From Gemmatimonadota bacterium (GTDB lineage Bacteria; Gemmatimonadota; Gemmatimonadetes; Gemmatimonadales; Gemmatimonadaceae): a stretch of DNA of 64,000 nt. Numbering within the stretch: the stretch's first letter is position 1; the number at the start of each line of letters is the position of its first letter. The notes beneath the pieces are model-generated. The model saw only the letters and a list, made by a program, of their open reading frames with translations. It did not search any database and was not told where the DNA came from. Shown here one piece after another: positions 1 to 64,000 of the stretch. The DNA is taken from contig QHVE01000019.1 of NCBI GenBank assembly GCA_003223455.1, positions 65,247 to 129,246 on the forward strand, given 5' to 3'. The translations under genes and the position numbers were made by a program.

Positions 1-1671
1 GAAGCCGCGCACCGACTGCGAGCCGCCGGCGTAGAACCGCTTGCGCGGATGCAGCACGATCTCGTCGTTGCCTCCGGTGAACGGCCGCACGAACCCGAGG
101 CGCAGATGCGTGGCGAGCACGCTGCGCCGTCCGCCGAAGCGCGTGTACAGCGCGCCCTCGCCGAACAGCCGGTTGTACGCGTAGTCCGACACCGTCGCCT
201 TCGATGCGTGCTCCAGCTCGACGCGCGCCGTGTAGCCGCGCGTCGGCGAGAGCGGGACGTCCGTGCGGTCGACGAGCGCCGTGGCGAGCACGGGCGAGAG
301 CCGCTGGTGCTGCCGCAGGTTGCCGATCGTCGTCGTGTCGCACACGCCGAAGTTCACGCAGAAGTAGGCGTCGCCCGCCTGGACCCGCGTGACCTCGAAC
401 TGGTAGTTGAGGCTGGCCGGTGCACGCGTGCCGACCGTGCGCGTGAACGTGACGTTGCCGCCGTAGCCGCGATCGATCGCCACGGCGGGCACCGAGCGCC
501 GCTGCGCGAACCCGCCGAAGCCGAGCGAGTTCTTCGGCCGCTTGAGGAACGCCGGCTGCTGGAACTGCACGCTCGCGTGCCACGTCGGCTCGAGGAAATC
601 GGTGGCGTTCCCCGTGATGGTGGAGTCGGTGCGCTGGATGTGGAAGATCCCCGCGCCGTTGAGCTGATGAGCGAAGAGGTTGCCCACCGTCACCGTGGCG
701 TCGAGCCGCCGCGCGCCGCCCAGCAGATTGTAGTGCGTGAAGCGGCCCTCGGTCTGGACGTAGTCCACCGTGTTGAATCCACCGCTGAGCCGCATCTCGT
801 GCAGCCGCGCCTCGCGGAGCCCGACATGCACCGTCTTGATGCTGTCGAACGTTTCGGGGATCTGGATCGTGGCCAGGCGAAACAGGTTCGATTCGTACAG
901 GTTGCGCTGGCTCTCGAGCACGGTGCTGCGCCGGTACAGGTCGCCCTCGCGGAAGGTCAACGAGTTCCGCACCGTCGTCGGAGAGATCTTGTCCGTCCCG
1001 GTGATCACGACGTCGCCGACGCGCGTGAGGTGGTTCGGGACCACCGGATCGACGATGGACGACGTGTCGACGAGCGCGTCGGCGTATCCGCGATCCCACA
1101 GCTCGTTGGTGATGCCGACCCGCATCGAGTCGAGCTTCAGCAGGTCGAGCGGCTGGCCGCGCTTGAGGTACGAGAGCTGCCGCATGCGCCTGCGCGTGAG
1201 CAGCGCGGAGTCCGCCGAGACGATGACGTCGGTGACGAGCGTGGGTGCACCCTCGCGGATGTCGAACCGCACCGCGACCTGCTTCTCGTTGAGCTGCGTG
1301 ACCGTGGTGTCCACCTCGGTCTCGCGGAAGCCTCGCTTGTAGTAGAACACGCGGATCCGCAGCACGTCGCGCTGCAGTTCCTGGCGGTTCAGGTACTCCC
1401 GCTTCTCGAGCGCCCGCCACCGGCTGAACTTGCAGACGAGCGCGAACAGCACGCTCTCGCAGCTCGTCGCCGTGGTGTAGATGTTGGCGCGCAGCTCGTC
1501 CTGGTCGATCGCCTTGGAGACGCCGGCCAGCACGAGCTTCCGCACCTCGGGGGTCGGAGAGACGTCCCGGTGCGCTTGCTGTGCCGTGAGGGGAACCGAG
1601 CTAGCAAAAGCGCTCGCCACGAGGGCGAGCGCCGCGCGCCCAGATCGGCGGGAGAGTCGCATACCGGCCAT
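1..1671 (-). CDS. Omp85-family outer membrane protein (BamA/TamA-like), 3' end cut by window edge
   Basis: Reading the minus strand from the ATG at 1671 (a second in-frame ATG lies at 1662) gives an open frame of 557 codons to the window edge. It begins with a signal peptide ending near PLTAQQ, continues with POTRA-like segments (for example RIRVFYYKRGFRETEVDTT and VGDVVITGTDKISPTTVRNS), then a beta-strand-rich part. The last visible residues are RFYAGGSQSVRGF, the conserved (V/I)RG(F/Y) loop-6 signature of the Omp85 superfamily. Such proteins insert or secrete outer-membrane proteins from the periplasm. BamA and TamA cannot be separated without the C-terminus; a BamA would normally have five POTRA domains. 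It lies downstream of rho on the same strand but is separated from it by a hairpin. Confidence 0.88.
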   Translation of the reverse strand, partial: MAGMRLSRRSGRAALALVASAFASSVPLTAQQAHRDVSPTPEVRKLVLAGVSKAIDQDELRANIYTTATSCESVLFALVCKFSRWRALEKREYLNRQELQRDVLRIRVFYYKRGFRETEVDTTVTQLNEKQVAVRFDIREGAPTLVTDVIVSADSALLTRRRMRQLSYLKRGQPLDLLKLDSMRVGITNELWDRGYADALVDTSSIVDPVVPNHLTRVGDVVITGTDKISPTTVRNSLTFREGDLYRRSTVLESQRNLYESNLFRLATIQIPETFDSIKTVHVGLREARLHEMRLSGGFNTVDYVQTEGRFTHYNLLGGARRLDATVTVGNLFAHQLNGAGIFHIQRTDSTITGNATDFLEPTWHASVQFQQPAFLKRPKNSLGFGGFAQRRSVPAVAIDRGYGGNVTFTRTVGTRAPASLNYQFEVTRVQAGDAYFCVNFGVCDTTTIGNLRQHQRLSPVLATALVDRTDVPLSPTRGYTARVELEHASKATVSDYAYNRLFGEGALYTRFGGRRSVLATHLRLGFVRPFTGGNDEIVLHPRKRFYAGGSQSVRGF

Positions 1672-1762
1672 TGCCAGAGCAAAGGGCGGGCCCAGGAGGA
1701 GGCGCCGGAGGCGCCGGAGGCGCGGGGGCCCCGATCCGTCAGTTTCTCGGTTCGTCGGTAGA

Positions 1763-1802
1763 CGGCCGGCCTCGGGAAGCTTCTGCCTCCCGAGGCCGGC
1801 CG
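1763..1802. repeat. 40-nt perfect hairpin, REP-like family member, possible rho terminator
   Basis: A perfect 15-bp stem (1763-1777 with 1788-1802) encloses a 10-nt loop. It sits 68 nt past the rho stop codon. It has no T-run, so it is not a classical intrinsic terminator. The same 40-nt sequence recurs at 52905-52944 with 35 of 40 positions identical, including most of the loop, which suggests a dispersed repeat and not an independently evolved terminator. Confidence 0.75.
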
Positions 1803-1869
1803 ACAAACCGCCTAACCGTCTAGCTGTCCAGCCGTTTCACGGTCGAAAGTCCGGGCCGACGTACCCCCC

Positions 1870-3468
1870 CTAAAGCCCCGACAGCAGCTGATCGTTGTTC
1901 GGCGTGTTCGCGATCCGCTTGATCAGCCACTCCATCGCCGCCTGCGGCGGCATCTGGCTCAGTCCCCGCCGGAGGGTGTACACGCTGTCCAGCTGGTCGG
2001 GCCGGAACAGCTTCTCCTCGCGTCGCGTCCCGCTCGTCGCGATGTCGATCGCCGGATAGATGCGCTTCTCCGCCAGGCTGCGGTCGAGCTTGATCTCGCT
2101 GTTGCCGGTCCCCTTGAACTCCTCGAAGATCACGTCGTCCATCCGCGACCCGGTCTCGATGAGCGCCGTCGCGATGATCGTGAGCGACCCGCCGCCCGAG
2201 GTCGACGCGACCGCGCGCGCCGAGCCGAAGAAGGCCTTCGGCTTCGCCATCGCCTGCGAGTCGAGCCCTCCCGACATCGTCCGGCCCGTGCCGCGCTCCG
2301 CCGTGTTGTGCGCGCGCGCCATGCGGGTCAGCGAGTCGAGCACGATCACCACGTCGCGCCCCTGCTCGACGAGCCGGCGCGACCGCTCGAGCACCATCTC
2401 CGTCACCTCGACGTGCCGCGCCGCGGGCTGGTCGAAGCTCGACGCGATCACCTCGCCGACCCCCCAGGAGATCGCTTCGCTGACCTCCTCGGGACGCTCG
2501 TCCACGAGCAGGATCAGCAGCGCCGCCTCGGGGTGATTGATCGCGATCCCTTCGGTGATGCCGTGGAGCAGCGTCGTCTTGCCGGCGCGTGCCGGCGCCA
2601 CGATCAGGGCGCGCTGCCCGTACCCGATCGGCGCGATGAGATCGATCGCGCGGCGGATCAGCTCCGGGCCACCCTTCGCCGGACGCCCCGTCTCGAGGTA
2701 GAGCTTCCGCTCCGGATACGTCGCCGTGAGGGTGTTGAACTCTGGACGGCGGAGGGCCGCCTCGGGTGGGCCGTCGTTGATCGAGGTGATCTCGATGAGC
2801 GCCGTGCGCCCGCGCGGGTCTCGGCCCGTGGTACCCGCGATCAGGTCGCTCTTTCGCAGGCCATGCTGGCGAACCAGGAAGGGTGCGACGTACGCATCGC
2901 CGGCGTCGGCCAGATAGCTCGCCTGGGCGCGACGCACGAAGCCGCCGTCGCGCGCTGGGTCGAACCAGCCAGTCGTCTCGCCCGTGGGAACGAGCTGCAC
3001 GGGCTGCGCGTTGCCGGGCTGACGCTCGCTCTGACCCTGACCCTGTCCCTGACCCTGACCTTGACCCGGATCGCGCCGGCCACGTCCGCGGTTGCGGCGT
3101 CCTCGGCGGCCATTCTGTCGCTCCTGGAACCCGCCGCCTTCTCGAGGAGGCGCGTAGCTGCCGTTGTCGACGCGAGGCGCAGGCGGAGAGGCGGGAAGTG
3201 CAGGCGCTGAAGCCGCAACGGGCACCGTCGCCTCGGCGCCGACCGTCGGCTCCGCGCGAATCGCGGCCGGTGAAGGCAGCGGTGGCGGCGCGGCAGGCGG
3301 TGGCGCGGGCGGTGTCGCGAGCTCGGTCGAATGCGGCGCGCGTTCCGGCGCTGCCTCATCCGAGTCGGATGGTCCATCGCGATAGGGGTTCGGCTCGCCC
3401 TGCTCGGCGGCGGGACGGGCGGTACGGGGTCCGCGGCCGCGACGGGGTGGACGCCGGCGTTCGTTCAT
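1870..3468 (-). CDS. rho: Transcription termination factor Rho with long disordered N-terminus
   Basis: A 532-residue RNA-dependent ATPase hexamer subunit that terminates transcription. The core is canonical: cold-shock-like RNA-binding region at about 165-250, Walker A APARAGKTT near 291-299, the catalytic ERPEE motif, Walker B VVIVLDSLTRMARAHN, and the Q-loop and EEFKGTGN segments. The first ~160 residues carry no recognisable Rho_N (SAP-like) domain; they are Pro/Ala-rich, then Arg/Gly-rich, and end in a Gly-Gln dipeptide run at about 135-146. I chose the ATG at 3468 (MNERRRPPRR) over an in-frame ATG at 3597, whose extra 43 residues look like read-through of non-coding DNA. No clear Shine-Dalgarno sequence is visible. 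Confidence 0.96.
   Translation of the reverse strand: MNERRRPPRRGRGPRTARPAAEQGEPNPYRDGPSDSDEAAPERAPHSTELATPPAPPPAAPPPLPSPAAIRAEPTVGAEATVPVAASAPALPASPPAPRVDNGSYAPPREGGGFQERQNGRRGRRNRGRGRRDPGQGQGQGQGQGQSERQPGNAQPVQLVPTGETTGWFDPARDGGFVRRAQASYLADAGDAYVAPFLVRQHGLRKSDLIAGTTGRDPRGRTALIEITSINDGPPEAALRRPEFNTLTATYPERKLYLETGRPAKGGPELIRRAIDLIAPIGYGQRALIVAPARAGKTTLLHGITEGIAINHPEAALLILLVDERPEEVSEAISWGVGEVIASSFDQPAARHVEVTEMVLERSRRLVEQGRDVVIVLDSLTRMARAHNTAERGTGRTMSGGLDSQAMAKPKAFFGSARAVASTSGGGSLTIIATALIETGSRMDDVIFEEFKGTGNSEIKLDRSLAEKRIYPAIDIATSGTRREEKLFRPDQLDSVYTLRRGLSQMPPQAAMEWLIKRIANTPNNDQLLSGL
3031..3067. repeat. Six-base tandem repeat inside rho encoding (Gly-Gln)n
   Basis: About six copies of a CTGACC-type hexamer on the plus strand, with one or two substitutions. 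Read on the minus strand they encode the Gly-Gln run in the disordered part of Rho. The 6-bp unit keeps frame, so copy number could vary without disrupting the protein. Confidence 0.8.
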
Positions 3469-4003
3469 GCAGGTACTGTCGGTCAGGGTGAATACGCGCG
3501 AGTCACGCCCAGGCGTGTACGCGGAAAACTCGATGCGAGCGCTCCGATCGCGTCTTCGCGGCGGGAGTGTTTGTCTCGCGGGAAAGCCAGACGGCATGTG
3601 CCGCCGGCGGCTCGGTCGATGATGGAAATAGAGCGACGCGACTAGTGCTGTGCCTCGATCGCCTGCCGGCGCGGATCCCTCACGCGGGGTCAGGCAACAG
3701 TCCTACAAGGGGGCGCGGCGCTTGATCTCGCCTCGTGTACCCCTGTCACCGGGGCCACTGGTCCAGCCGCGCATCGATGCTCGGTCGGTCGACGCGGAGC
3801 GCTGTCGTACCGACGGACGCAACGAGTATGGCCAACTCCGTCGATTCGCGCAACCCACACGTTTGTGGCTGCGAACTTCGTGCCTGGGGTTTGGGATGGC
3901 TGATGCCGTGCACGTACCGACGCCTCGGGAGGACGGCCGACGGTCGGGTCCGACGCCTCGCACGGTGTCTGTGACGTGCCGCATCTCCGAGTAGCTTTCC
4001 CGC
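3469..4003. other. Intergenic region, nothing recognised
   Basis: A 535-bp gap between the divergent rho and the next plus-strand gene. It must hold the rho promoter and leader. I found no convincing small gene, tRNA or strong hairpin. The open frames here overlap one another on both strands and lack family resemblance or a ribosome-binding site. Confidence 0.5.
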
Positions 4004-4600
4004 ATGCGCTCCTCCTCATCCCCGGATGTCGGTGCGGAACTCGACGCCGCCGTGCGAGAGTATCGGCAGAATGGCGACGTCGGCGCACTGCTCGACCGCG
4101 TCAAGGCGGCCGTGCGCGAGGCGCCCGCCGAAGCGCTCGGTCCCGCCGTCGCGCCTCACATGGACCTCCCCGAGGTCGTGATCCCCGTGTACGAGCGCAT
4201 CGTCGAGACGTCGCCGTTGGAGGCCCAGCCGATGGTGGTGTTGGCGAACGCCTACTGGCTCACGGGCCGGGGTGCGGACGTGGTGGGCCGGCTGGCCGAG
4301 CGCGCGAAGTCCGTGAACGACGGCAACCGTGGCGCGTGGCATCTCTGGGCCCTCGCCGAGCCCGACCCGCGGGCGCGCATGGAGCGCTGGAGAGCAGTGA
4401 CGCAGCGCTTCCCGGCCGACCAGTTGGCGCGCGCGGCGCTGGCCGACAACGCCGCGAGTGTGGCTGGCGCCGAGCACGACCCGCTGGCGCTCGATCTCGC
4501 GGTGGAGACGTTCGAGGGGCTCTGGGCCGAGGCGAGTCGCGACGAGGAGCGCCAGGCGCTCGAGGAAACGATCACGAAGCTGAAGGGCTGGAAGCTGTAG
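4004..4600 (+). CDS. TPR-like helical protein of unknown function
   Basis: A 198-residue, soluble, Ala/Leu/Arg-rich protein with no signal peptide or membrane segment. The spacing of small and aromatic residues (for example around LANAYWLTGRGADVVGRL and GAWHLWALAEPDPRARMERW) suggests two or three tetratricopeptide-like helical hairpins, but no catalytic motif is visible. It starts with ATG at 4004 after a long gap, so it probably has its own promoter. The next gene follows after 91 bp on the same strand. The function is not known; scaffold or interaction roles are typical for such repeats. Confidence 0.65.
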   Translation: MRSSSSPDVGAELDAAVREYRQNGDVGALLDRVKAAVREAPAEALGPAVAPHMDLPEVVIPVYERIVETSPLEAQPMVVLANAYWLTGRGADVVGRLAERAKSVNDGNRGAWHLWALAEPDPRARMERWRAVTQRFPADQLARAALADNAASVAGAEHDPLALDLAVETFEGLWAEASRDEERQALEETITKLKGWKL

Positions 4601-4691
4601 CGCGCGGCCGTCCGGTTGTGGCGGCGGCGAATCGATGTCGGGATGTGACGTGACCGGTGGTAGCCTGGCTGCTCGCCATCACCCCGCTCAC

Positions 4692-6029
4692 ATGCTCCTT
4701 CGCTCACATTCGCGGACGTGGCGCCCACTCCGCTCGCGCGTCGCAGGCACCATCCCGCTCGGCAGAGCGCTCCTCGTCGCAGCCGGGCTGGCATTCCCGC
4801 CCGTACTCTCGGCGCAGGCTCTCGCCGTCGCAGCCGATACGGGCACGGAGACGTTTCGATGCCTGGATACCACGGCCAGCGTGTACCCCGCCCGGTTGGA
4901 CGACGAGCATCTCATCTACGTCGAGCAACAGACAGTCGTCCCGCAACGCGATGGACGAATCCTCGTTGCTGGCAACCCGGTATGGGTCTGGCACGACCGA
5001 GGCACCGGCTACGACATGCTCGCGCGAGACTCGCTGTTCGGCATGGTGATCGACTCGACGCCTGTCGTGCGCGCCATTCCGTCACCGCTGCCCGGGCGAG
5101 TGCTCAACGGGATGCGTGCCGCGGCACTGCCCGACGGCTGGTGGATGGTCACGTTCGCCGACGTGATTCCGGCCGAGATGCCGAAGCGTCCAACCGTGCT
5201 CGCGATGTGGGTCGGCGAGACCGACGGCGAGCACTGGCGCGCCGTGCGCAAGCTCCCGGTCGTGACGGATTCGCTCGACGTCACGCAGGCGACGGCACTC
5301 GAGTGGCGCGAGGGCAGGGCTCGCCTCGCAGTGCCGTTCACGAAAGACCATCGAGCGCGGATCGTCGTCCACGCGCTCGATGAAGGGCGATGGACTGCGT
5401 CCATCAGTGATCTCGGACCGGTTGCGGCCGTCGCCCTGCATTTGACGCCGACGCACGACCTGCTCGCCGTCGTGATGCCCTTCCAGGATTCGATCCCCGA
5501 CATGAACTCGCTCTTCTTCTTCACGAAGCTCCCGCGTGACACCGTGTGGAGCGGCAAGCGGGCCATCGTGCGCGCGGGAGACGAGCCCGTGCTGGATCCG
5601 CTCTTCACGCCATCCAGCGCGAACGTCTTGTCGTGGAGGCGATCTCGGAATGGCCAGCGCGAGTGGGACGCCTGGTTCACGACGTACGACGAGCAGCGCG
5701 ACAGCATCGCGCGACCCACTCGGCTCGCCACCGACGCGGTGGAGATCGCGACGGCCGCACACGGAGACGATGTGCTGTGGGCCACCTCGAATCGCGCCTG
5801 GCCGAATCCGATCGTGCAGGTGCTGGAGTCGGTAAATGCTCGGCGTGGCGCGCGTCTCGTTCGACAGACGCGCTATCGCGGGCTGTTCGGGCTCGCCATC
5901 ACGCACGGTCGCAGCGTTCTCGTTGCGGCGCAGTCCGCCGCGACGCCACGGGAGGCCAGCGTGGTCTCCATGATCGAAACCCACACCTGGAGGTGCCTAT
6001 CGCAGAGCGGTCCTCACCCAGCGCAGTGA
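4692..6029 (+). CDS. Exported protein of unknown function, beta-propeller-like
   Basis: A 445-residue protein starting at the ATG at 4692. The first ~45 residues are a signal peptide: basic residues, then GRALLVAAGLAFPPVLSAQA. An in-frame start at 4635 would put 19 unrelated residues before the signal and is less likely. The mature part has repeated short hydrophobic strands separated by Asp/Gly turns and Trp residues (HDRGTGYD, WMVTFADV, VLSWRRSRNG), consistent with a WD- or YVTN-like propeller, but no family motif is clear. It ends 19 bp before the following lipoprotein gene, so the two are probably co-transcribed. Confidence 0.65.
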   Translation: MLLRSHSRTWRPLRSRVAGTIPLGRALLVAAGLAFPPVLSAQALAVAADTGTETFRCLDTTASVYPARLDDEHLIYVEQQTVVPQRDGRILVAGNPVWVWHDRGTGYDMLARDSLFGMVIDSTPVVRAIPSPLPGRVLNGMRAAALPDGWWMVTFADVIPAEMPKRPTVLAMWVGETDGEHWRAVRKLPVVTDSLDVTQATALEWREGRARLAVPFTKDHRARIVVHALDEGRWTASISDLGPVAAVALHLTPTHDLLAVVMPFQDSIPDMNSLFFFTKLPRDTVWSGKRAIVRAGDEPVLDPLFTPSSANVLSWRRSRNGQREWDAWFTTYDEQRDSIARPTRLATDAVEIATAAHGDDVLWATSNRAWPNPIVQVLESVNARRGARLVRQTRYRGLFGLAITHGRSVLVAAQSAATPREASVVSMIETHTWRCLSQSGPHPAQ

Positions 6030-6048
6030 ACCCACACCCAGGGCGCGC

Positions 6049-7230
6049 ATGAAAACATGGCAAGCAACGGCAATCGCAGTCGCAGTCAGCCTGGCCTCGG
6101 CATGCGGTGACGTCGAGACCTCACCCACCATCCCCGCAGCGGTCGCAGAACCACGAATCGCCTCTCCCACGGACTCTGCAAGCCTCGCCATCGTCGCCGA
6201 GCCCGGTCCCGCGCCGGTGGACGACGCGATCTCTCCGCTCAAGCACATCACGTGGATCGACGTTCAAGTCGATGTCGGCTGGATGGATCCGAACACCGCG
6301 TACGGCCAGGCCATCGTGAGGTACGGCGCCAACAACGCGGTCGCCGACGTCGATCTCTCGGTCAGGAATGCGCAGGGGACGCTGCTGGCCACCAGCACCG
6401 GGCACGCGCAGGCGTCGTACTTCCTGCCTGGCGATCACACCCTCTACGCGAGCACGAACGCCTACGTCGCACAGACGTGCCGCGCCGCTGCCCAAGCCAC
6501 GGCGAGGGGAAACGTCTTCGACTCCTTCCTCACCACCACTCAATCGCTCGCCAGCTGGGGGCAGAAGGCCGAGACCTCCGGCAGGACGGCCACTCAGCCG
6601 GCATGTGCGTACCTGCCTCCGCCCACGTCTCCCACTGGTGGGGACGGCTCGACGACTCCGCCGACCGGTGGCACCACCCAGCCGCCGACCTATCAGCCGG
6701 CTCCCTTCGTTCCCAGCGGTCACTGGGAGTGCGTGGTCTACTATCGGGGCACCGACTACGAGCGTCAGTACTGCACCTGGTATGCGGACTACGCCAGACT
6801 TCCCAGGACCTCTCCGGCGTTCGCGCTGATCGGCGGTGGCGCCACGTTGCGCACCCTGACCTCCGTCGACCTCCCACGGCTCTTCGTCATCGTCAGCGAC
6901 CAGGTCCCCGCCGACGCCATGGCCGTCATCGAGCGCGGGAGACAGGGGCCGTTCAAGAACGTGCTGCTCGTTCCGTCGAGCACCGTGCGGCCGGCCGTTC
7001 TCGTCGCCGCGCTCCGCGCTCTCGCCGACTCGCGGAGCCGACAGGGGGAGACCCCAAGCACCGACCTGCAGCTCACGCTCAAGGGCGGCGTCCTCGACCA
7101 GCAGATTCCTGCTGCCGCTCGCGATTACGCGGCGAGCTTCACCACCCTCATCGCCAACGCGAAGCGTGGCGACGCCGGCGCCTACGGCACGCGCCCGCTC
7201 CTCGAGATCCAGCTCGGCGACATGAAGTGA
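6049..7230 (+). CDS. Lipoprotein of unknown function with Pro/Thr-rich linker
   Basis: A 393-residue lipoprotein. The N-terminus MKTWQATAIAVAVSLASAC is a lipoprotein signal with the Cys of the lipobox at residue 19, and the mature part opens with GDVETSPTIPA. Residues ~60-150 look like an extracellular beta-sandwich. A low-complexity linker (Gly/Thr/Pro, around residues 188-222) separates this from a C-terminal half containing a Trp/Tyr/Cys-rich segment (WECVVYYRGTDYERQYC). It follows the previous exported protein by 19 bp, suggesting that both act at the cell surface. No enzyme motif is recognised. Confidence 0.7.
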   Translation: MKTWQATAIAVAVSLASACGDVETSPTIPAAVAEPRIASPTDSASLAIVAEPGPAPVDDAISPLKHITWIDVQVDVGWMDPNTAYGQAIVRYGANNAVADVDLSVRNAQGTLLATSTGHAQASYFLPGDHTLYASTNAYVAQTCRAAAQATARGNVFDSFLTTTQSLASWGQKAETSGRTATQPACAYLPPPTSPTGGDGSTTPPTGGTTQPPTYQPAPFVPSGHWECVVYYRGTDYERQYCTWYADYARLPRTSPAFALIGGGATLRTLTSVDLPRLFVIVSDQVPADAMAVIERGRQGPFKNVLLVPSSTVRPAVLVAALRALADSRSRQGETPSTDLQLTLKGGVLDQQIPAAARDYAASFTTLIANAKRGDAGAYGTRPLLEIQLGDMK

Positions 7231-7287
7231 TCGGCCGGATTCGGGTGTGATCCACACGACGTGCGACGACTTCACCTGGAATGCCGC

Positions 7288-7317
7288 GAGGGGAAGACCG
7301 CTACCGGTCTTCCCCTC
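7288..7317. terminator. Bidirectional hairpin terminator
   Basis: A perfect 13-bp stem (7288-7300 with 7305-7317) around a 4-nt loop, between the converging ends of the lipoprotein gene (plus) and the response regulator (minus). No T-run follows on either side. Confidence 0.75.
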
Positions 7318-7350
7318 ACCTCGAGGCTCGCGCAGACTGGGCCGTCAGCG

Positions 7351-7755
7351 CTAGGCGCTCCTTCCCCCCACCTCGCGCCCGTGACGGCGCACCAGCGCGT
7401 CGATCGCCGCGATCATGTCCCGCAGCTCGAATGGCTTTCGGATCATCGGGCACTCGCACGAGTGGATCAGCTTGTGCGCACGCTCGGAGATGTCCCCCGT
7501 CATGAAGAGCGTCCGCCGGCGAAGATGCGGGTACGTCGCCGCCGCCAGCTCGAACACGACGTCCCCGCGCGTATCGGGGATTCGCAGATCGAGCAGCAGT
7601 GCGTCGACCGGTTCGTGCGACAGTATGCTCAGCGCGCTGTCCCCCGACTGCGCGGCGATCGCCTCGTAGCCCGCGCGTTCCAACGCGACTTTGAGCGCCT
7701 TGCAGATCGCCGGCTCGTCATCGACGATCAGCACACGTGCGCGCACGGGCTGCAT
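7351..7755 (-). CDS. Single-domain response regulator (REC only)
   Basis: A 134-residue receiver domain without an output domain, like CheY or Spo0F. The acidic pair is D12-D13, the phospho-acceptor is D56 (ALLLDLRIPD), the conserved Thr lies in FMTGD (T86) and the conserved Lys in IRKPFE (K107). All residues for phosphotransfer are present. It lies 65 bp downstream of the AraC-like regulator on the same strand, so it may share that transcript. With no kinase gene nearby it probably receives phosphate from a histidine kinase encoded elsewhere, or acts as a relay intermediate. Confidence 0.92.
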   Translation of the reverse strand: MQPVRARVLIVDDEPAICKALKVALERAGYEAIAAQSGDSALSILSHEPVDALLLDLRIPDTRGDVVFELAAATYPHLRRRTLFMTGDISERAHKLIHSCECPMIRKPFELRDMIAAIDALVRRHGREVGGRSA

Positions 7756-7820
7756 TCAGCCCTCGCCCACGGCGATCGTCGTCGTCGGCCGCACTGGCCG
7801 GCGCCGCCTTCCCGCCAGCG

Positions 7821-8627
7821 TTACGCCGGCTTCGCGTTCTTCACGCCATGCTCGGCGTTCGCCCGCCACAGGTGCGACGCCAGCATCCTCACGAACCGAT
7901 CCGGAGTCAGACTGCTCCGCAGGTCCCTCGGTGAACATCCCGTCCATTCTCGAAGCTGCTCCGTCAGATGGTCCGGATCGGCGTATCCCAGCTTGAGTGC
8001 GACTTCCTTCACCCGCACGCTCGGCTCCTGCACCAGCGTGTACGTCCGCAGCAGACGGGCGCAGATCAACAGTTGGCGCGTCTGCAGCCCGACCGGCATG
8101 AGATGGCGATGCAGCGTTCGCGGAATCATCCCCGCCAGACTCGCCAGCTCCTGCGCGTTCTTCACCCGGGCGGGTGAGCGGAACAGCTGCTCGATCGCCC
8201 GGATCACCATCACCGGCAACGCTCGTAGCGGCGTGGCCAGCTCCCGCAGCATCGCCTCGGCGATCGGATATGCCGGTGCGCGCTCGATCAGATCCAGGAA
8301 CCGACTCGGCTCGTCGTCGAACCGGTTCAGTACCACGTGCTGCAACCCCACGTGCGCGAGCTGAACCACCTGCCGCATCGCCGCCGGTGTCAGCGTCGTG
8401 TACGCGATCGCCGGCACCTGCGGATGCGTTGCCATCACCTCGTCCAGCGCGACACCCGAGCTCCCGACGTGCATCGCCGGGTCGACGATCATCACGTCGA
8501 TGTCCGACGACCGCAGCAGCGTGTGCAGCTCCGCCGCGTTCCCGACCGCGCTCAGTGCATGCTGCCCCCCGAGCACGATGCGGAGATGAGCCAGGAGATT
8601 GCGCGGAAGGAGCGCGGCGACGTGCAA
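7821..8627 (-). CDS. AraC-type transcriptional regulator with receiver-like N-terminus
   Basis: A 268-residue protein. Residues ~1-125 resemble a degenerate receiver fold, with an Asp in the DVMIVDPAM segment but no acidic pair near the N-terminus, so phosphorylation is doubtful. The C-terminal ~100 residues form an AraC-type double helix-turn-helix: the first helix pair around LASLAGMIPRTLHRHL and the second around RVKEVALKLGYADPDHLTEQ, followed by the WTGCSPRDLR signature. The reading frame opens at a TTG (8627); the next GTG start would remove about 17 residues. It is divergent from the tiny lipoprotein gene at 8758, making it a candidate regulator of that gene. Confidence 0.82.
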   Translation of the reverse strand: MHVAALLPRNLLAHLRIVLGGQHALSAVGNAAELHTLLRSSDIDVMIVDPAMHVGSSGVALDEVMATHPQVPAIAYTTLTPAAMRQVVQLAHVGLQHVVLNRFDDEPSRFLDLIERAPAYPIAEAMLRELATPLRALPVMVIRAIEQLFRSPARVKNAQELASLAGMIPRTLHRHLMPVGLQTRQLLICARLLRTYTLVQEPSVRVKEVALKLGYADPDHLTEQLREWTGCSPRDLRSSLTPDRFVRMLASHLWRANAEHGVKNAKPA

Positions 8628-8757
8628 TCGAGGAGCGGTAAGATTGTCGCAAAAACCGAGAATTCTGTCTCAAAATGCCGGTTTACGCGATGCACCGCGA
8701 CCCTACGTTCGACGTACAGGTTTTCCCCGGACCCACTCACTCGAACGGAATCGCCCC

Positions 8758-8895
8758 ATGTCCCGTCGCCAGATCGTCCTCGCCGTCCTCACGCTCGCCT
8801 CTCTGGCCGCCACCGCTTGTGGAACGTCACCGACCGCGCCGAACCGCAGCACGACCCCCGTCTACTCGTCGGGCGTGAGCGTTGGTTCGGGCTGA
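8758..8895 (+). CDS. 45-residue lipoprotein or exported lipopeptide
   Basis: A very small gene starting with ATG at 8758 and ending at 8895. It encodes 45 residues: a classic lipoprotein signal (basic MSRRQ, hydrophobic IVLAVLTLASLAATA, then the lipobox Cys at residue 21) and a mature peptide of only ~25 residues, rich in Ser, Thr, Pro and Gly. It is divergent from the AraC-like regulator (130 bp between starts) and its stop lies 13 bp from the stop of the converging TPR gene. Such a short mature part leaves little room for a folded domain, so a signal-like or anchoring role is possible. The gene call rests on the signal-peptide pattern. Confidence 0.7.
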   Translation: MSRRQIVLAVLTLASLAATACGTSPTAPNRSTTPVYSSGVSVGSG

Positions 8896-8908
8896 TCGCC
8901 TCCTGCTC

Positions 8909-10150
8909 CTACACGCCGGCGTGCTCGCGAAGCTCTCGAATCTCGCTCGCGATCCGGCCGACATCCTCTGGCACTTCGAACGCAACCGCCGGCGCGCGCG
9001 CCTCATGGCGCGTGTTCCTCGCCAGCGCATCCTCCGCCTCGAACACCAGCTTGTTGAACGAGTGTGACGCGGCTGTGCCGGCGGCACGTTCGAGCCACGA
9101 TCGTGCAAGCTCCGACTCGCCCAGCGTCTGGTAGCCACGCCCGACGTGAAGCTCGAACTGGACGAGGAGGAGGGGAGGAAGAACCGCGTTGGTCAGCTGC
9201 TGCCGATAGCGCTCGAACTGCAGACGACCTCCGTCCTCCGCGGCGAGCTCCATCAGGTTGATCGTCGCGGTCCAACGCAGATACTGCTCGCGCGCCGTGG
9301 CGGCGATGAGTGTGAACGCATCGCGCGCGGCGGATTTTACGCCGAGTGCGCTGAACGCCGTTGCGAGGTCGTTCAGGATGCGCGCTCGCTCGTGCTCGCT
9401 CGCGCTCTCGCGCAGCGCGTCGTAGGCGAAGCGCACGGCGGCGTCGTACCGTCCCCTCAGGATTGCGACGTGGGATCGATCGTGCGTTGCAGCGGAGCGT
9501 ACCTCGCTCAACGAATGCTCGCCGGCCAGCGCCGCCGCTGCTTCAAGCTTCTCGTCCGCTGCGGGCAGGTTGCCCTTCTCGGCCAGGACCTTCGCTTCGC
9601 CGATCCGCGCACGGAGCTGCCCGATCAGGTCGCCGAGCTGATGCGCCACCTCGGCCGCCGTTGCGAACACTGCGGCCGCACTCGCCAGGTCGCCCATCTG
9701 GCGCAGGCAGTGACCCCGCCGCAGCAGAGCATTGACGGCGACCTCGGGATCCTCGGCAGTGTGTACGTGGGCCAGGATCGTCTCGTACACGTCGGCGCTC
9801 AGCGTCCACCGTGCGTCGAGATCGAGCAACCGCGCGTACGCCATCAACCGTGGGGCCACCGCGGGCAGGGCGCCACCGCGCGTCGACGAGGTCAGCGCTT
9901 CCACGACGCCGCCGAGCAGCGTACGGGCCGGCGTTCCCTCGGGCATGTCCTCGATCACCGCGCGAACGGACCGCACGCCCCAGCTATCCGCGGCCACCGC
10001 ATCCGTACCCTCTTCGAACCACGAGTCGACGAGTCGGAGCACGATCAAGCCCGCCGATATCGCACGCCAGGCTGGATCCCTGTCATCGAGCGCGGCCAGC
10101 TCGGTGAAGAAAGCCAGATGCCGTACGCTCTCTGTCGAGTCGGCGCTCAC
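8909..10150 (-). CDS. TPR-repeat protein, regulator-like
   Basis: A 413-residue cytoplasmic protein built largely of tetratricopeptide-type helical hairpins, for example around residues 140-190 (LLRRGHCLRQMGDLASAAAV, VAHQLGDLIGQLRARIGEAK) and 230-290. I see no helix-turn-helix, no signal peptide and no enzyme motif. The GTG start at 10150 is supported by a strong GGAGGT ribosome-binding site on the minus strand just upstream. It converges on the 45-residue lipoprotein and sits next to an AraC-like regulator and a single-domain response regulator. TPR folds of this kind often bind peptides or partner proteins; here that is inference. Confidence 0.75.
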   Translation of the reverse strand: MSADSTESVRHLAFFTELAALDDRDPAWRAISAGLIVLRLVDSWFEEGTDAVAADSWGVRSVRAVIEDMPEGTPARTLLGGVVEALTSSTRGGALPAVAPRLMAYARLLDLDARWTLSADVYETILAHVHTAEDPEVAVNALLRRGHCLRQMGDLASAAAVFATAAEVAHQLGDLIGQLRARIGEAKVLAEKGNLPAADEKLEAAAALAGEHSLSEVRSAATHDRSHVAILRGRYDAAVRFAYDALRESASEHERARILNDLATAFSALGVKSAARDAFTLIAATAREQYLRWTATINLMELAAEDGGRLQFERYRQQLTNAVLPPLLLVQFELHVGRGYQTLGESELARSWLERAAGTAASHSFNKLVFEAEDALARNTRHEARAPAVAFEVPEDVGRIASEIRELREHAGV

Positions 10151-10315
10151 GCGACCTCCGAGGACGCGGTCTGCAGAGAGAGATGCACGTTTCCCATCTC
10201 ACAGATAATCGGCAGAACCGCGTTGCGATTCGAGGGATTATTCGGACGGAAATACCCCTCTTTTCAGACATTTTCCACAGGAAGCGGACCGAGCGGTGGT
10301 GCGTATACCTTATAT

Positions 10316-10462
10316 GGGGTGTGGTGGTTTGTGGTGAGTGGTGAGTGGTGAGTGGAAACGGCCTCCGGAAGCAGTTAGCTCCCGAGGCCGTTTCCGCCAA
10401 CGCACCCAACCCACCAACCACTAACCTCCAACTTCCAACTTCCAACCTCCAACCTCCAACCT
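10316..10462. repeat. Nested palindromic intergenic element (element 1)
   Basis: Left arm (10316-10355) is G/T/A-rich without C and made of a repeating GTGAGTG unit. The core is a hairpin with a 12-bp perfect stem (10354-10365 with 10384-10395). The right arm (10398-10462) is C/A/T-rich, made of CTTCCAAC- and CTCCAAC-type units, and is roughly complementary to the left arm. It ends 3 bp before the stop codon of the minus-strand deacetylase gene. The core hairpin shares sequence with the hairpins at 1763 and 52905. It probably works in 3'-end formation. Bases 10151-10315 beyond it hold the TPR gene leader and nothing else recognised. Confidence 0.75.
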
Positions 10463-10465
10463 CTA

Positions 10466-11512
10466 TCACCTCGCGGGAGGCACGAACCTCGTCCCGTCCT
10501 TCGCGAGCTTGTTCAGCTGCCGGCTGATGTCGCTCCCGATCGCCTCGATCCGGTTGATGCTCTTCGGATTGAACTGCGGATCGTAGGGGCTGCGCGCCGG
10601 GCCCCCCGCCACCTCGAGCACCGCGTCGAACTTGTAGCTGTGCGTCTGCTTGGTCTTGGGATCGGTCCAGCTTCCCTGCCACGCCAGTGACCGGTTCTTG
10701 GGCCACAGTCCGTACGGCAGCGCCATCGTGCGGATCTTGTAGCCGGGTACCGCCGAGTCGATCCCCATCGCGTTGCGGGCGATCTGCTCCTGCACGACCG
10801 CGTCCGGATACTGGCTCAGCTTCGCATGCCAGAGCGTGTGGTCGCACAGCTCGAACCCCTCGTCGGCCAGCCACTTCACCTTCTGAAGCCGCCACTCCTT
10901 CTTCTGGCCTCCCCATTTGGGGTTGTCGCCGAAGAAGTTGTGCCCCGCCGCGCCACCGTTGAGCATGCAGAACACCGCGCGGTTCTTCCAACCGGGGTGA
11001 GTTTTCGCGAAGTCGAGCCAGATTCCCACGGCGCTCGTCGGATCGATCACGAGCTTGCCGTTCTGGTCGAGATAGCGGAACTGTGAATCGGACGCATCGT
11101 CGAACACGAAGACGACGGGCGCGGTCCCCTCCGGTACGTCGCGCCAATCCTTGTTCAGCATCTGCGTGATCGTGATCGGCCGGTAGCCGAGCTTGTACGT
11201 CTCCTCGAGATCGGCCTTGTAGCTGGCAGCGGTCCGGGTGTACAGCGTGTTCTTGTCTCCGCCGATCACGTGGTACTCGAGCACCGGGATTCGACCCTGC
11301 GGATTCGGCGGCAGCGCTCCCCCCGCGCTCCCGCTGCTGGCCGCGACCTCGCCCGAGGCGCTGCGCCCCGCCGCCGACTCGCCGTGCGTGCCGCTGTCGC
11401 TCGCCACGGCGCGTGCCGCAGCCCGCTCGGAGGAGCCTGTGCGAGTGGAGGCGGATTCTCCGCTGGTGCACGCGGCGACCAGCAGAACGACGGCGAGCGG
11501 AATGCGATCCAT
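10466..11512 (-). CDS. Polysaccharide deacetylase-family (NodB-like) lipoprotein
   Basis: A 348-residue protein. I chose the ATG at 11512 because it begins a lipoprotein signal (MDRIPLAVVLLVAACTSG); an in-frame start at 11668 adds 52 unrelated residues. A Ser/Ala/Gly-rich linker leads to a NodB-like catalytic domain. Visible motifs are FVFDDAS (the metal-binding and catalytic Asp pair), CDHTLWH (the HxxxH metal ligands) and RTMALPYG (motif 3, RxPYG). The family removes N- or O-acetyl groups from peptidoglycan, chitin-like polymers or exopolysaccharide. It would act anchored in the envelope. The substrate is not predictable. It is divergent from the penicillin-binding protein gene, consistent with an envelope role. 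Confidence 0.87.
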   Translation of the reverse strand: MDRIPLAVVLLVAACTSGESASTRTGSSERAAARAVASDSGTHGESAAGRSASGEVAASSGSAGGALPPNPQGRIPVLEYHVIGGDKNTLYTRTAASYKADLEETYKLGYRPITITQMLNKDWRDVPEGTAPVVFVFDDASDSQFRYLDQNGKLVIDPTSAVGIWLDFAKTHPGWKNRAVFCMLNGGAAGHNFFGDNPKWGGQKKEWRLQKVKWLADEGFELCDHTLWHAKLSQYPDAVVQEQIARNAMGIDSAVPGYKIRTMALPYGLWPKNRSLAWQGSWTDPKTKQTHSYKFDAVLEVAGGPARSPYDPQFNPKSINRIEAIGSDISRQLNKLAKDGTRFVPPAR

Positions 11513-11730
11513 TTCCGACCTACGGGGTGACAAGAGGACGGGAGGCAGGCGTGCCCATCGAGGATAACGGGGCAGATTGTGCTCCGCATCCTTCGCGGCC
11601 GGAAACCTGCTTCCGCAGCACCCGTACCAGTCATTGTAGCTCACCGAGCGCCCTGTGCCCCAGCTCACTCGCCGCTTGAACGACAGGATCGCCGTGCTGC
11701 GCGAGCGTTCGCGACCCCGCCCGAACCTGG

Positions 11731-13830
11731 ATGCGCCGTCAGTGGCGTCCGCTCACCGCGCTCGCGCTCGCCTGCGTCGGCGTCGTGCTGTTCGACGCGT
11801 GGCTGTCGACCTGTGGCTTCTCCGGCTGTCCCACGCGCGGGGAGATCAGGGCATTTCGGCCCGGCGAAGGGGGCCGGATCCTCGATCGAGGTGACCGCTT
11901 CCTTGGCCGCATCGCGATCGTGCGCCGTGTCAACGTTCCGATCGACGCGATCCCGTTGCACGTGCGACAGGCATTCCTCGCCACGGAGGACCGTCGCTTC
12001 TACGAGCACAATGGGCTCGACTGGCGTGGTCTCTTCCGCGCGACCGCCGCGAACGTGCGACATCTCGGCGTCCGCGAAGGCTTCAGCACGATCACCATGC
12101 AGGTGGCGCGCAACTCCTTCCTCGTGAAGATGCGCGGCGGTCGCACGATGCGCCGCAAGCTGATGGAGCTCCGCCTCACGCGCCTCATCGAGGGCGAGCT
12201 CACGAAGGACCAGATCCTCGAGCTGTACCTCAACCTGATCTACCTCGGCAACGGCATGAATGGCGTCGAGGCCGCGAGCCGCGACCTGTTCGGCAAGAGT
12301 GTGTCGAAGCTCTCGATCGCCGAAGGTGCGGTGCTCGCCGCGCTGCCCAAGGGGCCGAGCGCGTACACACCGCGCGATCACCCCGACCGCGCGCTGCGTC
12401 GGCGCAACCTCGTGCTGTCTCTCATGGCAGAGGAGGGATACATCACGCGCGGCGAGGCCTCGACGGCGGCGCAGCAGCGACTCGCGATCGCCGAGGACGA
12501 GTGGCGTCCCGATACCGGCAACGAGCCGCTCGCGCTCGACGCCGTGCGCGTCTTCATCGACTCGATCCTCCCCGATGCGCTGCAGGAGGGCGACGTCACG
12601 GTCTACACCACGCTCGATCTCACCGCGCAGAAGGCGGCCGACCGCGCCGTGCTCCGCCAGGCCGCGCTCGTGAGTCGCGAGACGCAGAATTCTGGCGAAC
12701 GACTCACGGAGCCCGCGCAGGGTGCGCTCGTCGCGATCGATCCACGCTCCGGCGACATCCGCGCCCTCGTCGGTGGCCGGCGCAGCAAGAAGGGCTTCAA
12801 TCGCGCGTTCCGCGCGCGGCGTCAGCCTGGATCGGCGTTCAAGCCGTTCGTCTACGCCGCTGCACTCCGCGCTGGGATGACCCCGGCGACACTCGTCGAC
12901 GACGAGCCGGTGGAAGTCACCCAGGGCCGCAACGTGTGGCGGCCGGCGAACTATGAAGGCTCGTACCTCGGCACCATCACGCTCACCAAGGCGCTCGCCG
13001 TGTCGTCCAACGCGGCGGCAGTGCGCGTGAGCCAGACGGTCGGCATTCCGACCGTCATCCAGGCGGCGCGCCGCAACGGCATCTCCAGTCCGCTCCCCAG
13101 CTATCCCGCCATCGCGCTCGGCGCGGTGGACGTCACACCGCTCGAGCTGGTGGCGGCGTACGCGCCGTTCGCCAACGGCGGACTGCGCGTGCACCCGCGG
13201 CTCGTGCGCCGCATCGAGTCGGCCGACGGGACGGTGCTGTGGGCCGCCGAGACCGTGCCGCCCGACACGGTGATGGATCCGCGCGATGCATATCAGCTCA
13301 CGTCGATGCTGCGATCGGTGGTCGACAACGGCACGGGGCGCACGGTGCGCGATGCGGGCGTGCGCGGACCGGTGGCCGGCAAGACGGGGACGACCAACAA
13401 CGCGGCCGACGTCTGGTTCGTCGGCTACACCCCGTCACTCGTCGCCGGTGTCTGGTTCGGCTACGACACGCCCAAGCAGATCGCGCCCCACGCGTCGGGC
13501 GGTCATCTCGCCGCACCCGCGTGGGCAGACTTCTACCTCAGCGGCTGGCACGAGCCGGCATCCTCGGCGGAAGGCTGGAGGCCTCCCGCCGGGATGACGA
13601 TGCGGCTGATCGATCCGGGCACGGGCATGCTCGCCAACGAGTGGTGCCCCGTGAAGAAGCGCGAATACTTCAAGCCGGGCACCGAGCCGACCGAGACCTG
13701 TAACGTGCACACGGAGCCGACCTTCCAGGAGGAGCAAGCTCCGATCGACACCGGCCCGCGCCCCCGCGACCCGATCGAGCGCGGCGTGGATGGAATCGGG
13801 AAGGTGTTGCGGAAGATCTTCCGGTTCTGA
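11731..13830 (+). CDS. Class A penicillin-binding protein (transglycosylase/transpeptidase, PBP1A type)
   Basis: A 699-residue bifunctional peptidoglycan synthase. A single N-terminal membrane anchor (LTALALACVGVVLFDAWL) precedes the GT51 glycosyltransferase domain with its catalytic Glu in ATEDRRFYEH (E86) and the conserved GFSTITMQVARNSFL and LYLNLIYLGNG motifs. The transpeptidase domain has the acylated Ser in GSAFK (S368, K371), SSN (425-427) and KTGTT (551-555). All catalytic residues are present. It ends in a short basic tail. It polymerises and cross-links murein on the periplasmic side. It is divergent from the deacetylase lipoprotein with ~220 bp between starts. Confidence 0.95.
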   Translation: MRRQWRPLTALALACVGVVLFDAWLSTCGFSGCPTRGEIRAFRPGEGGRILDRGDRFLGRIAIVRRVNVPIDAIPLHVRQAFLATEDRRFYEHNGLDWRGLFRATAANVRHLGVREGFSTITMQVARNSFLVKMRGGRTMRRKLMELRLTRLIEGELTKDQILELYLNLIYLGNGMNGVEAASRDLFGKSVSKLSIAEGAVLAALPKGPSAYTPRDHPDRALRRRNLVLSLMAEEGYITRGEASTAAQQRLAIAEDEWRPDTGNEPLALDAVRVFIDSILPDALQEGDVTVYTTLDLTAQKAADRAVLRQAALVSRETQNSGERLTEPAQGALVAIDPRSGDIRALVGGRRSKKGFNRAFRARRQPGSAFKPFVYAAALRAGMTPATLVDDEPVEVTQGRNVWRPANYEGSYLGTITLTKALAVSSNAAAVRVSQTVGIPTVIQAARRNGISSPLPSYPAIALGAVDVTPLELVAAYAPFANGGLRVHPRLVRRIESADGTVLWAAETVPPDTVMDPRDAYQLTSMLRSVVDNGTGRTVRDAGVRGPVAGKTGTTNNAADVWFVGYTPSLVAGVWFGYDTPKQIAPHASGGHLAAPAWADFYLSGWHEPASSAEGWRPPAGMTMRLIDPGTGMLANEWCPVKKREYFKPGTEPTETCNVHTEPTFQEEQAPIDTGPRPRDPIERGVDGIGKVLRKIFRF

Positions 13831-13846
13831 GGGCTCCGCGCTGCGC

Positions 13847-15115
13847 CTAGAGCACCCCGAGCCAGTCTCGCCGCGCACCGTCGTACCCCGGAAACAGCAC
13901 ATCCAGCCTCTTCGCCCCTAGCTGCTTCGCCGCCACCTCGGAGAACACCGCGCGGAAATCGGTCGTGAGCGCGAGGTCGCGTCCTTCGTTGAGCTGTTCG
14001 GGCTCGAGACCGGGCCACTTACCGTACACCTTCCCGCCCTTCACGTCGCCGCCGATCACGAACAGCGCGCCGGCGTGACCGTGGTCGGTGCCGCCGCTCC
14101 CGTTCTGGCGGGCCGTGCGTCCGAACTCCGACATCGTGAGGATCGTGACGTCGCCCATGCGGTCGCCGAGGTCCGTGACGAGCGCCGCGATCGAGCGCGC
14201 GAAATCGCCAAGCCGGAGCGCGAGCTGGCCCGTCGCCCCACCCTGATTGACGTGCGTGTCCCAGCCGCCCACGTCGGCGAACGCGACCTCCAGGCCGACG
14301 TCCGCCTTGATGAGCTGCGCGATCTGCTTCAGGCGCTGACCGAACTGCGACGCGGGATACTCGGCACCGTCGCGGGGCGCATACTGCCGAGGGTTGGCCG
14401 CGCGGAGAATCTTCACCGCCTCGAACATCTCGCCCCCCGCGGCGTGCACCACATCCGCGCTTCCCGTGCGGTACAGTGCCTCGAGCCGGTCGACGGCGGG
14501 TCCACTCGCCCGCACGCTGAACTCGTCGAGGGAGCTCATGGCGATGGTCGCCTGCGGTCCCTCGAGAATGCGCGGCGTCTGCTCGGTCATCGAGACGGCG
14601 CGGAACGGCGCTGACGCGGCATCGTGCGCGCAGCCGGCCTCGCAGGTGCCGCGCACCGCGAGGCAGCGATTGAGCCAGCCGTCGCGCGTCGACTTCAGGT
14701 CCGGAGTTCCCGTCTCCATGTAGTCCTGCGCATCGAAATGGGAGCGTGTGCTGCTCGGGCTGCCCACCGCGTGAATGGGCGCAAGCAGGCCGCGGTCCCA
14801 GAGTGGCTTCATCGGCGCGAGGGCGGGGTGTAGCCCGAAGAATCCGTCGAGATCGACCGCGCCTGCCACGCCGCCCGCCGACGTCGGTCGCGGGATCGCG
14901 ATGCTGGGACGCAGTCGGTAGTACGCCGCTTCACCGTGCGGCACGACGACGTTCAGCGCGTCTGCCGCCCCGCGCTGGAAGAGGCAGATCAGCGTGCGCC
15001 CGCGCGTGTTGCCACCGATGGACGCGCCGCGCAGGAGCTCCGCCCCGTACGCCGTGCGGCGCAGGAAGCTCGGGCTCAACCCCATCGTGACGAGCGCCAT
15101 CGCTCCGGACTTCAT
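13847..15115 (-). CDS. DUF1501 family protein, probably exported
   Basis: About 422 residues of the DUF1501 (sulfatase-like, alkaline-phosphatase-superfamily fold) family. Recognisable segments are LICLFQRGAADALNVVVPHG, HPALAPMKPLWDRG, DVGGWDTHVNQGG, LTMSEFGRTARQNGSGGTDH and the HGHAGALFVIGG stretch. Family members normally begin with a twin-arginine or similar export signal and are encoded beside DUF1800 genes, as here. The ATG at 15115 gives MKSGAMALVTMGLSPSF; an in-frame GTG at 15121, or a CTG overlapping the DUF1800 stop (which would add LTDTPRVF before the Met), would give a longer and more typical leader. Biochemical activity of this family is not established. Confidence 0.87.
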   Translation of the reverse strand: MKSGAMALVTMGLSPSFLRRTAYGAELLRGASIGGNTRGRTLICLFQRGAADALNVVVPHGEAAYYRLRPSIAIPRPTSAGGVAGAVDLDGFFGLHPALAPMKPLWDRGLLAPIHAVGSPSSTRSHFDAQDYMETGTPDLKSTRDGWLNRCLAVRGTCEAGCAHDAASAPFRAVSMTEQTPRILEGPQATIAMSSLDEFSVRASGPAVDRLEALYRTGSADVVHAAGGEMFEAVKILRAANPRQYAPRDGAEYPASQFGQRLKQIAQLIKADVGLEVAFADVGGWDTHVNQGGATGQLALRLGDFARSIAALVTDLGDRMGDVTILTMSEFGRTARQNGSGGTDHGHAGALFVIGGDVKGGKVYGKWPGLEPEQLNEGRDLALTTDFRAVFSEVAAKQLGAKRLDVLFPGYDGARRDWLGVL

Positions 15116-15135
15116 GAACACTCGGGGCGTGTCCG

Positions 15136-16965
15136 TCAGCGGCGCTGGAACTCTGGCGCGCCGATGGCGAGCCCCACCACCTGTGCAAGCCCTTCGAGCT
15201 GCACCGGGCGGCCAAGCAACGCGGGTCGCGCACCGAGCCGCCCCCGCGGGCCCTCCTGCATCGTCATCATCTGCTCGTCGTCGCTCGACTCGGTCATCGG
15301 CGTCGCCGCACTCCCTGCTCCTTCCGCCGCGAGCTTCGAGGCGAGCGGGTTCTCGCCCTTGATCAGGATGTCGCGCGTGTCGGGCGACGCCTGACCGCCG
15401 AGGAAGGCCGAGACGACGGCATCCACCTGCTGCTCGCGCGGTGCCGTGCGCAGACGCGCCGCGTCGGGCCATTGCGCGACGCTCGCGCCGGGAATGCGGC
15501 CACCGGCGAGCGCGAGCCCGAAGTTGATGCGATTGAGGATCGCGCCCGCGTTGATCCACGCGTCGCCCGTCTCCGGCCAGCCGTTCGGGGCCTGGTGTCC
15601 GAAGATCGGCGCACCGAGAAAGGCCACGAGCTGCGCCGAGCGGGGCGTGGTGTCGGGCCGCGCACCGACCGCACGTAGCGCCGACGCGACGAGCTCGAAC
15701 GGGCTCTTCACCTTGGCACGATACGCCGCGCGGCTGAAGAACTCCGGGCTCGTCACGATCGTGCGGACCGTCTCGCGGATGTCGCCGTCGGTTCGGCGGA
15801 ACGTCGCGGCGGCGCGTTCCACGAGCGCCGCCGGTGGATCGTCGCTCACGAAGCGAATCGCCAGCTTGCGCGCGATGAACCGCGCCGTGGCTGGATGCCG
15901 CGCCACGATGTCGAGGACCTCCTCGCCGTCCTCGATGCCGCGACCCGCCGCGAGGCGGTGACCCAGCACCACCTTCGCGTCCGCGTCGTGGATCTCCGGG
16001 CGGAAGACGAAGCCGGCTCCCTGGCGCGGATTCATCGTCCATCCGGTGAGCGCCCGCGCGACCTCCACGACGTCGTGCTGCGTGTAGCCGCCGTCGACGC
16101 CGAGCGTGTGCAGCTCCAGCAGCTCTCGGGCGTAATTCTCGTTCAGGCCGCGCGCGCGGCCCGCGGGACGCATGCGCGCCAGTCGAGTGCTGCGGAGCGG
16201 CGTGTGCGTCGAGTCCACCGTGCTCTGAAACTGATCGAGATAGAACAGCATCGCGGGGCTCTTCGCCACGGCGCCGAGCAGGTCGCGGAACCTGCCGAGC
16301 GCGCGCGGACGGATCACGTCGCGGTCGTAGGCCGGCACGTAGATGCGCGTCTGCCCCTTGCCGGTATAGACGGAGAAATGGTTCTCCCAGAAATCCGTCA
16401 TCACCTCATCGAGCTGTCGCTCGCTCGCCACGGCGCGCGTCAGCTTCACGGCCTGGACGTCGCCGACGACGCGGCGTGCTCGGCGGAGCTGCTCGCGAAG
16501 CTGCGGGTCGTCGCGTAGCGCGTCGGCGCGCAGCTCGCGCTTGTTGGCCGTGTCCCCCTGCTGCGCCGCCTGCCGGGCCCGTTGGCGGATCGCCTGCTGA
16601 CCCGCCTGCGCGAGCACGACGAGCTCGCGCGTGTCGGCGTGATACGTCTCGAACGACGAAGCGACGAGCGCGTCGACCGACGAGTCGTCGATCCGGCTGG
16701 GCGCGAGCTGGAGCGCGATCCATTGATCGACCCCCATGGCACGCACGCGGGCCACATCGCCGGGGCGGGGGCCGAATCCGAGGCGATCGAGCGCGTGGCG
16801 GACCTGCTGGTCGGTGGTCTGCTCGCGCGGCTCCGTGGGCGCGACGACCAGGAGCGGGGCCGGCGATCCATCCGACGAGCTGTGGGGCGCGCTGCGTCCC
16901 GCCGGGGCGCACGAGACGCCGACGGCCAGCGCGGACAGAGCGAGAAGGCGTGGAAGTTGGCGCAT
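15136..16965 (-). CDS. DUF1800 family lipoprotein
   Basis: A 609-residue protein with a lipoprotein-type leader (LLALSALAVGVSC, Cys at 19). The DUF1800 core is clear: QVRHALDRLGFGPRPGDV near the start, MTDFWENHFSVYTGKG, GLNENYARELLELHTLGVDG, VARALTGW and the C-terminal PNGWPETGDAWINAG and INFGLALA segments. DUF1800 and DUF1501 genes are almost always adjacent and the products are thought to act together at the cell surface, although no reaction is established. The DUF1501 start lies about 20 bp downstream of this stop, so translation is probably coupled. An Arg/Gln-rich helical insert at about 120-160 is notable. Confidence 0.87.
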   Translation of the reverse strand: MRQLPRLLALSALAVGVSCAPAGRSAPHSSSDGSPAPLLVVAPTEPREQTTDQQVRHALDRLGFGPRPGDVARVRAMGVDQWIALQLAPSRIDDSSVDALVASSFETYHADTRELVVLAQAGQQAIRQRARQAAQQGDTANKRELRADALRDDPQLREQLRRARRVVGDVQAVKLTRAVASERQLDEVMTDFWENHFSVYTGKGQTRIYVPAYDRDVIRPRALGRFRDLLGAVAKSPAMLFYLDQFQSTVDSTHTPLRSTRLARMRPAGRARGLNENYARELLELHTLGVDGGYTQHDVVEVARALTGWTMNPRQGAGFVFRPEIHDADAKVVLGHRLAAGRGIEDGEEVLDIVARHPATARFIARKLAIRFVSDDPPAALVERAAATFRRTDGDIRETVRTIVTSPEFFSRAAYRAKVKSPFELVASALRAVGARPDTTPRSAQLVAFLGAPIFGHQAPNGWPETGDAWINAGAILNRINFGLALAGGRIPGASVAQWPDAARLRTAPREQQVDAVVSAFLGGQASPDTRDILIKGENPLASKLAAEGAGSAATPMTESSDDEQMMTMQEGPRGRLGARPALLGRPVQLEGLAQVVGLAIGAPEFQRR

Positions 16966-17185
16966 GCGTCGCCGGCCTGTGTCGCAAGGAGAGAATGGTG
17001 GCTCGCCCGTTGGACGCTCGAGAACGGGCGAGGTTAACGCTGAAGTGGGTCGGTGGTGAAGTGGTGATCAGGTTAGCACCGAACGCCCGGAGCCCGAACG
17101 GCCCGGCTTGCCATTCGCATACCCGTGCCCCTACGGTTGAGTGCCGCCGGCGTCGCTGCCGCCGCACTTCGACGCTCCACGACGT

Positions 17186-20100
17186 ATGCGCCCCACCATG
17201 CTCGCCGACGATTTCGCACCACACCTGGCGCCCGCCGAGCTGGCCGTGCTGGCCAGCGCCATCGCGGCGGCGCGGCCCGTCGTGGTGATGTCGGCGGCAC
17301 CGGCGCACCTGAGCGAGCTTCGATCGAGGATCGACCCGCGCCGCGTCGACGTGATGCTGCGCGAGCTCGTGGTCCTCGTCCGGCGGAGTCTGCGCGGCAC
17401 GGATGCCGTCGCCATCGCGGGGGACGAGCTGCTCGTCATGGTCGACGGACCGATGTTCGTCGCGCAACCGATCACGGCGCGGCTGCTCGCCGCCGTGCGC
17501 ACCCACCGCTTCACGGCAGGCGTGACCGACCAGCCGATCAGACTCACGCTCTCGCTCGGCGCAGCAGCGGCGCCCGAGCACGGCGTGGACTTCGAGCAGC
17601 TCGTGCGCGCCGCGCGCCGTGCGCAGGCCGGTGCGGGAGTCGACAACGCGGCGATCGCGCACGGACCCGATCGGGGCGGTCTCGACCTCGAGCGATTCGT
17701 CGGTCGCGCGGAGCCGCTGGCTCGGCTGTCCGAGTCGCTCGACGACATGTCACGCGGCGTGGCGCGTATCGTCGCGGTGATCGGCGAGTGCGGGATCGGA
17801 AGCAGCTCGCTCGTGCAGATGCTCGGGCCGGAGGTTCGGCTCCGCGGCGGCTCGCTGGTGAGCGCCGCCTGCCACGAGCAGCGGCTTCCCGAACCGTACG
17901 CCCTGTGGAGCGACGTGCTGCGCTCGGTGCGCCGGCTGCCGGTCAAGAGTATGCGCGCGTGGCGCGAGCTGTCGCTGCTGGACGTGTCGTTGGAGCGAGC
18001 GCCGGAGGAGCTGAGGCGCGGGGGGAGCACGATGCGGCTACTCGAGGAGCTGGCCGACTTCCTTCGGCTTGCCGCGCAGCAGCGTCCGTTGCTCATCCTC
18101 CTCAACGACATGCACTGGGCGGACGAAGCATCGTGGGACGCGCTCGAGCATCTCGTGCCGCAGCTGGAGAGCGAGCGGATCGTGATCGCCCTGACCATTC
18201 GCACGGGCGATCAATCGGACGACGCATTGGAACGGTGGGCGCGTCTCGCCTCGCGGCCTCATCACGACGAGATCCGCATGACGCGGCTCACGCGCGACGA
18301 CGTCAAGCGCTGGGTCGAGGGGGCGATGGCGCACGGCGAGGCCGGCCGTGACCTGCTGGCCTACGTCTATCGGCACACCGAGGGCAATCCTCTGCACGTC
18401 GCACATCTGCTACGCGATCTCGAGGAGGGAGGGCATCTCGTCCGCGAGGGGGAACGCTGGCGCTGGAGCGATCTGCGGGAGCTGCCCTCCGGGGTCAGCT
18501 TCGCGGAAGTGATCGCGCGGCGTGTGGCGCGACTGCCGGCGCACTGCGCGCCGGTGCTCGAGCTCGTCGCCACGCTCGACCGGGAGTTCGACGAGGCGTT
18601 CCTGCGCCGAGCGGGCGACTGGGACGACGAAACCATGCGTGCCGGGGTGAGCTGTCTGATCGACGCGCGGATTCTGACGCCAACCTACGACCGGGACTGC
18701 GCGTCGTATCTGTTCTCGCACGACGAGTTGGCGCGCGTCGTTCGGGAGAGTCTTCCGGATGAGCGACGCGCGGCGATGCACGAACGGGTGGCGATGGCGC
18801 TCGCCGAGACCGGTGCCTCGAACTCGTTGATCGCCTCGCACTTCGAGGCGGCCGGTCGCTCGGCCGAGACCCATTACCATGCGGTACTGGCGGCGGACGC
18901 GGCGCTGGCGCTGCACGACTCGGGGGCGGCGTCCGCACTGCTCGCGGCGGCGGCGCGACACGCCCCATCGCCATCCGAGCTCGCAAAGGTGCGCGAACGC
19001 CTCGCCGAGCTCGCCGATGCGGCAGGGCACTACGAGGACGCCGAGGCGCTCTGCGACCTGGCCCTCAACTGGTACGAGGGCGATCCCGATCCTGAGCCGG
19101 CCATTCGTCTGAAGCGCATTCGCACGCTGGTGCGCAGCCGTCGGGGGCAGGGAGCTCGCGAAACGTTGAGCGCACTCTTCGCATTGCTCGATGAGGCGAC
19201 GCTGGCCGGAGTCGATACCGAACGAGCCTCGATTCTCCTGGTCGCTTCGCAGATGCTGGCGCGGCTGGGAGAGCCTCTCGAGGCGCAACGCGTTGCCGAG
19301 CAATGCCTCGCGATCGCCGAGCGGGTTGGAGACCCGGTGCTGCTCTGCGATGCGTGCAACCGCCTCGGCCTATGCCTGCTCCTGTCGAATGGCCCACGAG
19401 CGCGATCGCTGTTCGCGCTCGCGCTCGAGCTCATCGTGCCGTTGAGCGATGTCTTCCGGCGGGTTCGCATCCTCCACAACATCGGGCTGCTCGAGTTCAT
19501 CTCGAATCGCTGGGACGAAGCGAGGAAGAGTTTGGAGGAGGCGGTCGAGTACGCTCGTACCGCCGGGCTGGTCGAGTTTCGCGCCAGGGCATCGCTGAAT
19601 CTCGGCGCGCTCGCACTGCGTCTCGGCAACTATGCGGAAGCGGCGCGGACGCTCAGCGAGGCTCTCCGTTTGAGCGCCGAGGCGCAAGACACCGAGCTGC
19701 AGCTCGCTTCCACCTATAACCTGGCACATCTGTCCCGCGAGATGGGGGACTATCAGAAGGCGGGCGAGACGTACGAGTTGGCCACGGAGCTCGCGGAGCG
19801 AATCGGTCAGTCGGAGATCCAGGCGGGCGCGCTCGCGGGAGTGGTGCTCTGTCGCCTCTCGGCCGGCAAGGACGAGGAGGCGGCGATGCTCTACGACAGG
19901 CTCGTGCCCCTCGTGGAACCACAGCCGCAGTGGTTTCAAGGCAGGGAGCTGGTCGAGGCGGTGTCGATCCATCTCGCGTTCCGAGCGAACCAGGGCGAGG
20001 CAGTTCGGCGATTCGAGACCGCGCTACAATTGGCCGACCCGGTCGACGTCTACGGAGCGACGTGGCTGACCGCCGAATTCGGAGTTCTGCTGCGCGGCAC

Positions 20101-20221
20101 GGCGCCGTCCCTCGTGGCAGAACTCGTGAATCGCTACGCCGGACGCCCGGAGGTGCTCGACAACCCACGGATTCGGGAGCGATTCGGTGTCCTTTTGCTG
20201 GACACCGCAGAATACGGTTGA
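17186..20221 (+). CDS. Large TPR regulator with degenerate GGDEF-like and STAND-like ATPase domains
   Basis: A 1011-residue protein from the ATG at 17186 (GTG at 17141 and ATG at 17198 are alternatives). Residues ~30-160 resemble a GGDEF fold: AIAGDELLVMV replaces the GGDEF motif and LTLSLGAAAAPEHGVD matches the following strand. Residues ~170-480 look like the AAA/STAND ATPase found in AfsR- and MalT-like regulators, but the P-loop reads GECGIGSSS with Ser for the Lys, and Walker B reads LLILLNDMHWADE with Asn for the first Asp. The C-terminal half is TPR repeats. No DNA-binding domain is visible. Both nucleotide sites look inactive. A lipoprotein gene follows. Confidence 0.78.
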   Translation: MRPTMLADDFAPHLAPAELAVLASAIAAARPVVVMSAAPAHLSELRSRIDPRRVDVMLRELVVLVRRSLRGTDAVAIAGDELLVMVDGPMFVAQPITARLLAAVRTHRFTAGVTDQPIRLTLSLGAAAAPEHGVDFEQLVRAARRAQAGAGVDNAAIAHGPDRGGLDLERFVGRAEPLARLSESLDDMSRGVARIVAVIGECGIGSSSLVQMLGPEVRLRGGSLVSAACHEQRLPEPYALWSDVLRSVRRLPVKSMRAWRELSLLDVSLERAPEELRRGGSTMRLLEELADFLRLAAQQRPLLILLNDMHWADEASWDALEHLVPQLESERIVIALTIRTGDQSDDALERWARLASRPHHDEIRMTRLTRDDVKRWVEGAMAHGEAGRDLLAYVYRHTEGNPLHVAHLLRDLEEGGHLVREGERWRWSDLRELPSGVSFAEVIARRVARLPAHCAPVLELVATLDREFDEAFLRRAGDWDDETMRAGVSCLIDARILTPTYDRDCASYLFSHDELARVVRESLPDERRAAMHERVAMALAETGASNSLIASHFEAAGRSAETHYHAVLAADAALALHDSGAASALLAAAARHAPSPSELAKVRERLAELADAAGHYEDAEALCDLALNWYEGDPDPEPAIRLKRIRTLVRSRRGQGARETLSALFALLDEATLAGVDTERASILLVASQMLARLGEPLEAQRVAEQCLAIAERVGDPVLLCDACNRLGLCLLLSNGPRARSLFALALELIVPLSDVFRRVRILHNIGLLEFISNRWDEARKSLEEAVEYARTAGLVEFRARASLNLGALALRLGNYAEAARTLSEALRLSAEAQDTELQLASTYNLAHLSREMGDYQKAGETYELATELAERIGQSEIQAGALAGVVLCRLSAGKDEEAAMLYDRLVPLVEPQPQWFQGRELVEAVSIHLAFRANQGEAVRRFETALQLADPVDVYGATWLTAEFGVLLRGTAPSLVAELVNRYAGRPEVLDNPRIRERFGVLLLDTAEYG

Positions 20222-20245
20222 CCCGCGTCGAATGGGGCACATATT

Positions 20246-20256
20246 TGGTATACAAT
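20246..20256 (+). promoter_or_regulatory. Candidate extended -10 promoter element
   Basis: TGGTATACAAT fits an extended -10 box (TG-n-TATACA), in an unusually AT-rich patch between the TPR regulator and the lipoprotein gene starting at 20396. There is no good -35 at 17 bp. It would give a leader of about 135 nt. Confidence 0.35.
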
Positions 20257-20395
20257 GTCGGCGTCGTCAGTCAGCCAAGGACGACGCCGGTAGCCAGCGC
20301 GGTGAGGAGCACGCGCCAGGAAGTCGTAGTCGATGCACGAGACGACCGTCCGATGCCGGACACGTCTCGCGTGTGCCCGTACATGCAGGTGTGCT

Positions 20396-21073
20396 ATGCC
20401 TCGCCCAAGCAGGAACGTCGTCAGCGCGCTGCTGTTCACCGCCGCGCTGGCCGGCTGCAGCGACGGACCCGTGTCGCCAGCCACGAAGCAGATAGAGGCG
20501 CCGTTTTTTGCCGCGCCTGCACCGATCAGCAGCGCGCCTGCGGGGCGGCCCGCGCTGGATTTGGTCGGCGGCTTCCCGGACTCCGTGTCGGTCGACTTCT
20601 CCGTCGGCCCGAACGGTGGGATCTTCTTCGCCGGTAATCACGCCGTCGTGATTCCCGCTCAGTCCGTGTGTGATCCGGCTACCAGCAGCTATGGGCCATC
20701 GACGTGGGACCAGCCGTGCCCGCTGTTGCAGTCCCCACTGCGCATTCACGCAGAAGTGCGTCGCAAGGATGGGAAGACGTGGGTCGATTTCAGTCCCTCG
20801 CTTCGCTTCGCGCCGTCGAGCAATCCAGGCAGTTGGGCCTGGATCGTCATGTATGCCCCGACAGCGATCGGAACGACGGGTGACTTGTCCGGCTTCAACA
20901 TCCTGTGGGCGAAATCGATCGGTGGCGCAGTGGTCGACGAGACGCCGGATGATGCGACGCTGCGCACGTACATCGACACGTTCTCCGGCGTTTCACTCCG
21001 ACGGATCAAGCACTTCTCCGGATACGTGATCGGCTCGGGGAAAAGCTGCGATGCGACCTCGGAGGGATGCTAG
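20396..21073 (+). CDS. Lipoprotein of unknown function
   Basis: A 225-residue lipoprotein starting with ATG at 20396. The signal is MPRPSRNVVSALLFTAALAGC with the lipobox Cys at residue 21, and the mature protein opens with SDGPVSPATK. The rest is predicted to be mostly beta: a GGIFFAGNHAVVIPAQSVC segment resembles the strand-turn pattern of ZU5-like or cell-surface sandwich domains, with paired Cys residues at QSVCDPATSS and DQPCPLL and again at the C-terminus (KSCDATSEGC). It ends before a strong terminator. It directly follows the large TPR regulator, which could control it. The ZU5 resemblance is weak. Confidence 0.72.
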   Translation: MPRPSRNVVSALLFTAALAGCSDGPVSPATKQIEAPFFAAPAPISSAPAGRPALDLVGGFPDSVSVDFSVGPNGGIFFAGNHAVVIPAQSVCDPATSSYGPSTWDQPCPLLQSPLRIHAEVRRKDGKTWVDFSPSLRFAPSSNPGSWAWIVMYAPTAIGTTGDLSGFNILWAKSIGGAVVDETPDDATLRTYIDTFSGVSLRRIKHFSGYVIGSGKSCDATSEGC

Positions 21074-21117
21074 CAGGGGCCGGTTCGAGGCGACCTCGAT
21101 CGTGATGCGTCGGACGT

Positions 21118-21154
21118 GAACGCGCCCACCGAAGAGGTGGGCGCGTTCGGTTTT
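21118..21154 (+). terminator. Intrinsic terminator after the lipoprotein gene
   Basis: A perfect 13-bp stem (21118-21130 with 21136-21148) with a 5-nt loop, followed by GGTTTT. This is the most classical terminator in the window, 45 nt past the stop codon. Confidence 0.85.
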
Positions 21155-21195
21155 CAGCACTACCGCGCGTCCATGCAGCTTGATTCCTTTCCGAC

Positions 21196-21717
21196 GTGAG
21201 CGCGCCCTGGATCGCCCCATCGTCGACGTCGTCCGAGCGCGACGTGCGTCGACGCGCACCGTCCGTCGTCGGGCGCGGCCTCGCCGCCGGCCTCGTCGCG
21301 GCGGCCGCCGTGACGGGCCTGCTGATCGGCATCGGGCGTCGCGCCAGCACCGCACTTCGTCCGCTGAACGCCACAGCCTACTCGCTGCTTGGCACCCGCG
21401 CGGACGACGTGTGGGGATTCGATCCGATTGTGACGACTGCCGGGGTTGTGGTGGTGCTTGTAGTGAGCGCGCTGGCGGGAATGCTCGTCGTGCGGCTCGC
21501 ACCATCGTTCCGCACGACTCGCGCTCTCGTCGCAGCGGCGGGAGTAGCGCTCATCGGCTATCTCCTTCACGCACATCTCGCGGCCCGCATCGATGGCGGG
21601 CTGTCCGCACTCCTCTCGCTCGGGGAGCTGCGTGCGCTCTACCTCATCGGTGCGCTCGCACTAGTGCTCGGCATGCGAGTTGCCTTTTCATCAGTCGCGA
21701 GCGCAGGTCGCGACTAG
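21196..21717 (+). CDS. Small integral membrane protein of unknown function
   Basis: A 173-residue protein with a GTG start at 21196 and about four membrane helices: roughly residues 26-46 (GRGLAAGLVAAAAVTGLLIG), 79-100 (TTAGVVVVLVVSALAGMLVV), 108-126 and 146-163. The N-terminal ~25 residues are basic and cytoplasmic. No family motif is seen. It lies alone between a terminator and a 200-bp gap. The function is unknown. Confidence 0.6.
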   Translation: MSAPWIAPSSTSSERDVRRRAPSVVGRGLAAGLVAAAAVTGLLIGIGRRASTALRPLNATAYSLLGTRADDVWGFDPIVTTAGVVVVLVVSALAGMLVVRLAPSFRTTRALVAAAGVALIGYLLHAHLAARIDGGLSALLSLGELRALYLIGALALVLGMRVAFSSVASAGRD

Positions 21718-21919
21718 ATCGCCGCGGCGCGCGCGGCGCTTCGTTCCCGCTTCGGAACGCGAGCGCGACACGCACGTGACACGCAGCGCGGAACTTTGGC
21801 GAATCGATCGTGTTTCGATTGGGGGGTCGGCGCGCACCCGCGACGCTGAATCTTCCACCTGTGCGAGCTCGTCGTGATCGGTACGATGGCCGAGCAGGTC
21901 ACTTTTCAGGGAGGGGGTT

Positions 21920-22465
21920 ATGGACGTCCTCGTGATGCTCGAGGAAAGCCCCGATCACTCGCCGGTGCTCGCGCACATCAACAGCGCGCCGTCGTCGCAC
22001 GTCCCGCAGCGGCCCGCACGCGACATCGTGACCCTGTACGGCGTCCCGAACGTGGAGCTGCTGGCATTGGCACTGGCGGCTGCCGTCGAATCGCATCGAA
22101 CGGGTGAAGGGCACGAGAAGCTCGACGCGATTCGCCATCTCGGCGTCTGGGCGGAACGGGGTGCGATCGGTGACGCCGCGTGGCGTGACGTCGGCACGGG
22201 GCAGCTGATGAGTCGTGAGCTCGAGATCCCACTCGAGATCCTTCATGCCACCGCGTCACAACTTCTTGGTGAGTGCGGTCACATGATTCGGCGCCTGGTC
22301 GCCGGGCTCTCCATGCCCGACTGGCCCGAAGGTGCACGCCGCGCGATCACGGTGTCGCTCGGTCCGATCATCGGACTCACCGCACCGGTGTTCGCACCGT
22401 TCGAATCCGTCCTGGACCGCCTGCGCGAAGCGGACGGGCTGGCCTTCGACTACGACGGAGATTGA
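21920..22465 (+). CDS. Hypothetical cytoplasmic protein
   Basis: A 181-residue protein starting with ATG at 21920, supported by a very strong AGGGAGGGGG ribosome-binding site. It is mainly helical, slightly acidic, and ends in the Asp-rich FDYDGD. A region around 95-135 (ELEIPLEILHATASQLL, CGHMIRRLVAGLS) looks amphipathic. No known domain is recognised. It has its own leader (21718-21919) and is followed by a hairpin terminator, so it is probably monocistronic. Confidence 0.65.
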   Translation: MDVLVMLEESPDHSPVLAHINSAPSSHVPQRPARDIVTLYGVPNVELLALALAAAVESHRTGEGHEKLDAIRHLGVWAERGAIGDAAWRDVGTGQLMSRELEIPLEILHATASQLLGECGHMIRRLVAGLSMPDWPEGARRAITVSLGPIIGLTAPVFAPFESVLDRLREADGLAFDYDGD

Positions 22466-22505
22466 GCGACGAACCTCATTCGTCAGAGCGCTGAGACATA
22501 ACGAT

Positions 22506-22536
22506 CGGGCGCCGGCTTCCAGAGCGGCGCCCGTTT
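22506..22536 (+). terminator. Hairpin terminator
   Basis: A 9-bp perfect GC stem (22506-22514 with 22525-22533), 10-nt loop, followed by TTT. It lies 40 nt past the preceding stop. Confidence 0.7.
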
Positions 22537-22548
22537 CGTGTCTACGAC

Positions 22549-22610
22549 GGTGGGGAGTTGGGGTGGGGAGTGACGGCGTTTGAAAACGCGTTGCGGTCAC
22601 CCCCCACCCC
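22549..22610. repeat. Nested palindromic intergenic element (element 2)
   Basis: A G-rich left arm (22560-22574 is the best-paired part) matches a C-rich right arm (22596-22610) at 14 of 15 positions. Between them is an inner palindrome, GCGTTT-GA-AAACGC (22576-22589). This is the smallest member of the set of nested palindromes that sit at gene ends in this window. Confidence 0.65.
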
Positions 22611-22650
22611 CCATCGGCTCTTTCACCCGCACCTGTCGGGTTCAACCTGC

Positions 22651-22679
22651 TTGACACCCGGATTGTCCCTTCGCATGTC
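22651..22679 (+). promoter_or_regulatory. Candidate promoter for the small gene and EF-G-like gene
   Basis: A perfect -35 hexamer TTGACA (22651-22656) stands 17 bp from CATGTC, a poor -10. It is correctly placed to drive the 86-residue protein gene and the EF-G-like gene. The support is only the -35 and the spacing. Confidence 0.35.
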
Positions 22680-22706
22680 TTACGCGACCGCATCACAGGT
22701 GGTGCA

Positions 22707-22967
22707 GTGCAGAGAGCCTCCACGCGCAACCCGCCGCAACGGTCGTCCGGGGGCGAGCGTGTGTTCACCGACGACGAAGGGCGCCTCTGGAGCGCCGCGC
22801 TCGAAGAGCGCGACGAGCCCGGGGGCGCCCTCGTGTTTCGCTGCATCAGCGACGGGCGCCAATCGGTACGCGCCTTGGCGGTGGACCCGCTCGCCCTCCG
22901 CGAGGCCGGCGACGACACCCTGCGTGCATGGCTCCGCGCTGCGCCTCCAGTCGGCACACTCTCATAG
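22707..22967 (+). CDS. Small hypothetical protein upstream of EF-G-like gene
   Basis: An 86-residue acidic/basic mixed protein with a GTG start. The segment RVFTDDEGRLWSAALEERDE and following FRCISDGRQSVRALAVDP reads like a compact beta domain with well-conserved turns, and codon choice matches its neighbours, so it is likely real. It has no membrane segment or known motif. It ends 20 bp before the EF-G-like gene and is probably co-transcribed with it. The exact start is uncertain because no ribosome-binding site is evident. Confidence 0.6.
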   Translation: MQRASTRNPPQRSSGGERVFTDDEGRLWSAALEERDEPGGALVFRCISDGRQSVRALAVDPLALREAGDDTLRAWLRAAPPVGTLS

Positions 22968-22987
22968 CTCAGACGTGAGGCACGCGC

Positions 22988-25102
22988 ATGCGAGAGTATC
23001 GGGGATCGGAGATTCGCAACATCGCGGTGGTCGGACACGGGGCGAGCGGCAAGACCAGTCTGGTCGAAGCGCTCGCCTTCGTGTCCGGCTCTAGTAAACG
23101 TCACGGCACCATCGGCGACGGCACGACCCTCACGGACTCGGCGCCAGAAGAGATCGAGCGAGGCTACTCCATCAACCTCGGATGCGCCTTCGCCGAGTGG
23201 ATGGACACGAAGATCAACCTGATCGACACGCCAGGATTCCTCGACTTCCAGGGCGACGCCGTCGCCGGCCTCGCCGCCGCGGACGGTGCACTCTGCGTCA
23301 TCGGCGCAACCTCCGGCGTCGAGGTCGGGACCGAGCGGATGTTCCAGGAGGCCGTCTCCCGTGGCGACCCCGTGCTCTTCGTCGTGAGCATGATGGACAA
23401 GGAGAACGCCGACTTCGACGCGCTCTATCAGCAGATCAAGACTCGTCTCACGTCGAAGGTCATCCCGATCGAGGTCCCCGTCGGCGAAGGGCCGGACTTC
23501 CACGGGATCGTGAACCTCTTCGACAAGAAGGCGCACGTCTACGCACGCGCCACCAAGACCGGCGCGTACGAGGAGACCGACGTCCCCCCGGAGGTGCAGC
23601 CGCAGTTCGACCGCTACTACGCAGAGCTGATCGAGACGATCGCCGCCACCGACGACTCGCTCCTCGAGCGGTACCTCGACGGCGGCGAGATCGCGCGCGA
23701 CGAGGCGATCCGGGCGATGAAGGACGCGATGAAGCGCATGGAGCTGTTCCCGCTCTTCTGCGTCTCGTCGACCCACAACTACGGCACCCGTGCGGTGCTC
23801 TCCACGATCGTCGAGCTGATGCCCAACGCGTGGGAGATGGAGGAGATCCATGCCTTCGTCGGTGCGGAAGGCGACCGCACGGTCGAGATCCACGCCAACG
23901 ACGACGCCCCCCTCGCGGCGCTCGTGTTCAAGACACAGAGCGAGCCCCACGTCGGTGACGTGAGCCTCTTTCGCGTTCTCTCCGGCTCCGTCGCCAACGG
24001 CGACGAGGTGTTCAACGCCACGCGCGCCGGCGCCGAGAAGCTCAATCACCTCTCCGTCATGCTCGGCCGCGACCGCATGGAGGTGCCACGCCTCCATGCC
24101 GGCGACATCGGCTGCGTCGCCAAGCTCCGCAACACGCACACGAACGACACGCTCTCCACACGCGCGCATCCCGTGCGCCTGCCACAGATCGCATTCCCCG
24201 AGCCCCTCGTCCAGATGGCGATCTCGCCAGTGAACCGGGCCGACGAGGAGAAGCTGCAGGCCGGACTTCACCGGTTGCACGACGAGGATCCGAGCTTCGA
24301 GTCGCACTGGAGCTCCGAGACGCACGAGACCCTCGTCTCGGGTCTCGGCGAGCGCCACCTCGAAGTCGTGCTGGCGAAGCTGAAGCGGAAGTTCGGCGTG
24401 GTCGCTGAGCTGCATCGACCGCGCATCGCCTACCGCGAGACGATCCGGGCCCGGGCGGAAGGTCAGGGCCGCCACAAGAAGCAGTCCGGCGGCCGCGGTC
24501 AGTTCGGCGACTGCTGGGTGCGCATCGCGCCGGTGCCTCGCGGCAGTGGCTTTCGCTTCGAGGATCAGATCGTCGGGGGCTCGATACCGAGCAAGTTCAT
24601 CCCCGCCGTCGAGAAGGGAATTCAGGAGGCGGCGGAACGCGGCGTGCTCGCCGGCTATCCGCTCGTCGACTTCAAGGTCGAGCTGTTCGACGGCTCCTAT
24701 CACACCGTCGACTCGAACGAGATGTCGTTCAAGATGGCGGGGATCCTCGCCTTCAAGACCGTGGCGCCGAAGTGCAAGCCGGTCCTCCTCGAGCCGCTCG
24801 ACGAGGTTGACGTCGTCACCCCCGACGATTGTCTCGGCGACGTCCTCGGCGACCTCTCGTCGCGCCGCGCGCAGATCCTCGGCACCGAGCCCGCGCCGGT
24901 GGACATGCGCGGCACGCGCGTTCGCGCCATCGTGCCGCAGTCCGAGCTGCACCTGTACGCCAGCGCGCTGCAGTCGATGACGCATGGGCGCGCCCGACTG
25001 CGGCGCGAGTTCAAGGGCTACGAGGAAATGCCGGGCGAGGCGGCCCAGCGGGTCATCTCCGAGACCCACCAGGAGCAGGAGGCGACCGTCGGCGCGCACT
25101 GA
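22988..25102 (+). CDS. Elongation factor G-like translational GTPase (EF-G-2 type)
   Basis: A 704-residue GTPase of the EF-G family. The G1 motif is GHGASGKTS (residues ~16-24), not the AHIDAGKTT of housekeeping EF-G; G3 is DTPGFLDF. These features and the overall length place it with the EF-G-like (EFG-2/FusA2) branch. Domains II to V follow, including the GGRGQFGDCWVRI and GGSIPSKFIPAVEKGIQEA motifs of domain IV. EF-G-2 proteins are ribosome-associated, but their exact role varies between species. No str-operon genes (rpsL, rpsG, tuf) are nearby, which supports a paralogue. It is followed by a nested palindromic element. Confidence 0.9.
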   Translation: MREYRGSEIRNIAVVGHGASGKTSLVEALAFVSGSSKRHGTIGDGTTLTDSAPEEIERGYSINLGCAFAEWMDTKINLIDTPGFLDFQGDAVAGLAAADGALCVIGATSGVEVGTERMFQEAVSRGDPVLFVVSMMDKENADFDALYQQIKTRLTSKVIPIEVPVGEGPDFHGIVNLFDKKAHVYARATKTGAYEETDVPPEVQPQFDRYYAELIETIAATDDSLLERYLDGGEIARDEAIRAMKDAMKRMELFPLFCVSSTHNYGTRAVLSTIVELMPNAWEMEEIHAFVGAEGDRTVEIHANDDAPLAALVFKTQSEPHVGDVSLFRVLSGSVANGDEVFNATRAGAEKLNHLSVMLGRDRMEVPRLHAGDIGCVAKLRNTHTNDTLSTRAHPVRLPQIAFPEPLVQMAISPVNRADEEKLQAGLHRLHDEDPSFESHWSSETHETLVSGLGERHLEVVLAKLKRKFGVVAELHRPRIAYRETIRARAEGQGRHKKQSGGRGQFGDCWVRIAPVPRGSGFRFEDQIVGGSIPSKFIPAVEKGIQEAAERGVLAGYPLVDFKVELFDGSYHTVDSNEMSFKMAGILAFKTVAPKCKPVLLEPLDEVDVVTPDDCLGDVLGDLSSRRAQILGTEPAPVDMRGTRVRAIVPQSELHLYASALQSMTHGRARLRREFKGYEEMPGEAAQRVISETHQEQEATVGAH

Positions 25103-25113
25103 GAGCTGCCACG

Positions 25114-25338
25114 ACGAGTACCGAGTACGATTGACGGAGCGAGCACCCGGACCCGGTCCGCGAGCTCCCGGAGGTACCTTCGACATCGCGATCCGGAGAA
25201 CATCGAGGGGGTCAGACCCGAGGAGAGCCCTCGGGTCTGACCCCCTCGCACGGAAGGATCGTCTCCCGAGTTGCCGATCAGCATTCCGGGAGCGTCCAAC
25301 CGGTACTGGGTACTCGTACTCGAGTACTCGGTACTCGT
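25114..25338. repeat. Nested palindromic intergenic element with terminal inverted repeats (element 3)
   Basis: Perfect 15-bp terminal inverted repeats (25114-25128 and 25324-25338) are built from GTACTCG-type units. The inner flanks, about 25135-25198 and 25283-25318, are clearly homologous to those of the element at 51867-52039, with shared stretches such as GACCCGGTCCGC and GCATTCCGGGAGCGTCC. In the centre lies a 45-nt hairpin that the other copy lacks. It occupies the whole gap between the EF-G-like gene and the DUF2520 gene. No transposase is present. Confidence 0.8.
25204..25248. repeat. Perfect 19-bp-stem hairpin inserted in element 3
   Basis: The stem 25204-25222 pairs perfectly with 25230-25248 around a 7-nt loop. 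It contains the core GGGGGTCAGACCC and its complement. It is absent from the homologous element at 51.9 kb, so it looks like a later insertion. Similar GGGTCAGACCC hairpins are, from memory, common REP-like sequences in other phyla. It could also act as a terminator for the EF-G-like gene. Confidence 0.75.
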
Positions 25339-25359
25339 AGTTACAGTTAGCTTCCCCCC

Positions 25360-26079
25360 ATGCCCTCCACGCTCATCATCGGCAACGGCCGCATGGGCAC
25401 CGCGCTGGCCGCCGCGTTGCGCGGAGCGGGCGCGGAGGTGCGCGGGCCGTTCAGGCGCGGCGAGATGGTTGGGAACGCGGACGTCGTGCTGCTCTGCGTG
25501 CCCGACCGCGAGATCGCTGCTGCCGCGGCGACGGTTCCCGTCGGGCCGTTCGTCGGCCACGTCAGCGCATCGGCGCCGCTGGATCTGCTCGCGCCGCACG
25601 AGCGGTTCTCGATGCACCCCCTGCTGAGCGTCGTGGGGGCCGGTGCACAGTTCGGCGGTGCGTACTGCGCGATCGACGGGAGCAGCTCGGCCGCGCTCGA
25701 TGCCGCCCGCGCGCTCGCCGAGTCGCTGGGGATGCGCGTGCGGATCGTGCCGCGCGAGCAGCGCGCGCTCTACCACGCGGCCGCGTCGATCGCCTCCAAC
25801 TTTCTCATCACGCTCGAGGGAGCGGCGGAGCGACTGGCTGCGGCCGTCGGGCTCGAGCGCGACGCACTCGTGCCGCTGGTGCGCGCGACGGTCGAGAACT
25901 GGGCTCGCCAGGGTGCACGCGCCGCCCTCACCGGGCCGATCGCGCGCGGAGACGTCGCGACGGCGTCGCGTCAGCGCGAGGCGGTCGCGGACTCGGCGCC
26001 CGATCTCCTTCCCCTCTGGGATGCGCTCGCCGTCGCCACCCGCGAGCTCGCTGTCGCTCCCGCCACCGACGCGGCGTGA
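25360..26079 (+). CDS. Rossmann-fold/DUF2520 protein (COG5495-like oxidoreductase)
   Basis: A 239-residue protein with an N-terminal NAD(P)-binding Rossmann motif (LIIGNGRMGTALAAAL, residues 5-20) and a C-terminal DUF2520-type helical domain (HPLLSVVGAGAQFGGAYCAI, YHAAASIASNFLITLEGAAE, GPIARGD). The overall plan resembles ketopantoate reductase and 6-phosphogluconate dehydrogenase-like enzymes. Its stop overlaps the panC start in a GTGA, so it is translationally coupled to pantothenate synthesis, and no classical panE is visible in the window. A ketopantoate-reductase-like role is an attractive inference; the family is otherwise described only as a predicted oxidoreductase. Confidence 0.85.
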   Translation: MPSTLIIGNGRMGTALAAALRGAGAEVRGPFRRGEMVGNADVVLLCVPDREIAAAAATVPVGPFVGHVSASAPLDLLAPHERFSMHPLLSVVGAGAQFGGAYCAIDGSSSAALDAARALAESLGMRVRIVPREQRALYHAAASIASNFLITLEGAAERLAAAVGLERDALVPLVRATVENWARQGARAALTGPIARGDVATASRQREAVADSAPDLLPLWDALAVATRELAVAPATDAA

Positions 26080-26936
26080 AGATCGTCCGCTCGGTCGTCG
26101 AGCTGCGAGATCTCGTGCGAGGCGCGCGACAGGGCGGCGCACGCATCGGCCTCGTGCCGACGATGGGCGCCTTCCACGACGGACATCTCGAGCTGATGCG
26201 CCGCGCCCGCGAACAATCGGGCTTCGTCGTCGTGTCGCTCTTCGTCAACCCGACGCAATTCAACGATCAGGCGGACCTGAGCCGCTACCCGCGCGACGAG
26301 GCGCGCGACGCCGAGCTGGCGCGAGGCGTCGGTGTCGACGTCCTCTTCGCGCCCGCCGTGGCCGAGGTGTACCCCGACGGCTTCGCGAGCTCGGTGCAGG
26401 TCGCGGGTCTCTCGGAGCCACTCGAGGGGACGATGCGCGGGCCGGGCCATTTTCGCGGCGTCGCCACGGTGGTGACCAAGCTGCTCAACATGGTGCAGCC
26501 GGACGTCGCCTATTTCGGCCAGAAGGACGCCCAGCAGGCGCTGATCATTCGCCGACTCGTGCGCGACCTCGACATCCCGACGCACATCGAGATCTGTCCC
26601 ACGGTGCGCGAGCCGGATGGTCTGGCGATGTCGAGCCGCAACGTGCGTCTGGACCCGACGGCGCGCCAACGGGCGCCCACTCTCGCGCGCGCCCTTCGTG
26701 CCGTCGAAGCGTCCGTGGCCGAAGGCGAGCACGATGCGGGACGAGCACTGGCTGCGGGCGAAGCGATCCTCGCCGAAGCGGGCATCGCCCCGGAGTACTT
26801 CGCCGCGGTGTCGTCGGACACGCTCGAACCCGTCGCCCGCATCACCGGCGAGACGCTCGTCGCCATCGCGGCGAAGGTCGGCGGTGTGCGACTGATCGAC
26901 AACGTGCTCGTCCACCCGGGATCACACGAGCGATGA
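26076..26936 (+). CDS. panC: Pantoate--beta-alanine ligase
   Basis: A 286-residue cytoplasmic enzyme that joins pantoate and beta-alanine with ATP, the last step of pantothenate synthesis. The HIGH-like motif is PTMGAFHDGH (the usual form is PTMGALHEGH), VVSLFVNPTQF follows, then FGQKDAQQALIIRRL and the KMSKS-like AMSSRN region (SSRNVRLDP). Length and motifs are normal. The GTG start at 26076 overlaps the previous stop by 4 bp, and the stop overlaps the panB ATG by 4 bp, so the three genes form a coupled operon. Confidence 0.96.
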   Translation: MKIVRSVVELRDLVRGARQGGARIGLVPTMGAFHDGHLELMRRAREQSGFVVVSLFVNPTQFNDQADLSRYPRDEARDAELARGVGVDVLFAPAVAEVYPDGFASSVQVAGLSEPLEGTMRGPGHFRGVATVVTKLLNMVQPDVAYFGQKDAQQALIIRRLVRDLDIPTHIEICPTVREPDGLAMSSRNVRLDPTARQRAPTLARALRAVEASVAEGEHDAGRALAAGEAILAEAGIAPEYFAAVSSDTLEPVARITGETLVAIAAKVGGVRLIDNVLVHPGSHER

Positions 26937-27808
26937 GCGCACCCACCCGCAATGCGGCGGCGGGCGCAGCCGCGCTCCCCACCCTTGCCGCGGCGCGTGC
27001 GAAGGGAACGCCGATCGTCATGCTCACGGCGTACGACTATCCCACGGCGCGCATCGCACAGGCGGCGGGCGTGGACGTCGTCCTCGTCGGCGACTCGGCG
27101 GCGAACGTCGTGCTCGGATACTCCTCCACGCGCGAGATCTCCGTCGACGAGCTGCTCGTGCTCACCCGTGCCGCGCGCCGTGGTGTCGACGGCATACCAC
27201 TCGTTGGCGACCTCCCGTTCGGGAGCTACGAGCCGAGCGACGAGATCGCCGTCGCCACCGCGCGGCGCTTCGTCGACGAGGCGGGCTGCGACGCCGTGAA
27301 GCTGGAGGGCGCGGGAGCGATGCTCTCCCGCGTACGCGCGATCGTCGCGGCGGGGATCCCTGTGATCGGCCACGTCGGGCTCCTCCCGCAGTCGGTCTCC
27401 ACACCCGACGGCTACCGCGCCCAGGGACGCGACGCAGAACAAGCGCTCCGGATTATCGCCGACGGCGTGGCGCTCGAGGCCGAAGGGTGTGCAGCGCTCA
27501 TCGTGGAAGCGGTGCCCGCCGCGGTCGCCTCGCTCCTCACCGCACGCGTGTCGATCCCGGTGATCGGCATCGGAGCCGGCGACGGCACGAACGGCCAGGT
27601 GCTCGTCTTCCACGACCTTCTCGGACTCGGCGAAGGACACGTCGCCAAGTTCGTCGAGCGCTATGCCGAGGGGCGAGCCGTGCTGGAGGACGCCGCGCGC
27701 CGATGGGCCGACGACGTGCGCGCCGGTCGCTTCCCGCGCGACGAGCACACCTACGCGATCGCGCCCGAGGCGCTCGCGGAAGTGACCGAGCGGCTCGGGC
27801 GCGAATAG
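26933..27808 (+). CDS. panB: 3-methyl-2-oxobutanoate hydroxymethyltransferase
   Basis: A 291-residue TIM-barrel enzyme that makes ketopantoate from 2-oxoisovalerate and methylene-tetrahydrofolate, the first committed step of pantothenate synthesis. Motifs: MLTAYDYPTARIAQAAGVD, VLVGDSAANVVLGYSST (Mg-binding Asp), VKLEGAG, PVIGHVGLLPQSV and VIGIGAGDGTNGQVLV FHDLLG. The start at 26933 sits in the ATGA overlap with the panC stop; a longer in-frame reading upstream only traverses panC in another frame. The last gene of the pantothenate trio; its stop is 15 bp from the converging kamA remnant. Confidence 0.96.
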   Translation: MSAPTRNAAAGAAALPTLAAARAKGTPIVMLTAYDYPTARIAQAAGVDVVLVGDSAANVVLGYSSTREISVDELLVLTRAARRGVDGIPLVGDLPFGSYEPSDEIAVATARRFVDEAGCDAVKLEGAGAMLSRVRAIVAAGIPVIGHVGLLPQSVSTPDGYRAQGRDAEQALRIIADGVALEAEGCAALIVEAVPAAVASLLTARVSIPVIGIGAGDGTNGQVLVFHDLLGLGEGHVAKFVERYAEGRAVLEDAARRWADDVRAGRFPRDEHTYAIAPEALAEVTERLGRE

Positions 27809-27823
27809 GAGCGCGGCGGCGGG

Positions 27824-28988
27824 TCAGCCGTTCGCCGACTTTCTCCGTCGGGCGGCGCGACCCTTCTTGGCCGTCTTCCCGAGCTCGATCGGCACGACGT
27901 CCGACGCTTCCGCGGCGATCATCGGCTCTTCGCTCGGCACGTTGAGCTGGCGCGGCTGCTTGTAGCTGAACCGCTTCCCCTCGTAGTTGCGGAAGATGAC
28001 CTCGTCGTCGTTGATCTCCTCCACGTACTCGGGGAGGAGCGGCACCTTCCCACCGCCGCCCGGCGAGTCGATGACGAACTGCGGCACCGCGAGACCCGAC
28101 GTCCAGCCGCGCAGCGCCTTGATGATCTCGAGCCCCTTCTGGACCGTCGTGCGGAAATGCTTACGGACGCACGCGCGCCTTGAGCAGCTCGTGCATCAGC
28201 TTCATCATGACCTTGGGGTCGTCGTTCACGCCCTTCAGCAGCACCGTCTGGCAACCGAGCGAGACGCCGGCTCGGCTCAGCCGGTCGAGCGCGGCGACGG
28301 CGTCCGGCGTCAGCTCGCTCGGGTGATTGAAGTGGGTGTTCATGAAGATGGGATGGTACTTCTGCACCATCTCGCAGAACTCCGGGGTGATCCGCTCCGG
28401 CAGGTGCGACGTGATCCGGCTGCCGAGCCGAATGATCTCGACGTGCGGGATCGCCCGCAGCCGCTGGAAGATGTACTCGAGCCGCCGGTCGGAGAGCATC
28501 ATCGGGTCGCCGCCCGACAGGATGATGTCGCGCACCTCGGGGTGGGCCGCGATGTACTCGAACGCGGACTCGTACTGATTCAGCGGGATCTTCTCCGGAT
28601 CGCCGACCTTGCGCCGCCGAGTGCAGAAGCGGCAGTAGCTGGCGCACACGGGGCTCACGAGGAAGAGGACGCGGTCCGGGTATCGGTGCGTGATGTTCGG
28701 CACCGGCGAGTCGCCATCCTCGTCGAGCGAGTCGATCACGCCGTCGACGATCTCCAGCTCCTGGACGGTCGGGATGAACTGGTTCCAGTTCGCGTCCCCG
28801 ACCTCCGTGATCTGCGAGAGCGACTCGCGCGTGATCCGCATCTGGAAGTTGTCGAACGCGGGCCTGAGGGCCTCGACGTCGATCTCCCGTTCCGCGGCGT
28901 CCGCGCCGAACCGCTCGGCCACGTACGACTTGAGCTCGTCGAGCGTGCTGATGCTCTCGTCACGCAGGATCTTCTGCCAGTCGCTCAT
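27824..28988 (-). pseudogene. kamA: Lysine 2,3-aminomutase (KamA family), frame broken by short internal deletion
   Basis: The first 275 codons (28988-28161) encode a normal radical-SAM aminomutase with the cluster motif CASYCRFC (C115, C119, C122) and ILSGGDPMMLSD. The frame ends in a stop directly after RVRP. Sequence resembling the rest of the protein resumes in another frame with HFRTTVQKGLEIIKALRG, then VPQFVIDSPGGGGKVPLLPEYV with the PLP lysine, and ends at 27824. By alignment to known KamA from memory, about 35 nt are missing, covering YYxYQCDLSxGIE; this includes the Asp equivalent to D293 of the Clostridium enzyme, which binds the lysine side chain. The remaining length plus 35 nt is an exact 400 codons. 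Either a pseudogene or a sequence error. Confidence 0.85.
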
Positions 28989-29512
28989 CGCGTCGCTGCT
29001 CCGCGCTCTGGGGTGAGGCGTGTGTTCAACATGATCCGGTCGTCGGCCGGGGCGTAGAAGTCTTTGATACGGGCGGCTTCGGTGTAGCCGCAGCGGGTGT
29101 AGAACGCTCTGGTGTTCGAATAGTCGGGACGCGACGAGGTCTCCACGAGCAACATTCTCGCGCCCCGTTCGCGCAGCGATCGCTCCACCGCCCGCACGAG
29201 CGTCGTACCGATTCCCTTGCCTTGCGCCGCCGCGTCCACGGCGAGCCAGTAGAGATCGAACGTTCCCTCGGTCGCCGGCGTCGGCCCCGCACAGGCGTAG
29301 CCGAGCAGTTGCTCGCCGTCGAAGGCACCGGTGAATTCGTAGTCGGGCACGTGCGCATCATCCGCGCCCACGACGTCGTCGTCCGCGACGCTCGCGTCGA
29401 ACAACTGCAGTGCCACGTCGATCTCCTCGCGCGAGAAGACCGCGGTAGAGACGAGAAGCTCGGCGACGCGTGCACGGTCGCGGGGACGCAGGCTGCCGAG
29501 CCGGATGCTCAC
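28985..29512 (-). CDS. GNAT-family N-acetyltransferase
   Basis: A 175-residue GCN5-type acetyltransferase. The acetyl-CoA site is visible as LAVDAAAQGKGIGTTLVRAVE (QGKGIG), preceded by FDLYW on strand 4 and followed by LVETSS and the FYTRCGYTE motif B region. The GTG start at 29512 lies one base beyond the stop of the upstream ATP-grasp gene, and its stop overlaps the kamA ATG (ATGA). The tight coupling implies a common pathway. With an aminomutase, an acetyltransferase suggests acetylation of a beta-amino acid, as AblB does for beta-lysine, but sequence alone cannot give the substrate. Confidence 0.88.
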   Translation of the reverse strand: MSIRLGSLRPRDRARVAELLVSTAVFSREEIDVALQLFDASVADDDVVGADDAHVPDYEFTGAFDGEQLLGYACAGPTPATEGTFDLYWLAVDAAAQGKGIGTTLVRAVERSLRERGARMLLVETSSRPDYSNTRAFYTRCGYTEAARIKDFYAPADDRIMLNTRLTPERGAATR

Positions 29513-29513
29513 G

Positions 29514-30575
29514 CTAGGCCTCCCCCGCTGGGAACAGGTCCGGCTCTCGAGTCTCCGGCGCCACCCCCGAGAGCCGCACGGCGAGCGCCCATCGCTCCGC
29601 GGTCGTCGACACCTCGCGCGAGCGCTGCAATCCCAGCTCGCAGATCTGACGCACGAGCGCCCCATAGTCGATCCCGGCGACGCCGGCCATCCGCGCGAGC
29701 CCCGCCGTTGGGGCGAAGTCGGGATTGGCGTTCACCTCGAGGATCCATGGACGTCCACGCTCGTCGATGCGAAGGTCGACGCGCCCGTAGCCCGACCCGC
29801 CGACGATCCGCCACGCCGTCACCGCGATCTTGCGCAGCTGCGCCGCGATCGACGCCGGCAGGCGCGCCGGGCAGCGGGGCGCGGATCCCACATCCTCGTC
29901 CGAGCCGTCCTCCCACTTGGAGCGATACGTGACGATGCGCCACATCCCCTTGGGCATCCGGCCGAAGTCGATCTCGGCGATCGGCAGCACCGCCTCGCCG
30001 ACGATACCCACGTTCACCTCGCGCCCCTCGACGTACTTCTGCACGAGCACTTCATCCCACCGGTCGAGCATCGAGCTCACGCGCTCGGTGAGCTCGCGCG
30101 AGGTGCGCACGACCGACCGCTGCTCGACGCCGATCGATGCGTCCTCCGCGGCAGGCTTGCAGATGGCCGGGAACCCGACCGAGGGAATCGCGGTACCGCG
30201 CCGCACGACGGCGAACTTCGGGATCGGCAGCCCCGACCGCTCGAGCGCCGCGTTCACGACGTGCTTGCGCAGGCAGAGCGCCGTGGTCCAGCTCGAGCTG
30301 CCGCTGTACGGCAGGCCGAGCAGCTCGATCACGGAGATCACCGCGGGCTCGAGCGCCGCGACTCCGTCGATCGACTCGCAGAGGTTGAAGACGAAGTCGG
30401 CGCGCGCGCGGCGCAGCCGGTCGATCCAGCGCGCATCCGGGTGCACCGGGATGCGCACGACCGTGTTTCCCTCGGTGGTGAGCGACAGGCTCACCGCGTC
30501 GACGGTGCCGATGATCTCCTGGTCCGGGGACTCGGCGAAGGCGCTCGCGCCATCGAAGAGGATCGCGATCTTCAC
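29514..30575 (-). CDS. D-Ala-D-Ala-ligase-like ATP-grasp enzyme, second copy
   Basis: A 353-residue ATP-grasp ligase from the GTG at 30575, which overlaps the previous stop by 4 bp. The N-domain has VKIAILFDG and the FNLCESIDG segment. The ATP-grasp core shows FPAICKPAAEDASIGVEQ and WILEVNANPDFAPTAGLARM (metal-binding Glu-x-Asn). It resembles D-alanine-D-alanine ligase but is divergent, with an extra C-terminal tail. Together with the next paralogue it probably makes an amide or peptide bond between amino acids; the substrates are unknown. It is not likely to be the essential Ddl, since no mur or fts genes are nearby. Confidence 0.85.
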   Translation of the reverse strand: MKIAILFDGASAFAESPDQEIIGTVDAVSLSLTTEGNTVVRIPVHPDARWIDRLRRARADFVFNLCESIDGVAALEPAVISVIELLGLPYSGSSSWTTALCLRKHVVNAALERSGLPIPKFAVVRRGTAIPSVGFPAICKPAAEDASIGVEQRSVVRTSRELTERVSSMLDRWDEVLVQKYVEGREVNVGIVGEAVLPIAEIDFGRMPKGMWRIVTYRSKWEDGSDEDVGSAPRCPARLPASIAAQLRKIAVTAWRIVGGSGYGRVDLRIDERGRPWILEVNANPDFAPTAGLARMAGVAGIDYGALVRQICELGLQRSREVSTTAERWALAVRLSGVAPETREPDLFPAGEA

Positions 30576-31702
30576 GCGACGCTCCCGAGCACGACGCCCT
30601 GGCGCGCCGCCGCTGCGGCGAGCGCGGCGCCGATGAGCGCGTCGTAGTCGAGTCCCGCGGCGCGTGCTGCCTTCGGGAGACAGGAGTTGTCGGCGGGATC
30701 GGGAAGAATGCCGGGGAGCGGATTCACCTCGACGATGTTCGCGCGGCCCGCCGCATCGAGCCGTACGTCGATGCGCGACCAGTCGCGGCAGCCGAGCACG
30801 GCGTAGGCGCGGAGGACCACGTCCTCGATCTCGGCCCGCAGCGTCTCGGGGATCCGGGCCGGGCACGAGAAGATCTCGAGAGGATTCTCGGGACGGTCCC
30901 AGAGCCACTTCGCCTCGAAGCCGTAGATCGGCAGCGCGCCGGCCGGCAGCGAGTCGAAATTCATCCCGACGATGGGCAGCACTCTCGCGCTCGCGCCATT
31001 CCCGAGCACGCCGCAGGTGAACTCCGGGCCGGGAAGGAACGTCTCGACCAGCACTGGCTGATCGTAGCGCTCGAGGAGATCGAGGACGATCGCACGCAGC
31101 GCCTCCTCGCCCTTGGCGAGATTGCGCTCCGTGATTCCCTTGGACGATCCCTCGTGCACCGGCTTCGCGAACAGCAGATAGCCCCAGCCGCGCGCGACGA
31201 TGCGCTCGACGTCGCTCGCGTCGCGCGCGAGCGCCCAGTCGGCCGTCGGGACGCCGTTGGCCCGGAGGATCTCCTTGGTGCGCGCCTTGTCGAGGCAGAG
31301 CGCGAGCGTGAACGGATCGCTCCCCGAGTATGGGATGCCGTAGAACTCGCAGATCGCCGGTACGTGCGCCTCGCGGTTGGGGCCGCGCAGCCCTTCGGCG
31401 ATGTTGAAGACGATGTCGGGCTGCTCGGCGCGGAGGCGTTCCGGGAAATCGTCGCGGGCCTCTAGGCGAATCACCTCGCCGTGTCGCGCGAGCGCGCGGG
31501 CGACGGCGTCGATCGTCTCGGCCGAGTCCCACTCGGCATACTCGTCGTCGGGGGCAGGGGCCGGCGCGCGCAGCGTGGCGGTGGCGGAGCCGTTCGACGC
31601 GCCGCTACTGGGCGGCTCCTCGTCGGCGCGCGAGAGCTCCGCGGCCGCATCGGCCGATTCGGGCTCGGGCTTTTGATTGTACGCGAAACCGATACGCGTC
31701 AT
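30572..31702 (-). CDS. D-Ala-D-Ala-ligase-like ATP-grasp enzyme, first copy
   Basis: A 376-residue ATP-grasp ligase. After MTRIGFAYNQK comes a low-complexity acidic/Ala insert (~14-52) and then the ligase fold: FNIAEGLRGPNREAHVPAI, FYGIPYSGSDPFTLALCLDK, FAKPVHEGSSKGI (nucleotide loop), VETFLPGPEFTCGVLG and the C-terminal IVEVNPLPGILPDPADNSCL, which closely matches the Ddl NTLPG signature. It heads the operon ligase-ligase-GNAT-kamA, in which every junction overlaps or is nearly contiguous. Being the first gene, it probably carries the operon promoter in the 160-bp gap after thyX. Confidence 0.87.
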   Translation of the reverse strand: MTRIGFAYNQKPEPESADAAAELSRADEEPPSSGASNGSATATLRAPAPAPDDEYAEWDSAETIDAVARALARHGEVIRLEARDDFPERLRAEQPDIVFNIAEGLRGPNREAHVPAICEFYGIPYSGSDPFTLALCLDKARTKEILRANGVPTADWALARDASDVERIVARGWGYLLFAKPVHEGSSKGITERNLAKGEEALRAIVLDLLERYDQPVLVETFLPGPEFTCGVLGNGASARVLPIVGMNFDSLPAGALPIYGFEAKWLWDRPENPLEIFSCPARIPETLRAEIEDVVLRAYAVLGCRDWSRIDVRLDAAGRANIVEVNPLPGILPDPADNSCLPKAARAAGLDYDALIGAALAAAAARQGVVLGSVA

Positions 31703-31810
31703 CCCGTCCCTGCTGTGGAATCCCGCTGGCGCGGGCGCGGCGTTTCCGCTTCGCGCACGTGGGCAAGTCGCACGCCACCGGAGAAGTGCGGGCGAAGATA
31801 GGGAGCCGTG

Positions 31811-31846
31811 TTTTTTCGCGCAATGAGAAAATGGGCCGCGAAAAAA
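31811..31846. terminator. AT-rich palindrome between thyX and the ligase operon
   Basis: TTTTTTCGCG (31811-31820) pairs perfectly with CGCGAAAAAA (31837-31846) around a 16-nt loop. It lies just past the thyX stop on the minus strand and upstream of the ligase operon. With A/T runs on both sides it fits a terminator for thyX; an operator role is also possible. Confidence 0.6.
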
Positions 31847-31864
31847 AATCTTTCGCCGGCCGGC

Positions 31865-32644
31865 TCACACCTTGTGATACGAGATGCGAGCGGCCTCGCG
31901 CCGGTCGTCGGCGACGTAGATCTCGAAGTCGGAGAAGAAGCCCGGCGCTTCCTGCTGAAGGACGCGGAGCACGGCGACGGCGAGGCGACGGATCTCCAGC
32001 TCGGCGCCCTCGCTCGATCGCAGCTCGAGCATCGTACGCCAGGCGCGCGCGTTCCCCGTGACGACGATCTTCGTCTCCGTGGAGTTCGGAAGCACGCCGC
32101 GCGCCGCCTCGCGGGCCATCTTTCGGCGATGGACCTTGTCGGTCACCCAGCCATAGCGCTCCATCAGCTGCGCCACGAGCGCGACGTACGCGCCCTGCGC
32201 GGCGTCGATCTGCGTGCGCCACGCGCCCTCGAGCGCGTCGTCCCCCGCGATCGCCGGCGGGACGACGAAGCACGCCTCGCTCTCGTCGACGTAGCGCTGC
32301 GAGAGCTGCGAGTACGCGAAGCCCGCGCGGTGCCGCACCAGCTCGTGCGTGAGCGAGCGGCTGATCCCCTCGAGGAGGAGGGAGTAGTTCGCGTGCTCGA
32401 GGACGCTCCCGTGCCCCTGCTTCTTGATGTTCTCGAGATAGTCGCGCGTCGAGCGGCTCGCCGGGTTGTGCTGGCTCATGTAGCAGAGTCGGCCCGCGAA
32501 CTCCGCCAGCCGCTCCCCGTCGCTGCTCTCGCCGATCCAGTTCACGTCGAGGTGGTCGGGCGCGGCGAAGACGGGGCGCGCGAGCACGGAGATCTTCGGC
32601 TCGTAGTAGAGACGCGAGGTAGCGGCGGGAGCGGCAGCGGTCAT
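31865..32644 (-). CDS. thyX: Flavin-dependent thymidylate synthase
   Basis: A 259-residue FAD-dependent enzyme that methylates dUMP to dTMP with methylene-tetrahydrofolate and NADPH. The ThyX signature is ELVRHRAGFAYSQLSQRYV, preceded by HGSVLEHANYSLLLEGISRS. The C-terminal LPNSTETKIVVTGNARAW region carries the second FAD/dUMP-binding segment. One extra residue separates RHR from the SQRY serine compared with the usual RHRx7S spacing. The ATG at 32644 gives a normal-length protein. The gene ends at an AT-rich palindrome. Confidence 0.95.
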   Translation of the reverse strand: MTAAAPAATSRLYYEPKISVLARPVFAAPDHLDVNWIGESSDGERLAEFAGRLCYMSQHNPASRSTRDYLENIKKQGHGSVLEHANYSLLLEGISRSLTHELVRHRAGFAYSQLSQRYVDESEACFVVPPAIAGDDALEGAWRTQIDAAQGAYVALVAQLMERYGWVTDKVHRRKMAREAARGVLPNSTETKIVVTGNARAWRTMLELRSSEGAELEIRRLAVAVLRVLQQEAPGFFSDFEIYVADDRREAARISYHKV

Positions 32645-32683
32645 GAGGAGGGGCGCGACGGTGAGAAGGGGTGACGACGAAAG

Positions 32684-34342
32684 CTAGGCGCCGCCCGCTC
32701 GGGCGTCGAGCGTGACCTCGTCGAGCAGCGCGAGGCGCGAGCGGGCGTACGCCCGCTCGCGCTCCACGCGTGCGAGCGCCGTACGAGCGGGCTCGGGCAA
32801 CGCAGGCAGTGTGGGGTCGTATTTCACCGCGTCGAATGGACGCGCGCCCGCGAGCGCGACCTTCACGCCCGGGTTGAGGATCGCGTCGGGGTCGAACGCT
32901 CGCTTCACGGCGGCGAATCGCTCGAGCGCCTCGGCCGACCACACGTGCGAGAGCAGGGGCGCGCGCAGGCGGCCGTCGCCGTGCTCGCCCGTGAGGGTGC
33001 CGCCAAGGCGGCCGGTGAGCGCGCTGATCTCGTCGAGCATCGCTTCGGCGCGCGATCGCCAGTCGGGTTCCCGCACGTCGATCAACGGGTTGACGTGGAC
33101 GTTCGCGTCGCCGGCGTGCCCGAAGATCACGCCGCGGAACCGGTAGCGCTCGAAGGCGGCACGCACGCCGCGCACGTACTCCGGCAGCCGCGCGGGCGGC
33201 ACGCAGCCGTCCTCGATGAGCTGCATCGACTTCAACCCGGGATGGATCGTGGAGATGATCGGGCTCGCCGCGTGGCGCAGCGACCAGAGCGCATGCTCCG
33301 TCTCTTCATCCAGCGCCAGCCGCACGGTGGTCGCGCCGGACCGGAGGAACTCCGACTCGATCTCACGCGCGATGGCGTCGGCTTCCTCTCGCGAGCCCGC
33401 TTCGACCTCTCCCAGCAGCACGGCCTCGGCGTCGTCCGGCGCCGGCACGGTGGTGCCCCCATGACGCGCGACGTCGAGGAAGCTGCGATCGAGCAACTCG
33501 CACGCGACGGCGCCCGCCAGCCGCGCGCGGTCCGCGGCGACCACGGCATCCTCGAGCGTGGCGAACGCGCCGAGCAGACTCGCCGAGTGTGGCAAGAGCG
33601 GTGCGAGCCGCAGCTCGAGCCCGACGATGAGCGCGAGCGTCCCTTCGCTCCCGATCACGAGATCGACGAGGTCTCCGGACGCCGCCCACTCGGCGAGCCC
33701 GTACCCGGACGACTCCTTGCGCACGTCGGCGTGCCGCGACGGCGTGATGCGCTCGGCGGCGAGCACGGGCGCGAGCGCGTCGAGCGCGTGCGGGAGAATG
33801 GACAGCGCGGGCGGCGCGGCTCCGCGGCGCAGCTCGCCGCGCGAGCCGTCGGCGAAGACGCACTCCAGCGCCTGCACCCACAGGCGCATCGCTCCGTAGC
33901 GGAGCGTATGTGCCCCCGCCGCGTTCGTGGACGCCATCCCGCCGACAGTGCAGAACGCGCTGCTCGATGGATCGACGGGGAACTGCAGGCCGACGGCGCG
34001 CGCCGCGCGATCGACCGCGTCGCGGAGCGCGCCCGGACCGCACCGCACCGTGCGCCGGGCGACGTCGACCGGCTCGATTTCGCCGAGCCGGCTCAGATCG
34101 ACGATCAGGCCTTCGCCGATCGCGCCCCCCGCCATGCTGCTCCCGGACCCACGCGGCACGAGTGGCGTACGCGTCTTGGCTGCCCAGCGGACGAGCGCGC
34201 GTGCATCGTCGGCATCAGCGGGGACCGCGACGCCCCGTGGCTGGATCCGTTCGATCCCCCCGGCCTCGCTGTAAACGGCGCGCGCGAGGAGGTCGTCGCG
34301 GTACGTCCCGCGAAATCCCGCCGGCGGAGTCGTGAGTGTCAT
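32684..34342 (-). CDS. FAD-linked oxidase of the GlcD/D-lactate dehydrogenase type
   Basis: A 552-residue flavoprotein from the ATG at 34342. The PCMH FAD-binding domain shows TPLVPRGSGSSMAGGAIG and AFCTVGGMASTNAAGAHTLR; the C-terminal FAD-oxidase domain has HAGDANVHVNPLID and GTLTGEHGDGRLRAPLL, which hold metal- and substrate-binding His residues. There is no C-terminal iron-sulfur domain, so it is the short, GlcD-like form, oxidising a 2-hydroxy acid such as glycolate or D-lactate. It is transcribed divergently from the squalene/phytoene synthase, with only 29 bp between the start codons. Confidence 0.9.
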   Translation of the reverse strand: MTLTTPPAGFRGTYRDDLLARAVYSEAGGIERIQPRGVAVPADADDARALVRWAAKTRTPLVPRGSGSSMAGGAIGEGLIVDLSRLGEIEPVDVARRTVRCGPGALRDAVDRAARAVGLQFPVDPSSSAFCTVGGMASTNAAGAHTLRYGAMRLWVQALECVFADGSRGELRRGAAPPALSILPHALDALAPVLAAERITPSRHADVRKESSGYGLAEWAASGDLVDLVIGSEGTLALIVGLELRLAPLLPHSASLLGAFATLEDAVVAADRARLAGAVACELLDRSFLDVARHGGTTVPAPDDAEAVLLGEVEAGSREEADAIAREIESEFLRSGATTVRLALDEETEHALWSLRHAASPIISTIHPGLKSMQLIEDGCVPPARLPEYVRGVRAAFERYRFRGVIFGHAGDANVHVNPLIDVREPDWRSRAEAMLDEISALTGRLGGTLTGEHGDGRLRAPLLSHVWSAEALERFAAVKRAFDPDAILNPGVKVALAGARPFDAVKYDPTLPALPEPARTALARVERERAYARSRLALLDEVTLDARAGGA

Positions 34343-34371
34343 GCCTTCGGCTCGGGAGGTATCTTTTCCGG

Positions 34372-35463
34372 GTGACGAGAAGTCTAACCGGCGTGCTCGA
34401 AGCGCCAACGGAGCCGCGGAGTGCGCGGCAGGATCCCCGCGTGCCGGAGGCAGAGCGCTTCGCGCGCGAGATCCTGCCCCCGGTGTCGCGCACGTTCGCG
34501 CTCAGTATCCGCGTCCTCCCGGGGACACTCGGCCGCGCCGTCATGACGGCGTACCTCCTCTGCCGCATCGCCGACACGCTCGAGGACGAGCCCCGCATGC
34601 GGGCGGCAGACAAGGCAGCGCTGCTCGACGAGCTGCTCCGCTGCTTCGATGACGCCGCTGCGGCCGAGGCGTTCCCGGCGCGGCTCGACGACCTTGGCGG
34701 CGACGTGACCCACGTGCGTCTCGCCCGCCATGCCCACCTCGTGTTCGTGCTCTTCCGCGATCTTCCCGAAACGACGCGCGCTCATGTGCGCCGCTGGGTC
34801 TGCGAGATGATCGTCGGAATGAAAAAGTTCGTGCTGCTCTATCCGAACGGCATCCGCATCCAGAGCCTCGAGGAGTACAAGGAGTACTGCTACTACGTCG
34901 CGGGCACGGTCGGCTATCTCGTCACCGATCTCTGGCACGAGCACGTGCCGAGCATCGGGGTACGTCTCCACGGCACCCTCCGCGAGAAGTCACGCGCCTT
35001 CGCCGAGGCGCTGCAGACGGTGAACATCCTCAAGGACGTCGCGCGCGACGCCGAGAAGGAGAACTCGATCTACATCCCGGAGGAACTGCTCCGCGCACAC
35101 GGCAGTAGTCATGCGACCATCCTGGCCCCCGAACGGGTGCGCCAGACGCGCGCCGCGATCGCCGCGATGGTGCAGATCGCCTGGAAGGACCTCGACGGCG
35201 CGCGCAGTTACCTGCTGCTCATCCCGCGCCGCGCCGTCTCGATCCGGCTGTCGTGTGTGCTCCCCCTGCTGTTCGCGTGCGCCACGCTGCGCGATCTGAC
35301 GCGGACGCCGCAGGCGCTCATTCGCCGAGAGGTCGTGAAGATCTCACGCGCGGAGGTGAAGTCGCTCACGCTGATCGGATTCCTCGTGATCCTCAGCAAC
35401 CGGGGCCTGGCATGGCTGGCCGATCGGGCGACGCAGAGGCCCTTCGTGGTGATGGGTATCTGA
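34372..35463 (+). CDS. Squalene/phytoene synthase family protein
   Basis: A 363-residue all-helical prenyl head-to-head synthase. The first Asp-rich motif is CRIADTLEDE (DxxED), and the second region is NILKDVARDAEKENSIYIPEE (DxxxD). YYVAGTVGYLVTDLW is the conserved central motif. A hydrophobic C-terminal stretch (SLTLIGFLVILSNRGLAWL) could anchor it in the membrane, as in squalene synthases. The GTG at 34372 is preceded by GGGAGGT at 34353-34359; an earlier GTG at 34336 lies inside the divergent neighbour's start. It joins two isoprenoid diphosphates to squalene, dehydrosqualene or phytoene; which one cannot be told. Confidence 0.9.
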   Translation: MTRSLTGVLEAPTEPRSARQDPRVPEAERFAREILPPVSRTFALSIRVLPGTLGRAVMTAYLLCRIADTLEDEPRMRAADKAALLDELLRCFDDAAAAEAFPARLDDLGGDVTHVRLARHAHLVFVLFRDLPETTRAHVRRWVCEMIVGMKKFVLLYPNGIRIQSLEEYKEYCYYVAGTVGYLVTDLWHEHVPSIGVRLHGTLREKSRAFAEALQTVNILKDVARDAEKENSIYIPEELLRAHGSSHATILAPERVRQTRAAIAAMVQIAWKDLDGARSYLLLIPRRAVSIRLSCVLPLLFACATLRDLTRTPQALIRREVVKISRAEVKSLTLIGFLVILSNRGLAWLADRATQRPFVVMGI

Positions 35464-35476
35464 GAAGGGCCTAGTC

Positions 35477-35643
35477 GTGAGTTAGTGAGTCGGGTAACTG
35501 GCTAGTTGGTCGGTGAACGAGTGAACGAACGGCCCTGGATACAACCAGCGTGGCGATTCCTCAGAGGGGGCTTCCACGCCGGTTGTGAGCAAGGCCGTGA
35601 ACTCACCGATCAACCGACCAACTACCTAACTCACCAACTCACC
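35477..35643. repeat. Nested palindromic intergenic element (element 4)
   Basis: Outer arms of about 45 nt (35477-35528 and 35597-35643) are imperfect inverted repeats; the left arm is G/T-rich (GTTAGTGAGT, TAGTTGGTCGG), the right is its C/A-rich counterpart. The inner stem 35541-35553 pairs with 35574-35586 at 12 of 13 positions. It lies between two converging genes, and its right end overlaps the stop codon of the minus-strand gene. A bidirectional terminator is the simplest reading. Confidence 0.78.
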
Positions 35644-36448
35644 TTCTGACAGCGGCCGCCAGCATGCTGATCAGACTCGGCCCACGGCCCGCATCGCCGC
35701 GCTCGAGCCGATCGAGCACCTGCTCGAGGGCGAGCTGTGCTCGCGCCACCGTGCGCCCGTGCGCCGAGCGAGCCGCGCCCCACACCGCGGGAACGAGCAC
35801 CACCGCCGGTGCCGCCGCGGCGAGCAGAGGAAAGCTCAGGGCCGCGAGCACGCCCCCCGCCACGACCGACGCGCCGGCGAGCCCTGCGTTCACCTGCGCC
35901 ATCGACGCGCGGTGGCCGCCGAGCTGCGCGTCGAGCCGCACGACGACGCGTGACGCGTCGAGCGCGATCGCCGTCGCGGCCACATCGGTGGCGCGCGCGA
36001 GGGCTGCACCCTTCCCGCTCACGACCCGCTTCACAGTGCCGGCGAGTCCCTGATCCGCCTCCCACACGATGCGCTCGCCGAAGTGGCGCTTCACCTTCAG
36101 GCACTCCTGCCGCTGCATCCAGTCGTCGAGCGCCTGGAGCACCTGGGCCGGCGTGCCGCTCACCGTGCGCTGCGCGCTCACCGTCGCGCTGCCGTATAGT
36201 GCGGCGAGCAGTCCTTTCTCCTCCGGGACGGCGACGCGCGTGCGCTCCTCCGCCAACGCCTGCCGCAGGTGCACCGGATCGAGACCGACCTCCTTCGCGA
36301 GATCGAGCAGCTGGGCTTCGGTCAGTCGGTCCTGCGTGTCCCCGGTCGCGCCCGACTGAAGCTCGAGCGCGCGTGCCAGCACGCGCTCGACCGCCGCGCG
36401 GTCGATCGGTGCCGGAAGGTTCGATGGTTTGGGCCCCTCGGAGGACAT
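35639..36448 (-). CDS. Hypothetical protein with two C-terminal membrane helices
   Basis: A 269-residue protein. The N-terminal ~75 residues are charged and helical (RLTEAQLLDLAKEVGLDPVH is a SHOCT- or UBA-like short helix pair). A central mixed region (SGTPAQVLQALDDWMQRQE) precedes two adjacent hydrophobic segments at ~190-225 (ASVVAGGVLAALSFPLLAAA, APAVVLVPAVWGAA). The C-terminal tail is helical. It is the last gene of the nine-gene minus-strand run that starts near 42.8 kb. The function is unknown. Confidence 0.65.
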   Translation of the reverse strand: MSSEGPKPSNLPAPIDRAAVERVLARALELQSGATGDTQDRLTEAQLLDLAKEVGLDPVHLRQALAEERTRVAVPEEKGLLAALYGSATVSAQRTVSGTPAQVLQALDDWMQRQECLKVKRHFGERIVWEADQGLAGTVKRVVSGKGAALARATDVAATAIALDASRVVVRLDAQLGGHRASMAQVNAGLAGASVVAGGVLAALSFPLLAAAAPAVVLVPAVWGAARSAHGRTVARAQLALEQVLDRLERGDAGRGPSLISMLAAAVRR

Positions 36449-36476
36449 GAGGGAAAGATAACGTTCCGCCGCTCCG

Positions 36477-37622
36477 TCAGATGCCGCCGAGGATCACCTC
36501 GATCTGCCGCGCGATCGCGTCACGAATCGCGTCGGGTACGGCGAACGCGGAGGTGAATGCGGTGCGCGGATCGGCGGGCGCCGTACGGCCGGCCGACTGC
36601 AGGTAGAAGCGCATGTAGCCCGGCACGGCGCTCGGCAGCACCTTCTCGAGCAGCAGCGCTCCAGCGCGCACCGCCGCGGACTGCTCGTATCGCGCCGTGG
36701 ACCCCGAGCGCCGATCGGCCGGCGTGGTGTTGTCCTCGATCGCCGTGCTGGCCACGCTCCCCGCAACCTCGTGCGCGAAGGTGTAGAGCACGCTCTCGCC
36801 GCTCTGCACCGCGTCGGGCATGCCGACGGCGACGGCGTTCTGCACCTTGCCGAAGTGCACGGTGCGCCCCTCGCCGTCGAGCGGGAGCGAGAGATAGACC
36901 TCGCCGTTCTGCTGCTGCGAGTTGTTCAGGTAGCGCTGGAGCGCCGGCCGCCAGGTGCGCTGCCAGAGCGAATCGATCTGCGCTACCGTCCCTGCACGCG
37001 CAGCCGATTCCGACATCCAGTGCGCGTGGTAGAACTTCCGGCTCTCGTCATCGGCCGATTCGACGAACAGGCGCAGCCACTCCCGATCCGCTGCCGACTG
37101 GAATGCCGAGCCGAGGACGGCGAAGTACTGCTGGAGCGCGGCGTCGTTCGTCGCCCGCGGGTTGCCCCCGGCGCGGATGAACAGGTCGACTACCTGCCGT
37201 AGCTGCTCCCACGAGGCGAAGTAGAACGGCATGAACTGCGGCCCGGTCGCGAGCGATGGCTGCACCGCCAGTCGTTCCAGCAGGCGCGCCCGGTTCGCGT
37301 CGAGCTGGGACGTCACGCCGCGCTGCCGGCGCAACCCGATCATCTGATCGCGATATCCGCGACGAAAGTAGGGAACGAGCGCGGAGTCGGGCGTGAGCAG
37401 CGCGTACGCATGCAGCCAGAGATCCACGTGCTCGCGCGTGCGAACGGGCCACGTCGCCTGCACCTGCGGCGTCACACTACCCTGCGTCGTCGACGCGCTG
37501 CCGGCGGGGCTCGGCCCTGACGACGGCGAGGCGCTGCCCATCGATGCGCAGCCTGCCGACAGCAGGAGCCCGATCGCGGCGAGGCCGCGCGCTCGGTGAT
37601 GGAAAGTGCGAGTGAAGATCAC
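36477..37622 (-). CDS. Lipoprotein of unknown function
   Basis: A 381-residue lipoprotein from the GTG at 37622. The signal is basic (RTFHHRARG) followed by LAAIGLLLSAGC with the lipobox Cys at about residue 26. A Ser/Gly/Pro linker leads to a mostly helical domain with conserved-looking segments FMPFYFASWEQLRQVVDLF and YLSLPLDGEGRTVHFGK. YTFAHEVAGSVA contains a His-Glu pair but no HExxH, so a zincin call is not justified. In-frame sequence upstream of 37622 is Arg-rich shadow. It follows the zinc-ribbon gene after ~90 bp on the same strand. Confidence 0.68.
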   Translation of the reverse strand: MIFTRTFHHRARGLAAIGLLLSAGCASMGSASPSSGPSPAGSASTTQGSVTPQVQATWPVRTREHVDLWLHAYALLTPDSALVPYFRRGYRDQMIGLRRQRGVTSQLDANRARLLERLAVQPSLATGPQFMPFYFASWEQLRQVVDLFIRAGGNPRATNDAALQQYFAVLGSAFQSAADREWLRLFVESADDESRKFYHAHWMSESAARAGTVAQIDSLWQRTWRPALQRYLNNSQQQNGEVYLSLPLDGEGRTVHFGKVQNAVAVGMPDAVQSGESVLYTFAHEVAGSVASTAIEDNTTPADRRSGSTARYEQSAAVRAGALLLEKVLPSAVPGYMRFYLQSAGRTAPADPRTAFTSAFAVPDAIRDAIARQIEVILGGI

Positions 37623-37713
37623 GATCGTGCCCCGTGCGAGAGTGCGCTTGGCCCTCCAACTAGCAAAGCACGCGCCCAGACCGCTGAGCGCGGCATGACG
37701 CGCGGCTCGAAGC

Positions 37714-38448
37714 TCAGCTCGAGGCCACCGCGCGCCCGCAGGTGACGCAGAACTTCCAGTCGTGCTCCAGCTCGCTCCCGCATGCGGGGCAGTGCTGTAC
37801 GGTGAGATCCTGACCGCAGTGGGGGCAGAAATTGATCTGTCGTCCCGCAGGCAGCTCTCCCTTGCAGTGCGGGCAGGTCTCGCCCTCCGACGTGATCGTG
37901 ATCGGTTTCGACGGACGGCGCATCGCCGCCGGCGGCGCGGACGCGGACGTGCTGGGTGTCCGCGGTGCGGGCGCGGCGGCCGCCGGTGGGGCAGCCGTCG
38001 CGGCGGCGTTGGTCGGCGCGGTGCGGAACGAGCCCGCGCCTGCCTCTGCGGCCGGTACTCCGGCGGGCGCGGTGGGTGCGGTCTGCGAGGCGGCCGCCGG
38101 AAGCGCATCCGGTTCGATCGCGCGCACCGCCTCGGGCGCCAGCGATACGCGCGAGCTCGCGAACTCGCGGATCAGCTGCGGATCGGGATTCGGCGACTTG
38201 AGCGACGCGCCGAGCACGTCGCGCATGCGATTCTCGACGACGAGATAGCCGCGGGCGCCGCTCAGCAGCTCCAGCATCGCCATCTCATAGTCCTGATTCG
38301 TCTCCAGTCCGAGATCGCGCCGGTGCAGGCGGTAGGGCAGGATCGTCGCGTACAGGTCGGCCACCTGGAACGGCTGCGTGAGCAGCTGTGGCGAGGTGCT
38401 GCGAATCGTGCGTACCAGGTGCCGGTACATCCGCTCCACGTCGTCCAT
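37714..38448 (-). CDS. Zinc-ribbon protein with Ala/Pro linker
   Basis: A 244-residue protein. Residues ~1-95 are helical with no known family (MYRHLVRTIRSTSPQLLTQP, DLYATILPYRLHRRDLGLET). A long Ala/Pro/Thr linker (~115-180) connects to two C-terminal zinc ribbons with four CxxC knuckles: CPHCKGEL...CPHC and CPACGSEL...CVTC. Such ribbons commonly mediate protein interactions. The ATG at 38448 is 8 bp from the stop of the RNase HI-like gene, so the two are probably co-translated. The function is unknown. Confidence 0.8.
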   Translation of the reverse strand: MDDVERMYRHLVRTIRSTSPQLLTQPFQVADLYATILPYRLHRRDLGLETNQDYEMAMLELLSGARGYLVVENRMRDVLGASLKSPNPDPQLIREFASSRVSLAPEAVRAIEPDALPAAASQTAPTAPAGVPAAEAGAGSFRTAPTNAAATAAPPAAAAPAPRTPSTSASAPPAAMRRPSKPITITSEGETCPHCKGELPAGRQINFCPHCGQDLTVQHCPACGSELEHDWKFCVTCGRAVASS

Positions 38449-38456
38449 CGTCGCTC

Positions 38457-39107
38457 CTAGTGAGTTGAGGTGCCCGCCCACGGCAGTGGGCGCGTCGGGG
38501 CGAACGGCTGCCCGGTGGGAAAGGGTGCCGGCTCGACCGTGACTCGCCGACGCACCCGCTGTGCCTCCAGCCACTCGTCGAACCGGGAGGTGCGTGCGCC
38601 CTCCGATGCGGTCTGCTCCTTCGCCGCCTGCACCGCGAGATCGTTCGCGTATTCGTTCTGCGGGTGCCCCGCGTGTCCGCGCACCCACTGCCACTGCACG
38701 CGGTGCGGCGCCGCGGCCGTGACCAGCTCCTGCCACAGCGCGAGATTCTCGATCGCGCCTTCGCGCCGCCGCCACCCCCGGTTCGCCCAGCCGTACACCC
38801 AGTCGGTCATCCCCTTCACGAGGTACTGGGAGTCGCTCGTGAAGAGCACCCGAAAGCGCCCGCCCTTTCGGCCGATCACGCGGAACGCCTCGATCGCGCT
38901 CCGCAGCGCCATCCGGTTGTTCGTCGTCGATGGCTCGGCGATCCAGTAATCCCAGCGCGTGAGCCGCTCGGTGGCGGGATTCAGATGCTCGATCACTCCC
39001 GCCGCGCCTCCAGGATTGTCCCCCTCGCGACCGTTGCCGAGACACGACTCGTCGGCGTAAATGGCCACGAGCGGCAATTCGTCACGCAGTCCGCCCGCGT
39101 CGCTCAT
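38457..39107 (-). CDS. rnhA: RNase HI-like protein lacking the usual catalytic Glu
   Basis: A 216-residue protein of the RNase HI fold, which cleaves the RNA strand of RNA-DNA hybrids. Visible family residues: D19 in IYADESCLGN, D92 in LFTSDSQYLVKG, H145 in WVRGHAGHPQNE and D156 in YANDLA. The second acidic residue, Glu48 in the E. coli enzyme, falls in TTNNRMAL where this protein has Ala67; a Glu six residues on (E73) might substitute. A basic C-terminal extension of ~45 residues follows. Its ATG overlaps the stop of the small upstream gene (ATGA). Activity is therefore uncertain. Confidence 0.85.
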   Translation of the reverse strand: MSDAGGLRDELPLVAIYADESCLGNGREGDNPGGAAGVIEHLNPATERLTRWDYWIAEPSTTNNRMALRSAIEAFRVIGRKGGRFRVLFTSDSQYLVKGMTDWVYGWANRGWRRREGAIENLALWQELVTAAAPHRVQWQWVRGHAGHPQNEYANDLAVQAAKEQTASEGARTSRFDEWLEAQRVRRRVTVEPAPFPTGQPFAPTRPLPWAGTSTH

Positions 39108-39340
39108 CCGACGACCTCGATGCCTTCGAGCTCGTCGATGTAGAGCGTGAGTCGATCTCCCGTCGTCGGGTGATGCGCCTCGAGCGCCTCTCGGCCCGCC
39201 GCGAGGTGCAGTCGGTCCACGACGACGACGTACTCCGTGCCGCGTCGCCACACGGAGAGCCGTCGCCGGTCGGCGATGGCGCGCTCGAGCGCGTCGTATT
39301 GCGCGGCGGTCAGTTGCGTGATGCGTGGGCGGCGGGGCAT
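39104..39340 (-). CDS. Small hypothetical protein
   Basis: A 78-residue protein starting with ATG at 39340. It opens with a basic MPRRPRITQLTAAQYDALER helix and continues with beta-strand-like VWRRGTEYVVVVDRL and LTLYIDELEGIEVVG. It resembles a small DNA- or RNA-binding domain in plan, but no family is recognised. It overlaps the RNase HI-like start by 4 bp, so the two are coupled and may work on the same nucleic acid. It lies 23 bp downstream of the M20 peptidase. Confidence 0.68.
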   Translation of the reverse strand: MPRRPRITQLTAAQYDALERAIADRRRLSVWRRGTEYVVVVDRLHLAAGREALEAHHPTTGDRLTLYIDELEGIEVVG

Positions 39341-39363
39341 CGGGGGCAGCGAGCGCGGAGAGC

Positions 39364-40524
39364 TCAGGCGCACCAGCGCCGAGCAAGTGTCGCGAGGACC
39401 GACGCGGCGCGGTCGATCTCCGGCAGCGGAATGTACTCCTCCGCCGCGTGCGCCAGGGAGATGTCGCCCGGACCGAAGCAGATCGCCGGGATCCCCGCGG
39501 CGTTGAGCAGCGCCGCATCGGTCCACGCCGACATCCCCGACACGTGCACCGCTTCGCCCTGCTCGCGCAGCGCGTCCTCCAGGGCGCACACGACAGGCGC
39601 GTCCAGCGCCACGTCGCTCGGCCCCTGCGCCATGAGCAGCGACACCTGGGCGGTTAGATCCGGATGCCGGGCGCGAACCGCGGCGTACGCTCGCCGCACC
39701 TCTCCGACGGCGTCTTCTCCCGACTCGCCGGGAAGCGTGCGACGCTCGAGACGCAATACGCAGCGGTCGGGATACGTCGACATGCCGATCCCGCCCTCGA
39801 TCGTGGACGCATGCAGCGACGCGCGACCGAGCAGCGGATGCGTACGTCGCGTAAGCTCCTCCGCATCGATCCGATCGAGCTCGGCGAGCAAGAGCCCGGC
39901 GTGCCGGATCGCGTCGACGCCGAGATCCCATCGGCTCCCGTGCGCTGCCCGTCCGGCGACGATCACCTCGATCCACACGAAGCCCCGATGCGCCGGCATC
40001 ACCTCGAGGCGAGTCGGTTCGCCGACGATCGCCGCATCGGCGCGCACGCCACGCTCGAGCATCGCCCGCGTGCCGATGCTCTCGTACTCCTCGTCGGCCG
40101 TGACCGCCACGAGGATTTCGCCGGCGAGCGCGTCGCGCGCGGCGTGCCAAGCCGCCGCGCACATCGCGGCGATCCCACCCTTCATGTCCGCCGAGCCCCG
40201 CCCGTACAGCCGTCCGTCGCGCTCCTCGCCGGCGAACGGTTCATGAGCCATCCCTTCCACGCCGACGACGTCCGTGTGCCCGCTGAGCATCAGCGTGCGT
40301 GCGCCGCGCGCGCTGCCGATGCGCGCCAGGAGGTTGGGCCGTCCCGGTGCCGCGTCGTGCACCTCGGTGTAAAAGCCCCAGGCGTCGAGCACTTCGCGCA
40401 GCAACGCCACGCACGCCGATTCTCCTGGTCCTCCAGGAACCAGACCCGGGTTCCGGGAGTCGATGCGCACGAGTGCGCGAGTGAGCGCGCGCGCGTCGCC
40501 AGCCGCGATCGGCGTCGCGCTCAC
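39364..40524 (-). CDS. M20-family metallopeptidase (ArgE/DapE-like)
   Basis: A 386-residue di-zinc amidohydrolase from the GTG at 40524 (overlapping the upstream kinase stop by 4 bp). Motifs: LSGHTDVV (first His-x-Asp), GRGSADMKGG (bridging Asp), TADEEYES (catalytic and metal Glu pair), GEPT, and the dimerisation domain around RAAHGSRWDLGVDA. The C-terminal FGPGD and AHAAEEYIPL His region completes the metal site. Family members deacylate N-acyl amino acids or cleave small peptides in the cytoplasm. The exact substrate is open; the neighbouring GHMP kinase gives no clear pathway. Confidence 0.9.
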   Translation of the reverse strand: MSATPIAAGDARALTRALVRIDSRNPGLVPGGPGESACVALLREVLDAWGFYTEVHDAAPGRPNLLARIGSARGARTLMLSGHTDVVGVEGMAHEPFAGEERDGRLYGRGSADMKGGIAAMCAAAWHAARDALAGEILVAVTADEEYESIGTRAMLERGVRADAAIVGEPTRLEVMPAHRGFVWIEVIVAGRAAHGSRWDLGVDAIRHAGLLLAELDRIDAEELTRRTHPLLGRASLHASTIEGGIGMSTYPDRCVLRLERRTLPGESGEDAVGEVRRAYAAVRARHPDLTAQVSLLMAQGPSDVALDAPVVCALEDALREQGEAVHVSGMSAWTDAALLNAAGIPAICFGPGDISLAHAAEEYIPLPEIDRAASVLATLARRWCA

Positions 40525-41510
40525 GGCACGAGCCCGTCGCTGTGATGCTCGTCGAGTACGGCGACGACCTGGAAACCATCCCAGTCGATGGCGAAGTCGA
40601 GCGCTTGGCCCAGCGGCGCGATGGCGGCCGACAGCTCTTCCTCTCGCCCTTCGCGGGCGATCGCGAGCACGCATCCTCCCCCCGACGCACCGAGCGCCTT
40701 CATGCCCAGTGCGCCTGCCCGCCCGGCGCGCTCGGCAATCGCGTCGATCTTCGGCGTGGTGATCGTCGGATGCAATGCGCGTTGATGTACCCAGTGCTCT
40801 CCGACGAGCCCGCCGAGCGCGTCGATGTCGCCAGCGCGCAGGGCGGCCGCCATCTCCCCGGCGAGCGTCTTGATGCGTGCGAGCGCCGCCACGGTGCGAG
40901 GCTCACCCGCGAGATACGCGTCGCGGACCGCAGCGACCGTCGTGGCCGAGAGCCGCGATTCGCCGGTGTAGAGCAGCACGCTCCGACGGACCAGATCGAC
41001 GGCGCTCGTTCCAGGCAGCGCGAGCGCCTCGACGCTCGCGCACTCGGCGAAGCCCAGCAGCAGCGCGCCGCCGTAGGTGGCTGCGTAGTGATCCTGATAG
41101 CCGCCCGCGACGCCGAGATCCTCGACCTCCGTCTCGCGGCTGAGCGCGGCGAGCTCGTTCGGCGCCAGCGCGACGCCGCGCAGCATCGCGAGGGCTCCTG
41201 CCAGCGCCACGCCACACGCCGACGATCCGCCGAGCCCCGCGCCGGCGGGAAAGTCGATGGTGACGTGCGCGACCGCGCCGGGAATTCCCGCTCGCCGGAG
41301 CGCTGCCGCGGTGAGCGGATCATCGGACAGCGCGCCTGCACCGGCGCGCCGCGCCGCACGCTCGTCGAGCGCGGCGGTGGCGGTCGCATAGCGGGTTATG
41401 GCGAGGCTGCACACGGCGCCACCTTCGCGTTCGGTGTACGGAGGCACGTCCGTCCATCCGCCGCCGAAATCGAGCCGCGTCGGTGCGCGCGCGACGATGG
41501 CGCGTGTCAC
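40521..41510 (-). CDS. GHMP-family sugar kinase
   Basis: A 329-residue kinase of the galactokinase/homoserine kinase/mevalonate kinase/phosphomevalonate kinase superfamily. The N-terminus RAPTRLDFGGGWTDVPPY is the substrate-site motif typical of heptose-7-phosphate (HddA) and L-fucose kinases; the ATP loop is GAGLGGSSACGVAL, and the C-terminal motif GALGMKALGASGGGCVLA is present. The GTG start at 41510 is 10 bp from the previous stop, and its own stop overlaps the M20 peptidase start. A heptose or deoxysugar kinase is the best guess; no other nucleotide-sugar genes are nearby. Confidence 0.87.
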   Translation of the reverse strand: MTRAIVARAPTRLDFGGGWTDVPPYTEREGGAVCSLAITRYATATAALDERAARRAGAGALSDDPLTAAALRRAGIPGAVAHVTIDFPAGAGLGGSSACGVALAGALAMLRGVALAPNELAALSRETEVEDLGVAGGYQDHYAATYGGALLLGFAECASVEALALPGTSAVDLVRRSVLLYTGESRLSATTVAAVRDAYLAGEPRTVAALARIKTLAGEMAAALRAGDIDALGGLVGEHWVHQRALHPTITTPKIDAIAERAGRAGALGMKALGASGGGCVLAIAREGREEELSAAIAPLGQALDFAIDWDGFQVVAVLDEHHSDGLVP

Positions 41511-41520
41511 GGGAGTGCCG

Positions 41521-42000
41521 CTACGACGAGTGGTCGTGCACGATGCGCCAGCGTCCGTCGACGCGACGCACGAGCAGAGACGTCGGACCGCGCGCGGTGA
41601 TGGAATCGCGCCCGCCTACACGGCGCGCCAGCGTGTACTGGCCGATCAGGTTCGCGACGTCGGGCGCGATCGGATCGACGTCGAGGATCGCGAACGAGAG
41701 GGAGTCGCGCACCACCTCGCCGGTGAAGAGGCGGGCATACGAGGCACGAATCGCCGCCGGACCGCGCACCAGCCCGCGGCCGCCGATGTACGTCGTCGAA
41801 TCGCTCGGCAGATAGTCGTCGATGAAGGCATCGAGGTCGCCGCGATTCCAGTTCACCGCGGCGCGTGCGAGCATGGCTTCGAGCTCGGCGCGAACAGCGG
41901 CGCGCTGCGCGGTCGAGGGGTGATAGGCGCCCGCCGCACGCGAGCACGCCGCGGCGAGCACCAGACCGCCGATGACGATCCGTGCCGCTCGCGGCGCCAC
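41521..42000 (-). CDS. DUF4440/SnoaL-like exported protein
   Basis: A 159-residue protein with a lipoprotein-type leader (ARIVIGGLVLAAACSRAAG) and an NTF2-like cone fold typical of DUF4440: AELEAMLARAAVNWNRGDLD, FIDDYLPSDSTTYIGGRGL, GPAAIRASYARLF and the C-terminal TSLLVRRVDGRWRIVHDHSS. NTF2-like proteins bind small ligands or act as isomerases; here the location is the envelope. The GTG start at 42000 lies 4 bp from the stop of the upstream basic protein, so it belongs to the same operon. Confidence 0.85.
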   Translation of the reverse strand: MAPRAARIVIGGLVLAAACSRAAGAYHPSTAQRAAVRAELEAMLARAAVNWNRGDLDAFIDDYLPSDSTTYIGGRGLVRGPAAIRASYARLFTGEVVRDSLSFAILDVDPIAPDVANLIGQYTLARRVGGRDSITARGPTSLLVRRVDGRWRIVHDHSS

Positions 42001-42004
42001 GCGC

Positions 42005-42766
42005 CTACTTCTTCTTCTTGGCCGCTGGCTTGGAGCTCTTGGCGGGCGACTTCGGCGCCGCCTTCGCGCCAGCCTTGGCGGACGATCCCTTCGCGGACGG
42101 CTTCGACGCAGAACCTTTGCTCGGCGCCTTCGCTGCGGCCTTGGCCGGCGCCTTGGCGGCGCTCTTGGCGGGCGCTTTTACCGCGGGCTTTGCTGGCGCC
42201 TTTGCCACGGGCTTCGGCGGGGCGGCCTTCGCGGCGGGGGCAGGGGCGGGAGCTGGTGGAGGGGGCGGCGTGGGAGTCGGCTTGACGACCGGGCGCGGTC
42301 CGCCGGTCCGGAGCGAGAATGCGCCAGGACGCTGCGGCGGGGCCGAGGCGGCCGCGATCGCCGCGGCTGCATCGCGCGCGGCCTTCTCGACCGCAGCCTT
42401 TTCCGCCGCGATCTTCGACGCCGTGGGTCTCGCCTTCTCGCTCGCCGGCTTCTTGGAGTGGGCGTCCTCCGCCTCGCGGATGAGCTTGTCCGCCTCCTCC
42501 TGCGTCATCTGACCACGGCGGACCATGTACTGCACGAGGTCGCGCGCGCTCTCGATGGCGAATCCGGCGAGTCCCGCTGCGGCGCTGATCACATCCTTCA
42601 TGGCCGAAGAGACCTTGCTGCCAGCCTCCTGGCTGATCAGTTGGGCCCGCTCTGCCATCTCGGCGACCGTATCGCGCATGTCGGCGCCACGGTGGCCGGG
42701 GCCTCGGCGCGGTGCGGGAGGCGCCGCTGGGCTCGCCTCTTCGGTCGGTTGATCGTTGTCCACCAT
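42005..42766 (-). CDS. PhaF/histone-H1-like basic protein
   Basis: A 253-residue protein from the ATG at 42766. The N-terminal ~110 residues form an amphipathic helical region (RDTVAEMAERAQLISQEAG, SARDLVQYMVRRGQMTQEEA) that resembles phasins such as PhaF. The C-terminal ~110 residues are Lys/Ala/Pro repeats (KAPAKPAVKAPAKSAAK and so on), ending in AAKKKK, as in histone H1 and PhaF. PhaF-type proteins bind polyhydroxyalkanoate granules and DNA together; no phaC is in the window. It heads the nine-gene run and has a good promoter ~95 bp upstream. A general nucleoid protein is the alternative. Confidence 0.75.
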   Translation of the reverse strand: MVDNDQPTEEASPAAPPAPRRGPGHRGADMRDTVAEMAERAQLISQEAGSKVSSAMKDVISAAAGLAGFAIESARDLVQYMVRRGQMTQEEADKLIREAEDAHSKKPASEKARPTASKIAAEKAAVEKAARDAAAAIAAASAPPQRPGAFSLRTGGPRPVVKPTPTPPPPPAPAPAPAAKAAPPKPVAKAPAKPAVKAPAKSAAKAPAKAAAKAPSKGSASKPSAKGSSAKAGAKAAPKSPAKSSKPAAKKKK

Positions 42767-43378
42767 GTGCGCGGTCCGTTCCCGTGCGCCGGGGGAAGGG
42801 CTCCCCGTTTTCAATGAAGACTGCGCCAGGGCGATTCATCCGCCGCGCAGTCCGGTTTTGTCGCCGCAAGTATATGATTTTTCAACAGCTATGCAAGGTT
42901 CGCTGACGCTACGTACGAGCTCATCCCGGTAGGCACGGTAAGGTACGCCGTAAACTGCTCTAAAATACATCGGATTTTCGACGCTCCATAGCAACACTAA
43001 CGTGACACTAAGTTAACAGTAGCTTTCGTGTGCTCAATCCCGGGCGGCCACTCGCGGGACCGCTCTGTACAAATGATACTGGCCGACGTACGTCCGAAGT
43101 GTCGAAGGTCGAGCCTCCGCGAAGCGGAGGAGCAGTGCGCGCGAGCGTTGCCGGCCACGTGGATCACCGCGCCTCGCCGCGCACTCCGACCTCATCGCGT
43201 TCTCGCGCGGAAACTTTGGAGCGGGTTCCATCGAGTGGAACGCGCCGCCGCCTCAGCTTGGCGCGCCACTGTTACGCCCGGTTGGAATCTTCGTCCATGC
43301 AACGTGACGACCAGAGCGGAAGTAAACGGTGGGACAGGCACCCTGTCCGGCAAACGGAATCCGCGTTACTCTATCGTC
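42767..43378. other. 612-bp regulatory intergenic region between divergent genes
   Basis: The stretch 42840-43030 is markedly AT-rich for this genome and contains the promoter noted for the minus-strand operon. Further right are two short perfect hairpins: a 7-bp stem at 43114-43120/43124-43130, and GGACAGG/CCTGTCC at 43332-43338/43342-43348, about 30 nt before the sigma-factor start. A TAAAAT box at 42961 has no matching -35. An open frame runs through from 43028 into the sigma gene but its N-terminal part lacks family resemblance. Confidence 0.55.
42869..42896 (-). promoter_or_regulatory. Sigma-70-type promoter of the PhaF-like operon
   Basis: On the minus strand TTGCAT (42896-42891) and TATACT (42874-42869) are separated by 16 bp, each one mismatch from consensus, in an AT-rich patch. 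Transcription would start near 42862, about 95 nt before the ATG at 42766. Confidence 0.6.
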
Positions 43379-43945
43379 GTGAGAACGACGGAGCCCGAAC
43401 AGATCGTTGATCAGGACGACTCTGATCAACGCGTCATCCAGCGTGTGCTCGCGGGCGACCGCGACGAGTTTACGGTGCTGATCACACGCTACAGTGATCC
43501 GCTCTACCGACACGCGCTGTGCATGACCGGAAGCCCGGATGTCGCGGAAGACATCCTGCAGCTGTCGTTCATCAAGGCGTACCAGCACCTGGCGGAAGTG
43601 CGCGGGCGGTTCGATGCCTGGGTGTTCCGGATCGTCGCGAACGGCTGCAAGGATTGGCTCAAGAACATCCGACGCTCGCACCTCAGCTACGACGAGGATG
43701 ATCAACCCTCGGGGTATGCGACGCCGGAAGAGGAACTGGACCGGACTGAGCTGAGAAGCGATCTGGACGTCGCCCTCTCGTCATTGCCCGCCTCGCTTCG
43801 CGAAGCCTTCGTCATGAAACACGTGGAAGGTCGCTCGTACGAGGAGATGGCGGATCTCCTGGGAACGACGGTCGGCGCGCTGAAGATGCGTGTGCATCGC
43901 GCACGCGAGGCGCTGCAGGCCTTACTCGAGGAAAAGTACGCCTAA
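43379..43945 (+). CDS. ECF-type RNA polymerase sigma factor
   Basis: A 188-residue sigma-70 family protein from the GTG at 43379. Region 2 is intact (DEFTVLITRYSDPLYRHALC, AEDILQLSFIKAYQHL, FDAWVFRIVANGCKDWLKN) and region 4 has the helix-turn-helix LPASLREAFVMKHVEGRSYE...LLGTTVGALKMRVHRARE. There is no region 1 or 3, as expected for ECF (group 4). The stop codon is one base from the start of the next gene, which encodes a membrane protein likely to act as its anti-sigma partner. The start is not backed by a clear ribosome-binding site. Confidence 0.92.
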   Translation: MRTTEPEQIVDQDDSDQRVIQRVLAGDRDEFTVLITRYSDPLYRHALCMTGSPDVAEDILQLSFIKAYQHLAEVRGRFDAWVFRIVANGCKDWLKNIRRSHLSYDEDDQPSGYATPEEELDRTELRSDLDVALSSLPASLREAFVMKHVEGRSYEEMADLLGTTVGALKMRVHRAREALQALLEEKYA

Positions 43946-43946
43946 C

Positions 43947-44375
43947 ATGTTCGACGATCTTCAATCCGACGGTCTCAACGACGGCCGCAAGCGTGAGCGC
44001 CCCGTCAACTCCGAGCGTCCGCTGGCCGACCGCGAGGTGCCCCTGGGACCCCCGACGACGGCGATCGCCGATGCGGTCCACGCCTGGCTCGATGGCGAGG
44101 TACCGGAGAGCAGCGTGCGGCGCGCCGAGTGGTCGCGCGACGTCGACTTCTGGAAGCGAATGAACGAGGATCTGGAGCGCCGCCGCCGCATGCGGACGCC
44201 AGCCCACGTCCAGGGCCGCATCATGGAAGCGATCCCGCAGCACGCGCCGCAGATGATCACGCCGTGGTGGCGACGGGAGTTCACGGTGACGCCGACGAGC
44301 ATGCTCGTCGCCGCGGCCACGCTCCTCGCCGTAGGGGTAGCCGCGACGGCAGCGATACTGCGCTTCGCACGCTGA
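43947..44375 (+). CDS. Probable anti-sigma factor, membrane-anchored
   Basis: A 142-residue protein with one C-terminal membrane helix (SMLVAAATLLAVGVAATAAI, ~118-137). The cytoplasmic part contains AIADAVHAWLDGEVPESSVR, which resembles the short helical anti-sigma domain, but lacks the HxxxCxxC zinc motif. Its start codon lies one base after the ECF sigma stop, the usual arrangement for a sigma/anti-sigma pair. This context is the main evidence. A strong hairpin terminator follows, so the pair forms a two-gene transcript. Confidence 0.75.
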   Translation: MFDDLQSDGLNDGRKRERPVNSERPLADREVPLGPPTTAIADAVHAWLDGEVPESSVRRAEWSRDVDFWKRMNEDLERRRRMRTPAHVQGRIMEAIPQHAPQMITPWWRREFTVTPTSMLVAAATLLAVGVAATAAILRFAR

Positions 44376-44398
44376 GCACCCGCAGTCCCTGCACGTCG

Positions 44399-44428
44399 AG
44401 CGGCCGACCACCTGCGTGGTCGGCCGCT
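44399..44428 (+). terminator. Hairpin terminator after the sigma/anti-sigma pair
   Basis: A perfect 13-bp stem (44399-44411 with 44416-44428) with a 4-nt loop, followed by a weak T-rich tail (TCGCTTTCT). It begins 24 nt past the stop. Confidence 0.8.
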
Positions 44429-44503
44429 TCGCTTTCTGGCGGAACTGGTACGACTGCCACGGACGCATCGCGCCGGATCGCGCGCCGCGCCCATGTCGCA
44501 TGC

Positions 44504-44656
44504 TCAGTGCTTTCCCAGGAAGCGCATGAGTGCGAACAGTCCCGTCACGACGAGCATGAAGCCGACCACTGATGCCAGGAAAACTGCGAGCGTCACGGGA
44601 ACGCGCGGCTGGCGGCGAACGCGAGCCTTGTCGACGTCGGGAGTGTCGTCGGTCAT
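44504..44656 (-). CDS. 50-residue single-span membrane protein
   Basis: A short frame on the minus strand from the ATG at 44656. It encodes an acidic start (MTDDTPDVDK), a basic patch (ARVRRQPR), one clear membrane helix (VTLAVFLASVVGFMLVVTGL) and a short basic end (MRFLGKH). The charge pattern and codon choice are those of a real inner-membrane protein. There is no evident ribosome-binding site. It is 131 bp downstream of the phosphoesterase gene on the same strand. Unknown function; small proteins of this shape often modulate larger membrane complexes. Confidence 0.65.
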   Translation of the reverse strand: MTDDTPDVDKARVRRQPRVPVTLAVFLASVVGFMLVVTGLFALMRFLGKH

Positions 44657-44705
44657 GAGCAGTTGAAGGAGCAAGTGCAGCGTCGCGACACAATTTGCTG
44701 GGTCG

Positions 44706-44723
44706 CCGTGGCGTACGCCACGG
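44706..44723. promoter_or_regulatory. Perfect 18-bp palindrome
   Basis: CCGTGGCGTACGCCACGG reads the same on both strands. It lies 50 bp upstream of the small membrane protein and 64 bp beyond the phosphoesterase stop. It could be an operator for a dimeric regulator or the stem of a terminator without a loop. Confidence 0.45.
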
Positions 44724-44787
44724 ACTGGGCGCGATAGCGGCCGAGCGTCCTCAGGAGTAGTAGCCGGCCGACGTACGCCTCACGGCG

Positions 44788-45717
44788 TCAGCCGACTGCA
44801 GTCGCGGCGCGGGTGAGCGTGAACAGCGTGAGCTCCGGCCGCACATCGAATCGGACCTTGATGAGAAAGCCAAGGCCGCGGTTGATGTACATCATCCTCC
44901 CCGGCCCGACGGCGAACTCGCCAGCCGTGTAGCGCTTGTTCCGCACGGGCAGGATCGGCGGCGGCAGAAACGGCGGCTTCACCTGTCCACCATGCGTGTG
45001 GCCGGCCAGCACCCAGCCGCGCACCCCACTCCAGATCGGGAGATCCTGCGCGTCCGGGTTGTGCGAGAGCACGACGGTGGGCGTGCCGGGCACGAGGAGG
45101 CGCAACGCATCACTCGCATCGGTCTCGGGGCGCGCGAAGCGGCTCGGCACGGGCGCGACGAGCGCGCCCCGCGGCGGCATCGCATGCCGCGCCCCGAACT
45201 CCGGGCTCCAGAAATCGGCGAGCCCGGCGAACTGCAGGCCCGCGACCGTGCGGACGTCGTTCCGCAGGACGACCATGCCCGCGTCCGTCGCGACGTGCGA
45301 GACTTCGTCGGCGACGGCGATGCTTCGCCAGTTGCGGCCATAGTCGTGATTGCCGAGCGAGGCGAAGGTTGCGAGTCGACCGCGCGGCGCGGCACGTAGC
45401 ACGCGCGCCAGCTCGGCGATCTCGTGCGACGATCGATACGACACGAAGTCGCCGGTGAAGGCGACGAAGTCGGGCGCGAGCTCGCGTCCGACGTCGAACG
45501 ATCGGATGAGGTAGTCGGAGCTGACCCGCGGGCCGACGTGCACGTCGCTCAGCTGGAGCAGCGTTTTTCCCTCGAGTGCGGCGGGCAGATTCTCGAGGGG
45601 CATCGGGCGTCGCACGATCTGCAGCCAGTACGGCTCGATCTGCCACGCGTACACCGCCGTGCCCGCCGCCGCCGTCACCACGCCCGCGCCGACCGCGAGG
45701 AAGCGCCGGCGGTTCAT
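44788..45717 (-). CDS. Metallophosphoesterase with twin-arginine signal (YkuE-like)
   Basis: A 309-residue calcineurin-like phosphoesterase. The N-terminus MNRRRFLAVGAGVVTAAAG is a twin-arginine export signal, so the folded metal enzyme is delivered to the periplasm. Metal motifs are LQLSDVHVG, FTGDFVS, GNHDYG, LSHNPD and AGHTHGGQV, giving the complete set of ligands. The family hydrolyses phosphodiesters or phosphomonoesters, and YkuE-like members are thought to act on membrane lipids or cell-wall precursors. The ATG at 45717 overlaps the GNAT stop by 3 bp within ATGA. Confidence 0.92.
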   Translation of the reverse strand: MNRRRFLAVGAGVVTAAAGTAVYAWQIEPYWLQIVRRPMPLENLPAALEGKTLLQLSDVHVGPRVSSDYLIRSFDVGRELAPDFVAFTGDFVSYRSSHEIAELARVLRAAPRGRLATFASLGNHDYGRNWRSIAVADEVSHVATDAGMVVLRNDVRTVAGLQFAGLADFWSPEFGARHAMPPRGALVAPVPSRFARPETDASDALRLLVPGTPTVVLSHNPDAQDLPIWSGVRGWVLAGHTHGGQVKPPFLPPPILPVRNKRYTAGEFAVGPGRMMYINRGLGFLIKVRFDVRPELTLFTLTRAATAVG

Positions 45718-46199
45718 GGCGCCGGCCGCACGTCGGGCCGCCAGACGAGCAGTCGCAGCGCGACGCCGTCGCGCACGAAGTCCTCGATACGCCCCTCCTC
45801 GCGGTAGCCGCTGGCGACGAGCGCGACACCGGCGACGTCGAACGGCGCGTCGTGCGGCAACTCGCACACGATGAGCCGTTCGCGCGAGCGCACGCACGTC
45901 TCGCGCACCACGTCGAGGAGCGCGAGCTGGACGCGCGGGTCGGGCGCGACGACGGCGTGCACCTTCGTCGCGAGGCGCGCGCCGAGCACGGTGCCGAAGA
46001 GCACGAGGCCATCCGGCGGACCCGACACGTCACGTGCGGCGAGCAGGCACAGAAACTCCGGATCCTCGAATCCCAGCGCGCTCTCGAGCACCTCGAGCAT
46101 GCGCGCGAGGTACGGCGTGCCGCGGAAGTAGCCGGCGACGACATCGCGTGCCGCGCGTGCATCTTCCGGCATGAGCGGCCGCACGAGGATCTCTGCCAC
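45714..46199 (-). CDS. GNAT-like acetyltransferase
   Basis: A 161-residue protein of the acetyltransferase fold. VRPLMPEDARAARDVVAGYF matches the usual first strand and helix; LVLFGTVLGAR and ALLDVVRETCVRSRERLIV fit strands 4-5; the C-terminal VASGYREEGRIEDFVRDGV is the typical motif B. The Gly-rich acetyl-CoA loop is not well formed, so catalytic function is less certain. The GTG at 46199 lies 5 bp from the lpd stop and the gene overlaps the phosphoesterase start, giving an lpd-GNAT-phosphoesterase operon. Confidence 0.7.
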   Translation of the reverse strand: MAEILVRPLMPEDARAARDVVAGYFRGTPYLARMLEVLESALGFEDPEFLCLLAARDVSGPPDGLVLFGTVLGARLATKVHAVVAPDPRVQLALLDVVRETCVRSRERLIVCELPHDAPFDVAGVALVASGYREEGRIEDFVRDGVALRLLVWRPDVRPAP

Positions 46200-46204
46200 G
46201 AGCG

Positions 46205-47611
<1,407 letters not shown>

Positions 47612-47759
47612 GGATGACGGGCGAGAGCGAAGTGAAGCGATCGGCGAAATCTAGCCGGCGGGCACGGAGCCGTGGAATCGAGGTCGCGCTCTGGCGTCGC
47701 GAGGCCGCGGCTGGTAGCCTAGCGGTTGCCCCTCACCCCCAGCCTTGCGGAAGGTCCAT

Positions 47760-49010
47760 ATGGCAACCGCCGCTGTCTCGACGGCTCCGCTCGACGGCAT
47801 CGTCTACGCACCGCCGGCGCGCCAACGCGTCGACTCGATCGACCTGCTCCGTGGTCTCGTCATGGTCATCATGATGCTCGACCACGTCCGAGACTACTTC
47901 CATTACGGAGCCTTTCAGTTCGACCCGACCGACCTGACGAAGACGTCGGCCGCGCTCTTCTTCACGCGATGGATCACGCACTACTGCGCGCCGGTGTTCT
48001 TCTTCCTCGCCGGTACGGGCGCCTATCTTCGCCGGACTCGTGGCGCCACGACCTCGGAGATCAGCCGGTTTCTCGCGAGCCGCGGACTCTGGCTCCTCGT
48101 GCTCGAGCTGACGGTGATCCGCTTCCTCATCACGGGCGATCTCACGTCGGGCGGCCTCTTCGTCGGACAGACCATCTGGGCGCTCGGCTGGTCGATGATC
48201 GCGCTCTCGGTGCTGGTGTATCTGCCGCTCGGCGCGATTGGCGCGATCGGCGGCGCGATGGTGCTGATCCACAACGCGTTCGACGGACTGAAGATCCCGC
48301 CGTGCGCACCCGGCACGCCGCAGTGCGGAGCGGGTGATCTCCTCGCGCACGTCCTCCACGTGCCCGGGTTGATCCAGCTCTGGCCAAAGGGCGCCGTGTT
48401 CCTCGCGCTCTATCCGCTGATCCCCTGGATCGGCGTGATGGCTCTCGGCTACCTCTTCGGCCGCCTCTACACGATGGATGCCGTCGTGCGACAGAAGATG
48501 CTGCTACGGCTCGGGCTTGGCGTCACGGCGTTGTTCGTCGTGCTCCGCGCGACGAACCTCTACGGCGACGCGAGCAAGTGGTCGGTGCAGCCGCGGCCCG
48601 GATTCACCGTGCTCTCGTTCCTCAACCTGACGAAGTACCCTCCCTCGTTGCTGTACCTCTGCATGACGATCGGGCCGGCGATCATCCTGCTCGCCTTCAC
48701 GGAACGAGAGCAGCGAAGCGCGATCGGCCGGGCGCTCGTGACGTACGGCCGCGTGCCGATGCTCTTCTACGTGCTGCAGTGGGTCTGGGCGCATGGACTC
48801 GCTTTCCCCGCCTTCGCGCTGGCGGAGAAGCCGACGAGCGCGTTGTACATCTTCCATGATCGTCCACCCGACGTGCTCGCGCACGCCGGCTTCTCGCTCG
48901 CGGTGGTTTACGTCGTGTGGATCGCCGGCGTGTTCGCGCTCTATCCGATCTGCAAGTGGTACGCGGACGTGAAGCGCAGACGGAACGATTGGTGGCTGGG
49001 GTATTTGTAG
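47760..49010 (+). CDS. DUF1624/HGSNAT-like membrane acyltransferase
   Basis: A 416-residue integral membrane protein of about ten helices. It opens with RVDSIDLLRGLVMVIMMLDHVRDY, the signature of the DUF1624 family (heparan-alpha-glucosaminide N-acetyltransferase, YeiB-like), including the His that accepts acetyl groups from cytoplasmic acetyl-CoA in HGSNAT. Further segments: FFTRWITHYCAPVFFFLAG, IWALGWSMIALSVLVYLPL, YPLIPWIGVMALGYLFGR. The ATG at 47760 has a GGAAGG ribosome-binding site about 6 bp upstream. It probably moves acetyl or acyl groups across the membrane to a surface sugar. The acceptor is unknown. Confidence 0.88.
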   Translation: MATAAVSTAPLDGIVYAPPARQRVDSIDLLRGLVMVIMMLDHVRDYFHYGAFQFDPTDLTKTSAALFFTRWITHYCAPVFFFLAGTGAYLRRTRGATTSEISRFLASRGLWLLVLELTVIRFLITGDLTSGGLFVGQTIWALGWSMIALSVLVYLPLGAIGAIGGAMVLIHNAFDGLKIPPCAPGTPQCGAGDLLAHVLHVPGLIQLWPKGAVFLALYPLIPWIGVMALGYLFGRLYTMDAVVRQKMLLRLGLGVTALFVVLRATNLYGDASKWSVQPRPGFTVLSFLNLTKYPPSLLYLCMTIGPAIILLAFTEREQRSAIGRALVTYGRVPMLFYVLQWVWAHGLAFPAFALAEKPTSALYIFHDRPPDVLAHAGFSLAVVYVVWIAGVFALYPICKWYADVKRRRNDWWLGYL

Positions 49011-49022
49011 CGGAAGTCACTG

Positions 49023-49199
49023 TCGTACTCCGTACTTGGTATCACGACGTACCCGGACCGGCATACGGGCCCCACGAATGCGCGAGGAGCCCTCTGACAG
49101 AAACGCTCTGATCAGGGCGTCCTGACAGAGCGTTTCCCGGTGCATTCGTGGGACTTTTCGTGTCGTCCAGGTACGTCCGTGGTACTCCGTACCGATACG
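49023..49199. repeat. Nested palindromic intergenic element (element 5)
   Basis: Three concentric inverted repeats. The outer arms 49023-49058 and 49165-49199 are imperfect and contain GTACTCCGTAC-type units. The middle stem CCCACGAATGC (49071-49081) pairs perfectly with 49142-49152. The inner stem GAAACGCTCTG (49100-49110) pairs perfectly with 49126-49136. It lies between two converging genes (47760 plus, 49213 minus) and fits a bidirectional terminator of unusual size. Confidence 0.78.
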
Positions 49200-49212
49200 G
49201 CAGCGCCTGCGT

Positions 49213-50490
49213 TCAATCGATCAGCATCGTCGCCGGATCTTCCATCAACTCCTTCACCCGGACGAGGAACAGCACTGCCTGCTGCCCGTCGATCACGCGG
49301 TGATCGTACGACAGCGCGACGTACATCATCGGACGGATCACGACCTGGCCATTCACGGCGATCGGGCGGTCCTGGGTCTTGTGCAGCCCCAGGATGCCGA
49401 CCTGCGGGAAGTTGATGATCGGCGTCGAGACGAGGGAGCCGAAGACGCCGCCATTGGTGATCGTGAACGTGCCGCCGGTGAGGTCCTCCATCGCCAGCTT
49501 GCCGTCGCGCGCCTTCTTCGCGAGCGCACCGATGTCGCGCGAGACCTCGATCATTCCCTTGCGATCGGCGTCCTTGATGTTCGGGACGACGAGCCCCGCC
49601 TCCGACGCGACGGCGATCCCCATGTTCACGTAGTGCTTGTAGATGATCGAGTCGCCATCGATCTGGGCGTTGACGATCGGATACGTCTTGAGCGCCATCG
49701 TCGCCGCCTTCACGAAGAAGGGCATGAAGCTGAGCTTCACCCCGTGCTCCTTCTCCACCTTCTCCTTCATCCGCTCGCGCAGCGCGCTCACGGCGGACAT
49801 GTCGATCTCGTTGAACGTCGTGAGCGTCGCCGTGGAGCTCTGGGAGAGCAGCAGATTCTCGGCGATGCGCTTGCGACGCGTCGTCATCTTCTCGCGCGTC
49901 TCGCGTTCGCCCGCCGGGACGGCGGGACGCGCGGGTGCCGCGGGCGCGGGCACCACGACGGGCGGAGATTTCGTGATGGGCGCGCTCGTGGCGGGTGCGC
50001 CGGCCGCGAGGTGCTCGATGACGTCGGGTTTGCTCACGACGCCACCGCGTCCCGTGCCCGGAACCGTCGCCAGATTCACGCCCTGCTCGGCCGCGACGCG
50101 CTGCGCCGCGGGTGAGGCGCGCACCTCCGCGCCCGCAGCGCGAGGCGCGGAGGCGGGGGCAGGGGCGCTCGTGACCGGCGTGGGCGCCGGCGGGGAGGGA
50201 GCGGTCGCCGTGGGAGCGGTTGCCGCGGGAGCGGAGGCACTCGTCGCGGCGCCGGCACCTTCGGTCAGCTCACCGAGCAGCTCGTCGACCTTCACGACGT
50301 CGCCTTCGCCGCGTGCACGCTTGGCCAGCACGCCCGCCGCCAGCGCCGGCACCTCGACCGTGATCTTGTCGGTCTCGAGCTCGACGAGCGTGTCACCCGG
50401 GGCGACCGCGTCGCCTTCCTTCTTGAGCCAGCGGGAGACGGTGGCCTCGACGATCGACTCGCCGAGCGGAGGGACTTTGATTGCGGTCAT
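49213..50490 (-). CDS. sucB: Dihydrolipoyllysine-residue succinyltransferase (2-oxoglutarate dehydrogenase E2)
   Basis: A 425-residue E2 core of the 2-oxoglutarate dehydrogenase complex. One lipoyl domain at 1-78 carries the lipoylated Lys in [13 protein letters not shown] (K43). A Pro/Ala linker leads to the peripheral subunit-binding domain ([20 protein letters not shown]...[11 protein letters not shown], ~125-165), a second linker, and the catalytic domain with [28 protein letters not shown] and [12 protein letters not shown] (catalytic His and Asp). The details match SucB better than pyruvate E2. sucA is not in the window. It is divergent from the MDR oxidoreductase gene. Confidence 0.95.
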
Positions 50491-50591
50491 GAGTGCACGT
50501 CACGGGGCGAATCGGGGAGGCCGAGCGCGCCTTTCGCCCCGCTCGACCCCCGGGTAGCATTCGCCGAGCAATATAACCCTCGGCCACAGGC

Positions 50592-51632
50592 GTGCGAGGA
50601 CTCACCATCTCGGCCCACGGCGGGCTCGATCGACTCGAGCTGCGCGACGATCTCGCGGTTCCCACGCTCGAGTCGGACACGCAGGTCCGCGTGCGCATTC
50701 TCGCCGCCGCGCTGAACCACCTCGATCTGTTCGTCGTCGGCGGACTGCCCAACGTGCGCATCGTGCCGCCGTGGATCCTCGGCTCGGATGCGATGGGGAC
50801 GATCGCGGAGGTGGGTGCCGCCGTGAGCGGGCTCGACATCGGCGATCGAGTGCTGATCAACCCCGGGCTGAGCGACCGCACGTGCGAATACTGTCGGTCG
50901 GGCGAGCAGCCGCTGTGTCCTCGGTTCGGCGTGCTCGGCGAGCACGTACCCGGCACGCTGACGGAGCAGATCGTGCTGCCAGCGGCGAACGTTCGCCGCG
51001 TGGCGTCCGACGCCGATCCGAACGAGAGCGCGGCATTCACTCTGTCGACGCTCACGGCGTGGCGAATGCTCGTGTCGCGCGCGCGCGTGACGCCGGGCGA
51101 GCACGTGCTCATCTGGGGGATCGGCGGCGGCGTCGCGCAGGCCTGCCTGCAGATCGCGAAGATGCTCGGTGCACACGTGACGGTGACGTCGGGGAGCGAT
51201 GCGAAGCTGGAGCGCGCCGCCGCGCTCGGCGCGGACGCGACGATCAACCACCGAGGCATCGACGTGGGCAGAGAGATGCGCGCGCGAACGGCGAAGCGCG
51301 GCGTCGACGTCGTGGTCGACTCGGTAGGGGAAGCGACGTGGACCCAGTCGCTCGGCGCGCTCGGGCGACGCGGACGGCTGGTGACATGCGGCGGCACATC
51401 CGGTCCGATGGTGACGACCGATGTGCGCCGGCTGTTCTGGAACCAGTGGAGCATCCTCGGCTCGACGATGGGGAACGACGCCGAGTTCGATGCCGTCGTG
51501 GAGCACTTCCGGGCGGGTCGACTCCGTCCACCGGTGGACGGCGTCTACGCGCTCGACGATGCGCGTGCGGCGTTCGAGCGGATGGCGAGCGGCGAGCAGT
51601 TCGGGAAGCTGGTGGTGCGGATCGCATCGTGA
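50592..51632 (+). CDS. Zinc-type medium-chain alcohol dehydrogenase/quinone reductase
   Basis: A 346-residue MDR-superfamily NAD(P)-dependent oxidoreductase, with a GTG start at 50592. The GroES-like N-domain has AALNHLDLFVVGGLP and LGSDAMGTIAEVG. The structural-zinc lobe keeps three Cys in CEYCRSGEQPLC; the first ligand of the usual four is an Asp here. The Rossmann part has LIWGIGGGVAQACLQIAKML and VDVVVDSVGEATW. The reaction is NAD(P)H-linked alcohol/aldehyde or enone reduction; the substrate cannot be inferred. The stop overlaps the start of a small zinc-ribbon gene. Confidence 0.9.
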   Translation: MRGLTISAHGGLDRLELRDDLAVPTLESDTQVRVRILAAALNHLDLFVVGGLPNVRIVPPWILGSDAMGTIAEVGAAVSGLDIGDRVLINPGLSDRTCEYCRSGEQPLCPRFGVLGEHVPGTLTEQIVLPAANVRRVASDADPNESAAFTLSTLTAWRMLVSRARVTPGEHVLIWGIGGGVAQACLQIAKMLGAHVTVTSGSDAKLERAAALGADATINHRGIDVGREMRARTAKRGVDVVVDSVGEATWTQSLGALGRRGRLVTCGGTSGPMVTTDVRRLFWNQWSILGSTMGNDAEFDAVVEHFRAGRLRPPVDGVYALDDARAAFERMASGEQFGKLVVRIAS

Positions 51633-51856
51633 GCGGCGAACACGCGCAGTACGAGCCGGCCGAACAGCAGACGATCCGCGACGCGGTGGCGGCGGGGGAG
51701 AAGCCCGTGTGCCCACGCGACGGCGCAACCATGACATCGCGGGCCATCGGCGGCGGCTCGTTCGGCCTCGGATACGCTCGCCGGAGGGAATGGCTGATGT
51801 GTCCGACGTGCAAGCGGTCGGTGATCTTCGATCGCCGACGGGGAACGCGAAACTGA
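51629..51856 (+). CDS. Small zinc-ribbon protein
   Basis: A 75-residue protein with a GTG start at 51629 that overlaps the dehydrogenase stop (GTGA). It has a helical start (QTIRDAVAAGEK) and a zinc-ribbon core with the pairs CPRDG and CPTCK separated by a Gly/Arg-rich turn (RAIGGGSFGLGYARRREW). Only three Cys are visible; the Asp after CPR may be the fourth ligand or the ribbon may be partial. It belongs to the dehydrogenase transcript and is followed by a nested palindromic element. Confidence 0.72.
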   Translation: MSGEHAQYEPAEQQTIRDAVAAGEKPVCPRDGATMTSRAIGGGSFGLGYARRREWLMCPTCKRSVIFDRRRGTRN

Positions 51857-51866
51857 ACGGCCGCTT

Positions 51867-52039
51867 CGAGTACCCAGTAGAACAGACGTAGCGAGTACCC
51901 AGACCCGGTCCGCCAGCTCCCCGAAGGCACCTCGACATCGCGACCCGGACGGAATCTCACTGCCGAGTCGCGGGCGGGCATTCCGGGAGCGTCCCACCGG
52001 TACCGCGTACTCGCTACGTCAGTCCGTACTCGGTACTCG
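51867..52039. repeat. Nested palindromic intergenic element (element 6), homologue of element 3
   Basis: Terminal inverted repeats 51867-51879 and 52027-52039 match at 12 of 13 positions, and the similarity continues inward for about 36 bp (GTACTCGCTACGTC on one side, its complement on the other). The interior shares long stretches with 25135-25198 and 25283-25318 but lacks the central hairpin of that copy. It fills the gap between the zinc-ribbon gene and the MscS-helix gene, both on the plus strand. Confidence 0.8.
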
Positions 52040-52077
52040 CCGTTGCAGTTATCATTCAGCACCTCCAATCCCCATCC

Positions 52078-52860
52078 ATGATCCAATCCTCCGCCATCGA
52101 CTTCGGAGATCGGTTGCAGGCGAGCTTCGCGCAGGTGTTCGGCGAGTTGCTGCCCGCGCTCGGCGGTGCGGTCGTCATCCTCTTCGCCGGCTATCTGCTC
52201 GCGAAGGTGCTGGAGAAGTTGACCGAGCGTTTCCTGCGACGCATTCGCTTCAACCGTCTGCTCGAGCGCGGTGGCGTGATGCAGGCCGTCGAGCGCTCGG
52301 GGTCGCACTTCAATCCGATCCGGGTGCTGTCGAACCTGGTGTTCTGGCTGGTGATGTTCGCCGTGATCCTCGTCGCGGCGAACGCGCTCGGGCTCGAGTC
52401 GCTGGCGAACGTCTTCGGGGAGCTCGTGAGCTACATCCCGAGCGTGATCGCCGCGATCATCATCATCCTCGCGGGGATCGTGCTCGGCGGGTTCGTCGGC
52501 GGTCTCATCTCCGCGTCCGCGGGTGCCCTGCACGGAGGTCGGGCGCTCGCGCGTGTCGGTCGCGGCGGCGTGATCCTGCTGGCCGTGTTCATGGCGCTGC
52601 AGGAGCTCGGCATCGCGACGGACATCGTGACGACGGCGTTCGCGATCCTGTTCGGAGCGATCGCGCTGGCGATGGCGCTCGCGTTCGGCCTCGGCAACCG
52701 AGAGCTGGCGGGCGAAGTGACGCGCGAGTGGTACGAGCAGTACCGTCGTGAGCGTGACGAGGCGCTGGCGCGGGAACGGGAGCTCGAGGCGCGCGACGAG
52801 GCGGAGATGGAGAGCGAGTTTCCGGACCAGCGGCCCGGCGGAATGCAGGGGAGCGAGTAG
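52078..52860 (+). CDS. Membrane protein with MscS-type conserved TM helices
   Basis: A 260-residue membrane protein of the conserved TM-helix family related to the pore helices of small-conductance mechanosensitive channels. Helices: ~25-45 (ALGGAVVILFAGYLLAKVL), ~88-108, ~115-145 (SYIPSVIAAIIIILAGIVLGG, then FVGGLISASAG) and ~190-205 (AILFGAIALAMALAFGLGN). The FGLGNRELAGEV end of the last helix is typical of the family. A charged Glu/Arg coiled coil forms the C-terminus. It lacks the MscS beta domain, so channel activity is unproven. Its own promoter would lie in or near element 6. Confidence 0.87.
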   Translation: MIQSSAIDFGDRLQASFAQVFGELLPALGGAVVILFAGYLLAKVLEKLTERFLRRIRFNRLLERGGVMQAVERSGSHFNPIRVLSNLVFWLVMFAVILVAANALGLESLANVFGELVSYIPSVIAAIIIILAGIVLGGFVGGLISASAGALHGGRALARVGRGGVILLAVFMALQELGIATDIVTTAFAILFGAIALAMALAFGLGNRELAGEVTREWYEQYRRERDEALARERELEARDEAEMESEFPDQRPGGMQGSE

Positions 52861-52904
52861 GCGCGCTTCGCGCGCCGTACGTCGCTTTCACGGTTTGACG
52901 TGTG

Positions 52905-52944
52905 CGGCCGGCCCCGGAGAGCTCCTGCGTCCCGAGGCCGGCCG
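52905..52944. repeat. 40-nt hairpin, second copy of the REP-like family
   Basis: A stem of 9 perfect pairs, one mismatch and 3 more pairs encloses a loop. It aligns with the hairpin at 1763-1802 without gaps at 35 of 40 positions, including AGCTxCTGC in the loop. It lies between converging genes, one base before the stop codon of the minus-strand membrane protein, and may serve both as terminator. Confidence 0.75.
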
Positions 52945-52945
52945 T

Positions 52946-54316
52946 CTAGCGATGAGCCGTCACTCCGTCAAACGGCTCGGGCGTCTCCCGCGCGATCTCT
53001 CCGGTCGTCGGAGCAGCGGTCCGGGTACGTACGGGCCACAGCAGCGCAGCCGCCGCCATCGAGATCGGGACGACCGTCATGCGCACCATGAACGATGCGT
53101 GAATCAGCGTGTGAGTGGGCACCACGAGCACCCACAATGCCGGCAGCAGTCCGATGGCACAGAGGAAGATCACGTCGCGGCCGGCGACGTCGTGCCGATG
53201 GCGCCACCCGCGGGCGACGCCCAGGAACCAGCCGATCACCAGTGCCCAGACCAGCACCCTTGCGGCGGCGCGATGCCATTCTGTCAACGCGAACATTCGA
53301 CTCACGAGCTGGACGTAGGGTACCAACAGACCCGGGATGCCGTCCCGGGGCGCGGGGACGGCCATGTAGCCGCCGAGTCGGTTCATGAATGCAGAACCGG
53401 CGGCCGGTTCCGCGAACAGCGCCGCGAGAATCTGCTTGATCACGACGGTGATCACGCCGCCGACGCCGAACGCGCCCAGCGCCACGAGGGCAACCACGCG
53501 CGCGTCGATCGCTGAGGGTCGTGACTCGTCGCGAACCGCTGCGAGCACGAGCGCGGCGAGCCATGCACTGGCGATCGGGAGTTGACCGGTGAACGCCTCG
53601 AAGAAGACCACGACGGCGCCGAACACCGCGGAATAGGGGAGCAGCGCGCCGAGATCAGCGCTCAGTGCGGGTCGGAAGACCAGGATGGCAAGCGCGAGCA
53701 GCAGGGCTGCGTCGCCCGGCGCGTGCGAGAGGCCGGGGTCGAAGTACGGGACCCCCCAAAAGAAGGCCGCCGCACCGGCGATCGCGAGCCCGGTCCGACG
53801 ACTGTGCGAGCGAGCGCGAAGCGCAGCGGCAGTGAGCACCACGATCGAGATGCAGACGCTGATGAGCAGCAGTCGACGCACGTGTGCCAGGTTCATGACC
53901 TGAAGTCCGAACCCCACCGGGACCATGTAGCCATGCCAGTAGCGCGAATAGCGATAGTTGGTCATGGAGTCCCGGCTGGCCCCGTCGACCGTGAGGGCCT
54001 TGAGGGTCCCGCAGGAGAGGTTCTCTCCCACGTCCGCTCGAAGGAACGACCAGCGCGGCGCGAGTGCCCGCGAGACACGCGACGAATCGGGGGCGGACAG
54101 CAGCTGCAGCACCGCGCAGTCGTTGTACTGGTGCCATCCGTGGCGGATGTCGCGTCTCCGGTATTCCTCGAGGCCGAGATCGCCCGTCGCGAACGCGGCG
54201 CGAATGCGATCGCCTACCCCGACGGGATCGTAGGGCGTGATCAGCATCAGCCCGAGGAAGATCGCGTTCACGATCAGAATGCTGCCAAGCATCCGGGCGA
54301 TGGCGCGGCCGATCAT
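52946..54316 (-). CDS. Polytopic membrane protein of unknown function
   Basis: A 456-residue protein with about nine or ten membrane helices. The first (LGSILIVNAIFLGLMLIT) is followed by an ~120-residue external segment with conserved-looking RHGWHQYNDCAVLQLL and NYRYSRYWHGY, then a series of helices from about residue 140 onward (LLLISVCISIVVLTAAALRA, AFFWGVPYFDP, ALGAFGVGGVITVVIKQIL). The topology, a large periplasmic loop after helix 1, resembles GT-C glycosyltransferases and related lipid-linked-sugar enzymes, but I see no definite catalytic motif. It starts with ATG at 54316, divergent from gyrA. Confidence 0.72.
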   Translation of the reverse strand: MIGRAIARMLGSILIVNAIFLGLMLITPYDPVGVGDRIRAAFATGDLGLEEYRRRDIRHGWHQYNDCAVLQLLSAPDSSRVSRALAPRWSFLRADVGENLSCGTLKALTVDGASRDSMTNYRYSRYWHGYMVPVGFGLQVMNLAHVRRLLLISVCISIVVLTAAALRARSHSRRTGLAIAGAAAFFWGVPYFDPGLSHAPGDAALLLALAILVFRPALSADLGALLPYSAVFGAVVVFFEAFTGQLPIASAWLAALVLAAVRDESRPSAIDARVVALVALGAFGVGGVITVVIKQILAALFAEPAAGSAFMNRLGGYMAVPAPRDGIPGLLVPYVQLVSRMFALTEWHRAAARVLVWALVIGWFLGVARGWRHRHDVAGRDVIFLCAIGLLPALWVLVVPTHTLIHASFMVRMTVVPISMAAAALLWPVRTRTAAPTTGEIARETPEPFDGVTAHR

Positions 54317-54629
54317 GATCCTGCTCCTCCCAGGCTGAGTGCGGGCCCCAAGACCGGGCTGGGTCGGGGTGATCGTAGCTGAAGACGTCGTGCCGAGCGA
54401 CCGCCGGCGTCCCCGACGCGCATCGGTTTGGGGCGTTCGCCAAGCCCCGAAAATGCCCCGAAGAGGCCTCTCCTCGCCGACCTCAGACCAGGCTGCCGAT
54501 GCGGTCCTCTAATTCATTGAGCGATATAGACTTACGGAACGCGTACAACCTTGATTTTCCGCCGCCGAATGGGTAAGTTGCACAGTCTGCACCACCTGTC
54601 GCCCACGCCCCGCCAATGCGTCGTTCCCA
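54317..54629. other. Intergenic region upstream of gyrA
   Basis: A 313-bp gap between divergent starts. It holds a candidate gyrA promoter at 54551-54579 and an AT-richer patch at 54510-54560. No tRNA, small gene or strong hairpin is seen elsewhere in it. Confidence 0.5.
54551..54579 (+). promoter_or_regulatory. Candidate gyrA promoter
   Basis: TTGATT (54551-54556) and TAAGTT (54574-54579) are spaced by 17 bp, 50 bp before the gyrA start. The -10 is a weak match. Confidence 0.4.
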
Positions 54630-57155
<2,526 letters not shown>

Positions 57156-57177
57156 CTCCTCGCTCCCTTGGGAAGGC

Positions 57178-57207
57178 GACGGCCCCGGCGCATGCGCCGG
57201 GGCCGTC
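57178..57207. terminator. Perfect 30-bp palindrome, gyrA terminator
   Basis: The two 15-nt halves (57178-57192 and 57193-57207) are exact complements, giving a very stable GC hairpin 22 nt past the gyrA stop. No T-run follows. Confidence 0.78.
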
Positions 57208-57277
57208 GTGCATCCGCCATCGACTTTCCGGCCCTCGTCCTGGACGGTAGCTTGAGCGGTACCTCCTCCCGTCGCCT

Positions 57278-58561
57278 GTGCAGTCTTCGTACGTGAGCCA
57301 CCCCACGGAGCCGATGACGCTCCCGGCCGTCCCCAGTGCCATGGGGATGACGGTCGAGCTGCCGGTATCCACCCCGGAGCTGGAAGAGACGCTGCACCGC
57401 GACCGGGAGTCGCTCGTGCGCGACGCGCTGCTCTGGCAGCGCTGGGTGCGCTACGCCGGCCTGCTCGCCCTCGTGGCCCTCGCGCTCGTGCTCGGGGAGC
57501 GCTCCAATCGGGACATGCTGATCCCGGTCGCGTCGGTCTCGCTGGCGTACGTCCTGTGCGTCGCGCTCACCGGCGAGCGAATCCGACGGGCCGAAACGGT
57601 GCACGCGAGCCGGCTGCCGGCCCTGCTCGTCACGGCGGACGTGCTCGCGCTCGCGTCGCTCGTGTGGCTCACGGGAAGCCCGGCGGTCGCCTCGCGCCTG
57701 CTGCTCGGCGCGCTGCTCGTCGTGCAGCTCGCGGTGTTCTACTTCGGTTGGGGGCTCGGCATCTACGCCGCGGTCCTCTCGGCGCTCGGGTACATCGCGA
57801 TCACGCTCGTGCTGCCTCCGCAGATGCCGGGTGCGGTGCCCGTGCTGCGCGACGTCGCCTTCACCGTGGGACTGTTCACGCTCGTCAGCGCGGTGCTCAT
57901 CTCCGCGTACGGCAGCTTCCGCGAGCGCATGAACCGGCTGCGGTTGTTCTGCAAGCTGGTCGAGGACGGCGACCTGCACCCCGTGCTCGACCTGGGGATG
58001 GACAAGCGTCCCGACGATCTGACGCTGCTCGCCCAGAGCTTCGAATCGATGCGCGCTCGACTCGGAGAGCAGATCGGCACCGATCCGCTCACGGGGTGTC
58101 TCAACCGCCGAGCGCTCGAGACGCGGCTGCGGACCGAGCTGCGCCAGGCGAAGCGGCGCGCGAATACGCTCGCCGTGCTGGCGATCGATCTCGATCACTT
58201 CAAGGAGATCAACGACACGCATGGCCATCCCTTCGGCGATCTCGTGCTGAGCGGCCTGGCGAACATCATGAAGGAGACGGCCCGCGACACCGACGCCGTC
58301 GCGCGACTGGGGGGAGACGAGTTCATCGTGGTGCTTCCCGACACGGGATGGGAGGGCGCCCTCACCTTCGCCGAGCGCATCCGCCGACGCGTGGACGAGA
58401 CGACGTTCACCTCGCCGAGAGCGTCGATGCGCATCACGATCTCGGTCGGCGTCGCACTGGCACGCGGTACCGACCCCGTTTCGGCGGCGGGGCTGATGCA
58501 GGAAGCGGATCAATCGCTCTACAAGGCGAAGAGCGGAGGGCGAAATCGTGTCTTCGCTTGA
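57278..58561 (+). CDS. Membrane-bound GGDEF diguanylate cyclase
   Basis: A 427-residue protein. About six membrane helices occupy residues ~60-210, then a short linker and a complete GGDEF domain at ~265-427. The active-site GGDEF is at 345-349, the inhibitory RxxD site is RDTD at 336-339, and DPLTGCLNRRAL, IDLDHFKEIND and SVGVALARG are intact, so it should make cyclic di-GMP and be product-inhibited. No partner sensor domain beyond the membrane part is visible. The GTG start at 57278 is uncertain (ATG at 57314 also possible). The end overlaps the next gene by 14 bp. Confidence 0.92.
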   Translation: MQSSYVSHPTEPMTLPAVPSAMGMTVELPVSTPELEETLHRDRESLVRDALLWQRWVRYAGLLALVALALVLGERSNRDMLIPVASVSLAYVLCVALTGERIRRAETVHASRLPALLVTADVLALASLVWLTGSPAVASRLLLGALLVVQLAVFYFGWGLGIYAAVLSALGYIAITLVLPPQMPGAVPVLRDVAFTVGLFTLVSAVLISAYGSFRERMNRLRLFCKLVEDGDLHPVLDLGMDKRPDDLTLLAQSFESMRARLGEQIGTDPLTGCLNRRALETRLRTELRQAKRRANTLAVLAIDLDHFKEINDTHGHPFGDLVLSGLANIMKETARDTDAVARLGGDEFIVVLPDTGWEGALTFAERIRRRVDETTFTSPRASMRITISVGVALARGTDPVSAAGLMQEADQSLYKAKSGGRNRVFA

Positions 58562-59537
58562 TATCGCCGCGCCCCGCACCGCGCTGATCACACTGGCCGA
58601 GCTCGAGCGCGCCGCGGCACGCATCGCCCCGGTGGCGGTACGCACGCCGCTGCTCCCGTTCGATCACGCGTCCGAGCTGCTCGGCGCCGAGATCTGGGTC
58701 AAGCCCGAGATGCTGCAGCGGAGCGGCGCCTTCAAGTTCCGCGGCGCGTACAACTTCCTCGCCCAGCTCGGAGAAGCGGAGCGTCGGCGCGGTGTCGTCG
58801 CCCCCTCGTCGGGCAACCATGCGCAGGCGGTGGCGATGGCGGCGCGGATGTTCGGCGTGCCCGCGGTCGCGGTGATGCCGACGACGGTGACGGCCGCGAA
58901 GCGCGCCGGCGCCGAACGGCTGGGGGCGCGCATCGAGCTCGCCGGCACGACGACGCAGCATCGGTGGGAGCGCGCGGTGGAGCTCGTGGAGCGCGAGGGT
59001 CTCACGATGGTGCCACCGTACGACCATCCGTGGATCGTCGCGGGGCAGGGGACCGTCGGACTGGAGATCGCCGACGACATGCCCGACGTCGGCACGGTGC
59101 TCGTGCCCGTCGGCGGCGGCGGGTTGAGCGCGGGCACGGCTGCGGCGATCAAGCTGCGTGCGCCGCACGCGCGCGTCGTCGGTGTAGAGCCCGCGGGCGC
59201 GGCGAAGCTCACGCGCGCTCGCGAGGCCGGCCGGCCGGTGCAGCTCGGGAGCACGTCGGGGCTGGCCGACGGCCTGCTCGCCGTGGCGGTCGGCGATCTC
59301 CCGTTCGCGCATCACGCGGCGTACGTCGACGAGGTGGTGACGGTGGAGGACGGCGCGCTGCGCGGCGCGATGCGCGCGCTGTTCGACCGTCTGAAGCTCG
59401 TCGCCGAACCGAGTGGCGCGATCGCCGTGGCGGCGCTGCTCGAGGGTGTCGTCGCGCCGCGCGGACGCACGGTCGCGGTGCTCAGCGGCGGCAACATCGA
59501 GTGGACCGGCGTCGCCGCGCTGCTCGCGGAGACGTGA
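58548..59537 (+). CDS. PLP-dependent threonine/serine dehydratase-like enzyme
   Basis: A 329-residue fold-type II PLP enzyme. The PLP Lys lies in SGAFKFRGAYNFL, the phosphate-binding loop is VPVGGGGLSAG, and SSGNHAQAVA is the substrate Asn/Ser loop. There is no C-terminal ACT domain, so it is like catabolic TdcB, threonine deaminase or serine racemase, converting Thr or Ser to 2-oxo acids and ammonia. The GTG start at 58548 overlaps the GGDEF gene by 14 bp, so translation is coupled, although a functional link to cyclic di-GMP is not evident. Confidence 0.92.
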   Translation: MSSLDIAAPRTALITLAELERAAARIAPVAVRTPLLPFDHASELLGAEIWVKPEMLQRSGAFKFRGAYNFLAQLGEAERRRGVVAPSSGNHAQAVAMAARMFGVPAVAVMPTTVTAAKRAGAERLGARIELAGTTTQHRWERAVELVEREGLTMVPPYDHPWIVAGQGTVGLEIADDMPDVGTVLVPVGGGGLSAGTAAAIKLRAPHARVVGVEPAGAAKLTRAREAGRPVQLGSTSGLADGLLAVAVGDLPFAHHAAYVDEVVTVEDGALRGAMRALFDRLKLVAEPSGAIAVAALLEGVVAPRGRTVAVLSGGNIEWTGVAALLAET

Positions 59538-59541
59538 CGCG

Positions 59542-60588
59542 ATGAACCGCTGTCCGGCGTGCGGCAAGGTCTACGACGACGAAGCGCGCTTCTGCACGCG
59601 GGACGGGAGCAAGCTCGTCACCGTCGTGGAGCGAGGCGCCGTGCGCGGGACGGTCGCCGGCAGAGCCGAGCCGCCGACGGCCGTGACGCACGGCAACCTC
59701 ACCGGTCGTGTGCTCGACGGCCGGTATCGGATCGAGCGGAAGGTGGGCGAGGGCGGAATGTCGTTCGTCTATCTCGCGAACGACGTCGCATCGGACGAGC
59801 TCTACGCGATCAAGGTGCTCTCCGCGGCGCTGTCGAGCGACGTGAACGCGATGGCGCGACTGCGCCGCGAGGCCAGCCTCGGCATGCGCCTCGCGCACCC
59901 GAACGTGTGTCACATCATCCGGCTCGGCGAGACGCCCGACGGGCTCGTGTACGTCGTGATGCCGTACGTCGAGGGCGAGGTGCTCTCGGATCGGAACAAT
60001 CGGCTGGGCACGCTGCCGATCGAGGACGTCGTGCGCTACGTGCGCGACATCGCCGCGGGGCTGCACGTCGCGCACGAGCTCAAGATCGTGCACCGCGATC
60101 TGAAGCCGGAGAACGTGATGATCTGTCCGCTCCCCGGCGGCGGCGAGCGCGCGGTGGTGATGGACTTCGGCCTCGCCAAGGAGCGGCGTGCGGACGCCGA
60201 GCTGCAGAAGCTCACGGCCACGGGGATCATCCTCGGCACGCCGGAGTTCATGAGCCCCGAGCAGCTGCGCGGCAGGCCACTGGATCCACGCACCGACGTG
60301 TACTCGCTCTCGCTCATGACGTACGAGATGCTGACGGGCAAGCTCCCGTTCACTGGACGGACGCAGCAGGAGATGATGATCGCGCGACTGCGCAGCGATC
60401 CCATGCCGCTGCGCCAGGCGGCACCGAGGCTCGGACTGGAGGCGGTGGAGCGCGTGCTGCAGAAGGCGATGCAGCGCGACCCCGGCGATCGCTATCAGAC
60501 CGCGCCGGAGTTCGCGACGGCGCTCGCCGGAGCGGCGAAGGTCGATGGCGAGGAGACGAGCCGACTCGGGCGCTTCTTCGCGCGCTGA
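59542..60588 (+). CDS. Ser/Thr protein kinase with N-terminal zinc ribbon
   Basis: A 348-residue kinase of the Hanks (PknB) type. The first 25 residues form a zinc-ribbon-like unit (CPACGKVYDDEARFCTRDG). The kinase domain, ~57-330, has the Gly-rich loop GEGGMSFVYLA, the ATP-binding Lys in YAIKVL, catalytic HRDLKPENV, DFGLA and the activation-segment GTPEFMSPEQ. It lacks a membrane segment or sensor domain beyond the ribbon and ends in a short Ala/Arg tail. It begins 4 bp after the deaminase stop and is followed after 19 bp by the dehydrogenase lipoprotein. Substrates are unknown. Confidence 0.93.
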   Translation: MNRCPACGKVYDDEARFCTRDGSKLVTVVERGAVRGTVAGRAEPPTAVTHGNLTGRVLDGRYRIERKVGEGGMSFVYLANDVASDELYAIKVLSAALSSDVNAMARLRREASLGMRLAHPNVCHIIRLGETPDGLVYVVMPYVEGEVLSDRNNRLGTLPIEDVVRYVRDIAAGLHVAHELKIVHRDLKPENVMICPLPGGGERAVVMDFGLAKERRADAELQKLTATGIILGTPEFMSPEQLRGRPLDPRTDVYSLSLMTYEMLTGKLPFTGRTQQEMMIARLRSDPMPLRQAAPRLGLEAVERVLQKAMQRDPGDRYQTAPEFATALAGAAKVDGEETSRLGRFFAR

Positions 60589-60607
60589 ACGCAGAGTGGA
60601 GGACAGG

Positions 60608-61789
60608 ATGCGAAGACGGATCAGCGCATCGGGCATGATGGGTGTACGCGGCGCAGGTCTCGTCGCGATGCTCGCCGGCCTCGCCTGTAGCGGCGGGAGT
60701 GGCAGCGGCAGCGAGCCGATCACGATCGCGCCCGGGGACACGGGACGCACGACGACGCTCGACGGTCGCCTCATCGTGCCGGCCGGACTGAAGGTCACCT
60801 ACTTCGTGCGCGATCTTTCAGGCGTACGATTCATGGCGGTCGCGCCGGACGGGGCGCTGTACGCCAGCCAGCCCGGTCGCGGACGCGTCGTGCGACTGCC
60901 CGACGCCAACCGCGACGGCGTGGCCGACAGCGTCGTCGTGGTCGTGTCGGGGTTGAACCAGCCGCACGGTCTCGCGTTTCACAAGGGCGCCCTCTACGTG
61001 GCGGCGACGGACGGAGCGGTGCGCGTGCCGCTCGGCGCCGACGGGAAGGCGACGGGCGTTCCCGTGTACGTGAACCGATACTCCAGCGGGGGCGGGCACT
61101 GGACGCGGACGATCGTATTCGGCGCCGACAGCGCGATGTACGTGTCGGTCGGCTCGTCCTGCAATCTCTGCGTCGAGCAGTCCAGCGACCGCGCCGCGGT
61201 ACTGCGATTCAACGAAGACGGCTCGGGAAAGCGTGTGTTCGCGTCCGGGCTGCGCAACGCCGTGGGCCTCGCGGTGGAGCCGCAGTCGGGCGCGCTCTGG
61301 GCGTCGCAGAACGAGCGCGACAACCTGCCACCGAACCACGAGGACCTGCCGCCGGAAGAGATCAACATCCTCACGGACGGCGCCGACTACGGCTGGCCGT
61401 ACTGCTACGGCGACCGCGTACCGAACCCGGAGTACAACGACGCCCCCCGGTGCAGCCAAACCGTACCTCCGGCCGCCAAGCTGCACGCGCACTCCGCGCC
61501 GCTCGGCATGACCTTCCTGGCGCGCGCGTCCGCTTTGCCGGACGAGTATCGCAGCGACCTCCTCGTCGCCTACCACGGCTCGTGGAACCGCGACACGCCG
61601 ACCGGCGCCAAGGTCGTTCGCGTCCACGTGAGCGGCGGCAAGCCCGGTGCGGTCGAGGACTTCATCACCGGATGGCAGCTCGCCGATGGCAGTCGGTGGG
61701 GCCGGCCAGTCGACGTGACGGTGGCGTCGGACGGAAGCGTGATGATCTCCGATGACGCCGCCGACGCGATCTACCGACTGTCGCGCTGA
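60608..61789 (+). CDS. PQQ-type sugar/sorbosone dehydrogenase lipoprotein
   Basis: A 393-residue lipoprotein from the ATG at 60608, which has a strong GGAGG ribosome-binding site. The signal ends in GLVAMLAGLAC. The mature part is a six-bladed beta-propeller of the soluble glucose dehydrogenase/L-sorbosone dehydrogenase family: LNQPHGLAFHKGALYVA, GLRNAVGLAVEPQSGALWAS, PEEINILTDGADYGWPYCYG and VAYHGSWNRDTPTGAKV are typical. It would oxidise a sugar in the periplasm with PQQ. PQQ synthesis genes are not in the window. A 69-bp piece (61374-61442) is copied exactly into the next gene. Confidence 0.88.
   Translation: MRRRISASGMMGVRGAGLVAMLAGLACSGGSGSGSEPITIAPGDTGRTTTLDGRLIVPAGLKVTYFVRDLSGVRFMAVAPDGALYASQPGRGRVVRLPDANRDGVADSVVVVVSGLNQPHGLAFHKGALYVAATDGAVRVPLGADGKATGVPVYVNRYSSGGGHWTRTIVFGADSAMYVSVGSSCNLCVEQSSDRAAVLRFNEDGSGKRVFASGLRNAVGLAVEPQSGALWASQNERDNLPPNHEDLPPEEINILTDGADYGWPYCYGDRVPNPEYNDAPRCSQTVPPAAKLHAHSAPLGMTFLARASALPDEYRSDLLVAYHGSWNRDTPTGAKVVRVHVSGGKPGAVEDFITGWQLADGSRWGRPVDVTVASDGSVMISDDAADAIYRLSR
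61374..61442 (+). repeat. 69-bp exact direct repeat, copy A
   Basis: Identical over 69 bp to 62375-62443, 1001 bp away. Here it is in frame and encodes the conserved DGADYGWPYCYGDRVPNP part of the dehydrogenase, so this is the source copy. Confidence 0.95.
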
Positions 61790-61793
61790 GCGA

Positions 61794-63337
61794 ATGCGAG
61801 GTCCACACGTGCGCAGTGCAGTCGTCGGCCTTGCGACACTGATCGTCTGCACCGGCTCACTCCGCGCGCAGCAGGCGTCGGTGGTCGTCGGCTCGAGCTA
61901 CGAGCCGGGCATCGACGTCCTCGACTACGACGTGCGCCTCGAGCTCCCCGACACCGGCGCGTTCATCCGCGGCGACGTCACCGTCACCGCGCGCCGCGCC
62001 TCGACGGCGACGCGACTGCGGCTCGACCTCGTGGATTGGATGCTCGTACGAGAGGTCGAGGTGAACGGCACGCGGGTGCACGCGCAGCACTCGAGCGACG
62101 CGCTCGACGTGCCGCTGCCTGCCGGATCGGGCGACAGCGTGCGCGTACGCGTGGCGTACGAGGGCACAGTGCGCGACGGGCTCGTGGTGCGGAAAGACTC
62201 CCTGGAACGCTGGACCTGGTTCGGCGACAACTGGCCCAACCGCACGCGGCAGTGGCTCCCGACGGTGGACCACCCGAGCGAAAAGGCGACCGTGAGCTGG
62301 ACTGTCCGCGCACCCGAGCGGAACGTCGTGGTGGCGAACGGCGGATCGCTCGGCGCGATGCACCTCACCGTCGGCGGACGGCGCCGACTACGGCTGGCCG
62401 TACTGCTACGGCGACCGCGTACCGAACCCGGAGTACAACGACGGCAGCAGTCGGTGTACGTGCTGCCGGAGAGCCGGGCGTGGCTCCCCGGCGTCTTCAC
62501 CGCCACGGGACCGATCATGTCCCTCTACGAACGCCTCGTCGCGCCCTTCCCGTACGAGAAGCTCGCCCATCTCGAATCATCGACGCGCTTCGGCGGGATG
62601 GAGAATGCGAGCGCGATCTTCTACGACGGCAAGCTCTTCCCGACGCAGCGGGTGACCGACGGTCTCCTGGCGCACGAGATGGCGCACCAGTGGTTCGGCG
62701 ACGCCGTGACCGAGCGCGAGTGGGGGCACCTCTGGCTGTCCGAGGGTTTCGCGACCTACTTCGCCGCGCTCTGGGCACGAGAGAAAGGGGGCGAGGCCGC
62801 CTATCGAGCCGAGCTGGCGCAGATGCGAGCCACGGTGCTGGGCGACACCGTCGTCGCACGCCGGCCGGTGATCGACACGGCGCAGACGAACTCGTGTTGT
62901 CGATGCTCCATCACGAGCTGGGCGACAGCGCATTCTTCCGCGGGATCAGGAGCTACTACGCCGCGCACCGGCACGGCAACGCCACGAGCGACGACCTGCG
63001 CGTCGCGCTCGAGCGCTCGTCGGGCAGATCGCTCACCCAGTTCTTCGATCAGTGGCTGCGGCGGCCCGGGTTCGCCGAGCCGTCACTGGACTGGACGTAC
63101 GACGCGAGGAGTGGAACCGTCTCCGTCGTCGCGCGGCAGGAGGGACGGTTCGGCGCGTTCGCCCTCCCACTCACCGTGGTCGTCACGGAGTCCGATGACG
63201 CGACGAGGAGGCTGGTCGTCGACATTCCGGCAGAGCCGCGCGCGACGGTGCCGCTTCCGGGCCGATTCGCGCGCCGGCCGAAGTCGCTCGCCTTCGACCC
63301 CGACTCGACATTGCTGGCCCGAATCTCACGTCCATGA
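61794..63337 (+). pseudogene. M1-family metallopeptidase, damaged at two places
   Basis: A signal peptide (ATG at 61794, 4 bp past the previous stop) precedes the M1 N-domain (WTWFGDNWPNRTRQWLPTVD). At 62375-62443 a 69-bp copy of the neighbouring gene, read in a different frame, replaces the expected 50-60 residues before VYVLPES. The catalytic domain then reads on: GGMEN, zinc site HEMAHQWFGD and LSEGFATYF are intact. At about 62880-62895 the frame shifts after VIDTAQT, and sequence resumes as VLSMLHHELGDSAFFRGIRS in another frame to the stop at 63337; several residues of the usual NSYQKGxxVL segment are missing. Active-site residues survive but the product as written is broken. Confidence 0.82.
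62375..62443 (+). repeat. 69-bp exact direct repeat, copy B
   Basis: The copy inside the M1 peptidase gene. Its length is a multiple of three, so the reading frame is kept through it, but it encodes an Arg/Leu-rich stretch foreign to M1 enzymes. Confidence 0.95.
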
Positions 63338-64000
63338 TCGAACGTCGCGTGTTCGCGCTCGCGGGCGTGCTCCTCGCGCTCGCGCCGGCGCCGTCAGCTG
63401 CGCAGGCGGCGCTGCTGCCGCGATCGCAGGCGGAGTCGCTCATCGACGCGGGGCGCTGGACGGAGGCGGAGGAGATGCTGTACGCCGGCGTACGCGCACG
63501 ACCTCGAGACCCGATCGCGCGGGCGCGGCTCGGTCGATATCTCGCCGAAAAGGGTGCGCTCAGGGCGGGCCTCGTGCTCATCGAGGAAGCGGGCGAGTTC
63601 GGTCTGCCGACGACGACCGTGCGATCGCTCGCCACTCCGGTGCGGACGCTGCTCGACTGGCGGGAGCGTGTGGCGTCGTCGGCGCGCGACGCCACGATCC
63701 CCGTGCGACCACCCGCGGGCGATGGCGCGCTGATGCGATTCCCGATCTCACGCGGTGCGCGCGGCGATACGCTCTGGGCAGACCTGGTGCCGCGGATGGT
63801 CGCCTCCGACAGCGCATCGGGTGCGAACCCCTGCGTGGGCATCGAGACGATCGACGGCGCCGTCCCGTCGTTCGACGTCGCGAACCACGTCCTCGCGCTC
63901 CACGCCGATTCGCGGTCCGCCCTCGGCGCCGTCGGCCGCCGGTATCCCGTCCTTCGCTCGGACCACGACGTCCGCGTGCTTGTCGCGCCGGGCCGCGTGC
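63334..64000 (+). CDS. Exported TPR-like protein, 3' end cut by window edge
   Basis: The ATG at 63334 overlaps the M1 stop (ATGA). The visible 222 residues begin with a signal peptide (RRVFALAGVLLALAPAPSAAQA) and a TPR-like pair (AESLIDAGRWTEAEEMLYAG, ARARLGRYLAEKG). From ~residue 125 the sequence turns to beta-strands (DALMRF-like, GDTLWADLVPR, AVPSFDVANHVLAL) that recall retropepsin-like aspartic protease domains, but the catalytic Asp cannot be assigned and the end is missing. The function is open. Confidence 0.65.
   Translation, partial: MIERRVFALAGVLLALAPAPSAAQAALLPRSQAESLIDAGRWTEAEEMLYAGVRARPRDPIARARLGRYLAEKGALRAGLVLIEEAGEFGLPTTTVRSLATPVRTLLDWRERVASSARDATIPVRPPAGDGALMRFPISRGARGDTLWADLVPRMVASDSASGANPCVGIETIDGAVPSFDVANHVLALHADSRSALGAVGRRYPVLRSDHDVRVLVAPGRV

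Follow-up and report, generated by a model that had tools for sequence, protein, structure and literature searches.

The window, i.e. the whole stretch of 64,000 nucleotides analysed here, belongs to a genome of 4.96 Mb in 127 contigs, which its relatives place in Gemmatimonadota, and it carries a compact group of four genes encoding a single receiver (REC) protein, an AraC-like regulator, a small lipoprotein and a TPR protein, at the positions given by the initial annotation (Table 1). As first described, the small gene is divergent from the regulator gene and convergent with the TPR gene, the two stop codons being 13 bp apart; the divergent pair is separated by 130 bp. The small lipoprotein is built from a signal peptide (residues 1-20), the lipobox cysteine Cys21, the residues SPTAP and a short tail; in the 413-residue TPR protein no signal peptide was seen. 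Two further features lie near the group: a predicted exported protein of 393 residues with a lipobox-like N terminus and without a Pfam match (6049-7230, + strand), and, upstream of the TPR gene, stretches of short simple-sequence repeats with the units GTGAGTG and CCAACYT (10320-10350 and 10420-10465).

Table 1. Genes and sequence features of the locus (positions in the window)
Feature	Position	Strand	Remarks
REC-only protein	7351-7755	-	134 aa; PF00072, E 4e-15
AraC/HTH_18 regulator, core member	7821-8627	-	268 aa, TTG start; PF12833, E 2e-13
Candidate operator, direct repeat TGTCGCAAAA-N11-TGTCTCAAAA, period 21 bp	8645-8675	+	Copies at 8645-8654 and 8666-8675; conserved footprint; putative regulator site
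Putative promoter of the small gene, -35 TTTACG and -10 TACGTT	8682-8687, 8704-8709	+	16 bp spacer; conserved in genus alignment
Small lipoprotein, proposed pheromone precursor	8758-8895	+	45 aa, MSRRQIVLAVLTLASLAATACGTSPTAPNRSTTPVYSSGVSVGSG
C-terminal heptapeptide GVSVGSG, proposed active segment with putative ends	8872-8892	+	Corresponds in position to the 7-mers repeated in distant members, such as HTLGSGN
Cytoplasmic TPR protein, proposed peptide receptor	8909-10150	-	413 aa, GTG start; TPR_12 and other TPR families; conserved class-wide

Homologues of the TPR protein were found in 34 of 60 relatives, in 69 of 200 genomes of the phylum by a single-sequence search and in 184 of 395 genomes by a profile search (E 1e-20), the neighbouring genes being checked for part of the matches in the two latter counts. 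In most of the loci retrieved, the regulator gene comes after the TPR gene at a distance of about 200-600 bp, and this gap was scanned for short ORFs with a signal peptide and a lipobox. In the first scan, 67 of the 72 gaps contained such an ORF on the strand convergent to the TPR gene and none did on the other strand; shuffled gaps gave a hit in 4 of 1440 cases, and windows taken at random from these loci in 12 of 1404. In the enlarged set a convergent lipobox ORF of 30-130 aa is present in 97 of 106 TPR-regulator gaps, so the check named by the initial annotation, whether the small lipoprotein and this TPR family occur together, has a strongly positive outcome. The nine exceptions are of several kinds. 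Two loci (L206, L217) have an intact small ORF that was missed by the filter or by the gap rule, and two contain damaged precursors, with the lipobox cysteine read as arginine (L203) or an in-frame stop before the repeats (L215), which may reflect natural decay or assembly error. In three loci (L124, L127, L128) the small lipoprotein gene is located at the opposite end of the operon, upstream and not convergent, and in two (L131, L218) the scan found no small gene. The TPR gene of L124, L127 and L128 is flanked by two regulators.

Cassettes with a small ORF occur in six families, including three loci (L136, L139, L142) in which the neighbouring regulator was not recognised downstream; all the loci found in these searches, which hardly reached beyond the phylum, belong to one Gemmatimonadota class, and a search of plasmids gave no match. 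The genome of the window has a second cassette (L032, G000:C97:17080-30324) consisting of a TPR protein, a regulator and a small lipoprotein with the tail GGTLDASGRR; no REC was found alongside. Neighbour clustering, which is noisy because of the shadow ORFs of high-GC sequence, revealed no further broadly shared gene beside the cassette, and the cassette has neither a protease nor an oligopeptide importer of its own.

The conserved partner of the TPR and small genes is the regulator. Its N-terminal half is receiver-like (weak PF00072 match, E 0.004), and its AF2 model (pLDDT 92.8) matches the folds of FixJ and of AraC-type DNA-binding domains. The residue set typical of response regulators (acidic pair, phospho-Asp, Thr/Ser, Lys) is incomplete in this protein: the acidic pair is missing and the Lys is replaced, and the Asp of a VVDP motif is kept. 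With the acidic pair gone, conventional phosphorylation of the regulator is improbable. The REC-only protein keeps the acidic pair, the phospho-Asp, the Thr and the Lys, and a REC gene follows the regulator immediately, on its downstream side, in 57 of the 106 cassettes, i.e. the single REC is an accessory component. With this frequency, the parallel to Spo0F proposed earlier does not concern the core of the system, and a Spo0F-like REC was rejected as a core part.

In 137 pairs of small-ORF orthologs pS is 0.49-0.61 and pN 0.12-0.31, depending on the segment, and by this substitution pattern the small gene is coding. Since coding-type substitution is seen in these pairs and the arrangement recurs in about 100 loci, the latter is beyond chance. 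The most constrained segment in the same pairs is the one following the lipobox cysteine (SPTAP-like residues, pN/pS 0.22), and the signal peptide (pN/pS 0.50) has conserved little past its hydrophobic character. For single-copy tails, pooled, conservation does not clearly exceed that of the linker (pN/pS 0.46 vs 0.51). There is an ortholog pair in which the tail, SDGVLVGSGN, is letter-identical and the linker has changed. Paralogous cassettes within one genome (G025) differ in their tails, which read CGGGVSAGSGTCH, SDGVLVGSGN, CGVTTGSDTC and CGVYAGSDQC. Many single-copy tails contain a pair of cysteines and may thus exist in a disulphide-bonded or a lipid-anchored form. As to known families, an identity of the small protein with the envelope lipoprotein LptM was rejected because the match stays below the curated cut-off (13.5 bits, cut-off 27.7), and a role in anti-phage defence was rejected, PADLOC giving no clear family match.

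The tails show their most conspicuous feature in 19 of 107 precursors, from four families (f1, f2, f5, f6), in which they consist of tandem or near-tandem repeats (Table 2). Such repeats were absent from all 31 other short lipobox ORFs of the same loci, a small control set, and were present in 15 of 5350 shuffled tails. The units are mostly 7-mers and most arrays run to the stop codon; the repeat-bearing precursors, which come from many species, contain 2-7 copies.

Table 2. Repeat units in the C-terminal tails of the precursors
Locus	Unit	Copies
L209	HTLGSGN	6
L211	YTPDPGA	7
L137	HGPDAGS	4
L210	HNPDSGN	3
L216	HLPDSGT, plus HTPDPGT	3, plus the second unit
L213	HTPDSGS	2
L153	DFVNPNA	4
L148	DFVNPHI	3
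L195	[DN][FY]VNPNV (e.g. NFVNPNV)	4
L197	As L195, one unit changed	
L147	APTLPW[VA]DVN	
L196	RRPTIPWA	3
L122	LETQGSNN	2
L126	NWQGSGT	2
L226	GHQGSGT	2

Between in-phase copies within one gene the pooled pS is 0.522 and the pooled pN 0.014; the detection of repeats by amino-acid similarity limits pN, yet copies that were recent and unselected would have a low pS too. As synonymous sites differ and nonsynonymous sites hardly do, selection keeps the sequence of every copy. Many of the 7-mers conform to the pattern x-x-[PLVQ]-[DGN]-[SPA]-[GN]-x, which the tail of the window, GVSVGSG, also follows with the final position absent. In addition, GS[GNSD] occurs no more than 14 residues from the C terminus in 48 of the 107 cassette ORFs, as opposed to 3 of 31 controls. 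These sequence patterns make the C-terminal tail the likely signal.

A different explanation is that the small gene merely encodes a very short envelope lipoprotein of the LptM/entericidin type, induced by the regulator under envelope stress, and that the TPR protein is a cytoplasmic scaffold that senses no peptide. The strong conservation of the lipobox with its SPTAP-like residues fits this, and the sub-threshold LptM score points weakly in the same direction. However, tandem 7-mers under selection, a specific link to one TPR family and lineage-specific tails would not be expected of a structural lipoprotein, and we consider this explanation unlikely.

Within the genus, the intergenic region that separates the regulator from the small gene is conserved, and it contains TGnCnnnAA as a direct repeat whose period is exactly 21 bp. 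This pattern was detected in 49 of the 107 upstream regions, at a distance of 97-139 bp from the start of the small gene; other periods between 17 and 28 gave 0 or 1 occurrence and shuffled sequences about 0. In the remaining 58 of 107 regions the pattern was not found, i.e. there the operator has diverged or is absent. According to the genus scan, the site occurs once in the genome of the window, at the cassette, and is at the cassette in most congeners; a few weaker sites were seen in two genomes, and an extra operator-like site in G008 (L244) was not judged to be a target. A 21-bp direct repeat suits an AraC-type protein, therefore the adjacent regulator is most naturally taken to control the small gene. 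We thus regard it as strongly indicated that the regulator binds the two repeats and controls transcription of the small gene, probably from the putative -35/-10 promoter that follows them, and possibly controls its own divergent gene as well.

In two genera of a sister family, extra operator copies precede a TonB-dependent receptor gene, and in this family such copies also lie before genes for a PAS sensor protein, a histidine kinase and a REC. The copies preceding the TonB-dependent receptor gene, in L274 (from 1501) and L269 (from 1501), have the 21-bp period. This receptor might be an outer-membrane importer under the same control, a candidate that we mention only as a lead.

The TPR protein is predicted to consist of N-terminal helices followed by about eight TPR-like helix pairs (AF2 model, pLDDT 95.3), and the modelled superhelix is of the peptide-binding type, which suits the binding of a peptide but does not decide ancestry. 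Foldseek placed LGN/Pins first, followed at like TM scores by RappLS20 in complex with the Phr* peptide (TM 0.51/0.57) and NprR (TM 0.49/0.55), both of which align along nearly the full length of the protein; LGN/Pins scored similarly or better. Fold was therefore set aside as a criterion for membership in the RRNPPA family, since it does not discriminate, the generic TPR fold scoring alike. The best sequence hits are eukaryotic and designed TPR proteins, and no RRNPPA receptor is named among the 60 best profile hits in the PDB. RRNPPA receptors have an N-terminal HTH or, in Rap/NprR, a three-helix bundle; among the Pfam domains of the present protein no HTH was found, and in its model the TPRs are preceded by helices. 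The three TPR proteins of family f5 that were scanned have N-terminal extensions without a Pfam match.

An extracytoplasmic sensor, either a TonB-dependent receptor or a sensor kinase, might also perceive the peptide, with the TPR protein merely tuning the regulator from inside. The additional operators of the sister family, which precede just such genes, and the REC found in about half of the cassettes would agree with this. On the other hand, the cassette has no conserved receptor or kinase, while the TPR protein is nearly always there, and TPR proteins commonly bind short peptides; we give this arrangement little credence.

Taken together, the co-occurrence of the genes, the tandem C-terminal repeats under purifying selection and the conserved operator before the small gene support the peptide-signalling role suggested by the initial annotation, and we consider it quite probable that the locus is a self-contained cassette in which the regulator acts on the precursor, the precursor yields the tail peptide, and the peptide acts via the TPR receptor back on the regulator. 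In such a circuit the HTH_18 pseudo-receiver regulator would bind the operator repeats and drive the precursor gene. The precursor would be exported by Sec, then cleaved and lipidated via signal peptidase II, as the conserved lipobox suggests, leaving a short tail at the periplasmic or outer-membrane side, from which proteolysis may free about 7 C-terminal residues as a peptide. This peptide would re-enter the cytoplasm and bind in the groove of the convergently encoded TPR protein, which, free or peptide-bound, would alter the activity of the adjacent regulator, as Rap does with ComA, and so close a feedback loop on the small gene. We infer these last steps, i.e. the return and binding of the peptide and the effect of the TPR protein on the regulator, from the near-obligate pairing of the genes and from analogy. 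The single REC, where present, could be a second target or an input.

Two further explanations concern the nature of the small gene product. Lipoprotein leaders are known sources of pheromones, and a fragment of the signal peptide might act as one, as in enterococcal sex pheromones, the mature tail being irrelevant. The initial annotation had allowed for either the processed lipopeptide or its leader as the signal; the former agrees with the repeated tail under purifying selection, but the leader was rejected as the signal, because the amplified and selected part is the tail and the signal peptide is only loosely constrained, and a leader pheromone is accordingly very improbable. It is equally improbable that the small gene encodes the precursor of a ribosomally made toxin or modified peptide (a bacteriocin or multi-core RiPP) for which the TPR protein provides immunity or maturation: repeated cores are known from some RiPP precursors and the two-cysteine tails would fit, but the (noisy) neighbour clustering found no further conserved gene, a lipoprotein signal peptide would be unusual as a RiPP leader, and no anti-phage family is clearly matched.

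The signalling cassette is best viewed against the RRNPPA systems, whose pheromones are 5-10 aa long and whose propeptides may contain several copies (PMC11343458), with Sec/SPII export (PMC9765709). RRNPP_detector formalises their size and adjacency rules and has been applied to Firmicutes and viruses only (PMC10075063). The TPR protein of the window, at 413 aa, falls within the 250-500 aa of a TPR-containing RRNPPA receptor (PMC10075063), and an adjacent gene in the 10-100 aa propeptide class with a secretion signal, of the SPase II type as judged by the lipobox, is found in 97 of 106 pairs. The loci found here are, however, all in one Gemmatimonadota class and not in Bacillota or their mobile elements, from which alone the papers found describe RRNPPA-type signalling (PMC10075063, PMC9765709, PMC13220807). 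The cassette would thus work like an RRNPPA system, but we do not file it there, as the comparisons of fold and sequence do not decide on common ancestry. Our literature search, beyond whose reach were most subscription journals and all preprints, found no such system described in Gemmatimonadota or other Gram-negative bacteria.

The cassette thus points to a peptide-messenger system that has so far gone undescribed and whose type has been reported from Gram-positive bacteria alone. In its full form, we are inclined to accept, with some reservation, a pheromone system of a diderm phylum, made up of a heptapeptide-releasing lipoprotein, a TPR protein as intracellular receptor and an AraC-type pseudo-receiver regulator, that is common throughout the class, has multiplied into private channels within single genomes and is independent in origin of the RRNPPA systems of Bacillota. 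If this is true, an RRNPPA-type architecture is able to evolve or to function in the presence of an outer membrane, which raises the question of how the peptide passes that membrane. It would also provide a testable communication code for Gemmatimonadota, which are abundant in soil and of which few regulatory systems are known, and the repeated precursors spell out candidate peptide sequences directly.

It remains to compare the general features of the cassette with individual systems. The Rap-Phr systems of Bacillota are similar in several respects. Firstly, a short exported propeptide is encoded next to a 250-500 aa TPR receptor without an HTH, and helices precede the TPRs in Rap as they do in the model of the TPR protein. 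Secondly, the Phr peptide is a C-terminal segment of 5-10 aa, sometimes multi-copy (PMC11343458), similar to the release that we propose here. Thirdly, Rap acts on the response regulators ComA and Spo0F, and here a regulator, often with a REC, adjoins the TPR gene. The differences are as follows: the cassette is from a diderm phylum, its precursor has a lipobox (SPase II) and is convergent to the receptor, it encodes its own AraC-type pseudo-receiver regulator, and no sequence relation was detected past the TPR, the fold likeness being no better than to unrelated TPR proteins. In NprR-NprX, PlcR-PapR and AimR-AimP, TPR proteins sense short linear peptides and the propeptides may be multi-copy (PMC9765709), as would be the case here. 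NprR, PlcR and AimR, however, carry their own HTH, whereas DNA binding in the cassette resides in a separate protein. Finally, the enterococcal sex-pheromone systems of the PrgX-cCF10 type combine lipoprotein precursors with cytoplasmic peptide receptors, the role that we propose for the TPR protein; there the pheromone comes from the signal peptide, whereas the part that is repeated here is the C-terminal tail.
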